From an uncultured Gallionellaceae bacterium (GTDB lineage Bacteria > Pseudomonadota > Gammaproteobacteria > Burkholderiales > Gallionellaceae): 50,273 nt of DNA. This document shows positions 1-50,273 of the stretch, in pieces. Within the stretch, counting starts at the first letter, position 1. Each line of letters begins with the position of its first letter. A program made the position numbers and the translations under genes. The notes beneath the pieces were generated by a model. The model was not told where the DNA came from. It saw nothing but the letters and a program-made list of their open reading frames with translations, and searched no databases. The stretch lies in NCBI GenBank assembly GCA_903913145.1, contig CAIWKC010000104.1:1-50273 (forward strand). Direction: 5' to 3'.

Positions 1-27
1 ACTTAACTTTTTTCACGAGGAGAAACA

Positions 28-1407
28 ATGAAAAAGCTAGCTCTTACAATCGCAAGCGTTGCGGCAATCGTTACGTTTGCACCTGAAGCGTCCGCGCTTC
101 CAGTATTTGCACGTCAAGTCGGCATGGCTTGTTCAGCATGTCACTTCCAGCATTTCCCACTGCTGAATTCATTTGGCCGTGCGTTCAAGGCTAATGGTTT
201 TACCATGATGGGTACTCAACCATTGATCGAAGGCGACAACGGATTGTCAATTCCGGATCGTTTGAATATCGCTGGTTTGACAACTATTTTTTACAGTTCT
301 CAATCTAATGACAATAATTCACCACATGTGGGTGTTCCTGCTTTCGGCGGCGAAGCCTCTTTGTTCTACGGTGGCCGTGTTTCTGAAAACGCGGGTTTCT
401 TGTCTGAGTTGGGCACGGGCGGTGCTGCTGCTGCAGTAAGTGCAGCTAAACTGGTTGTACTATACCCAGTGGGTGATAATCGTGCCGGATTGGCTGCGTT
501 CACTACTGGTCAAGGTGCTGGCTACGGCATGGAGCTGCTGAATACCGGTGCAGTGGATGCGCATAAGATGATGGGCAATGATGGCTTTCAAGGTCAGCAT
601 GGTAATGCTGCCTATGCCGCACGTTATATGGGCGCGATCAGTTCTGCAACAGGCGCGAGCTTAGTTGCTGACGGCACTTGGGGTTTCGCAAACGTTGGCG
701 TTTACGCACCAGTAGCTAATGGTGATGGCGCGCCTGCCAAAGCATTGTCACTGACTTATGGTCGTGTAGCAGGTATGTTTGACTTGGGTGGTTGGGATTC
801 TGCTGCGGGTGTTCAAGTTTTCGGTGGTTCAGCATGCTCTAAAGATACTGCGGCCGTTGCGGGGAACGTTCCGGGAACAGCTACTTATGATCCAGCTCAG
901 CCGATTGCTTTAGGGTCGGATTTTGCTGCAGGCGCTTGCACTGACTATGCATTGACCATTGTTGACGGTCAAATGCAAGGCGAAATTGGAGGTATGCCAG
1001 TCGGTTTCTATGCTGAGTATGGTGTGGCTCCAGCTAACTCCAATGGAACTAGTGCCAATGCTTTTGCAGCCGGAGGCTCACAGTTGGGTGGAGGAAAAGC
1101 TAATCTGAAAGTAACGACACTCAATGTGGCAACTTCAATTGAGGTTGTTACAGGTGCTACTGTTCAATTTGCGGCACGTTTTGCTAAGTTGGATGATGCA
1201 AGCACCACCGGTGCTAATGCCGCGATTGCTGGTAATGACAATGCCTTTATGATCGGTGTTACTTACCAACTGGCTCAAAACCTGAATTTGGGTGCTAACT
1301 ACACTGTTCAATCAGGTTCAGCTTGGGATGCGGCTGCGGCAGCTAATAACGGCGTTGACCCAACAGGTAAGACTGCTGGAACGATCGCTTTGACCGCACT
1401 GTTCTAA
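28..1407 (+). CDS. cyc2: Cyc2-like fused monoheme cytochrome c / outer-membrane porin (putative Fe(II) oxidase)
   Basis: Signal peptide, then LPVFARQVGMACSACHFQHFPLLNSFGRAFKANGFTMMG with a single CXXCH. The remainder (~400 aa) is Gly/Ala/aromatic rich and barrel-like, ending in a C-terminal Phe (ALF). RBS 'gaggag' upstream. Confidence 0.75.
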   Translation: MKKLALTIASVAAIVTFAPEASALPVFARQVGMACSACHFQHFPLLNSFGRAFKANGFTMMGTQPLIEGDNGLSIPDRLNIAGLTTIFYSSQSNDNNSPHVGVPAFGGEASLFYGGRVSENAGFLSELGTGGAAAAVSAAKLVVLYPVGDNRAGLAAFTTGQGAGYGMELLNTGAVDAHKMMGNDGFQGQHGNAAYAARYMGAISSATGASLVADGTWGFANVGVYAPVANGDGAPAKALSLTYGRVAGMFDLGGWDSAAGVQVFGGSACSKDTAAVAGNVPGTATYDPAQPIALGSDFAAGACTDYALTIVDGQMQGEIGGMPVGFYAEYGVAPANSNGTSANAFAAGGSQLGGGKANLKVTTLNVATSIEVVTGATVQFAARFAKLDDASTTGANAAIAGNDNAFMIGVTYQLAQNLNLGANYTVQSGSAWDAAAAANNGVDPTGKTAGTIALTALF

Positions 1408-1472
1408 GATCTAACTAGCGTTTGATGGGTTAAGGCCAGCCGAAACTCATCAAACAAAAGTGATGTACCTTT

Positions 1473-1502
1473 CAAGGGAGACTTCGGTCTCCCTTGTTTT
1501 TT
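1473..1502 (+). terminator. Rho-independent terminator after the cyc2-like gene
   Basis: caagggagac-ttcg-gtctcccttg followed by a T-rich run. Confidence 0.85.
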
Positions 1503-1539
1503 GTGCGAGCAAAACCGCCAACAGGTAAAATCGCACACT

Positions 1540-4500
1540 ATGAATTCTGTACTATCTCTTTCCGCACAACGCCGTTTGGCACGGGTGCAACAACTCACCG
1601 AAATCGAATATCCCGCAGACTTGCCCGTCGTGGCGCGACGCGAGGAATTAGCGCTGGCCATTGAAAAGCATCAAGTCATCATCGTGTGCGGAGAAACAGG
1701 TTCGGGCAAGACCACGCAATTGCCAAAGATATGCTTGAGTCTGGGCAGAGGCGTGCGGGGGGTGATTGGACATACTCAACCCAGGCGCGTGGCGGCAAGG
1801 TCGGTAGCGGCGCGAATTGCGCATGAATTGAAATCGGAGCTGGGCGGGCTGGTGGGTTACAAAGTTCGCTTCAACGATAAGGTGTCATCTGATACCTGTA
1901 TCAAACTCATGACCGACGGTATTCTGCTGGCAGAAATACACCATGACCCGCTGCTGAGAAATTACGACACGATTATTATCGACGAAGCGCATGAGCGTTC
2001 GCTGAATATTGATTTTTTGTTGGGATACTTTAAGCAGGTTTTGCCAAGACGGCCGGATTTGAAATTGATTATTACGTCGGCGACGCTGGATGCGGAAAGG
2101 TTTGCGAAGCATTTTGGGGGGGTGGGGGTTGTTTCAGAGATTACCCCCTCCCCAACCCCTCCCCCGTTGGGAGAGGGACTAAACCCCACATCGCTTCTCG
2201 GTTTTAGCTCCCTCTCCCCCCGGGGGAGGGCTGGGGAGGGGGTGTCTAGTAAAGTAAAATCTCACCCAACAGTTCCCGAACAGTTATTAACCCACGCCCG
2301 CGAACTGCGCAAAAACGCGACTGATGTCGAAAATTTACTCTGGTATTTATTGCGCAGGAACCAAATTCTTGGTTTTGGTTTTCGTCGCCAGCATCCGCTG
2401 GGTTCGTACATTCTCGATTTCTATTGCCATGAGGCAAAATTGGTCATTGAGCTGGATGGCGGGCAGCATGCTGAAGATGAGCAACTTAAACATGATCAAA
2501 AGCGGAGTGCCTGGTTGCAGGAACAGGGCATTACTGTATTGCGCTTTTGGAATAATGAGGTGTTGACGAATACTGAGGGGGTGTTGGAGACGATTTATGG
2601 GTGGTTGAGTTTGCGGGGTGTAAATACCCCCTCCCCAGCCCTCCCCCGGGGGGAGAGGGAGTTAAAACCGGGAAGTGACGCGGTGTTTAGTCTCTCCCCA
2701 GCACTTCCTCTGGGGGAATTAAAGCCGGGAAGTGACGTGGGGTTTAGTCCCTCTCCCCTCGGGGGAGGGGTTGGGGAGGGGGTGGTGGCAGATAGTCATG
2801 CTGACTCAGTAATCTCGTCTCTCGCCCCCATCATCCAAGTCTCCGGCCGAACCTATCCTGTTGAAATCCGCTATCGGCCACCGCAACAAAATGAAGAAGG
2901 CGACTTGCAGGATATTCCGCAGGCGATATGCAGTGCGCTGGACGAACTGAGTATTGGCGGCTTGCGCGGAGATGTGCTGGTGTTTCTACCCGGCGAGCGT
3001 GAAATACGCGATACCGCCGAGGCACTGCGCAAACATCAGCACAGGGGCATTGAAATCCTGCCGTTGTTTTCGCGCTTATCAATTGCCGAGCAGGATCGGG
3101 TCTTCAAACCCGCCTCAGGGGTGCGTCGCGTGGTGCTGGCGACCAATGTGGCGGAAACATCGCTTACCGTGCCTAACATCGGCTACGTGATCGACAGCGG
3201 ACTGGCGCGCATCAATCGTTACAGTGTGCGGCAGAAGGTGGAGCAACTGCGTATTGAGAGCATCGCGCGGGCCGCTGCCAACCAGCGTGCCGGTCGTTGC
3301 GGACGGGTGATGAGCGGGGTGTGTGTCCGCTTGTACGAAGAGGCGGATTTTTTGCAGCGGCCTGAATTTGCCGATGCCGAGATTTTCCGCGTGTCGTTGG
3401 CCACGGTGATCTTGCGTATGAGTGCGCTGGGTTTGGGTGAGGTAAGTGAGTTTCCGTTCATTGAGCCACCTGGTTCGCGTGCGATTGCGGATGGGTATCA
3501 ATTGTTGATTGAGTTGGGGGCGATTTCGGAGGGCTTACCCCCTCCCCAACCCTCCCCCGGAGGGAGAGGGAGTTTGCAGTCTTTTCCCGCCGTGAGAGCA
3601 AGAGGGGAGGGAGAAAGTGCCCCACGCAGCGTAACTCGCCCCCTCACTCCCCTTGGTCATGAACTCGCCAAACTACCCCTCGATCCAAAGGTGGCGCGGC
3701 TCTTATTGGCTGGGCGGCAGTACCATTGTTTAGATGAGATTCTGATTATCGCCAGTGCGTTGTCTTTGCAAGACCCGCGTGATCGTCCGGCCGAACGACG
3801 CGAAGCGGCTGATGCGGCGCATCATCGATTTAACGATGAGCGTTCAGACTTTCTGGCCTACATTAAATTGTGGGCGTGGTTTCAGGATGCGGTGAAACAT
3901 AAGAAGACGAACAAGTTGTGGGCGAGTGAATGTCGGGAGAAGTTTTTGTCACCGGTGAGGTTGCGGGAGTGGCATGAGTTGCATCAGCAGTTACATGCTC
4001 AGGTGGCGGAGATGGGGATGTTGGGTGGGGGCGCTAGGGTGTCCCGGCACCCCCTCCCCAACCCCTCCCCCGGAGGGAGAGGGACTAAAATCGCGGGCCT
4101 TAACGCTAACTCAGCGGGTTCTAATACGAGCTCCCTCTCCCAACGGGGGAGGGTTGGGGAGGGGGTAGTTGAGCCAATAGCGCAAGCACCCCAACCCGCC
4201 ACCTACGAACAAATCCACAAAGCTCTGCTCACCGGCCTTCTCGGCAACATCGGTTGCAAAGGCATTGATCGCGAACCTTATTACCTTGGCGCGCGCGAGA
4301 TCAAATTCTACATTGCCTCAAATTCGGTATTGGCAAAAAAGGGGACGAAGTGGGTAGTCGCAGCGGAAATTGTGGAAACGACGAAGTTGTTTGCACGTTG
4401 CGTGGCACGCATTGAACCTGAGTGGCTGGAAGAGGTAGGCGCGCATTTGATCAAGCGCCATTACTTCGATGCGCATTGGGAGAAAAAAGCGGCGCAGGTG

Positions 4501-6315
4501 GCGGCGTGGGAGCGCAGCACTTTGTACGGCTTGGTGATCAATCCCAAGAAGCGCGTGCATTACGGACCGATGAACGTGGTGGAGTCGCGCGAAATTTTTA
4601 TCCGCGAAGCGCTGGTGACCGGCGAATTTAATACGCAAGCGCCTTTTTTTGCACATAACCAGAAATTGATCGCCGACATCGAAGCGCTGGAACATAAAGC
4701 GCGGCGACCGGATGTGCTGGTGGATGATGAATTAATTTATGCGTTTTACGACGAGCGCATTCCGGCAGGCATTCACAACGGCGCAGCATTTGAACATTGG
4801 CGCAAGGAAGCGGAGCGAGAAACGCCGCGTTTACTTTATCTGAAAAAAGACGATTTGATGCGGCACGAGGCGGCGGGAATTACCACCGCTCAATTTCCGC
4901 CACAAATGCAAATGAGCAATGTGAGCTATGCACTTGGCTATAACTTTGCCCCGGGTAAAAATGATGACGGCGTCACGCTCACTGTGCCGCAAGCCTTGTT
5001 GAATCAGGTGTCGGCGATGCGCTGCGAATATCTGGTGCCGGGATTGCTGGCAGAAAAAGTCGCCCAGCTGGTGAAATCATTGCCGCAAAAAATACGCCGG
5101 AATTGTGTGCCGGTACCGGAATTTGCGGCGGCATTCAGCGTGGCAGTGTTGCCATCAGACACGCCGTTGTTGCAAGCGCTGGCGCGCTACATTCGCGAAC
5201 AAAAGCAACTCGATGTGCCGCTGGATGCTTTCCGAATGGAACAATTGCCCACGCATTTGCTGATGAATTTTCGGGTGATGGATGAACATGGCCGGCAATT
5301 AGGGATGTCGAGGAATTTTGGGCAGTTGAGGGGCGAATTTGGGGTGAGGACTTCTGTGGTGACAAACCCCCTCCCCAACCCCTCCCCCGTAGGGAGAGGG
5401 ACTAAAACCGTGGGCCTCAACGCTAACTCCCTCTCTCCTTGGGGGAGGGTTGGGGAGGGGGTAGCTTTGCAACGCTACACCGACTGGTCCTTCAACGATT
5501 TCAAACCCACCTCCGAAGAACTTCGCGCCGGCCAGACCATTACTGTGTTTAACGCATTGATAGACGCCGGCGATGCCGTAACCCTGCAAAGTTTCGACAC
5601 CCGCGAAGAAGCCCAAACGTCACACCGCTTGGGATTACGCCGCTTATTCATGTTGGCGCTGAAGGAACAAGTAAAATATCTGGAAAAAAATCTGCCGGGG
5701 TTGCAGGCGATGGCGATGAAATTTTTGCCATTTGGATCACAGCAAGACTTGCAGCGGCAAATATTGTCGGTGACCTTTGACCGCTGTAGTTTGAATGAGC
5801 CCTGGCCAGAAAACGCTAAGGAATTTGATGTTCGTTGCAAAGAGGCGAAAGCGCGTTTGAATCTGGTGGCGCAGGAAATTGCGCGGCTGGTGGGTGAGGT
5901 ATTAACTGAATATCAGGTTTTGCAAAAAGCGCTGCCCGGCCACAAGGCGCACCCTCAGGTGCAGCAGGATATTCGCAATCAATGCGAATGGTTGCTGGGC
6001 AAGGAATGGATCGCACGGACGCCTTACGAGAGAATGCAACATATGCCGCGCTATTTAAAGGCGATTAATATTCGACTGGAAAAGTTGCGCGCAAACCCGG
6101 CACGCGATGCGCAACTTTTGGCGCAAATGAGTCCGTTGCAACAGCAATGGCAGCGCAAGTTGTCTGCCTTGCAGGGTGACATTGATGTGCGTGCACAAGA
6201 TTTTGGCTGGATGATGCAGGAGTTGCGGGTTTCTTTGTTTGCGCAGGAACTAAAAACCCCGGTGATCGTGTCGGTAAAACGGCTGGAGAAGATTCTGTCC
6301 GGACTAAACAGTTAA
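1540..6315 (+). CDS. hrpA: ATP-dependent RNA helicase HrpA, carrying several in-frame insertions
   Basis: GETGSGKTTQLPK, DEAHERS, SATLD, VSGRTYPVEIRY, NVAETSLTVPNI, QRAGRCGR, and a C-terminal DUF3418-like region. The ORF begins at 1501 (TTG); the ATG at 1540 (MNSVLSLSAQRRLARVQ) is the likelier start. At ~1590 aa it is longer than E. coli HrpA (~1300 aa). Confidence 0.93.
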   Translation: MNSVLSLSAQRRLARVQQLTEIEYPADLPVVARREELALAIEKHQVIIVCGETGSGKTTQLPKICLSLGRGVRGVIGHTQPRRVAARSVAARIAHELKSELGGLVGYKVRFNDKVSSDTCIKLMTDGILLAEIHHDPLLRNYDTIIIDEAHERSLNIDFLLGYFKQVLPRRPDLKLIITSATLDAERFAKHFGGVGVVSEITPSPTPPPLGEGLNPTSLLGFSSLSPRGRAGEGVSSKVKSHPTVPEQLLTHARELRKNATDVENLLWYLLRRNQILGFGFRRQHPLGSYILDFYCHEAKLVIELDGGQHAEDEQLKHDQKRSAWLQEQGITVLRFWNNEVLTNTEGVLETIYGWLSLRGVNTPSPALPRGERELKPGSDAVFSLSPALPLGELKPGSDVGFSPSPLGGGVGEGVVADSHADSVISSLAPIIQVSGRTYPVEIRYRPPQQNEEGDLQDIPQAICSALDELSIGGLRGDVLVFLPGEREIRDTAEALRKHQHRGIEILPLFSRLSIAEQDRVFKPASGVRRVVLATNVAETSLTVPNIGYVIDSGLARINRYSVRQKVEQLRIESIARAAANQRAGRCGRVMSGVCVRLYEEADFLQRPEFADAEIFRVSLATVILRMSALGLGEVSEFPFIEPPGSRAIADGYQLLIELGAISEGLPPPQPSPGGRGSLQSFPAVRARGEGESAPRSVTRPLTPLGHELAKLPLDPKVARLLLAGRQYHCLDEILIIASALSLQDPRDRPAERREAADAAHHRFNDERSDFLAYIKLWAWFQDAVKHKKTNKLWASECREKFLSPVRLREWHELHQQLHAQVAEMGMLGGGARVSRHPLPNPSPGGRGTKIAGLNANSAGSNTSSLSQRGRVGEGVVEPIAQAPQPATYEQIHKALLTGLLGNIGCKGIDREPYYLGAREIKFYIASNSVLAKKGTKWVVAAEIVETTKLFARCVARIEPEWLEEVGAHLIKRHYFDAHWEKKAAQVAAWERSTLYGLVINPKKRVHYGPMNVVESREIFIREALVTGEFNTQAPFFAHNQKLIADIEALEHKARRPDVLVDDELIYAFYDERIPAGIHNGAAFEHWRKEAERETPRLLYLKKDDLMRHEAAGITTAQFPPQMQMSNVSYALGYNFAPGKNDDGVTLTVPQALLNQVSAMRCEYLVPGLLAEKVAQLVKSLPQKIRRNCVPVPEFAAAFSVAVLPSDTPLLQALARYIREQKQLDVPLDAFRMEQLPTHLLMNFRVMDEHGRQLGMSRNFGQLRGEFGVRTSVVTNPLPNPSPVGRGTKTVGLNANSLSPWGRVGEGVALQRYTDWSFNDFKPTSEELRAGQTITVFNALIDAGDAVTLQSFDTREEAQTSHRLGLRRLFMLALKEQVKYLEKNLPGLQAMAMKFLPFGSQQDLQRQILSVTFDRCSLNEPWPENAKEFDVRCKEAKARLNLVAQEIARLVGEVLTEYQVLQKALPGHKAHPQVQQDIRNQCEWLLGKEWIARTPYERMQHMPRYLKAINIRLEKLRANPARDAQLLAQMSPLQQQWQRKLSALQGDIDVRAQDFGWMMQELRVSLFAQELKTPVIVSVKRLEKILSGLNS
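2144..2242. repeat. Palindromic element A (in-frame in hrpA)
   Basis: Left arm ccccctccccaacccctcccccgttgggagaggga. Right arm tccctctccccccgggggagggctggggaggggg is nearly its reverse complement. Confidence 0.9.
2242..2620 (+). CDS. DUF559 / VSR-like endonuclease domain embedded in frame inside hrpA
   Basis: TVPEQLLTHARELRKNATDVENLLWYLLRRNQILGFGFRRQHPLGSYILDFYCHEAKLVIELDGGQHAEDEQLKHDQKRSAWLQEQGITVLRFWNNEVLTNTEGVLETI is a characteristic DUF559 sequence with D...ExD catalytic spacing. An in-frame GTG lies at 2242. There is no stop before hrpA resumes. Confidence 0.9.
2627..2782. repeat. Palindromic element B (in-frame in hrpA), with an internally duplicated core
   Basis: Left arm ccccctccccagccctcccccggggggagaggga, right arm ccctctcccctcgggggaggggttggggaggggg. 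The core ttaaa(a/g)ccgggaagtgacg(c/t)ggkgtttagtc occurs twice, 57 bp apart. Confidence 0.88.
3538..3616. repeat. Palindromic element C (in-frame in hrpA), right arm degenerate
   Basis: ccccctccccaaccctcccccggagggagagggag matches the left arm. The right side is only vaguely similar (agaggggagggaga). Confidence 0.75.
4050..4165. repeat. Palindromic element D (in-frame in hrpA)
   Basis: ccccctccccaacccctcccccggagggagagggactaaaatcgcgggccttaacgctaact ... tccctctcccaacgggggagggttggggaggggg. Confidence 0.9.
5367..5461. repeat. Palindromic element E (in-frame in hrpA)
   Basis: ccccctccccaacccctcccccgtagggagagggactaaaaccgtgggcctcaacgctaact ... ccctctctccttgggggagggttggggaggggg. The core is homologous to element D. 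Confidence 0.9.
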
Positions 6316-6474
6316 AGGAATCTTCTAAAATATAATATTGTTAAATGAGTAGGGTTGAATAAGCCTGTTATTGGCAAAAATGAAATGACTTCGTTGCTGG
6401 TTCGTTATTAGCCCATCAGGCTTTGCGTAAGGTGGGGTAATATGTGTACATTAAAATTTAATCAAGGTTAAAAG

Positions 6475-8754
6475 ATGGATAAGCAAACTAGAGAAGCTGC
6501 CTTGCAATATCACCGGGCTTCTCCGGCTGGAAAAATATCTGTGGTTTCAAGCAAGCCGATGCTCACGCAGCGGGATTTGTCGCTGGCCTACTCGCCGGGT
6601 GTTGCCGCAGCTTGCGAAGAAATTGTGCGCGACCCGAACGAGGCGCGCAATTTGACTGCGCGAGGCAATCTGGTTGGTGTAATTACCAACGGCACGGCTG
6701 TATTGGGACTGGGCAACATTGGCCCGCTGGCAGGCAAGCCGGTGATGGAAGGCAAGGCCGTGTTATTTAAAAAATTTGCCGGCATTGATGTATTCGATAT
6801 TGAAATTTCCGAAAATGACCCCGACAAGCTGGTGGAAATAATTGCGGCTCTGGAACCGACGTTTGGCGGTATCAATCTGGAAGATATTAAAGCGCCTGAA
6901 TGTTTTTACGTCGAGCGCAAGCTGCGCGAGCGCATGCGTATTCCGGTGTTTCATGACGATCAACACGGCACCTCAATTATTGTCGGTGCGGCACTCTTGA
7001 ACGGGCTCAAGGTTGTTGGTAAAAAAATTGACGAGATCAAACTGGTCGCATCCGGTGCGGGTGCGGCGGCGCTGGCCTGTCTCGATATGCTGGTAGGGCT
7101 TGGCGTGAAGATGGAAAACATCATCGTTACCGATATCAAAGGGGTGGTGTATGAAGGCCGCACCGAAGAAATGGACGATAACAAGGCGCGCTACGCTGTT
7201 AAAACTTCAGCGCGCAGTCTGTCGGAAGTGATTGGTGGCGCGGATGTGTTTTTAGGCCTGTCAGCCGGCGGTGTGTTAAAGCCCGATATGGTGAAGGTGA
7301 TGGCAGATCGACCGCTTATTTTTGCCCTGGCGAATCCCAATCCGGAGATTTTGCCGGAAGAGGCAAAGGCGGTGCGACCCGATGCGATTCTGGCGACGGG
7401 TCGCTCTGATTACCCTAATCAGGTTAACAACGCGTTGTGCTTTCCTTATATTTTTCGAGGCGCGCTGGATGTCGGCGCGTCTACGATTAATGAAGCCATG
7501 AAACGAGCAGCAGTGCATGCGATAGCCGCTCTGGCAGAAGCCGAACAGTCGGATCAAGTGGCAGAAGTATACGGAGAGGAAAGCTTAACCTTCGGGCCAA
7601 ACTATCTGATTCCCAAACCGTTTGATCCCCGTCTGATTACACTGATTGCTCCCGCAGTCGCGCAGGCCGCGATGGATAGCGGGGTGGCAACGCGTCCGAT
7701 TACCGATATGTCGGCGTATCACGAGAAGTTGACGCAGTTTCTTTATCACTCGAACATGCTGATGAAGCCGGTGTTCGACTTTGCCAAAAAATATCCGAAG
7801 CGACTGGTATACGCCGAGGGAGAAGACGAGCGCGTGCTGCATGCCGCTCAGACCGTGGTGGATGAAGGCATTGCCTATCCGATACTGGTGGGTCGCCCTA
7901 CAGTGATCGAGCAACGTATCGCCAAGCTCGGTTTGCGTATTCGTGCGGGAGAACAGTTCGAACTGGTGAATCCGGAAAGCGATAACCGCTATCGAGAGTA
8001 TTGCAATGAATATCACCGGCTGATGCAACGTCAGGGCGTTACACCCGATTCGGCAAAACGCGAAATGCGCCGTCGAAATACCCTGATCGCGGCGATGATG
8101 GTGCGTATGGGCGCAGCTGACGCGATGCTGTGTGGAACTGTCTCGCAACCGCTGAGTCATTTGCGCTATATAAATGAAGTTATCGGCCAGCGTCCCGGTG
8201 CAGGCGTGTATGCGGCGATGAATATTTTGATGCTGCCCGGCTATACTTTATTTATTTGCGACACTCATGTGAATCTTGATCCGACAGCGGAGCAAATTGC
8301 CATGATGACATTGTTGGCCGCGGAAGAAGTTCGCCGTTTTGGACTCGTGCCTAAAGTAGCGCTTTTGTCGCACTCCAATTTTGGCAGTTACAGAGATGCT
8401 TCTGCCCAAAAAATGTGCAATGCGCGCGAGTTGCTGGAAAAGCTTGCACCGAATCTGGAAGTGGAAGGAGAAATTCACGGTGATGCGGCACTATCGGAAA
8501 CACTGCGCTCTCAAGCGTTCCCGTCCTCGCGCTTGAAGGGTTCTGCAAACGTGCTGATCATGCCCAATCTGGATGCGGCAAATATTGCTTACAACTTGCT
8601 CAAAATTACCGGCGGCGAGGGCATCACCATTGGGTCGATTCTGTTGGGTGTGGATAAATCGGTTCACATACTGACATCCACGGCCACGGTGCGTCGCATC
8701 GTTAACATGAGTGCTTTTGCGGTTGCCGGTGTGAAGACAACAAAGGGAAAATAA
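6475..8754 (+). CDS. maeB: NADP-dependent malic enzyme with C-terminal phosphotransacetylase-like domain
   Basis: [44 protein letters not shown]; the C-terminal half is phosphate acetyltransferase-like. Confidence 0.95.
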
Positions 8755-8825
8755 AAATCTAAATTTCGTTGCTATGCGGCGGTGTAGTTTTTTGTTTCTT
8801 GCTTTGACTGGATTGAACCCAGATA

Positions 8826-8931
8826 ATCCATTAGGCCATGCGTTCTTTGCAGGAGGCCGATTCATCGGTCGAAATTGGCCATGATCGCTCGATTAATCGG
8901 CCTTCTAAAACGGCGCGTTTTTCTAATGGAT
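8826..8931. other. Possible structured intergenic RNA/DNA element
   Basis: Nine-base inverted repeat atccattag ... ctaatggat closing a ~106 bp segment with further internal complementarity. Confidence 0.3.
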
Positions 8932-8979
8932 GATTTGGATTGAAAATATAAATTTTAGCGATTCACTTGGGAGAAATAC

Positions 8980-9222
8980 ATGAACAAACAGGAAATCGAA
9001 TTGCTCAGCAAGGAAGTAGAAATGCTGATGAGTGAACGCACTCGATTGTTGAACGTAGTGGGGGCTGCAGCAGTGTTGGTTGCAAATGCCAATGCCAGCG
9101 AATTGCCGCCTGAAACTGCCGAAGCGGCGGAACGACTGTCGAGGTATGTGAATGAGCTTCCTGAAGAGACGCTTAAGGACGCACTCGATGCGCTGAACGC
9201 AGTTGACTTGGCGAATGCCTGA
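8980..9222 (+). CDS. Hypothetical 80 aa protein
   Basis: ORF with RBS gggag upstream of ATG. Confidence 0.7.
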   Translation: MNKQEIELLSKEVEMLMSERTRLLNVVGAAAVLVANANASELPPETAEAAERLSRYVNELPEETLKDALDALNAVDLANA

Positions 9223-9249
9223 CGTCTTGATGATATTTGCCAAGCAAAT

Positions 9250-10422
9250 ATGCCCGTGCAAAAAATTGGCTTGATTTTAACCGGAGGCGGCTCGCGTGCC
9301 GCTTATCAGGTCGGCGTTTTAAAAGCGATCGCCGATTTCCTGCCGCGCTCATCGCGCAGCCCCTTTACGATAATTTGCGGTACTTCAGCGGGTGCTTTAA
9401 ATGCGGCAACGCTCGCCGTTAATGCACGACATTTCCGCAAAGGAGTGAATTACCTCGTTAATGTGTGGAAAAACTTTCGTGTGCATGAGGTGTACCGTTC
9501 TGATTTTGTCGGCGTAGCTCACAATGGCGTGCGCTGGGTCGCTGGTCTGGTTTTGAGCAGCTTCGGCAGCGATAAATTGAATTATGTTTCGTTGCTGGAT
9601 AACACCCCATTGGTGGAGTTGTTGGAGCGGGCGCTACCGTGTGAAAAAATTCAGGAGAGTATCGACTGTGGTGCCTTGTACGCGTTGAGCATTACCGCTT
9701 CGGGGTATGGCTCAGGACATTCGGTTACGTTTTACCAGGGTGCAGCAGACATCGAGCCTTGGCGGCGTGCGCGGCGTGTAGGTGTGCCGACACAAATTGA
9801 AATTCATCATTTGCTTGCTTCGGCGGCGATCCCTTTTATTTTCCCCGCAGTTCACATTCACCGTGAACATTTTGGTGACGGATCAATGCGCCAACTTTCG
9901 CCAATCAGTTCTGCTTTGCATCTGGGGGCGGACCGTATCCTCGTGGTAGGCATGGGACATGGTGGCGAAGTGGACGATGTGCAGCGCAATAAAATTGACC
10001 AGTATCCTTCATTGGCGCAAATTGCCGGACATGCGCTGGACAGCATTTTTCTAGACGGAATGGAGATCGATCTTGAACGTCTAAGGCGTATCAATCATAT
10101 CGTCAGTTTGATACCCGAAGAGATACGTCCGAATGTGAATTTGCGCCATGTAGATGCATTGGTCATTTCACCCAGCAAGCCGCTTGAAAAAATCGCCGAA
10201 CGTCATCTGCATGGCTTGCCCTGGACTATTCGAATATTGTTGCGCGCAGTGGGTGTGATGCGAAAGAACGGGGCTAATCTGGTGAGCTATCTGCTTTTCG
10301 ATAAATCATATTGCCGCGCCTTGATTGATTTAGGCTACCAGGACGCGATGAGCCGCAAAGATGAAATTATAGAATTTTTGAGCCATCATGATCAGAAACC
10401 CGATAATACTTTTCCGCAATGA
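9250..10422 (+). CDS. Patatin-like phospholipase family protein
   Basis: LTGGGSRAAYQVGVLKAI, CGTSAGALNAATLA (GxSxG) and DGSMRQLSPISSAL (DG dyad). Confidence 0.9.
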   Translation: MPVQKIGLILTGGGSRAAYQVGVLKAIADFLPRSSRSPFTIICGTSAGALNAATLAVNARHFRKGVNYLVNVWKNFRVHEVYRSDFVGVAHNGVRWVAGLVLSSFGSDKLNYVSLLDNTPLVELLERALPCEKIQESIDCGALYALSITASGYGSGHSVTFYQGAADIEPWRRARRVGVPTQIEIHHLLASAAIPFIFPAVHIHREHFGDGSMRQLSPISSALHLGADRILVVGMGHGGEVDDVQRNKIDQYPSLAQIAGHALDSIFLDGMEIDLERLRRINHIVSLIPEEIRPNVNLRHVDALVISPSKPLEKIAERHLHGLPWTIRILLRAVGVMRKNGANLVSYLLFDKSYCRALIDLGYQDAMSRKDEIIEFLSHHDQKPDNTFPQ

Positions 10423-11450
10423 AAGTGACTGAAACTTCCAATCCCAAACCGCTGACATTTTCATTGCTGCGATTATTGACGGATGGCGAATTCCATTCCG
10501 GAGAGGTGTTGGCAAAGCAACTCGGCGTGTCACGAGCCAGTGTGAATATTGCATTAAACGACACTGGGCAATATGGTCTGACTTTATTTAGTGTGCGCGG
10601 AAGAGGCTATCGCTTGGTCGAAGCGCCGCAATGGCTGGATGCAAAAAAAATCAATGACTGGCTAAAGATGCCTGACAATTTTCATATCGAAACAGCTGAA
10701 ACTGCAATATCCAGTAACACTGTTTTGTTGCAACGTGCCGCATTGGGGGCAAGCAGTGGAAGTGTGTTGGCAGTCGAATGGCAAAGTGCCGGGCGCGGAC
10801 GCTTGGGACGCACTTGGCATTCGGGTTTGGGGAATGCACTGACTTTTTCCCTGCTGTGGCGTTTTAAATTTGGGCTATCCGGTTTGTCAGGCTTGAGCTT
10901 GGCTGTGGGTGTTGCAATGATGCGCGCGTTGGTAAAATTGGGTGCAGAAAACGTCGGACTGAAGTGGCCGAATGATTTGCTGACAGGGGGGGCGAAATCA
11001 AGCGGAAATAGTGTGAACCAGCCACAAGGAAAGCTGGCCGGAATATTGATCGAAGCCCAGGGCGATATGTTGGGGCCAAGTTTGGTCGTGATCGGCATCG
11101 GAATGAATCTGCGCTTGCCGCAAGCGGTGATGAAACGTATTGACCAGCCGGTGAGTGACCTGGCGCAATTCATGGCTAAACCACCGGAGCGCAATTACCT
11201 GCTGGCAATGCTACTGCAAGAGTTGGCGGAAATGTTGACCGTGTTTGCGGAGCAGGGCTTTGCACCTTTGCGCGCCGAGTGGGAGAGTTATCACGTTTAT
11301 CAGGATCGTAAAGTGAAAATGCTGTTACCGGATAATACCGAGGTTTCCGGAGTTGTTCGCGGAGTGACAGATGCAGGTGCCTTGCGTGTTGAAACCAAAC
11401 AAGGTGTGCAAGTGTTCCATGCGGGCGAAATCAGCCTGAGGGAGGCATAG
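10419..11450 (+). CDS. birA: Biotin--[acetyl-CoA-carboxylase] ligase / biotin operon repressor
   Basis: N-terminal HTH; WQSAGRGRLGRTWHS, LKWPNDLL, KLAGILIEAQGD. Confidence 0.93.
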   Translation: MKVTETSNPKPLTFSLLRLLTDGEFHSGEVLAKQLGVSRASVNIALNDTGQYGLTLFSVRGRGYRLVEAPQWLDAKKINDWLKMPDNFHIETAETAISSNTVLLQRAALGASSGSVLAVEWQSAGRGRLGRTWHSGLGNALTFSLLWRFKFGLSGLSGLSLAVGVAMMRALVKLGAENVGLKWPNDLLTGGAKSSGNSVNQPQGKLAGILIEAQGDMLGPSLVVIGIGMNLRLPQAVMKRIDQPVSDLAQFMAKPPERNYLLAMLLQELAEMLTVFAEQGFAPLRAEWESYHVYQDRKVKMLLPDNTEVSGVVRGVTDAGALRVETKQGVQVFHAGEISLREA

Positions 11451-12178
11451 TGCTACTGCTGGATGTCGGAAACAGCCGCAGTAAGTGGGCTCGCATAGAA
11501 AACCGGGAATGGGTGCAACAGGGGGTTGTGGATAATGCTGAGTGGAAATCCGGCAAGCGGATATTTGAATTGTTGTCGCCGCCTTCACGAATTATTATAT
11601 CTAATGTGGCAGGAGAAGAAATGGCCAAACTGCTGCGAGGCCGTTGTTCCAAGTGGTCAGCGCAAGTTGAGTTAGTCATGGCGAGAGAGTTTCAGTGCGG
11701 CGTGCGCAATACTTACATCAATCCGCTACAGTTGGGCAGTGACCGATGGGCAGCGCTCATCGCTGCCAGAAATCGGATAAATCATGCCTGTTTGGTAGTT
11801 AATTGCGGGACGGCAACAACGGTTGATGCCCTCTCGGATGACGGTGAGTTTCTCGGCGGATTAATTCTGCCCGGCGTCACACTGATGCAACAAAGTTTGA
11901 TGCACAATGCCGCACAACTGAAAGATGGAGAGGGGCAACTGGAAAGTTTTCCACGCAGCACTGCCGATGCGATATACAGCGGCGTTATCCGCGCGACAAT
12001 CGGTGCGATAGAGCAACAACGCTCGGCACTCAAGATTTTAGGTTTTTCGGAAATGATTCCTTGTGTATTAAGTGGCGGTGCGGCAGATAAAATCGAAAAG
12101 CACCTTGGCATGGCTGTGGAACGTGTAGATAATCTGGTGCTTGAAGGTCTTAAAATTATTGGGGAAACAAGCGCATGA
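11450..12178 (+). CDS. coaX: Type III pantothenate kinase
   Basis: LLLDVGNSRSKWA, GSDRWAALIAAR, NCGTATTVDAL, GGLILPGVTLMQQSL. GTG start overlapping the birA stop. Confidence 0.93.
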   Translation: MLLLDVGNSRSKWARIENREWVQQGVVDNAEWKSGKRIFELLSPPSRIIISNVAGEEMAKLLRGRCSKWSAQVELVMAREFQCGVRNTYINPLQLGSDRWAALIAARNRINHACLVVNCGTATTVDALSDDGEFLGGLILPGVTLMQQSLMHNAAQLKDGEGQLESFPRSTADAIYSGVIRATIGAIEQQRSALKILGFSEMIPCVLSGGAADKIEKHLGMAVERVDNLVLEGLKIIGETSA

Positions 12179-12888
12179 TGAAGTGGATATTCGGTTTGCT
12201 GCTATTGGTGAACGTGGTGTTCTTTGCGGTAATGCAGTGGGGCAGCGCGCTGACGGTTGACAATAACAATCTGCAGGCTCAAGCGCCATTAAATGCAGAC
12301 AAAATTAAAATTGTCACCATGCCCGCTACTTCCTCGCCGGTGCCTGTATCGGCTGTTTCTGTGGCTTCGTCTGTTGTAATGTCAACTTCTGTACCCGCAG
12401 TTGCTAACGCGGCTGCAGGTACCCAGTTTAGCTGTATGGAGTGGGGAGAGTTTTCCGGTGCCGATTTACAGCGTGCAAATAATTTACTAACGTCCATGAC
12501 GCTTGGCTACAAAACCAGACAGCGTGCAGTGGAATACAACACTGGCTATTGGGTGTACATAGCCCCCATGAAAAATCCGGTACATGTTAAAAAGAAGGTT
12601 GCTCAACTGATAAAAATGAATGTAAAAGATTATTTCGTCGTGAAAGAGTCTGGTGTCTGGAAAAACTCGATATCTTTGGGAATATTCAAGACAGAAGACG
12701 CAGCCAAAAAATATTTGGCGAAATTGCAGGAACAAGGTGTAAAAAGCGCAAAAGTGGGTGAACGCGCCAGCATGCTAAAATACTCGGTTTTTGTGATGAA
12801 CCGACTTGACAGCGCTCAGGCCGCACAAGTTGCATCCCTGCACAAAGATTTTCCTGAAAGTGAGTTAAAGACGGTGCCGTGCAATTGA
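12175..12888 (+). CDS. SPOR domain-containing membrane protein
   Basis: N-terminal TM segment; C-terminal SPOR-like repeat (YWVYIAPMKNPVHVKKKVAQL...VKDYFVVK...SLGIFKTEDAAKKYLAKL). Confidence 0.75.
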   Translation: MMKWIFGLLLLVNVVFFAVMQWGSALTVDNNNLQAQAPLNADKIKIVTMPATSSPVPVSAVSVASSVVMSTSVPAVANAAAGTQFSCMEWGEFSGADLQRANNLLTSMTLGYKTRQRAVEYNTGYWVYIAPMKNPVHVKKKVAQLIKMNVKDYFVVKESGVWKNSISLGIFKTEDAAKKYLAKLQEQGVKSAKVGERASMLKYSVFVMNRLDSAQAAQVASLHKDFPESELKTVPCN

Positions 12889-12969
12889 AACAGCCCAATT
12901 TAGGCGTAACAATTAATTGACAGAAGAGCTCGAAATCAGCAAAATGCCGCCCTCTTTGAAACAAGTTCC

Positions 12970-13046
12970 GGTGATATAGCTCAGGTGGTTAGAGCGCAGC
13001 ACTCATAACGCTGAGGTCGGTGGTTCAAATCCACCTATCACCACCA
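12970..13046 (+). tRNA. tRNA-Met (CAT anticodon), CCA encoded
   Basis: GGTGATA tagctcaggtggttagagc gcagcactCATaacgctg aggtc ggtggttcaaatccacc TATCACC A CCA; full cloverleaf. Confidence 0.93.
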
Positions 13047-13074
13047 AGACCCTGTTTCAAACAATCTCAAAACA
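13044..13074 (+). repeat. att site, left (overlaps the tRNA CCA end)
   Basis: Perfect 31 bp match to 20187-20217. Confidence 0.9.
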
Positions 13075-13158
13075 ATTCAAAAAAACATATAAATAAAGGC
13101 TTTTTCGGGTTTTTACTGCTCAAGCTGTGTCAAGCGTGTTCATCGAATCTTACTTATT

Positions 13159-13203
13159 TGTTGGTATATCTGTTGGTGCATGGTAATCTGCTGTTGGTAC
13201 ATA
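13159..13203 (+). promoter_or_regulatory. Candidate integrase arm-type sites, left
   Basis: tgttggtatatctgttggtgcatg plus another ttggtacat; the paired motif recurs at 20097-20120. Confidence 0.6.
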
Positions 13204-13231
13204 AAATTTTGTGTATTCAATCCGCGGAGGA

Positions 13232-14455
13232 ATGATGGCACTAACTGATTTGCAGGTTAAGAACGCAAAGCCCAAAGACAGGCAATATAAATTGTCTGAT
13301 GGCGGTGGGTTGTTCATGTTGGTACATCCAAACAGTGGTCGCTATTGGCGGTTGGCATATCGTTTCGATGGCAAACAAAAAACCCTTGCACTTGGCGTTT
13401 ATCCAGACGTGAGCCTTGCCGATGCGCGAGAACGGCGCGACCAAGCACGTAAGCTACTCTCAAACAACAACGACCCAAGTTTGGTTAAGCAGGAACAAAA
13501 GGCTGCAATCGTGGCGCTGGCAGAAAATAGTTTTGAAATAATCGCGCGTGAATGGTTTTCAAAATATTCTCCAAATTGGAAAGAGAACCATTCCAGCAAG
13601 ATTCTTGCTCGATTGGAAAATGATGTTTTTCCGTGGATTGGCAAGCAACCTGTTAGTGAGATTGCGGCACCTGCATTATTGTCAGTAGTTCGCCGGATTG
13701 AGGACCGCGGCGCATTGGAAACCGCACATCGTGTGCTGGCTATATGCGGGCAGATATTTCGCTATGCTGTGGCAACTGTAAGGGCTGAGCGTGACCCTAC
13801 CGGCGATCTGAGAGGGGCTTTGCCACCTGTGAAACGCGGCAATCACTTCGCTGCCATAACAGAACCTAAAAAAGTGGGGGAACTACTGCGCGACATTTAT
13901 GGATATCAAGGCTCATTTGTTGTGCAGTGTGCCTTCAAGCTGTCGCCAATGTTATTTGTGCGCCCCGGCGAACTTCGCAAAATGGAATGGACAGAAGTTG
14001 ACTTCGATAAAACTGAATGGACTATCCCTGCTGAAAAGATGAAGATGGGGGTTACCCATATTGTGCCGCTTTGCAAACAGGCAATTGAAATACTTCATGA
14101 AATCCATCCGCTGACAGGGCGTAGCAAGTATGTCTTTCACGGCGAACGCGACCATGACAGGCCAATGAGTGATAACGCCGTACGTTCAGCATTGAGGCGC
14201 ATGGGATGGGCTAATGATGAAATGACACCGCATGGATTCAGAGCAATGGCATCAACTATTCTGGATAACATGGGTTATAAACAGGAATGGCTTGAAAGGC
14301 AGCTTGCCCATGAAGAGCCGAATAAGATTAAAGCGGCATACAAACGCGAAGCATGGCGTATGTACTTACCCGAGCGTGCTACTATGATGCAGGCATGGGC
14401 AGACTATCTGGACAAACTCAAGAAAGGCGCGGAAGTAATACCGCTACGCGCTTGA
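13232..14455 (+). CDS. Tyrosine recombinase/integrase, P4 type with DUF4102 arm-binding domain
   Basis: LTDLQVKNAKPKDRQYKLSDGGGLFMLV; catalytic RPGELRKMEW, TPHGFRAMASTIL, QLAHEEPNKIKAAYKR. RBS gcggagga before ATG 13232/13235. Confidence 0.95.
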   Translation: MMALTDLQVKNAKPKDRQYKLSDGGGLFMLVHPNSGRYWRLAYRFDGKQKTLALGVYPDVSLADARERRDQARKLLSNNNDPSLVKQEQKAAIVALAENSFEIIAREWFSKYSPNWKENHSSKILARLENDVFPWIGKQPVSEIAAPALLSVVRRIEDRGALETAHRVLAICGQIFRYAVATVRAERDPTGDLRGALPPVKRGNHFAAITEPKKVGELLRDIYGYQGSFVVQCAFKLSPMLFVRPGELRKMEWTEVDFDKTEWTIPAEKMKMGVTHIVPLCKQAIEILHEIHPLTGRSKYVFHGERDHDRPMSDNAVRSALRRMGWANDEMTPHGFRAMASTILDNMGYKQEWLERQLAHEEPNKIKAAYKREAWRMYLPERATMMQAWADYLDKLKKGAEVIPLRA

Positions 14456-14840
14456 CGAATACTACATCAGGGATTTTGACTTTGGCACTAGCCCGCATGG
14501 GCTGTCTGCAAACTTTCTCAAAAAGTTCAGTACTCGCAAGAACGTTCAACCTTTAGTTTCCTGTAGACAGCTTTTGAGTGGCTGCAGTACCCCTGAAGTA
14601 GTCATTGCCGGAGCAGAGTCTTAAGGTTTTTAAACGACTGGATATAACCTGAAGAAGTCATCTGCGTTGGCGAATTGCTTGCCGGAAAGCGGTCTTTGGT
14701 GAAGTGACTCTGTCAAAACGATGTGATGTTCAATTTGAATGATTTGTTGCAACACAGAATTTCTATTCACCTCAAATTATCAGCTGCCATATTGAAGTCG
14801 TTGACAGCAAGCTCCGTACGATTATCTTGGTCATTCATCG

Positions 14841-14851
14841 CCCCCCCCCCC
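14841..14851 (+). repeat. C11 homopolymer tract
   Basis: atcg-ccccccccccc-gactt. Confidence 0.95.
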
Positions 14852-14855
14852 GACT

Positions 14856-15122
14856 TTACCTTATTTGTCGCCATGCCATAGATCGCTCTAAAGACCTTGC
14901 AGCAGCCGCTTCCCATGCTTCCAGAGCTTTCACCTCTGCAGCCTTAACCGCATTGGCAGCTACTTCCGCTGCATGCAATAGAAGTTCGGCAGCCACTCCA
15001 GCGGCTTTGAGACTGACGGCTTCTCTTGCCTTTTCTACTGCGTGGAATGCGGCAAGCCGAACAGCTTCAGCACGCAATAATGCTTCTTCTGCTGCCGCGA
15101 GTGTTTCATGTACTTCTTTCAT
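14856..15122 (-). CDS. Ala/Glu-rich coiled-coil small protein, translationally coupled to the GGDEF-EAL gene
   Basis: ATG overlaps the end of the upstream gene (15119-15122); 88 aa helical sequence. Confidence 0.55.
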   Translation of the reverse strand: MKEVHETLAAAEEALLRAEAVRLAAFHAVEKAREAVSLKAAGVAAELLLHAAEVAANAVKAAEVKALEAWEAAAARSLERSMAWRQIR

Positions 15123-17344
15123 CTTTGCTTCCTATCAGTGTCATTCATCATTAGGGCTTCAAATTCTTCAATTGCTACAGGCTTACTGAACAAATATCCT
15201 TGGCATAAAGGACAGTCGTTCTGTTCCAGAAAGGCACGTTGACTCTCCGTTTCCACACCCTCGGCAATCACTTCGATCTCAAGGCTTTTGGCCATTCCTA
15301 TTATTGTTTGGATGACTACGGCATCTGATTTCCTTACACCGATGTTTCTCACAAATGCCTGGTCAATCTTGATTTGACTCAGCGGCAATTGTGTCAGGTA
15401 AGCAAGTGATGAAAATCCAGTACCAAAATCATCCATTGAAAAGCGTACCCCTATTTCCTTGAGTGCATTCATCTTGATGATAGTGTCGTCCACATTCTCC
15501 AACACCAGACTTTCCGTCAGTTCGAGTTTGAGCTTGCTTGGGTCAATAACGGTTGCATTCAAAACGGCTAGCACTTGTTCCACAAAGTTACGTTGGCGGA
15601 ACTGGCGGGAACTGACATTAACGGCAAGTTGCAAGTCGCAGGTAAGCGGGTCACCTTCCCATATCTTGAGCTGGTTACAAGCAGTCTCCAATACCCATTG
15701 CCCTATCACCAGAATCAGGCTTGACTCCTCGGCATAAGGAATAAAGTCCAATGGAGTAACCAGTCCACGCACCGGATGTTCCCAGCGGATCAACGCTTCT
15801 GCCCCGACAGGTTGTCCGGTGTGTGTAGCTTGTAGTTGATAATACAATTTGAATTGGCACTTTTCCAGAGCGATGCGTAAATCAACATTCAATGCGGCAC
15901 GGTCTGTAATGCTGGTCTGCATCAGTTGATCAAAGAAGCGTACGGTGTTCTTGCCTTCTTTCTTGGCTTGATACATGGCAATGTCAGCCTGTTTCAACAG
16001 TTCTTCCATGACTTGTTCTTTGCCATTGAACATGGTCACACCGATGCTGGGTGTGCTGTGGTATTCACCTGTTGCAAGCAAGTAGGGTTTGTTAAGTACG
16101 TCCAGAATCTTGGCGGTGACAGCTTCCGTCAGTGTTGCGGCTTCTATGGGAGACTCACTCAGATTTTCCAACATCACCACAAACTCGTCACCTCCCAGAC
16201 GGGCAACGGTGTCGTCTTGACGCACAATGGCCACTAGGCGATCCGCTACCTTTTTCAACAATATATCACCGATGGCATGGCCAAGGGTGTCGTTAATGGT
16301 CTTGAAATTGTCCAGATCTATGAACAGTAACCCGCCAACTTTTCCGCTGCGTCCACTGGAAGCCAATGCTTGCAGCAGCCTATCCATTAGAAGCTGACGG
16401 TTAGGTAATCCCGTGAGTTGGTCAAAGAAAGCCAGTCGCTTGATTTCTTCTGCCGCTGCTGAACTCAGGGTGATGTCGGTCAGCGTGGCAACGTAATTCG
16501 TGAGGTTGCCTTTGCGGCAGTTTACGGAGGAGATTGTGAGATGTTCCGGGTAGATTTCGCCGTTCTTGCGCTTGTTCCAGATTTCTCCCTCCCAATATCC
16601 CGTTTGATGGATTCCTCTCCACATTTGCTCATAAAACTGGTTAGTCTGTCGCCCTGATCGAAGTATGCTCGGACTCTTGCCTTTAACTTCTTCTTCTGTA
16701 TAGCCTGTAATCTTAGTAAAGGAAGCGTTCACTCTAAGAATCGCGGCATTTGCATCGGTGATCATCATCCCTTCTTGGGAATCGAAAGCGATAGCTGCAA
16801 TCCGTAATTCAGTCTCAGCCTTCTTGAATTTACTAATATCGACCAGCGTAAGGCGCACCAAAGGCGCTTCGTTCTCAATTTGTCGGTACAAGCAATGGAG
16901 ATGTGTGTCAATTGCCGATCCGTCACCACGGACTAGGCTCATCTCGAAGTGCTGTTCTTTCAACGTACTATCCTGCTTAATGGAGAGAAACAGACGGTGC
17001 CAACGATCTACATCCGATTTGGCAACAAAATGCGAAAATCTTTTATGAACGAGATTTGCTCGATCCACACCCAGCAACGACGACGCTTTAAGATTGATTT
17101 CAGAGATCAACCCATCTTCAGAAATCGTGACTTTACCAACAGGGGAAAACTCGTACATATCAATATAACGGTCACGAGAAATTTCGAGTGCTTCCTGTGA
17201 CTGGCGAAGTGCTTCATTCTGCATTTCCAGTTCGATCTGATGCACTTTCAGTTCATGCAGTATTTCTTCCGATGAGTGAACAGCCAATAATCGAGGGTTT
17301 CGAGAGAGTTGTTGCTCGGCGCTGGAACGTAGGGAATTAGACAT
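15119..17344 (-). CDS. PAS-PAS-GGDEF-EAL c-di-GMP signalling protein
   Basis: ARLGGDEFVVML and AEALIRWEHP intact; PAS motifs near the N-terminus. Confidence 0.95.
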   Translation of the reverse strand: MSNSLRSSAEQQLSRNPRLLAVHSSEEILHELKVHQIELEMQNEALRQSQEALEISRDRYIDMYEFSPVGKVTISEDGLISEINLKASSLLGVDRANLVHKRFSHFVAKSDVDRWHRLFLSIKQDSTLKEQHFEMSLVRGDGSAIDTHLHCLYRQIENEAPLVRLTLVDISKFKKAETELRIAAIAFDSQEGMMITDANAAILRVNASFTKITGYTEEEVKGKSPSILRSGRQTNQFYEQMWRGIHQTGYWEGEIWNKRKNGEIYPEHLTISSVNCRKGNLTNYVATLTDITLSSAAAEEIKRLAFFDQLTGLPNRQLLMDRLLQALASSGRSGKVGGLLFIDLDNFKTINDTLGHAIGDILLKKVADRLVAIVRQDDTVARLGGDEFVVMLENLSESPIEAATLTEAVTAKILDVLNKPYLLATGEYHSTPSIGVTMFNGKEQVMEELLKQADIAMYQAKKEGKNTVRFFDQLMQTSITDRAALNVDLRIALEKCQFKLYYQLQATHTGQPVGAEALIRWEHPVRGLVTPLDFIPYAEESSLILVIGQWVLETACNQLKIWEGDPLTCDLQLAVNVSSRQFRQRNFVEQVLAVLNATVIDPSKLKLELTESLVLENVDDTIIKMNALKEIGVRFSMDDFGTGFSSLAYLTQLPLSQIKIDQAFVRNIGVRKSDAVVIQTIIGMAKSLEIEVIAEGVETESQRAFLEQNDCPLCQGYLFSKPVAIEEFEALMMNDTDRKQR

Positions 17345-17481
17345 TTACCACCTCTATCCCTAACGATATAAATATGCACTCTTCTCATCGATTCGGTAGA
17401 GTGGAAAAGGCCGGATAACAGCTCAATGCGGCAAAACAAAAACATGCAGGAGTAAAAGTACGTTGCTTCTGACTTATACGC

Positions 17482-17493
17482 GGGGGGGGGGGG
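17482..17493 (+). repeat. G12 homopolymer tract
   Basis: tacgc-gggggggggggg-cgg. Confidence 0.95.
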
Positions 17494-17753
17494 CGGAGTC
17501 AATGCTTATATTCGAGAGCCTGCTGGAGGTCGGGGTTGACCTGTTGCTTGTGGTACATTCCTGCGGAAAATTTATCAATTTCATTGCAGCATAGCTGCTA
17601 CTGACTGATGACCGTAATTGGCCGAACTTACGCTCTGCACCTTCTTATACATCAATGACCGCAATACTGTATAAGCAGCCAGTGACATTTTCGGGCTTTT
17701 AGTCACTATCTAAATATAAATTACGTTAATCACTTGAGGCTTATTTGACCAAA

Positions 17754-18398
17754 ATGTATCTAGACAGCAAAGATTACCAAACAGTTTGGCAACTGGCTCA
17801 CAATTGGGTAGGTGCTGATTCTCTAATTAGCGATCAAAATCAGCTATCGGGTGAGTTGAAACAGTCCATTCATCGACTCCTGTCCGCATCAATCAATCAT
17901 GCTATTCCATCAAGGACGAGAAGGTTTAAGCTTTTTATAGATGATTCATTTTTTTCGATGTTGCTTGATTTTCGTCATACTTTGAGAATTAGTAAATGCC
18001 TACGTAAGGACGAATTCGACAAGTCTTATCTGGACTCAATTTATTTGAAGCGTAGTGATGTTTTGTGCTGGTGTCAGAACGAATTCTTATTAGCACCTCC
18101 GATTTGGCAAATTGAGTATTTAGATGCCCCACAATTAGATCAACCTATTGACGACTCGGATGACGACAAAGACAACTGGTACGACAATATTTCCGATCGT
18201 CGCAAACAGCGCGTTGCTTGTTTGGAGATTGCAAAACAGCTTTGGAAAGAAAATCCGGAGCTTTCCTATAAGGAAGCGCACTCGCATCCAGCAATGATCC
18301 GCTATGGTTACGGTAAGAGTTTTTCCTTTGACACGTTTAAGAAATGGGCGCGTCCCTATGCTTCTGAGTTAGCAAAACAAGGAGGTAAAAAGCTTTAA
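17754..18398 (+). CDS. Hypothetical protein carried by the integrative element
   Basis: ORF of ~214 aa from ATG 17754; no confident family. Confidence 0.65.
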   Translation: MYLDSKDYQTVWQLAHNWVGADSLISDQNQLSGELKQSIHRLLSASINHAIPSRTRRFKLFIDDSFFSMLLDFRHTLRISKCLRKDEFDKSYLDSIYLKRSDVLCWCQNEFLLAPPIWQIEYLDAPQLDQPIDDSDDDKDNWYDNISDRRKQRVACLEIAKQLWKENPELSYKEAHSHPAMIRYGYGKSFSFDTFKKWARPYASELAKQGGKKL

Positions 18399-18529
18399 AT
18401 CAATACATTGTAAAAAATGGCAATAGTAGCTAATAAAATAGATATATCTCTATTATTGTTGGCTACATCCTTGTTGCACTGCGAATCTTCAATCTGTAGT
18501 CCCGCATCTAACAATGGAGACTAAAGATC

Positions 18530-19816
18530 ATGGATACAAATGCAGTTAATCAAGCAGCCGCAACCGAGACAGCCTCCTACCGATGCGGCGAAAGCCGCAC
18601 GGTGGGAGGTGTCGAAGGCGAGGGGGCAGGAGGTACGCCGCTTACTAACAGAGTACCTTTAAAATACAACGCCCATATTTCTATGCTTTTGCGTTTTGGA
18701 ATAGACAGCCTTTATCTTTCATATCCCGGCGTGTTGTCCGAAGATTGGGATTTGAAACTTTCCAGATTAAAAGTGCTGGCACAGATGGAAGATGAAGTAA
18801 GTCAATCTATCGCTCAGGTGACAATTTGCGAGCATCTCTTTGAAGTGCGCGACAAAGGTGCGGGTCGATTTTCATTTGTGCTTGTAGACAATGCCTACCG
18901 CATTCAAGTTAGCAACGCTCGCTCAAAATCTTTGCCACTAGCCTACGTGCAGATTTCCAGTGAGTACCTGACTCATGCCGGAATAGAAAAAGCCGAGGAA
19001 GGTTTGCGCTATATCGTGAACACTCTGGGCATGGTGAATGAACCTGCTAACGTAAGCCGTGTGGATTTGTATGCTGATTTTTGCACCGATTGTGCAATGG
19101 ATGCATTTGACCCATTACGTGATTGGGTTACACGTGTAGAAACAATGACTTTGCATTACAGCAGCGGACAGTTTTCAGGTTGGAGCTTTGGATCGGGTGG
19201 GGATATTGTTGCTCGCCTTTATGATAAAACTCTTGAAGTCGATAAGAAGTCGCACAAGTTCTACCTGCATGAGTTGTGGAAGGCCGCTGGATGGGATGGA
19301 GTGCATCCAGTATGGCGAATGGAGTTTGAGGCTAAACGCGCCGCACTGGTGGCTCTGCAAATGCCAAAGCTCTCGGACTTGCTGCCGAATCTATCCTCAC
19401 TCTGGCGTTATCTCACTGAAAATTGGTTGCGGCTAACTGTGCCGACTGATTCGGACATTAATCGCGCTCGTTGGAGCAATCATCCACTTTGGGATTTTAT
19501 CGGCGCTGCATTTGATGATGAAACCGAACATGCTAAATTACAAAGGTTTAACCCCGCACGTTTACCAGAAGATGAGCGATTGTTCGTGCATGGCTTGGGT
19601 GGACTTACTTCGTTTATGGCAAGTCGTGGGATCGAGGACATTGGCGAAGGGATTGGAGAATATATACATCAAGCCAAGGCATATCACGTAGTTCGTTCCG
19701 GTTTTAAACATGACGGAATGGAAAAATATATCGGGCGCAAGGTGAAAGCAAAGAATCGTCGTTACAACACAGTTCTTAATGCTCAGCAATTACAACAAGC
19801 ATCAATTGATTCTTGA
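18530..19816 (+). CDS. Replication initiation factor-like protein (Rep_trans family)
   Basis: LRFGIDSLYLSYPGVL...YVQISSEYLTH...VSRVDLYADFCTD...YDKTLEV...WRMEFEAKRAAL fits the Rep_trans (PF02486-type) pattern. Confidence 0.75.
   Translation: MDTNAVNQAAATETASYRCGESRTVGGVEGEGAGGTPLTNRVPLKYNAHISMLLRFGIDSLYLSYPGVLSEDWDLKLSRLKVLAQMEDEVSQSIAQVTICEHLFEVRDKGAGRFSFVLVDNAYRIQVSNARSKSLPLAYVQISSEYLTHAGIEKAEEGLRYIVNTLGMVNEPANVSRVDLYADFCTDCAMDAFDPLRDWVTRVETMTLHYSSGQFSGWSFGSGGDIVARLYDKTLEVDKKSHKFYLHELWKAAGWDGVHPVWRMEFEAKRAALVALQMPKLSDLLPNLSSLWRYLTENWLRLTVPTDSDINRARWSNHPLWDFIGAAFDDETEHAKLQRFNPARLPEDERLFVHGLGGLTSFMASRGIEDIGEGIGEYIHQAKAYHVVRSGFKHDGMEKYIGRKVKAKNRRYNTVLNAQQLQQASIDS
18573..18609 (+). other. Strong hairpin with GAAA loop in the 5' part of the rep gene; candidate replication origin
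   Basis: cctcctaccgatgcggc-gaaa-gccgcacggtgggagg; near-perfect stem. Confidence 0.6.
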
Positions 19817-19845
19817 TAGTAACTCCGAACAGCAAATATATTAGG

Positions 19846-20085
19846 ATGAAAATTATGCAATCTACTTTACAGCAATTCACAACCAACAATACTCAACAAC
19901 AAAATGTTGACTGGCTTATTCCGCGCAAGACCGTAGAGAAACTTTCTGGTTTAAGTAGAGCTACAATTTATCGTTTAATTAAATCAGGGAAATTTCCACG
20001 CCCAATGTTAATTGGATCAGGCTCGGTACGATGGCGACAATCTGAAGTGATTGCGTGGCAGCATTCACTTAGTCCGAGCATTTAG
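19846..20085 (+). CDS. AlpA-family transcriptional regulator / excisionase-like protein
   Basis: WLIPRKTVEKLSGLSRATIYRLIKSGKFPRPMLIGSGSVRWRQSEVIAW. Confidence 0.9.
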   Translation: MKIMQSTLQQFTTNNTQQQNVDWLIPRKTVEKLSGLSRATIYRLIKSGKFPRPMLIGSGSVRWRQSEVIAWQHSLSPSI

Positions 20086-20096
20086 CGGGTTACAAA

Positions 20097-20120
20097 TGTT
20101 GGTATATCTGTTGGTACATG
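20097..20120 (+). promoter_or_regulatory. Candidate integrase arm-type sites, right
   Basis: tgttggtatatctgttggtacatg, near-identical to 13159-13182. Confidence 0.6.
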
Positions 20121-20186
20121 AAAAACATTAAAATCATAGAGTCATTGCTGGCGTGGTATGCCAGCGATGATTCAATAGTACCTATC

Positions 20187-20217
20187 CCAAGACCCTGTTT
20201 CAAACAATCTCAAAACA
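20187..20217 (+). repeat. att site, right
   Basis: Perfect 31 bp match to 13044-13074. Confidence 0.9.
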
Positions 20218-20489
20218 GTTCATAAACACCCATAGATACTAGCTATAACGGGGTTTCTTAACACCTAAGTGGTAGTTTCAATCTAACCCAAGCTTGCATT
20301 ATTTGGGGGCACAATAGATGATAAATGTCCCGGCGGGGTGAATTTTGAGCAAACTAACCGAAGGCGCAATTGAATAAAGCAAAGCCCAGCTTTAACCCCA
20401 TAGCCAAGATTGAAACCGCTTACACCCACTAAATGGTAGAAGACAAAGTTTTCCGTACCTGACCCGTGACTTATTACCACAGACAAAAG

Positions 20490-22112
20490 TTACACTCTGA
20501 ATTTGCCGACTAACTGTTGCAATTCAGCTGCAACAGCAGACACTTCATTAACTGATTGTCCTAATTTACGAATAGTTGCGGAGTTTTCTTCTGTGAGTGC
20601 GGAAATCTCTTCCATGCTGCGCGCCACTTCTTCGGTGGCTGAAGTTTGCTCCTTGGTACTTTCAGTGATATGCCCGACAAGCCCTGTGACTTGATTGGCA
20701 GATGTGACAATTTGTTTGAATGCTTCGTCAGCCAGGCGATTCAGGTTGGCACTTTCTTGAACCTCCCGCTCGACTTCACTCATGGATTCCATTGCAGCAC
20801 TGGTTTCTGTACGGATAGAATCGACCACGCGAGTAATTTCATTGGTGCTAACGGAAGTCCGCTCTGCCAGTTTTCTGACTTCATCTGCAACAACGGCAAA
20901 TCCCCGACCCTGTTCACCGGCGCGCGCCGCTTCGATGGCTGCATTAAGCGCGAGTAAATTAGTTTGGTCGGCAATTTCTTTAATAACCGTGGTCATTTGA
21001 CCGATTTTCTGGATTGAATCGTTTAAATGGCTGACGATGTCGACCGAGTTATGAGCCGTGTTCACCACTTTTTCCATTGCGGCACGGTTTTTCAACATAT
21101 TCACTTCGCCCTGCTGCGCAAACTCTTCATTGCGCTGAGCGACATCGCTCGCCCCGCTAGAAGAGTTCGCTACTTCAGAGTTGCTGACACTGATCTCTTC
21201 CATTGCTGTCGCAACGCGTATGACCCGATCATTCATCGTGGCTGTGCGTCCAATAACCTGCTCCATCTGAAGCGATAACGTAGCCGACGAATTGGCCGCT
21301 ACATCAGCTGCACGTTTTACACCATCGACAATTTGCTTTAGTTGCACGGTAGTATTTTCTAGTGACCGCCCCATTTCGCCCAGTTCGTCCTTGCGCCTGA
21401 TAGCAACAGTCGCGGTTAGGTCACCCAGTGCAACTTTGCTCAGCGTATCTTGTAACGCTTGAATGCCGCGATGAATGTCACTTGAAAGAATACTGATACC
21501 AACAAGCAAAATAAGAATGCCAACAACGAATACACCCAATCCAATAAAAATCAATTTTTTCCCATGGGAACTACTTTTCTCGTAGGTTTCTTTGACTCCT
21601 GCCTCTTGAAATGAAACCAGCTTCGCAATTGGTTTTAGCAGACCTGACTGGAATGTGGGCCAATCATTTTCCAGCAAATCACTCAAAGTTTTTTTGTCTT
21701 CGACAGCATAGGCTTTTCCAAGTTTTTCGAGGAAGGGTGGCAATAGAATAAGTTGCTTGTCAATTTTTACGATTTGCTCTTTTGCTTCGTCAGAAAGCAA
21801 ATTCCCCTGGATTTTTTCTTTGTAAATTGCCCACTGTTTAGGAATATCCTGTTGCGCTTCATCTAACTGATTTTTTCCTCCCGCACCCGCTATCTGACCC
21901 AGGATAACACCCGCCATGCGAAAACGAACTTCTTTTAAATGGCGGTCGATATCTTTAAGTGCGGCAGCTGGCACGACCTGATTTTCGTAAACGTTTGCAA
22001 GTGCTTGCGTTCCCTGATTTGTGCTGTACACATTAACAGCTGCAAGTATCAGAGAAACAAAACCCGCTAAAATTCCGCCGAGAATTATTTTTGCCTTAAG
22101 GCTTTTCATCAT
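20490..22112 (-). CDS. Methyl-accepting chemotaxis protein (4HB-type sensor)
   Basis: [40 protein letters not shown]; periplasmic helical sensor; HAMP. Confidence 0.95.
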
Positions 22113-22193
22113 GTTAATTCCTTGAGATAAAAAAACAGCGAACAGAAGGAATTTGTTCGCTGCTGGTTTTCTATTTTCTGATCCTTCAGCCTG

Positions 22194-22676
22194 TTATTCC
22201 ATCGGAAGGCCTTTGGATTTCCATTCTGCAATGCCGTTGCGTAACCAGTACACTTTTTTGTACCCGGCTTTAACAGCCAAAACGCTGGCCTTGTAATGCC
22301 TCCAGCCTATGGGTGAATTGCCCTGAATGATGATAGGTTGAGCTTTGTCAGCCGGGAGTTTGGATATATCCCAAACGTCCAATTTTCCATCGAAATCCAC
22401 AGTGTTTGTGCTATTGTTTTTGTAGGGAATACTGATTGTGTCTTTGATGTGTGATTCAGCATACTCATTGGCTACACGGACATCATACATTTTCACGCCG
22501 CTGTCCATCAGAGACTTGGCTTTTGCGGAGTCAATAATTTCAACACCTTTAACCGTGCTAGGGGTTTCATCCGCGAGGGCTGTGACTGAGATCAAAATGG
22601 TTGAAGCAAGAGCGGCAATGCAAAAACTGCGAACAATGGTGGAAAAATTCATTTCAAACTCCTTCTCTGTGATCAA
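22194..22676 (-). CDS. Periplasmic rhodanese-like protein lacking the catalytic Cys
   Basis: Signal peptide; MYDVRVANEYAESHIKDTISIPY ... IIQGNSPIGWRHYKASVLAVKAGYKKVYWLRNGIAEWKSKGLPME. Confidence 0.85.
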   Translation of the reverse strand: MITEKEFEMNFSTIVRSFCIAALASTILISVTALADETPSTVKGVEIIDSAKAKSLMDSGVKMYDVRVANEYAESHIKDTISIPYKNNSTNTVDFDGKLDVWDISKLPADKAQPIIIQGNSPIGWRHYKASVLAVKAGYKKVYWLRNGIAEWKSKGLPME

Positions 22677-22798
22677 TTTTCATAGGTGCGTACTTACAAA
22701 ATATGCCATATAGTTTACATTTAAACTTAAACCCTTTTCAAAAAATATAAAATTACAAAATAAGCTTTAAGTACTTTCTTTGAATAGAGGTGAATGAC

Positions 22799-23020
22799 TT
22801 AAAACAAAGCCAGGATTGAATTCTTCTTGGCAGCATATTCACTATCATTAATTAAACCCTGCTCGTGCATCGATTCTAACTCGTTCAACTTAACAGAGAC
22901 ATTCTCCTGTAGTTTAGCAAGTTCAGCTTCAATCATATTTTTTTCAACCAATAAAGCGTCATATTCTCTTTTAACTTTTTTACGGAAAATGTATTTATAG
23001 AGTTTATTAAAGAATGACAT
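22799..23020 (-). CDS. Small SHOCT-like protein
   Basis: C-terminal LNELESMHEQGLINDSEYAAKKNSILALF. Confidence 0.6.
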   Translation of the reverse strand: MSFFNKLYKYIFRKKVKREYDALLVEKNMIEAELAKLQENVSVKLNELESMHEQGLINDSEYAAKKNSILALF

Positions 23021-23079
23021 GGTGACTCCCTTATTCTAATTTTATTAAAATCGGATAATGATCACAGATTTGGACACGT

Positions 23080-23433
23080 TTACTTAAAAGCCAAGTTAGG
23101 CAATGGAAAATATATATTGCGCACGATCGTTTCAGGAGTGGCGGCAATGAATGTGCCAAAGCTTTTCACAATGGACGCGATAATTCCCTGATGAAATTTA
23201 ACTGCGTCCTGATTTTGAAACATGGCTTCCGCAGAGAAAACATTTTTTGCTACACCATATGAGGCGCACCAACTCATGGGTTCGTTCCCGTTTTTCTTTA
23301 GCGAAATTTTTTGAGCACATTCTAAGAGAAACCCACGGGTTTGCTCAAGTTTGTCATTATTGTAGTGAAGTGTAACAAGGTGGTGTTGCCGCGTAATTGT
23401 CACTTGCATTTCCTCTCGAGTTTTGGAAAGCAT
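23080..23433 (-). CDS. Hypothetical protein
   Basis: 117 aa ORF in the same orientation as its neighbours. Confidence 0.55.
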   Translation of the reverse strand: MLSKTREEMQVTITRQHHLVTLHYNNDKLEQTRGFLLECAQKISLKKNGNEPMSWCASYGVAKNVFSAEAMFQNQDAVKFHQGIIASIVKSFGTFIAATPETIVRNIYFPLPNLAFK

Positions 23434-23660
23434 CCTTGGGAGAGATCGTACGTCAAGGACCTATACTCTACCAAAGTTCTCGAATCTTTGCAGGCAGCTC
23501 TTCAATCGTCTTTCCACTCAGAAATGACAGCTGCGCGCAATTTATAAAATTCAAATTCGATGACTACAAAATAGCAATGAGTATTGAAATACGTACTGCC
23601 GGAGTGTAAACGAATTGTGCCAGGCTGGCTGGTTCAAAAATTGTGCAACTTGTTGCGATG

Positions 23661-25298
23661 CTAAATTCTATAACGGCCAACCAATTCTTGAAGTCCGCCT
23701 GCGAGCAATTTTAGTTTTTCCGCTTCTACCGCTGTTTCAGAGGCTGCCTGATTATTTTCTTCAGTCATTTGCGCTACCCGTTCAACCTGTTCTGACAAGC
23801 TGTCGTTTGCACTACATTGTTCCGTAAGTGACAATGAAATATTATTGACTACTTCCACTACCCTGTCAGAACCATCCTTTATCAAGATGATTGTTTGGCC
23901 CGCTTTCTGTGCCAGTGAAACGCCATTATTGACTTCGTTTACACTATTGCTCATTGCCGCAACAGCATCGTTTGCACTTTTTTGTACCAAGCCAATCATC
24001 GTCGTAATATCACTTGTTGCCCTGGCAGTTCTTTCTGCCAATTTTCGTACTTCATCTGCTACGACTGCAAAACCACGTCCTTGCTCACCAGCCCGGGCGG
24101 CCTCAATTGCTGCGTTGAGTGCCAGCAAATTGGTTTGATCTGCAATATCTTTTATCAGCTGTACAACTGATGAAATTTCTTTTGAGTGCTCGCCCACTTT
24201 TTCGATAGTTTTCGATGTGTCCTGAACTGTATTCGCAATCTGAGACATTTCTTTGGAGGCTTGATCAATTATCTCGCCGCCTGTAGAGGATAGTTTTCCC
24301 GCATCGCGCGATAAATCCAGTGCCTCTTTTGCACTACCCGACACATGATTTGTAGTAACAGTCATTTGTTCAACAGCTGCAGCCATTGCCGAAGTTGAGT
24401 CGCTTTGTTTTGAAGCACTGGAAGCCAAATGTGACGAAGAGTCAGACAGGCTTTGGGCAGAATCTGAAACCTTGGCGGCGCTATCAAGAACCGTGCTAAA
24501 TGTTTTTTGGAGTGTGCCCATCAACTCATCAAAAGCTTTGCCTGTATCTCCAACTTCGTCATGGTTTGTCAGCGAAATTCGCTGGGTTAAATCTCTATTT
24601 TTTCCGACGTTGATGATGGTTGAACGCATGAGTTTCAGGGGTGCGGTAATAGAATGAATAATTGAAAGTGCACTAAACATCCCAATCACAACGACAGCAA
24701 TCCCGACAATGATCGCCAAATCTCTAATTGAATTAGCCGATGACTGAATGTGCTTGGTGCTCGCGTCAACTTTCTTTTCCTGATAGTCATCGAGATTTTT
24801 GACAGCCCGCAAAAAAGGAACCAACATCGGGATCATTTCTTCACCCGCTACATAAGTCGCTTCTTCCCTCTTGCCGTTCTTTACCAAGCTCATTACTCGT
24901 TCGAGTCCGCCAATATATAATCCGCGCTGTTTTTTAATTTCCTCCAAGAGTTTTAGGTCGTCTTCTGAGCCAGCAAAATCCCGGTTAAGATCTTCTAGCA
25001 GTTTGGAATTTTGATTGTTTCTTTCTTCAATTTTGCTGATAATCTTTGCATTTATTCCACTGTCGGAATTGAGCAGCATTTCCATACTGCTTATTGCGTT
25101 GTCCTTGACTGCCATGTTTATGGCACCGACTCGAACCTTGTTAGCCAGATCCGCTTGAATCCGGCTCGATTCTGTATCCATTCCCACTAGCCTGGTCACG
25201 ACAAGGATTGCCAAAAATACGACCAACAGCAAAATCACACCGAATCCAATAGCAAGCTTGTTACCAATGTTTAATTTTGGAATGTACATATTTATCAA
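23661..25298 (-). CDS. Methyl-accepting chemotaxis protein
   Basis: MCP signalling hairpin [51 protein letters not shown]. Confidence 0.95.
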
Positions 25299-25384
25299 CC
25301 TCGTTACTGTTCGGTGAAAATGTTGACTGTGAAAAATTGCGCCCCGCTAATGAATGCCCGGCAAGAGGCGCAGCGTGATGAAAA

Positions 25385-25792
25385 TCAATCTCCCAGTTCG
25401 CTGATGAGTGACTGACATTTTGTTATTCTTTCTTTTTGAACTCCGCCGGCAATTTCCTTGGCTTTGGCATCGTTACCTTTTAATATTGCGGGTACCAATT
25501 CTTTTTCACGTGTTTCTTTGAACGCTTTCCATGTTTCAACCAGCTCCTTAAATTGAGCCTCTTTACCGGCTGGTGCGGTCAGTTTGGATAGGTGTGCACT
25601 GACTGCATCCGCAGTCTCTTTTACTTTCTTTTGGTCTGCAGGTCCACGTTGATCAGCGTGAAGCATAAGACTAATCAAGGATTCTCTTGCGGCACTCATT
25701 TCTGTTCTCAACGTTCCGAATTCACCCGCGTTGGCGGTCATAGCGAAACTGACCAAAGTCATCGATATAATTAATGAATATAGCTTTCTCAT
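25385..25792 (-). CDS. Periplasmic four-helix-bundle-like small protein
   Basis: Signal peptide (ATG at MRKLYSL), then a helical sequence resembling MCP ligand domains. Confidence 0.6.
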   Translation of the reverse strand: MRKLYSLIISMTLVSFAMTANAGEFGTLRTEMSAARESLISLMLHADQRGPADQKKVKETADAVSAHLSKLTAPAGKEAQFKELVETWKAFKETREKELVPAILKGNDAKAKEIAGGVQKERITKCQSLISELGD

Positions 25793-26249
25793 GTCATTAC
25801 CTTTCAATATAAATATTCCAATTAAACGAATTGAACCTCAACTCCCATTAAGGAGTTACAAGCATTATAGGAGAATTCTTCACTACCAGAGTAATTAAGT
25901 CTAATGCGTAAATGAATGCAAAATATATACGTAGCTCAATTCCAATATTTGCAATTTTATATACTTGCAGGTGAATGGCTTCCCAGAATAAGATGATGAA
26001 ACACCGCTCTATTTAGATCGTATTTAAATACGAATAACCGAATAAATTTGTATACTATTAAAATTAATTCCAGATTTTTTATTATATAAGCCCAATGGAA
26101 TACTCGGTTAATCTCGGTAAAGGTAGAAATATCAAACTGGTTTAATTCAGTCTGCGACAACCGTTCGTTTTTATTTTCGGTTTTAAGTTAATATTCCAGT
26201 GAACTGTGAACTAATATCGCCAACTTAAATATGCGGAGTGAGTAAAATT

Positions 26250-26705
26250 ATGGCACTTATACATGTTATTTATGTGAGCACCGCCACCAAAAAAATAGTT
26301 GATAAGGACCTGGAATCGATTCTTGAATCATCGGTTCGCCACAATAACAAGAATGAGGTGACTGGACTGCTATTGTTTGTGGGTAACCGCTTTATGCAAG
26401 TACTCGAAGGGCAAGAAGTTGCAATTAATGAAACGATGGCCAGAATTGAGAAAGATTCGAGACATTCTGACTTGGTTGTATTAGAGAGAACCGCAATCGC
26501 CAGTCGAAGTTTTGAAAAATGGAGTATGGGTTTCCATCGCTTAAATTCAATTGAAATAAGTTCAAAGCCAGGTTTTGCGGAATTATTGGAAGCTGACTTT
26601 GATGCTACTAAACTGGGCGCCAAAAAAGGATTGGCCCTGCGAATGCTAAAAGAATTTGTACGGGTTGCAAATAGCGGAAGTGTTGGCTCATCTCACGCTG
26701 TCTAG
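26250..26705 (+). CDS. BLUF-domain blue-light photoreceptor
   Basis: LIHVIYVSTATKKI...NNKNEVTGLLLFVGNRFMQVLEGQ...RSFEKWSMGFHRL. Confidence 0.9.
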   Translation: MALIHVIYVSTATKKIVDKDLESILESSVRHNNKNEVTGLLLFVGNRFMQVLEGQEVAINETMARIEKDSRHSDLVVLERTAIASRSFEKWSMGFHRLNSIEISSKPGFAELLEADFDATKLGAKKGLALRMLKEFVRVANSGSVGSSHAV

Positions 26706-26763
26706 GTTCAAGTTTCGGTATTGATAGGACGGTGTTTATCCATTTAAGCACCTAGAAAAAACG

Positions 26764-29451
26764 TTATTTACGCCACTCATCTATTAAAGAGGCAACAAGC
26801 GCTGTCCAACCGGTTTGATGGGTTGCGCCCAATCCTTTTCCTGTGTCTCCGTCAAAATACTCGCCGAATAGTATGTAGTCACGCCAGTGAGGATCGTTCT
26901 GGAATTTTTTAACATTTCCAAATACTGCACGTTTACCATCCTTGCTTCTGGCAAATATTGATATCAATGAGTCCGCAAAATATTGGGCCATCTCTCCCAC
27001 TGCGACTTGGTTTCCATTGACATCATGAATAGTCAGTGCGTCCCCATAGGCTTTGTCGAGTTTACGCAATGATTCAATCATTAAAAAAGTGGTTGGAAAC
27101 CATATCGGCCCGCGCCAGTTTGAATTGCCCCCCTTGATCTTCGAGTCTGCTTCTGCCGGTTCATAGCTAACCACGGTATCACCTAACGTGTAAGGATTAT
27201 CTTGATGGAATTTCGACAAGCTGCGCAGTCCGAATTCGGATTTGAATTCTGAGGTATCCCACACACGTTGCAAAATGCGGTTTAATTGTTCCGGAGAGAC
27301 GATGGTCAATACAAGTGTTTTTTCATTTTTCCGGATCACTGTATTGACACAATGGGAGACTAGTTCCTGACGGTTATTGACGAACCAATTCAGATTGACG
27401 GTAAATTCTTTGTAAGGTTTGATCCATTGCTCTTCCAGTCGCTCAACCGCAAAAAGCGGAATCAGCCCCACCAGAGACCTTACCCTGAGTTTTTCAAATT
27501 TTCCGTCAGGGTAGCGAATGACATCGTAAAAAAATCCGTCCTTTTCGTCCCAAAGGTTTTGATCCCCATGCTCTCCCATGCGTTTCATCGCGGCACCAAC
27601 GTAGACATAATGCTGAAAATACTTGGTTGCCAGGCTTTCATAAACCGGATTTTGCTTGGCCAATTCCAGAGCGATGCGCATCAGGTTCTGGCAAAACATT
27701 CCCATCCATCCGGTTGCATCGGATTGCTGCAACACTGCACCACCGGGAAGTTTTTTGGAACGGTCAAACAGGGTAATATTATCCAGCCCGAGAAATCCGC
27801 CTTCAAATATATTGTTTCCGGCGGGGTCAACTTTATTCACCCACCAGGTAAAGTTGATCATTAATTTATGGAAGCATTTTTCAAGGAAAGCATAGTCAGC
27901 TTTGCCGGAGCGAATACGATCCATGTTAAATACACGCCACACTGCCCAAGCATGCACCGGCGGATTCAGATCACTGAATTCCCATTCGTACGCGGGAATT
28001 TGCCCGTTTGGATGTTGGAACTGCTCGAACAACATGAACCAAAGTTGTTTCTTGGCAAAAGCGGGATCGATGATTGCGATAGGTACCGTGTGAAAAGCAA
28101 GATCCCAAGCCGCAAACCAGGGATATTCCCATTTATCCGGCATTGAAATAATGCGCTGCGAATTGAGATGGCGCCAGTGCTGATTTCGTATGCTCTTACG
28201 TGATTGTGGAGGCGGCGTTCCCGGTTGATCACCCTCCATCCATTTATTGACATCAAAAATATAATTTTGTTTTCCCCACATCAGTCCGGCAAATGCCTGC
28301 CTTTGTATCAAACACTCGTCTGTACTTGCTTTGGTCGGATGTATTGAATTGTAGAATTCATCCGCATCGTTTTTGCACCGTTCAAAAATGGCATCCGTAT
28401 CAGCAAAAGGATTCTTGAGGATTTCCTGAGTGATGCGCAGTTCAATCGTGGTTTTCCCCCCGGCTGGAACCATGCGCTCATAATTAATGCACGCTTTGGT
28501 TCCTTTCATTTCGGGATTAACACAGGGTTCACCATTGATTATGTGGCGGTGAAAAGCATCCTTAAAAAAGTTTCGACCATCTGCCGCCGCTGCGCCATAC
28601 AATTTTGCCTTGTTGGTTTCGTTGTCCGTAAATAGCGGAGTGCCGTCGGCTTCACAGTAGAGATAGCGACGCCCCACCTTATATTCGAAAGGCAGATTAT
28701 CAAGTCCTGTAGCTTCAGAGTCATCTGCCACCAGACATGAATAATTTTTAGTGGTTTTGACAAGGCTTAAAACTGGCTCTTGCTCCCGATCAGTACTCCA
28801 TGACCAAGTATTTCGAAACCACAAATTTGGGATGATATTGATCGGTGCTTCTTCAGGCCCCCGGTTGTGGGCTTCAATACGAATACAGATATCTTCGGGA
28901 GACACTTTTGCGTAAGTCACAAACACATCGAAGTAGCGGTCTTCCTCGAAAATTCCGGTATCGATCAATTCAAACTCGGGGCCGCTACCTTTTCTGGCCC
29001 GATTCTCGTCAATCAATTTTTGATAGGGATATTCAGCTTGCGGATACTTGTAGAGATAACGCATGTAGCTGTGGGTCGGCGTGCTATCCAGATAGAAGTA
29101 ATAATCTTTGACATCTTCCCCATGATTTCCTTGGGTATGAGTAACCCCGAAAGCACGTTCTTTTAGAATCGGGTCCTTACGATTCCATAAGGCCAAGCCG
29201 AAGCAAAGTAATTGGTAACGATCACAAAAACCTCCCAGCCCGTCCTCCCCCCATCGGTAGGCTTTGCTTCTGGCCATGTCGTGAGATAGAAAGTCCCAAG
29301 CTTCACCATCCGGGCTGTAATCCTCCCGCACCGTTCCCCAGGAACGCTCACTAAGATATGGTCCCCATTTTCTCCACTTGATTTGCTCGGGCCCATCAGC
29401 TTCAGTCAGCCGTTGATATTCACTGGTAAGCTTGAAATCTTTCTTGCTCAT
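26764..29451 (-). CDS. Glycosyl hydrolase, GH63-like (glucosidase family)
   Basis: 895 aa; [74 protein letters not shown](S). Confidence 0.85.
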
Positions 29452-29823
29452 CGTTTAACCTGGCTCTATCAAAGTTAATTTCTCCTAAGTGAAAACAATC
29501 TTACACCAACTTTGCAGGTATACGGATATTCCTGCTGACACAAATATTCCTATTTGTTCGCTGGATGCTGATTGGGTGCTTTCCGGCGAAAATTCTTCCT
29601 TGCTATTAGCTGATAGTTCATTTCATGTGAAAGCCAAAATTAATTGATATAGGCTATCACTAAAGCGAATGGGCTGAAGTGACTAGCCGAGTGAGCCACC
29701 ACTGCAATACGAAAACACACTTCGAACTCTAGTACAATTGCCAATGAAGGCAACTCGGAAGCAGTCATTCTGAATTTCCAATATTCAATCATTTTTCAAT
29801 ATAATTTGGAAGAGAGTTTATTT

Positions 29824-31497
29824 GTGAAAAGCAATATTGAAATCGCGCAATCTGCTTCGAAAAGAACAATCATCGAACTGGCTCAAGAGAGAGCCAACAT
29901 CCCACCCGAAGCATTGGAACCTTATGGTCATTTCAAGGCGAAGCTTTCTTTGGAATATGCGGCCAGTGTGGCGCATCAACCCGACGGGAAATTGATTCTG
30001 GTCACGGCTATTTCCCCGACCCCGGCAGGTGAAGGTAAAACGACAACCACAGTGGGATTAGGCGACGGTCTGAATCATATCGGCAAAAAAGCGATGATCT
30101 GTTTGCGCGAGCCGTCCTTGGGACCGGTGTTTGGCATGAAGGGTGGCGCTGCAGGAGGTGGATATTCGCAGGTAGTTCCAATGGAGGATATTAACCTGCA
30201 TTTTACCGGCGATTTTAATGCCATTTCTCTTGCCAATAATCTGCTCTCCGCCTTGATCGACAACCACATTCATCACGGTAACGAGCTCAATATTGATACC
30301 CGGCGAATTACCTGGAAGCGCGTAATCGACATGAATGACCGTGCGCTCCGCAAGATCACCATTGGACTGGGTGGCCCCGGAAATGGTTATGTGAGGGAAG
30401 ATGGCTTCGATATTGTGGTGGCTTCGGAAGTGATGGCGATATTTTGCCTGGCAACCAGTCTGGAAGACTTGAAAGAAAAGTTGGGAAAAATAGTCATCGG
30501 CTATACGAAAGATCAAAAACCGGTGCATGCGAGCGATTTGAATGCGCAAGGTTCCATGACGGCTATGTTGCGGGATGCATTTTCTCCTAATGTCGTGCAG
30601 ACCATGGAGAATAATCTGGCGTTTATTCATGGCGGCCCGTTTGCCAATATTGCACATGGTTGCAATTCGGTTATTGCCACTTCCACCGCGTTAAAATTGG
30701 CCGATTACGTCGTCACAGAAGCAGGTTTTGGCGCTGATCTTGGCGCGGAGAAATTTATAGACATTAAATGTCGAAAATCAGGATTGCGACCTTCGGCTGT
30801 TGTGCTTGTGGCAACGGTGCGCGCCTTGAAATACCACGGTGGGATTGAGGTTCAGGAAACAAGCAAGGAAAATCTGCCCGCTTTAAAAAGAGGGCTGGTG
30901 AATCTGGAGCGTCACATAGACAATATGCGCAACCATTTTGGTTTGCCTTGCGTGGTTGCAATTAATCACCGTACCGAGGATACGTCAGCAGAAATCGATT
31001 TGTTAAGGGCGAGTGCGCTTACGCATGGTGCAGAGGTTATTGTGGCACGTCATTGGGCCGAAGGAGGCAAAGGGGCCGTCGAGCTGGCTCATGCCGTGGT
31101 AAAAATGTGCGATCAGCCAAACGATTTCAAGTTTGCTTATGAAGACCATGAAACACTTTGGAATAAAATTAAAGCTGTCGCAACAAAAATATATGGTGCT
31201 TCAGACATTGTGGCAGAAAAAAGAACGCTGGCAAAACTTGAAGGCTTGCAAAAAGCCGGCTACGGACATTTCCCGGTTTGTATAGCTAAGACACAATATT
31301 CATTTTCTACCGACCCAACACTGCGAGGTGCACCCAGTAACCATTCTCTCAATATCAGCGATGTTAGATTAGCGGCTGGTGCGGAATTTATAGTAGTTGT
31401 GTGTGCTGAAATCATGACCATGCCTGGATTGCCAAAAATTCCCTCTGCTCATTCGATTGATGTTAATGAAGACGGTATGATTGTTGGAATATTTTGA
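29824..31497 (+). CDS. fhs: Formate--tetrahydrofolate ligase
   Basis: [49 protein letters not shown] at 29824 preferred over TTG 29806. Confidence 0.95.
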
Positions 31498-31640
31498 GTA
31501 TATAGGCCGTTAGGCATATTGACCCTGCTTCTAGTGTGGAGTAGCTTTCCAGCATGAGTCCAAGCGTGATCCCCCAAATTTTAATTCAAACTTGAATTCA
31601 ATCAATCATTTCGCGCAATTTTAAATGAAAGGGAGCAATC

Positions 31641-32225
31641 ATGAAAATATCAAAATTATTTTTTGGATACGCAGGTGGAATTGCAATATTCTTATCGGTG
31701 CTGCTGGTACTCATTACAGACAATGCAGTTGCAGGCCCGTTGAATGGATTTAGTATAAATGCCGGCGGCGTAAGTAACAGTATGTCTGCGACTTTAAATG
31801 CCGGTGGCAGTCCGTATTCATACATTAGTTCCGGGCTAAGTGTTGGCTTGGATTATCAGATCGCGATGTCTGAAAATATTTCCCTCAATCCCTTTCTTAT
31901 GTCTTCCAGCGAAATTACATCAGGTACTTTGAAATCGGGAACGACAGCAGGTCACGGCATTTTTGGTTTGCAACTTAGGTACTGGATAAATGACATGTAC
32001 ATTGGAGGACATTTTGCAAGTTATTCAGAAGCGCTAGTAAATTCGGCAAGTAATCCGACAACTACTTCAGGAACAGGCGGGGGCGGAGGTGTCGTTGTGG
32101 GCTGGGAGCCTGCAAATAGTAAATGGTATTTGATGGGTCAATATGATTCTGCAAACATAAAATATACTGATGCGGATGTTAAATTGACTGGCGCACGTAT
32201 AAGCATCGGATATCGATGGAAATGA
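31641..32225 (+). CDS. Outer-membrane beta-barrel-like protein
   Basis: Signal/TM N-terminus; alternating barrel-like strands; ends ARISIGYRWK. Confidence 0.55.
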   Translation: MKISKLFFGYAGGIAIFLSVLLVLITDNAVAGPLNGFSINAGGVSNSMSATLNAGGSPYSYISSGLSVGLDYQIAMSENISLNPFLMSSSEITSGTLKSGTTAGHGIFGLQLRYWINDMYIGGHFASYSEALVNSASNPTTTSGTGGGGGVVVGWEPANSKWYLMGQYDSANIKYTDADVKLTGARISIGYRWK

Positions 32226-32319
32226 AAGTTGGGCTTTAGAGGCTCCCATTATTTATGTTATTTCAAATTGCCTGTAGGCAGAATTCCGTGATGAAATAAC
32301 TTTTAATCGGAGAATTTAA

Positions 32320-32550
32320 ATGAGAAAAATTTCGGCCATTTTGGTGCTCGGACTGGCACTGGTTTCACCCGCTTCAGCAGATAGCTTTTATGGTGCTTTT
32401 GAGTTGGGTGTCGCAAATGGAAATGATATATGTGCAGGGTCACCTCAATACGGTTGGGATGGTTGTGGAAATATACCAAGCATGCGTCGGGTCGACATCG
32501 GTTATCAATTTAACCCGGCTCGGAGAACGGAATTCAGCACCGAGACGTGA
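32320..32550 (+). pseudogene. Truncated outer-membrane beta-barrel protein fragment
   Basis: Signal peptide and FYGAFELGVANGNDIC...MRRVDIGYQFNPA, then an abrupt stop at 76 aa. Confidence 0.5.
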
Positions 32551-32808
32551 GTCGAAAACGAAATGTAATTTTCAAATAGACCAATACAAAGTAGACCATT
32601 GAAGTTAATTTTTCTATTGCGACTGTTGGTAGGACATCAATTCCAAATTTAAAAATCACCAAGTAATAATTCAGATTTTCCTAAATTTGGCTCAGGCCAG
32701 ATGTTATGCCATCAATTTTGTAAAGTTCTTCTTGAATACAAAACGCCTAGTCAGGTATTCTTAAAGTCAGGCGCTGTACTTCAAACTCAAATCACGATTA
32801 CCTAATAT

Positions 32809-33543
32809 ATGCAAATTTACAAGAAATTTTGCGACGGTATGCCAGACTATCTGGTGCGTTATTATTGGTGGGCATATTTGTGGCGATATGGCATCTGGTT
32901 TTTTGACCATCAAGTTATCATCAATACGATCTTGTTTGGACAATATGAGAAGCTCCTAAATAAAACGCTGATTCATCTCGACGACAAACCTTTCGCGAGA
33001 ATCCTGCAATTGACCTGTGTTTACGGCAAGTTGACTCACTCATTACTTATCAACACAAAAAATGAGGTTCACATTTGTGATGTCTCAATAAGCCAATTGC
33101 AATTGACGCGCCTCAAATCCGCGGGTGCCGCGAACCGATGTCATTTCTCACGCATGAATGCAGAGAGTCTAGGGTATAGCACCAATTCGTTTGACCAAGT
33201 GCTCGTATTTTTTTTGCTGCATGAAATGCCACCTGATGCCCGTCAAAATACTTATAGTGAAATCGCACGGGTTGTTAAACCGGGAGGCTCGGTATTGATT
33301 ACTGAATATGCGGAAACACCAATTCGGCATTGGTTGTATCGATTTGTTCCATTTCGCCTATTAATATGTCGTCTTGAGCCTTTCCTAAGCAGATTTTGTG
33401 AAGAAAACGTAGAAGCAAAGATTCGCAATGCGCTCAAATTGAATGGAAAGTCGCTGAATGGCGACCCGAAGGTCGAATATTGTTTTGAAAAGTATTATCG
33501 CGTGATGCGAATTGATGTAATGGCAGAAAACAATCTGCGCTGA
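32809..33543 (+). CDS. rquA: RquA-like rhodoquinone biosynthesis methyltransferase
   Basis: MPDYLVRYYWWAYLW, INTILFGQYEKLL, ILQLTCVYGKLT, VLVFFLLHEMPPDARQNTYSEIARVVKPGGSVLITEY. Confidence 0.75.
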   Translation: MQIYKKFCDGMPDYLVRYYWWAYLWRYGIWFFDHQVIINTILFGQYEKLLNKTLIHLDDKPFARILQLTCVYGKLTHSLLINTKNEVHICDVSISQLQLTRLKSAGAANRCHFSRMNAESLGYSTNSFDQVLVFFLLHEMPPDARQNTYSEIARVVKPGGSVLITEYAETPIRHWLYRFVPFRLLICRLEPFLSRFCEENVEAKIRNALKLNGKSLNGDPKVEYCFEKYYRVMRIDVMAENNLR

Positions 33544-33629
33544 AATGACAAATTGCCCCTTATTTGAAAATCTCGGTTAAGCAGGCATCACTGTAATATC
33601 ACTCTGAAATATTTTTGGGTTTGGTCGGG

Positions 33630-33650
33630 GTCAGCTTTGTCAAAGCTGAC
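33630..33650. promoter_or_regulatory. Perfect palindrome, candidate operator
   Basis: gtcagctttg-t-caaagctgac. Confidence 0.4.
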
Positions 33651-33853
33651 TTTGACGGTTGCGATGTATCGAGCTGTGAACACCATGCTAATAAGAAATG
33701 GAGTATTAAAATAACTGGACGATAACCATACTTTAAGATAGGTTATTGTTATCTCCACTTTTCTTGACCGGAGATTATTCATCAGAATTCAGCAAGTTTG
33801 TTGATCTTATATATTTGCTTATTTGCTTTCAGATGCGGTTTGGCGGGAGCTTT

Positions 33854-35071
33854 ATGTCAATCGTTTTGCTTATGTTGTCTTCGGCGCACGTCATTGTTTC
33901 GGTGCTGTTCATCATCGCGGTTTTCGAAATGAAATTATATTTCAGGCTGACTGATATTCACCAAAAATGGGTGAACAACTGTATTTTGATACTGCTGGGC
34001 GTTTCAACCGTATTATTTCATTTGCATACACTCGACCCCGATGTTTTCATCGACATGCGCGGTGCCGGCGTTGCCATTGCAACCCTGTTCGGCGGATTTC
34101 ATATTGGTCTGATAACTACTTTCTTAGAGATTACTGTACGTACTTTTTACGGTGGCTCAGTATTTGTTGACTCTATTGTTATCCTGCTTGATTTTGCAAT
34201 TGTTGTTCTCGTCATAAAGATTGTTGCTGCTCATGACGGAAATGTCAGATGGTATGCAGTGACGTTTGCGGGAGTGCTAATAGGCGCATCCGAATCGGCA
34301 GGGTGGTTATTGAATATTCCGTTCGAAAGAGGATTGAGCCTGTTCAAGGAATATGGATTTGAGGATTTTACAGTACAGATTATTTCCACATTATTATACG
34401 GCTGGTTGTTCAAAATGAATGAAGGTCGTCTTCGTGCCATTCAGCATTCAAAAACACATGCCGCTCAATTACATTTAACATTGCAAAGCGCGGTTGATGC
34501 ACTGTCCACGGCAATGGGCCACCGTGATCTGGCAACGATGGGCCATGAACGGCGTGTGGCTAATCTTGCGGTGAGAGTTGGAAAAGTATTGGGCTTAAGC
34601 GCGGATCAGCTAGATGGATTGCATATGGCGGCAACCGTGCATGATGTTGGTCTCATCCGTGCACCGACAGAAATACTAACACGTCCGCGCAAGCTGATTC
34701 CTGAAGAATTTGAATTGCTCAAGCTTCATTCAGAAGATGGTTACCATATTCTCAAGGACGTTCCTTTTCCTTGGCCAATTGCAGAAATTGTTTATCAACA
34801 TCACGAAAATGTAGATGGCAGTGGATACCCCCGAGGTTTACGCGGAGAGCAATTATTGTTAGAGACGCGCATTTTGCGGGTGTGTGATGTTATTGAAGCC
34901 ATGTTGTCACATCGACCTTTTCGCCGGGCATTATCTATTGAACAGGTAATGGATGAATTGTTGAAATATAAAGGCTCGATGTTCGACGAGAAAATTGTCG
35001 GCATCTGCATTAATTTGTTTCAGGAAGAAAGTTATGTTTTTCCGGCCTACTCAGTTGGAAAGACGTCATGA
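33854..35071 (+). CDS. HD-GYP domain protein with N-terminal membrane (5TMR/LytS-like) module
   Basis: HDVGLIRAPTEI and HHENVDGSGYPRGL; several TM helices. Alternative upstream start at 33746. Confidence 0.88.
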   Translation: MSIVLLMLSSAHVIVSVLFIIAVFEMKLYFRLTDIHQKWVNNCILILLGVSTVLFHLHTLDPDVFIDMRGAGVAIATLFGGFHIGLITTFLEITVRTFYGGSVFVDSIVILLDFAIVVLVIKIVAAHDGNVRWYAVTFAGVLIGASESAGWLLNIPFERGLSLFKEYGFEDFTVQIISTLLYGWLFKMNEGRLRAIQHSKTHAAQLHLTLQSAVDALSTAMGHRDLATMGHERRVANLAVRVGKVLGLSADQLDGLHMAATVHDVGLIRAPTEILTRPRKLIPEEFELLKLHSEDGYHILKDVPFPWPIAEIVYQHHENVDGSGYPRGLRGEQLLLETRILRVCDVIEAMLSHRPFRRALSIEQVMDELLKYKGSMFDEKIVGICINLFQEESYVFPAYSVGKTS

Positions 35072-37413
35072 ATAAACAAGCCAATAAACTCGTCAGTCAA
35101 ATCATGACTAGAGATATGGTGATTATGTCCGCAACTACCCCTTTGGTTGAAGCGGCCAAGCGCATTGAGCTTGCACGTATCAGCAGTCTATTGGTGGAAG
35201 AGTATGGAGTGCCGGTTGGCATTCTCACGGAACGTGACATTATGAGAGCGCTCTGGCAAGGCGTGTCTGTTGAATCCCATGTGGCCAGTGTTATGACCAG
35301 AGGTCTCATTAGTGTAGATGAAAACGAAACAGTGCATGCCGCATATCACAATATGGCTTTGCACTCTATTCGCCATTTGGTTGTGATGAATAAAGACCTA
35401 AAGCCAGTCGGAGTGATCAGCGAAACCGATTTTCGCAAACAGCGCGGAATAGAAAGCTTTGTCGGAGCAATTGATGTGGGCGGCACAATGAGTCAATCTT
35501 TTGTGCATGCAACGGGTGACTTAACCGTACGAGACTCCGCACGCCTGATGCAAACACAAAAGGCAAGCTGCACTATCGTGGTTGAACATGAACTCCCTGT
35601 CGGGGTAGTCACAGAACGCGATATGGTTAGACTGTTTCGTAACCAGTCGGCGAATCTCACATTGCGCGAAGTAATGACCTCGCCGGTGACAGTGGTGATC
35701 CCCGAAGTTTTGCTGATTGAGGCCGTTCGCCAGATGCAGCAATTGCGTATTCGCAGATTAGTCGTCGTGGACAAAGACGGCAAGTTGATCGGGATACTGA
35801 ACGAGCACGACATTCTGCGTCACATTGAAGATGAATATGTTCAGATGCTGCAACTGCTTGTTGCCCAGCAGGCTCAAGAACTTAATGAGGATAAGTTCCG
35901 CGCAGTGGTCAATAATGTGCCAGACAAGATTGTGGTTAAAGATGACTTATTCAATTATGTCTCATGTAACTTGAGCTACGCCGCTGATCTCGGTTTCGCT
36001 CCCGATGAAATTATTGGCAAGTCGGATTTCGATTATTTCCCCAAAGAATTGGCAGAGCGCTATCGTACTGATGATCGCAAAGTGCTGTTAGGCGGCGAGA
36101 CGCTAACTATTGAAGAGCCGTATCTAAAAAACGGGGAGAGATGCTGGATTCGAACTACCAAGGCACCGATGCGAACCGACACAGGGCAGATTTCCGGTGT
36201 GGTGTCGATATTTCACGATATTACCCTGAAAAAGAAATATGTAGATGAATTACGGCAACGTACTTGGGCTTTGGAGGCGATTACTGCGTGTAATAAAGCA
36301 GTTTCGGAAGCAGACAATGAACACGGCATTTGGCATGATGCTTGTGTGGCACTGACGGCTGATGATAAGTTTGGACTGGTATGGATAGGTTGGGCTGAGC
36401 ATACGCCTGACAAGAAAGTAAGGCTGCTAGCTTTTGCCGGAAAAGCAAAGGCGGCATTGCAAGATTTTCGTGCATCCTGGGGAGACAATGAATTCGGGAA
36501 TGGCCCTGCCGGCAAGGCGATTCGTCTGAATCAAACACAAGTGGGCAATGATGCGGTAGAGCAACTTGAAGGTGATGCCCATACTTTCTCTTTAAAAGAT
36601 TTCGGCATTCGTTCCTATCTTGCAGTGCCAATCAGGATGAATCACAGCGTTGTTGGTGTCATGATGGCATGCGCCTATGAGCAAGAAGCCTTTACCGACG
36701 TTACGGTTAAACTGTTCGAAGATTTGGGTAGAAGTATCAGTTTTGGCGTCGAGTCTCTTATTCATCGACAGGCTCATCTGAATGTTGTCGAGGCACAACG
36801 CAGACAGTCTGTGAAGATGGAAAAATCGCTTGAAGACGCATTGACAGCAATTGCAGCTACGTTGGAACAGCGTGATCCCTATACCGCAGGTCATCAAAAG
36901 CATGTGGCCAATCTTGCCGTTTTGATTGGTAAAGAAATGGGCGTCAACGATTTTAGCTTGCGCGGTTTGTATCTGGCCGGAATCGTTCATGACTTGGGCA
37001 AAGTCCAAGTTCCGTCAGAAATATTGACCAAGCCAAGCCGCCTTTCAACTGTCGAGTTTAATTTGGTCAAATTACATCCCGAAGTTGGCTACAACATTCT
37101 CAGGCCGATTGATTTTCCATGGCCTATCGCCGATATGGTGCGTCAACATCATGAGTATCTGGACGGCACAGGATATCCATTGGGTTTGACATCCGAGAAA
37201 ATTATGTTGGAGTCAAAAATATTAACCGTAGCAGATATTGTCGAGTCAATGTCGGCTGATCGGCCATATCGGCCTGCACTCGGCATAGAGATAGCCATTC
37301 AGGAAATATTAAGGTTGCGTGGTGTCAGGCTGGATGAGGCAGCGGTCGATGCGTGCGTGAAGATTCTCAGGCGTGGTGACTTTGTTCCAGTGCCACTTGC
37401 GTTACAAGGATGA
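35068..37413 (+). CDS. CBS-PAS-GAF-HD-GYP signalling protein
   Basis: Four CBS-like repeats (ILTERDIMR, VISETDFRK, VVTERDMVR, ILNEHDILR), PAS, GAF, HDLGKVQVPSEI, HHEYLDGTGYPLGL. Start overlaps the upstream stop. Confidence 0.93.
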   Translation: MNKQANKLVSQIMTRDMVIMSATTPLVEAAKRIELARISSLLVEEYGVPVGILTERDIMRALWQGVSVESHVASVMTRGLISVDENETVHAAYHNMALHSIRHLVVMNKDLKPVGVISETDFRKQRGIESFVGAIDVGGTMSQSFVHATGDLTVRDSARLMQTQKASCTIVVEHELPVGVVTERDMVRLFRNQSANLTLREVMTSPVTVVIPEVLLIEAVRQMQQLRIRRLVVVDKDGKLIGILNEHDILRHIEDEYVQMLQLLVAQQAQELNEDKFRAVVNNVPDKIVVKDDLFNYVSCNLSYAADLGFAPDEIIGKSDFDYFPKELAERYRTDDRKVLLGGETLTIEEPYLKNGERCWIRTTKAPMRTDTGQISGVVSIFHDITLKKKYVDELRQRTWALEAITACNKAVSEADNEHGIWHDACVALTADDKFGLVWIGWAEHTPDKKVRLLAFAGKAKAALQDFRASWGDNEFGNGPAGKAIRLNQTQVGNDAVEQLEGDAHTFSLKDFGIRSYLAVPIRMNHSVVGVMMACAYEQEAFTDVTVKLFEDLGRSISFGVESLIHRQAHLNVVEAQRRQSVKMEKSLEDALTAIAATLEQRDPYTAGHQKHVANLAVLIGKEMGVNDFSLRGLYLAGIVHDLGKVQVPSEILTKPSRLSTVEFNLVKLHPEVGYNILRPIDFPWPIADMVRQHHEYLDGTGYPLGLTSEKIMLESKILTVADIVESMSADRPYRPALGIEIAIQEILRLRGVRLDEAAVDACVKILRRGDFVPVPLALQG

Positions 37414-37736
37414 TTTTTGAGCTGTAGCAGATCTACCGGCGCAATTGGTTTGGCTACGTGAAATTAAGGCAGTTCATAGAAGGTCAGCGGTTGTTTCATG
37501 GCAAGTTCGATTTTGTCATCACCCACAAAAGTATGTGTGACCTTCAGCTTAATACTTGACAATTATACTTGGTTATGAGAGTATTTAATGCGTTTTGTTG
37601 ATAACGCTGTTTTATTTTTTATTATTAAATAGATAGTTGCAATCCAAGCCTGGTTTGATTGGAATTCTTGAAACAAAGTGTGACAGTGTCTTTCGACACT
37701 CTTGTTGAGTCTATTTTTAAAGTGAAGGAGAATAAA

Positions 37737-37871
37737 ATGGGATCCGTTGAATTCACAATTTATATGCTCGTTGCATTGTATGGTCTGTTTGCTATAGCAG
37801 TTTGGTTTGATGAAGAAAGCATGCACAAAGCAGATCGAGAAGATATACATCACATGCACATGCATAATTAA
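37737..37871 (+). CDS. Small single-TM protein with His-rich tail (44 aa)
   Basis: RBS gaaggag before ATG; MGSVEFTIYMLVALYGLFAIAVWFDEESMHKADREDIHHMHMHN. Confidence 0.55.
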   Translation: MGSVEFTIYMLVALYGLFAIAVWFDEESMHKADREDIHHMHMHN

Positions 37872-38186
37872 TTTAACCTGTGACAATTGATGTTGGAAAG
37901 TTCCGATTAAATTTTTCATATTCCTTCGTATCGCGGGGGAATATGAGAGGTTTATCCCGGATTATTTTGGGTTTAGAACTTTGTAACGCGTTGATGTTGC
38001 GTTGTTTGTGCTTGAATTGAGTTCCTAAATTAATTCCCACTGTCGAGTGCGGGCGCTTTTGTTTAGCGCAACCTTAAGTCATAGACAAAATTCCGCAAGT
38101 ACCAGACGATACAAGCACCGCAAGGAATTAAAGTAAAAACACAGTTTGTGCTTACTAACTAGCTAGTTAAAAACTAAGGAGAAAAA

Positions 38187-39041
38187 ATGTTCATCATTGC
38201 AGGAGTTTCAGGACATGTTGGATCAGCCGCAGCAGACGTGTTGCTGAGCAAAGGTCAAAAGATTAAAGTGATTGTGCGTGACATTAAAAAAGGGGAAAAG
38301 TGGATTCAACGAGGTGCTGAAGTCGCAGTAGGCAGCTTGGAGGATCAGGCATTTTTAACCGGTGTTCTTAAAGGCGCCAATGGTGCCTTCTTGTTATTGC
38401 CACCCAATTTTGCTTCTGTTGAAATATTGGCAGATCAAAAAAAATTGGGAGTAACAATTGCTTCGGCCGTTAAGGATGCACAACTTTCCCATGTTGTAGC
38501 ACTTTCATCAAATGGTGCAGATCAAGCTGAAGGTACGGGCCCGATTAAGGGGCTGTACCATTTTGAGAATGCTCTGCGCGCAAGTGGAGCAAAAATTACT
38601 GCTATACGCGCAGGATATTTTATGGAAAATGTGGGTCAGGCAATTGGTGCGGCCAAGGCTGCCGGAATATATCCAAATATGCTTCCGTCACAGGATATCG
38701 TGATGCCGATGGTTGCAACCAGAGACATTGGTCAATTGGTTGCGGAATGCCTGATAGCGGGACCAAAGTCCGAAATTGTCGATCTTACAGGTCCCGGCTA
38801 CACAGTAAAACAACTGTCAGAAAAGATTGGCAAAGCGCTGAATAAGCCACTCAAAATTGTTGATATTCCGCAAGCAGGATGGTTGGAGGCGCTTACCAAC
38901 GGTGGCGTTCCTAAACCTTGGGCCGAGCAATACGTGGAGATGTACCAAGGAATGCTTTCAGGAAAAGTAACGCCAAAAGGTGACCGCACCGTAGTCGGCA
39001 ATACCCAGATTGATATGGTAATTGCTTCACTGCTAAGCTGA
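38187..39041 (+). CDS. NmrA-like NAD(P)-binding protein
   Basis: MFIIAGVSGHVGSAAADVLLSKGQKIKVIVRD; Rossmann fold. Confidence 0.88.
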   Translation: MFIIAGVSGHVGSAAADVLLSKGQKIKVIVRDIKKGEKWIQRGAEVAVGSLEDQAFLTGVLKGANGAFLLLPPNFASVEILADQKKLGVTIASAVKDAQLSHVVALSSNGADQAEGTGPIKGLYHFENALRASGAKITAIRAGYFMENVGQAIGAAKAAGIYPNMLPSQDIVMPMVATRDIGQLVAECLIAGPKSEIVDLTGPGYTVKQLSEKIGKALNKPLKIVDIPQAGWLEALTNGGVPKPWAEQYVEMYQGMLSGKVTPKGDRTVVGNTQIDMVIASLLS

Positions 39042-39094
39042 TTCTTTGGACACTGAAAAAATATTATCAATCCCTGAGTTCTCTTTTATATTCA

Positions 39095-39126
39095 TCATTC
39101 CCGCTGTGCGGGAATGAGTTTTTTAG
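39095..39126 (+). terminator. Rho-independent terminator
   Basis: tcattcccgc-tgt-gcgggaatga followed by gttttttag. Confidence 0.8.
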
Positions 39127-39252
39127 GACGATTCTAAAATCTTGGTTGAATAAAGATATTTACGTGATGTTACAAAATCATTCAACAGGTTGCGGTTAAT
39201 TCACTGTGATGGTAAAACAGCACAATTAATAAATCATGGGGAATCTTTGATC

Positions 39253-41223
39253 ATGCCTGAGACAATACATTTTCCCGGCACCCATGAAATTCATTCAACA
39301 AACTTAATTCCCTCTAGTGCGCCTTGCGTCATGCTGATTTTTGGCGCTACGGGAGATCTTACTAAACGTCTACTGATACCGGCTTTATACAACCTTGCTT
39401 GCGATGGACTGTTGTCAGACAATTTTGCGCTGCTTGGTACGGGCAGAACTCAATTAACAACCGAGGCTTTCCATGAGCACATGAGTAGCGAAGATCAGGG
39501 AATCCGAAAATTTCATACGCGGAATACTTTCGATGAGGCGGTTTGGAATAAACTGGCCAGTCGGCTTCATTACGTCAGTAGCAACATCGACGATCCTGAA
39601 GATTTTAAAAAATTGCGAGATCAGGTTGTTCAGCTAGATAAACAATATCAGGCGGGTGGAAATGTTCTGATGTACTTGGCGACTTCCCCCAGTTTATTCG
39701 GTCAACTCTGTGCAAAACTTCGGCAAGCTGGATTTAATGATGGACCTGGTTGGAAGCGCATTATCATTGAAAAACCATTTGGAACTGATCTGGAGTCGGC
39801 ACGAAAGTTGAATCAAGAAGTTCTTGCCCACTGGGAAGAGAATCAGATATATCGAATTGACCATTATTTGGGAAAAGAAACAGTTCAGAACCTTCTGGCA
39901 TTTCGATTTTCGAACGGAATGTTTGAACCACTCTGGAATAAAAATAATATAGACAATATTCAATTCAATGTCTGTGAAGAAGTCGATGTGGGTTCGCGCG
40001 GCGGTTATTACGATGGTTCCGGCGTACTTCGTGACATGATGCAAAACCATATGTTTCAAATGTTGGCTTACTTGTGTATGGAGCCACCTGCTTCATTTGC
40101 TGCAGACTCGATACGAAACGAGAAAGCCAAACTGCTCAACTCGGTACGCATATTCAAGCCCGAAGAAGTTGCGCGTAACTTCGTTCGCGGACAATATGGA
40201 GCTACTCTGCAGCATAACGGCACGCTAAAGTCGGGTTATCGCGAGACTCCAAACGTAAATCCTCAGTCGAACACAGAAACTTTCGCAGCAGGAAAATTGT
40301 ATATCGACAACTGGCGCTGGGAAGGTGTCCCAATCTACTTGCGTTCAGGCAAAGCCTTGTGGAAGCGTGGCACTGAAATCGTGGTTGAATTCAAGAAAGC
40401 ACCCATTGCATTATTCCATAACACGCCAGTTGAAAGAGTGTCGTCGAACCGGCTAATTTTTAATATTCAGCCGGTGCAAGGTATTGAACTATTGTTTCAG
40501 GCTAAAGTGCCCGGCCCGTTGCTGGGACTGCAAAAAGTAGACATGCGATTTAGTTATGGCGATGCATTCAACGTATCTCGTTACACCGGATACGAGGTCA
40601 TGATCTATGCCTGTACAAACGGCGATGCAACATTATTCTCGCGTGGAGATCTGGTTGAAGCTGCCTGGAAAATAGCGCAGCCTATTCTTGACTACTGGAA
40701 AGATAATCTGGCACCAGAGTTCCCGAACTACACTCGCGGATCATGGGGGCCTAAAGAAGCAAGCGAATTGTTAAAGCGTGATGGTAGGCACTGGTATGAA
40801 GTTGCCACGACAGAGATTCTGGAACGCTTGCCGCTATTTAAAGATTCAGATCCGCTACTACTAAACTCACTCACCATGGCCTTGCGCCCGATTACCGCAT
40901 CAGCCGGCGAGTTCATCCTTCACAGAGGAGCTTTGACGAAGGAAATGTACCTGATCAGCCACGGAGAGGTAGAGATAATTGACAGCACCGGGCAGGTGAT
41001 TGAGACCCTGCGTGAAGGTGATGTGTTTGGTGAAATTAGTATCCTGATTGCAACCACCCGAATAGCCACTGTCAGAGCAAAAACACTTACCGACTTGTTT
41101 GTTCTAGGAAAGGCAGACTTCTGCCGTATTCTGCGAGATCACCCTCAATTTGCCGAAACAATGCTGAAAGTTGCCAAAGAGAGATACAGTATTACGCTTT
41201 CTAAAGAACAGTTGATGAGTTAG
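39253..41223 (+). CDS. zwf: Glucose-6-phosphate dehydrogenase fused to a C-terminal cyclic-nucleotide-binding domain
   Basis: IFGATGDLTKRLLIPALYNL, RIDHYLGKETVQN; C-terminal CNBD GEFILHRGALTKEMYLISHGEVEII...LREGDVFGEISILIATTRIATVRAKT. Single uninterrupted frame. Confidence 0.93.
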   Translation: MPETIHFPGTHEIHSTNLIPSSAPCVMLIFGATGDLTKRLLIPALYNLACDGLLSDNFALLGTGRTQLTTEAFHEHMSSEDQGIRKFHTRNTFDEAVWNKLASRLHYVSSNIDDPEDFKKLRDQVVQLDKQYQAGGNVLMYLATSPSLFGQLCAKLRQAGFNDGPGWKRIIIEKPFGTDLESARKLNQEVLAHWEENQIYRIDHYLGKETVQNLLAFRFSNGMFEPLWNKNNIDNIQFNVCEEVDVGSRGGYYDGSGVLRDMMQNHMFQMLAYLCMEPPASFAADSIRNEKAKLLNSVRIFKPEEVARNFVRGQYGATLQHNGTLKSGYRETPNVNPQSNTETFAAGKLYIDNWRWEGVPIYLRSGKALWKRGTEIVVEFKKAPIALFHNTPVERVSSNRLIFNIQPVQGIELLFQAKVPGPLLGLQKVDMRFSYGDAFNVSRYTGYEVMIYACTNGDATLFSRGDLVEAAWKIAQPILDYWKDNLAPEFPNYTRGSWGPKEASELLKRDGRHWYEVATTEILERLPLFKDSDPLLLNSLTMALRPITASAGEFILHRGALTKEMYLISHGEVEIIDSTGQVIETLREGDVFGEISILIATTRIATVRAKTLTDLFVLGKADFCRILRDHPQFAETMLKVAKERYSITLSKEQLMS

Positions 41224-41248
41224 AAATGCATATACTAAAGGAACGAAT

Positions 41249-41749
41249 ATGAACAAGCTAATTCTGACGATGATTCTTGTAATCTCTGTCTTTCCGGCCC
41301 ATGCAGCCAATGGGGGTGAAATGTTCGGCCAGGGTAATACTCAATTTTCGCTGTTGGCCGGAAGCGGTTATGCATTCAATACTGATTATTTTGTTATAGG
41401 AGCGGGGGTAAGCTACTACGTGGCTGACAGGGTTGGCGTTGGTTTGTCTTACGAGAATTGGTCCGGGAATGGGCCCGGTATTAACAAAACTACGCCTTCC
41501 ATCCAATATGTATTTTATACCGCGAATACCATTCAACCTTATGTGGGCGCGTTCTATCGTCATGCCGCAATTGCAGATCTGCCCAGCATCAATTCCATCG
41601 GTGCACGCGCAGGAGTCTATTTTACCTCGGGGCCCAGAAGTGTTATCGGGGTCGGCGTTGCTTATGAGTCTTACCTTAATTGCCAGACAGCAATTTACAC
41701 CACATGCAGCGAGAGTTATCCTGAGATCAGCATTATTTTCGGGTTTTGA
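41249..41749 (+). CDS. Outer-membrane beta-barrel-like protein
   Basis: Signal peptide; barrel-like repeats; C-terminal IIFGF. Confidence 0.6.
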   Translation: MNKLILTMILVISVFPAHAANGGEMFGQGNTQFSLLAGSGYAFNTDYFVIGAGVSYYVADRVGVGLSYENWSGNGPGINKTTPSIQYVFYTANTIQPYVGAFYRHAAIADLPSINSIGARAGVYFTSGPRSVIGVGVAYESYLNCQTAIYTTCSESYPEISIIFGF

Positions 41750-41789
41750 AAGTTTGCGATCGTTCTTCTGTTAGAACGCGTCAATTGAA

Positions 41790-42209
41790 ATGATGTTAAG
41801 TATGCGCATCCGGCAACTCATACCAAAATCCCCTGCGACGATAGCCGGATTGTTGTCATTGCTAAGCACAATGTTCGTTGTGGCGATTTGGCTATTCCTC
41901 ATTTTCGTAGATATCCAGACCAACCAGTCGACCACTCAAGCGATACTCAGTCAGTTCACTGCAATATTTTCAATCGAGAATCCCGCACGAGTAACATTTG
42001 TATGGTTGGCAGCACTTCCATTCATTACAGCCTCAATCAGTTCAGCTTATTTGTTAAAGCTAGCCCGTTCAAAATTGATTGCAATCTTGCTTCTTGTACT
42101 GACAATCGGATCGGGACTGGTTGTGCTTTCATTTGGCCCGCTAAGCTTGGCGATTTTCGTGTTGTTGCCCGCATTCTGGGGCTGGAAATGCATCGAGGAA
42201 ATAAAATGA
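41790..42209 (+). CDS. Hypothetical membrane protein
   Basis: 139 aa with three predicted hydrophobic helices. Confidence 0.55.
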   Translation: MMLSMRIRQLIPKSPATIAGLLSLLSTMFVVAIWLFLIFVDIQTNQSTTQAILSQFTAIFSIENPARVTFVWLAALPFITASISSAYLLKLARSKLIAILLLVLTIGSGLVVLSFGPLSLAIFVLLPAFWGWKCIEEIK

Positions 42210-42360
42210 TCGGCACCAGCTTGATTGCTGAACTGCTGAATTAATTTAGGACAAACACTAATAGCGTAATATGTGAGCAAAAAGCATTCGTATTCCAAGT
42301 TTGAATTCAGGGCTGAGCAGGTAAACTTGATGTACCCAATAATCCATGAGGAATAAAGCA

Positions 42361-42660
42361 ATGAAAAACAGTCAATATTTCATAGCCAAAGACTATTTAC
42401 GTGCATTTGACCTCAAAAATATCTTTCACAAATATGTTGTGATCTACGCTCAACTTCACTGTCATGATCATGAAGATTTACTATCAAATAAAGACCGATA
42501 CGAACTGAATTTACAATTGAACGAAGCAATGAACGAAATGAACTTGCTTGTATTGAAAATGAAGGAATCCAAACAGGATAAAGTTGAACTGGGCAAAGAC
42601 GTACTTCCAACTGTTCATGCTACAAAAAAACCGGTGAATTTCGCCCAGTCAATTAACTAG
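42361..42660 (+). CDS. Hypothetical protein
   Basis: 99 aa ORF from ATG 42361 with gagga upstream. Confidence 0.5.
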   Translation: MKNSQYFIAKDYLRAFDLKNIFHKYVVIYAQLHCHDHEDLLSNKDRYELNLQLNEAMNEMNLLVLKMKESKQDKVELGKDVLPTVHATKKPVNFAQSIN

Positions 42661-42900
42661 ACGGCAAACTTGTCGTAAATAAATAACGCGGGTCCAAGTT
42701 TGCAGTGCTATGTCCGGCTCACGACAATAACTCGTCCTCTGGTTGCAATGATGACGACTTGGTCAAAAATATTTTACTTTGTGTGGACTTATCCAACGTA
42801 ACCACAGCGCAACCAATGGAATTTACCTGGGCGTTTTGTGAATTACCCCTTCTGGCAAAAGATTTTACGCCTGAGCAAGAAGGGGTAGAAAGTTGCAGGC

Positions 42901-44253
42901 TTAGCCCACCTTTGGCAAGTTTGCCAGAGATGCCCGAATCGCTTCTTCGGGATAGCTAAAGTCTTCCAATTGCCCAGCGAAGTACCTGTCATATGAAGCC
43001 ATATCAAAGTGACCATGACCGGATAAATTGAAGAACAAGGTCTTCTTTTCGCCTGATTCTTTGCAGCGCAATGCTTCATCAATACAAGCGCGAATTGCGT
43101 GGTTGGATTCAGGGGCGGGAATAATGCCCTCGGCGCGCGCAAACATCACGCCCGCTTCGAACGTAGCCAATTGCGGCACCGCAACCGCTTCAATCAACCC
43201 TTCATGGTAAAGCTGCGATACAAGCGGAGAGTCACCGTGATAACGCAATCCACCCGCGTGAATGCCCGGCGGCATAAAGTCGTGTCCCAACGTGTACATT
43301 TTCATCAGCGGAGTGAAGCCGGCTGTATCCCCAAAGTCATAAGCGTAAGTACCTTTTGTCAGGGTGGGACAGGAGGTTGGCTCTACCGCAACCAAACGCA
43401 CATTTTTGCCGGCGGCCTTGTCCGCAAAAAATGGAAATGCCACGCCGCCGAAGTTTGAACCCCCTCCGCATGGAGCAAACACCATATCGGGATAGTCGCC
43501 CGCTTTCTCGAATTGTTTTTTTGCTTCAAGGCCGATGATGGTTTGATGCAGCAAGACATGGTTTAGCACAGAGCCCAAAGAATAGTTGGTGTCCGCACGA
43601 GATGCGGCTTCTTCTACCGCCTCCGAAATGGCAATGCCAAGCGAACCCTGATTATTCGGGTCTTTCGCTAAAATGTTGCGACCGGTTTGGGTTTCCATAC
43701 TCGGGCTGGCGAACACTTGGCCGCCCCAGGTTTGCATCATTGAACGGCGGAACGGTTTCTGGTCATAACTCACTTTGACCATAAATATACGCACTTCCAA
43801 GCCAAACATCTGTCCGGCCATTGCAATCGACGAACCCCATTGGCCGGCACCTGTTTCGGTAGAGAGGCGTTTTATGCCAGCCAACTTGTTGTAGTAGGCC
43901 TGAGGGATAGCGGTGTTCACTTTGTGCGAACCCGCTGGCGAAACACTTTCATTTTTGTAATATATTTTGGCAGGTGTGCCGAGTGCAGCTTCAAGACGAT
44001 GCGCGCGAAATAGCGGGGAAGGCCTATATAAACGAAATGCTTCGCGCACTGGTTCGGGGATGGCTATCCAGCGTTCTGCTGAAACTTCTTGTTCAATCAG
44101 CGCCATAGGGAAAATGGCCGTTAGTGCTTCAGGCCCTATTGGCTGACCGTTTGGCCCAAGCGGCGGAGTAGGGGGGTTAGGCATGTCTGCGACAACGTTG
44201 TACCAATGTGTCGGAATTTCAGACTCGTCCAGCAAAAACTTGGTTTGCGGCAT
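42901..44253 (-). CDS. trpB: TrpB2-type tryptophan synthase beta-like protein
   Basis: [59 protein letters not shown]. Confidence 0.92.
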
Positions 44254-44539
44254 GTTAAATCTCCTCACTGATGTTTTTATGTAATGTCTCCAGAAAGTCC
44301 TGCTGGAAACAGGTGTAAGTGTACTTCACTGACAAACTGTTTTCACGTTATTAAAGAAGGCTCCCCTTTCAAATTGAACCCGATAAAGTTGCCGGTTGAT
44401 CCATTTCAGGGGGTGTTATAGCCGCAAAACAAATCTCAGAGTTTCAGTAGCCACTCTTTCGCTTGCCATCCATCATCAAAATGTCGTAGAATTCGCGCCC
44501 TTTGGCTTTGACCAAACAAATTTTTATTGGGTTTTGACT

Positions 44540-44794
44540 ATGGTTATCATTCGTATGTCTCGCGGCGGCTCCAAGAATCGTCCGTACTTTAACGTTGTAG
44601 TGGCTGACTCGCGCAATCGCCGCGATGGTCGTTTTATTGAACGCGTGGGTTTCTACAATCCATTGGCTGCTGAAGGTCAAGAAGGTTTGCGTCTTGAATT
44701 GGGACGTGTTACCCATTGGCAAGAAAAAGGTGCGCAATTGAGCGACGCCGTAGCAAAGTTGGTAAAACGCGCTGGTGCAGCAGCAACAGTCTAA
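44540..44794 (+). CDS. rpsP: 30S ribosomal protein S16
   Basis: [41 protein letters not shown]. Confidence 0.97.
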
Positions 44795-44820
44795 CGAGAA
44801 TGGCGAATAGCCATCTCGTT
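44793..44820 (+). promoter_or_regulatory. Intergenic hairpin rpsP-rimM (possible attenuator)
   Basis: aacgagaatggc-gaata-gccatctcgtt. Confidence 0.5.
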
Positions 44821-44821
44821 T

Positions 44822-44856
44822 CCCCCCTCCCTAACCCTCCCCCAGTGGGAGAGGGG
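44822..44856. repeat. Half-element F of the hrpA palindromic family
   Basis: ccccctccctaaccctcccccagtgggagagggg matches the left arm of elements A-E; no right arm. Confidence 0.8.
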
Positions 44857-44875
44857 ACAAACGAGGTGAGGCACA

Positions 44876-45403
44876 ATGGAAGTTGACGCACTAGACCCCA
44901 TGGTTGTCATGGGGCGTATCGTTGGAGCGCAGGGGATTCTCGGCTGGGTGAAGGTGCAAACTTTTACCGAACATTTGGATGGCCTGCTGGACTACGATAA
45001 ATGGTATTTAGGCAACGACAAGCAGCCGTGGCGAAATGTCGATGTGCTGGAAGCCAATGTACACGGCAAAGTTTTGGTAGCAAGATTGCCTGGAATTCTC
45101 GACCGTACAACTGCGGAGCAATGCAAAGGTCTATTGGTTGCAGTGCATCGTGACAGCTTGCCTAAGCAGGAGCCCGGTGAATACTACTGGTCTGATTTGA
45201 TCGGTTTGCAGGTGGTTAACCTTGCCGATGAATCGTTGGGGATTGTAGATACTTTACTTGAAACCGGCGCAAATGATGTGCTGAGTGTGCGCGATGCGCA
45301 GGGCAAGGAAATGTTGATTCCCTTTCTAGCCAGCGTTATTCAGCAAGTAAGTTTGGATGAAAAAGTAATACGCGTGGATTGGCAGGCGGATTATCTTAAA
45401 TGA
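44876..45403 (+). CDS. rimM: Ribosome maturation factor RimM
   Basis: [24 protein letters not shown]-barrel region; operon context. Confidence 0.95.
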
Positions 45404-46176
45404 GATTTGATGTTGTCACGCTGTTCCCCGAAATGTTCGATGCGATCACAAAATACGGGGTGACGCGACGGGCGGCGGAGCAAAACAAGTTTCAGTTACA
45501 AACGTGGAATCCACGCGAATATACAACTGACAATCATCGGACGGTGGATGATCGCCCTTATGGCGGCGGCCCCGGAATGGTAATGTTGGTGGAGCCATTG
45601 GCTCAGGCGATTAACGCAGCGAAAGCTGCACAAGCAACTAATGGCATAGTAAAAAGTTGTGTAATTCATCTATCGCCTCAAGGCAGACCACTCACCCATG
45701 CTGTGGTGAAGGAATTGCAGGGGCGTGACGAAGGTTTGATTTTGCTGGCGAGTCGTTACGAGGGCGTTGATGAGCGCCTCATTCGACAGTATGTAGATGA
45801 AGAGCTTTCCATCGGTGACTATGTACTGTCCGGTGGTGAGTTGGCAGCGATGGTGTTGATAGACAGTTTGGTGCGGCAGATTCCCGGTGTTTTGGGTGAT
45901 GCCGACTCGGCAGAGCAGGATTCTTTTGTGAATGGTCTGCTGGATTGTCCCCACTACACGCGCCCTGAAGTTTATGACGGCGAGGGAATCCCGGAAGTAT
46001 TGCTATCGGGACATCACGCTGAAATAGAGAAGTGGCGATTGAAGCAGTCATTAGGTCGAACTGCGGAACGTCGCCCGGATTTGCTGGCAACACGCCAGTT
46101 AACAAAACAGGAAGCTCGGCTACTGGCAGAGTACCAGCAGGAACAAGCATCCGTACAACAAGAGGAACTAAAATGA
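45400..46176 (+). CDS. trmD: tRNA (guanine-N1)-methyltransferase
   Basis: [57 protein letters not shown]-type motif. Confidence 0.97.
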
Positions 46177-46550
46177 ATTTGCTCGCAATTCTTGAAAAAG
46201 AAGAAATCGCCCGTCTGGGTAAAACCATCCCTAATTTTGCACCTGGTGACACGGTTATTGTTAACGTGAACGTTGTTGAAGGTGAGCGCAAGCGTACCCA
46301 GTCTTTTGAAGGCGTGGTAATTGCCAAGCGCAACAAGAGCCTCAACTCTTCGTTCATTGTGCGTAAGGTATCGTCCGGCGAAGGTGTCGAGCGTACTTTC
46401 CAAACTTATTCCCCATCTATCGACAGCATTGAAGTGAAGCGTCGCGGTGATGTGCGTCGTGCCAAGCTGTATTACTTGCGAGATCGTTCAGGCAAGTCAG
46501 CACGTATCAAGGAAAAGCTGGTGGCACGCAAGACAGTAGCTGCTGCTTAA
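46173..46550 (+). CDS. rplS: 50S ribosomal protein L19
   Basis: [58 protein letters not shown]. Confidence 0.97.
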
Positions 46551-46574
46551 GTTTTTAAGCAAAAAATGGTTAAA

Positions 46575-46606
46575 CAAAAGGGGAGCCTCGGCTCCCCTTT
46601 TGTTGT
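46575..46606 (+). terminator. Rho-independent terminator after rplS
   Basis: caaaaggggagcc-tc-ggctccccttttg. Confidence 0.88.
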
Positions 46607-46656
46607 TAAGCGAATTACTTTAAAATCAACGCTAACCTGTTCAGAGGAGAAATCAA

Positions 46657-47031
46657 ATGACAAATAATCCTGTTGGGTGGTTTGAGATCTATGTGCAAAA
46701 CATGATCCGTGCAAAAAAATTCTATGAGTCCGTATTTCAAATCAAGCTAGAAATTCTTCAAAGCGGCATCGATTTAGAAATGTGGACCTTCCCGTCAGCA
46801 ATGGATCGCTTTGGCGCTTCCGGATCATTGGTAAAAATGGATGGTTTTCCTTCCGGTGGAAACAGCACATTGGTTTACTTTAGTTGTGAAGATTGTGCAA
46901 TTGAAGCAGGCCGGGTCGTTGCTTCAGGTGGGGCAATTCAGAAGAACAAATTATCCATCGGCGAGTACGGCTTTATCGCTTTGTGTTTCGACACTGAAGG
47001 GAATATGTTCGGATTGCATTCATTAAGATAG
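46657..47031 (+). CDS. VOC (glyoxalase/bleomycin resistance-like) family protein
   Basis: VGWFEIYVQNMIRAKKFYESVFQIKLE...DTEGNMFGLHS. Confidence 0.88.
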   Translation: MTNNPVGWFEIYVQNMIRAKKFYESVFQIKLEILQSGIDLEMWTFPSAMDRFGASGSLVKMDGFPSGGNSTLVYFSCEDCAIEAGRVVASGGAIQKNKLSIGEYGFIALCFDTEGNMFGLHSLR

Positions 47032-47089
47032 TATTAAAATTCAATGGATGCTGAAACTTTGTAATTTCCGTAGGGCATCATAACAACAC

Positions 47090-48772
47090 CTAAGGCAAGA
47101 TAATATTAAATCCGCTGATACTATTGGTATTTCGCAGGTCTATCATGCTGTTGAATGGAATTATTTTTAGCGTAGTTTTTGGTTGTGAACTATTCCACAC
47201 TCTCAGATATCCGTAATAATAAGCACCCGGAACGGTTGTGCTGAGGTTGCCGGCAGGTAACGTGACACTGTATGTACCCGTATTCGCAATTAGCGACGAG
47301 CTAATATCAACCGAGTTGACGATGTTTGTGAAGCGAGAAAAAACCAGATACCCGCTGTTGTACAAACCCATAGTCTGAGTAATGCTGCCTGTGACAGTGC
47401 CTTGAGTTACGTTAAGCATTGGCGAAGGCGGATAAAAGAGAAGCGGGGTTGCTAAAGTATTAGTGGTGCCCGGATACATCACATTCACAGTAGATGTGCT
47501 TACGTTGTAATACGTTAACGGTAATCCGTTAGCGGCAACAACGTAGTTGCCAAGCCCCTCTTGCGGTGTGACATTGCTGAAAGCAAGCGGCGTCCCGGCT
47601 AAATAACTCGCTAAATGGAGTGGACCTGAAGACAGCGCCATGGGTGTTAGCATAATGCCGGTATAAGGATTGGTGTTTCCCCAGCGAACTTCATAGGGAA
47701 CTTCAAAAGAATTGCCCGAGTTAGGGAGAGTTTCCTGAAAAATTGCGTAACCACTGGTAGGCATCAACGACGCATTGAAGTTGGCAAAATATTCCGAATT
47801 ATTAAAGTTCAATTGCATGGGAGCTCTGGTAGTGGACAGTATCGTTGCACCATTGCCGGGAATGCTATTAATCGGAGCAGGCACACCTTTGATCAACATG
47901 GTTTCAATATTACGCCCCCTGATCAGTACATCGTAATTTGTCCCGGAAGGCAGTGGATAAAGTGAAAAACTGCCATCAGATTGCACTCTGGTAGAGCGAG
48001 TATCAATGTGGCGAGAACCGTCACCGGATAAAATTTCTGCCTTGACTATTAAGTTGTATCCGCAAGTAGAAGAAACAACTGATGTACAAAGCTGTGCAGG
48101 ATTAAGATTGCCAACGATTGCGCCGGATTGGTCAAGGTCAAAATAACGCAAACTCGGCTTCATTGTGAAATAAATTTCCGAGTTGTGGGCGAAGGTGACC
48201 AAATCATGTTCAAGATCGAAATCAAGAGCAAGATTGAGGCTGTTCGCCGTTGTAACAGCAAAGCTTCCGGTGAGTTGTATACCTTGAGTGGGGTAAGCCA
48301 CTTCCAGTGGGACATGATGTGCAACATTGGGTGAGACAGACAAGTCGGTATAGTCAACCTGGTCATTGTAGGCCAGTCCTGCGGCTAGTGCGGATGCGGT
48401 TAACGCATCATCAAATCCTGCCAAAAAAAGACGTAGTTGCGTATAAGTCCCGACAGGAAGTTGCATTCCGGAAAACACCTGATTTACTGCGCCGTTTGTC
48501 AAGTTGGCCAAATCAAGTGTAACAGGGGTTGGTAAAGTGGTTGTCCGCCAACTGGCATTGCTACTACTCCAAACAATGTTTGGATCAGAATGAAAGGAAA
48601 TTGCTTTTATGGTTACCCATACATGGTCATAATTCTCGCCCGGGCCATCAGTAATCGAGACATTGACTGTCCCAAGCGATGCTGATGGGCTTGCTCCGCC
48701 ACTGTCCAGACAGCCAGTCAGAAGAACACAAATCAGCAGTTCGAATGCCAAAATTATGGCTTTAATTTTCAA
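47090..48772 (-). CDS. DUF4382-like lipoprotein
   Basis: Lipobox LLTGC; GTVNVSITDGPGENYDHVWVTIKAISFHS. Confidence 0.75.
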   Translation of the reverse strand: MKIKAIILAFELLICVLLTGCLDSGGASPSASLGTVNVSITDGPGENYDHVWVTIKAISFHSDPNIVWSSSNASWRTTTLPTPVTLDLANLTNGAVNQVFSGMQLPVGTYTQLRLFLAGFDDALTASALAAGLAYNDQVDYTDLSVSPNVAHHVPLEVAYPTQGIQLTGSFAVTTANSLNLALDFDLEHDLVTFAHNSEIYFTMKPSLRYFDLDQSGAIVGNLNPAQLCTSVVSSTCGYNLIVKAEILSGDGSRHIDTRSTRVQSDGSFSLYPLPSGTNYDVLIRGRNIETMLIKGVPAPINSIPGNGATILSTTRAPMQLNFNNSEYFANFNASLMPTSGYAIFQETLPNSGNSFEVPYEVRWGNTNPYTGIMLTPMALSSGPLHLASYLAGTPLAFSNVTPQEGLGNYVVAANGLPLTYYNVSTSTVNVMYPGTTNTLATPLLFYPPSPMLNVTQGTVTGSITQTMGLYNSGYLVFSRFTNIVNSVDISSSLIANTGTYSVTLPAGNLSTTVPGAYYYGYLRVWNSSQPKTTLKIIPFNSMIDLRNTNSISGFNIILP

Positions 48773-48967
48773 ATTGCCTCCGTATTATGAGAATCATTCT
48801 AGCGAGGTTAGTCAGCTTTTTTCAAGCCAATAGGTAATTGTGAATATATTCCCAAATATCGGATGTCATTGGCAAGCAGTTTAACAACATTTAACCGTAA
48901 TCATTATTAAGCCCTGCCGTTAAAAAGGCTTTGCTATTTCAAGTATGTTGCAACACTTATTGACCAG

Positions 48968-50273
48968 TTAAATTTCAACCCGAGTTCCCATTTCGATCAC
49001 GCGGTTGGAAGGTATTTTAAAGAAATCCGCTGCATGTTGCGCGTTTCTGGATAACGCCATAAACAAGCGTTCGCGCAATTTATTCATGCCTGGATTCGGG
49101 CTGGATACGATCATGGCTCGCGATACAAAGAACGAGGTAGACATCATGTCAAAAGACAATCCCCGTTTGCTGCACAACTCCAAAGCAGCAGGAATATCAG
49201 GCTCTTCCATAAATCCGTAAAAAACTCTGACCCGAAAAAAGCTTTTTCCCAAATCGTCTATCAGCAATCGATTGCCGGTGGTGACATAGGGTTTATCCTC
49301 AACTATGATCGTCAACAGAATATTGCGTTCGTGAAGTACTTGATTGTGTTTTAGGTTGTGTAACAGTGCAGACGGAGCACCTTCACCCACGTTGCTGAGG
49401 AAAACTGCCGTCCCGTTGACTCGAATAACATTGTCTATACCGCCCAGCACCGCTTCTATAGGAACTGATACGCGCTCAATTTCAGCGAATAGTAATTTGC
49501 GTCCCCGTTGCCAAGTCGTTAGCACGATAAATGAAATGATGCCTATCCCAACCGGGAACCAACCGCCTTGAGGAATTTTGATTGCATTGGCCGCAAAGTA
49601 GGTCAAATCTGTTACCAACAGGACAGTAATGAGTGGGATGGCTATAACTAGCGGCCAGCGCCACAGTAAAATCATTACAAAGGCAGACAATATGGTGGTA
49701 ATAGTCATCGTGCCCGTCACGGCGATACCGTAAGCGGCAGCAAGGTTACTGGAGCTCTGGAAGGTAAGTACCAGAAAAACAACGGCGATATAAAGTGTCC
49801 AGTTTGTGAGGGGAACATAAATTTGGCCCTGGGCTTTGTCGGAGGTTTGGCACACTTCCATACGTGGAAGAAAACCCATTTGAACTGCTTGTCGTGCGAC
49901 AGAGAATGCTCCAGAGATCACCGCTTGGGATGCGATTACCGTTGCCGCAGTAGCGAGTAGAACCATGGGCACCAGAGCCCAATCGGGAGCGAGCAAATAA
50001 AATGGATTTTCAATCGCTTTCGGATTGCGAAGTAGCAAGGCTCCCTGGCCGAAATAATTAAGTGCGAGCGAGGGCAATACGAAGTAGAACCATGTTAGAC
50101 GAATAGGGTGTTTGCCGAAATGCCCCATATCCGCATACAGAGCCTCACCACCAGTGATGGCAAGGACAATTGCACCCATCGCAAAGAATGCCAGCAACGG
50201 ATCTGTGCTTAAAAAATGGTAGGCATATATGGGATTGAGTGCCCACAACACTTGGGGATTTTGCGCGATAGCC
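48968..50273 (-). CDS. kup: Potassium uptake protein Kup (N-terminus beyond the window)
   Basis: [65 protein letters not shown]. The reading frame runs off the window edge. Confidence 0.95.

What the first reader, a model, noticed from the sequence alone, without database searches (positions are those of the whole stretch)
18573..18609. GAAA-loop hairpin in the rep gene: candidate rolling-circle origin
cctcctaccgatgcggc-GAAA-gccgcacggtgggagg lies within the first 30 codons of a Rep_trans-like gene. In pT181-type plasmids the double-strand origin is a hairpin inside the rep coding sequence. The conserved Rep region starts only later (LLRFGIDSLYLSYPG), so this N-terminal coding stretch may be constrained as DNA rather than protein. 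It implies the excised element may replicate as a circle.
Basis: partly seen in the sequence, partly recalled or inferred. Interest (0 to 1): 0.6.

Follow-up and report, generated by a model that had tools for sequence, protein, structure and literature searches.

The report
Two-hairpin replication origin inside rep
The DNA hairpin flagged at the start of a replication gene is real and conserved, but it is probably the helper half of a two-hairpin origin: the place where the copying enzyme cuts is most likely a second, smaller hairpin just downstream, which is kept in every relative checked.

Summary
The hairpin at 18573-18609 is real (full stem 18568-18613; z -4.8 against shuffles). It lies in codons 13-28 of a Rep gene of a 7.1-kb integrative element (tRNA-Met, 31-bp direct repeats, integrase, AlpA-type Xis). 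Pfam and NCBIfam do not recognise this Rep, but its predicted fold matches the solved Rep_trans initiators (RepSTK1, RepDE) and their catalytic residues are conserved.

Across 36 loci a hairpin (HP-A) usually recurs just upstream of the same spot. It is kept as structure, not sequence, and its loop (GAAA here) is not conserved, so it is a poor nick-site candidate.

It is intact in 36/36 loci, with compensatory changes that force coordinated amino-acid swaps. It carries the Rep_trans/MOBT nick motif CT'AA (GT'AA in many relatives). It recurs in a free 1.7-kb Mesotoga plasmid and inside rep of filamentous-phage-like contigs. Across 158 family genomes the motif was found only at rep 5' ends. Three elements form a mosaic whose exchange point falls at HP-B.

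Verdict: an in-gene rolling-circle origin, nick site shifted to HP-B; HP-A probably accessory. No nicking or circular DNA has been shown.

The parts
18568..18613 (+). HP-A, the finding's hairpin (core 18573-18609, GAAA loop 18590-18593); accessory hairpin of the origin
   Evidence: DNA fold z -4.81; structure kept without sequence in relatives
18631..18658 (+). HP-B, predicted nick hairpin AGGTAC-GCCGCTTACTAACAGA-GTACCT; predicted cut CT'AA between 18646 and 18647
   Evidence: 36/36 loci with intact stem; covariation; only at rep 5' ends in 158 genomes
18530..19816 (+). rep, Rep_trans-fold initiator, 428 aa; predicted catalytic Tyr231
   Evidence: invariant catalytic residues; AF2 pLDDT 83 and Foldseek to 4cij/4cwc/4cwe
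19813..20085 (+). AlpA-type excisionase/regulator, 90 aa
   Evidence: PF05930 E 5.6e-14
17745..18398 (+). 217-aa ORF of unknown function; part of the exchangeable module upstream of the nick site
   Evidence: no family hit; shared with G103 upstream of HP-B
13211..14455 (+). tyrosine integrase
   Evidence: PF00589/PF13356/PF22022
13044..13074 (.). left 31-bp direct repeat (attL core), overlapping the CCA end of tRNA-Met 12970-13046
20187..20217 (.). right 31-bp direct repeat (attR core)
15119..17344 (-). cargo gene: PAS-GGDEF-EAL (cyclic-di-GMP) protein, 741 aa
   Evidence: Pfam

Best explanation
The first ~43 codons of rep (18530-18660) double as the double-strand origin of an integrative element. 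After Int/AlpA-mediated excision (inferred), Rep, a tyrosine transesterase of Rep_trans fold, would cut the coding strand in the loop of HP-B at CT'AA (18646|18647), stay bound to the 5' end and start rolling-circle replication, possibly also transfer. The finding's hairpin, HP-A, whose loop lies about 41 nt 5' of HP-B, is a conserved but sequence-hypervariable accessory hairpin. It most likely helps expose the nick hairpin, or is recognised by shape, and is not the nick site. Shown by sequence: both hairpins and their covariation, the catalytic residues, and the exchange junction at HP-B. Inferred: nicking, excision, and replication as a circle.
For: HP-B: intact stem in 36/36 loci; covariation score 0.434 against 0.142 shuffled, 0/500; coordinated amino-acid swaps T/V, A/A, S/E, P/G, V/T at one stem pair and T/R against S/T, C/T at the loop pair; all 23 genome hits at rep 5' ends; CT'AA in a hairpin loop is the reported Rep_trans/MOBT nick site (PMC9371924) and pT181 plasmids carry the dso inside rep (PMC5703833). 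Same hairpin before the same Asp codon in a free 1724-bp plasmid, inside rep of Zot-bearing viral contigs and inside a genuine PF02486 gene of the same genome. Rep: invariant D59, R177/D179/D183, R229/Y231/K233/E236, R263/E265 with RepDE spacing (PMC4797284); Foldseek E 5.8e-10 to Rep_trans structures. HP-A: mean z -3.46, 75% of loci below -2 against 3.6% of control windows; covariation 0/500; median 41-nt spacing. Exchange junction at HP-B.
Against: No biochemical or coverage evidence. Profile libraries do not call this Rep a Rep_trans protein. Many relatives have GT'AA, not CT'AA. Relatives share ancestry, so shuffle tests overstate independence. HP-A is weak or displaced in a few loci (L005, L019, L028, L034, L042, L043). 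No empty attB with both flanks was found.
Confidence: 0.8

Rival explanations
1. One reading: the GAAA hairpin (HP-A) is the double-strand origin and Rep nicks in or at it.
For: HP-A is the most stable hairpin of the region and is conserved as structure.
Against: Its loop varies freely (GAAA, GCGA, GCA, ACC, TGT and others) and holds no CT'AA. G103 and G100 have 99% identical Rep-coding DNA over the kilobase after HP-B but unrelated HP-A. HP-B fits the known nick site far better.
Confidence: 0.06
2. HP-A is not part of the double-strand origin but a lagging-strand origin or termination/priming hairpin that works on the displaced single strand.
For: Conserved structure without conserved sequence; it lies on the 3'-OH side of the predicted nick, so it is copied last (inference).
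Against: The near-fixed ~41-nt spacing from HP-B suggests coupling to the nick site. Known sso types usually carry conserved sequence (own knowledge).
Confidence: 0.2
3. The hairpins act in the rep mRNA (translation or stability control of Rep), not in DNA.
For: Both lie in the transcribed 5' end of rep; DNA and RNA folding cannot be told apart from sequence alone.
Against: Wobble pairs are almost absent at the varying pairs of HP-B; the loop carries the DNA nick motif; no Rfam family matches (one sub-threshold U6 hit nearby on the other strand); the same hairpin occurs elsewhere in rep, between motifs I and III, in viral contigs.
Confidence: 0.06
4. HP-B is used for conjugative mobilisation only (an oriT for a MOBT-like relaxase), not for vegetative replication.
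For: MOBT relaxases share fold and nick motif (PMC9371924, PMC6499999).
Against: The closest autonomous relative is a 1.7-kb plasmid with only one other listed gene; other relatives are in phage-like contigs. Tn916 and ICEBs1 relaxases also start replication (PMC9371924).
Confidence: 0.12

Closest known systems
pT181-family plasmids (RepC/RepD, Rep_trans, PF02486)
   Same: Fold and catalytic residues of Rep (PMC4797284); origin inside the rep coding region (PMC5703833); nick motif in a hairpin loop plus a second inverted repeat that differs between elements.
   Different: The second inverted repeat is 5' of the nick hairpin here, 3' (ICRIII) in pT181; Rep core is the same in G103 and G100 although HP-A differs; element is integrated, with int and xis; below Pfam thresholds.
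MOBT relaxases and their oriT (ICEBs1 NicK, Tn916 Orf20, ICESt3 RelSt3)
   Same: CT'AA in the loop of a G/C-rich hairpin (PMC9371924); catalytic motif residues; integrative elements; dual replication/transfer role known for NicK and Orf20.
   Different: No T4SS or coupling gene in this 7-kb element; bind site IR2 of ICESt3 is 68 bp downstream, whereas HP-A is upstream; oriT of ICESt3 is intergenic.
Mesotoga prima plasmid pTHEBA.01 (1724 bp)
   Same: Rep homologue (about 26-28% identity, all catalytic residues) with HP-B type hairpin before the same Asp codon and a hairpin further upstream in rep.
   Different: Free plasmid, no integrase; loop 12 nt, TAGTAATA; Thermotogota host; its rep is annotated as hypothetical.
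Inovirus (filamentous phage) Rep_trans-type initiators
   Same: Rep homologues (28-32%); two contigs carry a GAGTAACAC hairpin inside rep; BFVD fold matches to Inoviridae Reps.
   Different: There the hairpin sits between motifs I and III, not at the N-terminus; virion genes (Zot type) are present, none in the window element.

Membership tests
Rep_trans (PF02486) | profile match above the curated cut-off | tested here: not met
   No hit even at E 10 for the window Rep; 1 of 27 relatives at E 0.016
Rep_trans (PF02486) | catalytic residues of motifs N', I, III, IV (DDE plus Tyr) with RepDE spacing | tested here: met
   D59; R177/D179/D183; R229/Y231/K233/E236; R263/E265 invariant in 27 sequences against PMC4797284
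Rep_trans (PF02486) | motif II, T/SxY/ExG | tested here: not met
   Only the Gly is kept (GWSFG in the window; motif from PMC5714925)
Rep_trans (PF02486) | Rep_trans catalytic fold | tested here: met
   AF2 pLDDT 83.4; the six PDB hits below E 0.001 are 4cij, 4cwc, 4cwe
Rep_trans (PF02486) | site-specific nicking by the Tyr at CT'AA | not testable with these tools
   Sequence CT'AA present in the HP-B loop; needs biochemistry
pT181-type double-strand origin | origin within the rep coding sequence with nick motif in a hairpin loop | tested here: met
   HP-B in codons 34-43
pT181-type double-strand origin | bind-site inverted repeat directly 3' of the nick hairpin (ICRIII) | tested here: not met
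   The conserved second hairpin is 5' of HP-B; no conserved 3' repeat was noticed in the fetched sequences
MOBT mobilisable element | coupling protein/T4SS or demonstrated mobilisation | tested here: inconclusive
   No such gene among the element's ORFs scanned; mobilisation in trans cannot be tested

The most novel reading that the evidence does not exclude
The in-gene nick site is also a natural module-exchange point: Rep-catalysed strand transfer between nick hairpins of different elements swaps the whole upstream module (217-aa ORF, rep control region, rep N-terminus, HP-A) against unrelated ones, while a sequence-hypervariable hairpin recognised only by shape (HP-A) serves as a universal origin part.
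Probability: 0.3. Interest if true: 0.72.

Novelty: new variant of a known kind. Interest (0 to 1): 0.56.

Why it matters
It defines a Rep_trans-fold initiator family that Pfam and NCBIfam miss, spread over proteobacterial integrative elements, a Thermotogota mini-plasmid and phage-like contigs. It gives the family a precise, testable nick site within the start of the gene, offers a diagnostic motif for finding such elements, and preserves a natural record of recombination at a presumed rolling-circle origin.

Tried and rejected
AF2 with only close relatives gave a useless model (pLDDT 35); adding viral relatives and trimming the N-terminus fixed it. Viral-contig searches with the window Rep or its close relatives found nothing; nor did the phage collection. 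HP-A as a dispersed host repeat: rejected, unique in the genome. HP-A as a sequence-specific site of the Rep core: disfavoured by G103/G100. Circularity of short contigs L003, L005, L043, L063: no terminal overlap. Empty attB with both flanks in 31 relatives: not found, mainly the tRNA region matches. Flanking direct repeats in L002, L004, L068 by exact 14-mers: none. Papers on replication of the Mesotoga plasmid: none in the library.

Full report
Observation. The hairpin is exactly as written at 18573-18609, with a longer stem (18568-18613) closed by GACA/TGTC. Folded as DNA it beats all 200 shuffles (z -4.81). Its 120-nt neighbourhood also folds better than 100 of 100 protein-preserving synonymous shuffles, so the codon choice, not only the peptide, makes the structure.

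Setting. The gene is 18530-19816 (428 aa). It is followed by an AlpA-type Xis (19813-20085) and preceded by an unknown 217-aa ORF (17745-18398). The element runs from 13044 to about 20217 between 31-bp perfect direct repeats. The left repeat overlaps the CCA end of tRNA-Met, a tyrosine integrase lies beside it, and the cargo is a PAS-GGDEF-EAL gene. In the circular form the order would be rep-alpA-att-int. That matches relatives in which rep is followed by a small ORF and an integrase-like ORF, often next to a tRNA.

The protein. Pfam and NCBIfam give nothing even at permissive E-values, and only one of 27 relatives touches PF02486, at E 0.016. Yet D59, R177/D179/D183, R229/Y231/K233/E236 and R263/E265 are invariant in an alignment that includes a 24%-identical plasmid protein. 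They have the spacing of the RepDE residues R140/D142/D146, R189/Y191/K193/E196 and R212/E214, with D59 in the place of D46 (PMC4797284). A first structure prediction failed. A second, with viral relatives in the alignment, reached pLDDT 83. Its only PDB matches below E 0.001 are the Rep_trans initiators 4cij, 4cwc and 4cwe, and its best BFVD matches include Inoviridae Rep proteins.

Two hairpins, not one. Lining up the 5' ends of 36 loci, window included, shows that the peptide before residue ~34 is hardly alignable while two nucleic-acid structures persist. HP-B (window 18631-18658) has a perfect stem of 5-9 bp in all 36, 42-53 nt before the codon of Asp59, with a 16-nt loop (12 nt in Mesotoga) containing [C/G]TAA or [C/G]TAT. 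On 30 distinct sequences 97.5% of cells pair, there are 36 double changes, and the covariation score is 0.434 against 0.142 shuffled, 0 of 500 reaching it; sliding the partner destroys it. One stem pair takes A-T, G-C, T-A and C-G forms. One loop pair flips between C-G and G-C around TAACA. These changes alter both encoded amino acids together (T/V, A/A, S/E, P/G, V/T; T/R against S/T and C/T), which protein selection does not easily explain. In 158 whole genomes of the family all 23 hits of the HP-B pattern coincide with rep 5' ends; the reversed control pattern gave 10 hits.

What HP-B is. MOBT relaxases, and the related Rep_trans initiators, cut CT'AA in the loop of a G/C-rich hairpin (PMC9371924), and in pT181 plasmids the origin lies inside rep (PMC5703833). 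HP-B has that motif (CT'AA in the window, GT'AA with a compensating C in most relatives) and that place. It recurs in the 1724-bp circular Mesotoga plasmid (GCACCCG-ATCATAGTAATA-CGGGTGC, just before the same Asp codon). It recurs inside rep of two phage-like contigs, between motifs I and III (Zot gene). It also occurs near codon 40 of a genuine PF02486 gene elsewhere in this genome (TCCCCCC-TTGGTAATAC-GGGGGGA). This is why the nick is placed at 18646|18647.

The 120 nt upstream of HP-B fold better than shuffles: mean z -3.46, 75% of loci below -2, against 3.6% of 305 control windows further down the same genes (Mann-Whitney p 7e-19; related loci are not independent). Synonymous shuffles agree (mean z -3.2). 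Eleven alignable copies show compensatory changes (0.274 against 0.132, 0/500). Its apical loop lies a median 41 nt (IQR 39-45.5) before HP-B. Its sequence and loop are free to vary, even where the flanking DNA is about 78% identical (window against G103), so it is unlikely to be the cut site. There are exceptions: in L005, L019, L028 and L034 the strongest hairpin is 85-95 nt away, and L042 and L043 gave only weak ones at the usual place in this scan. A role in extruding or positioning HP-B, or recognition by shape, fits best; a lagging-strand origin or termination hairpin is a live alternative.

A natural exchange experiment. Window and G103 share 76% DNA identity over 942 alignment columns, from the start of the 217-aa ORF to just past HP-B, and about 50% beyond it. 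G103 and G100 are unrelated upstream but 99% identical over the next kilobase, starting 16 nt before HP-B (93.5% over 2.7 kb). The three together place an exchange point at or beside HP-B. This is what Rep-catalysed joining of heterologous nick sites would leave, and relaxase-catalysed recombination at shared nick sequences is known (PMC5714925). Ordinary homologous recombination through ~30 conserved bases cannot be excluded.

Verdict. The nick site, however, should be moved about 55 bp downstream to HP-B, and the GAAA hairpin is probably the helper. Nothing here shows nicking, excision or a replicating circle; those steps are inference from homology and position. My confidence: HP-B as nick site about 0.85; HP-A as an origin part of some kind about 0.8; vegetative replication rather than transfer only, about 0.7.

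Noticed in passing
14841-14851 and 17482-17493: An 11-nt poly-C and a 12-nt poly-G tract lie in inverted orientation on either side of the PAS-GGDEF-EAL cargo gene (15119-17344); they may mark the cargo's borders or be hypermutable tracts.
   Followed up: no
15119-17344: The element's cargo is a cyclic-di-GMP turnover protein (PAS-GGDEF-EAL), so the element may alter host signalling.
   Followed up: no
G000:C193 (L110), outside the window: The same genome has a genuine PF02486 Rep gene with a TCCCCCC-TTGGTAATAC-GGGGGGA hairpin near codon 40 of its own coding sequence.
   Followed up: partly
L107 about 595-625 and L108 about 775-805: Viral contigs (Zot gene confirmed in L108) carry GAGTAACAC hairpins inside rep, between motifs I and III, a different place in the gene.
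   Followed up: partly
L038 (Mesotoga prima pTHEBA.01): The plasmid's 446-aa 'hypothetical protein' is a Rep of this family with a matching nick hairpin.
   Followed up: partly
13159-13182, 13191-13206, 20097-20123: TGTTGGTAyAT-type direct repeats near both element ends look like integrase arm sites.
   Followed up: no
2145-2242 and 4051-4165: Two related 34-nt inverted repeats (CCCCTCCCCAACCCCTCCCCC type) lie inside the 1604-aa ORF 1501-6315.
   Followed up: no
46573-46604: A perfect 15-bp inverted repeat with a 2-nt loop, possibly a bidirectional terminator.
   Followed up: no
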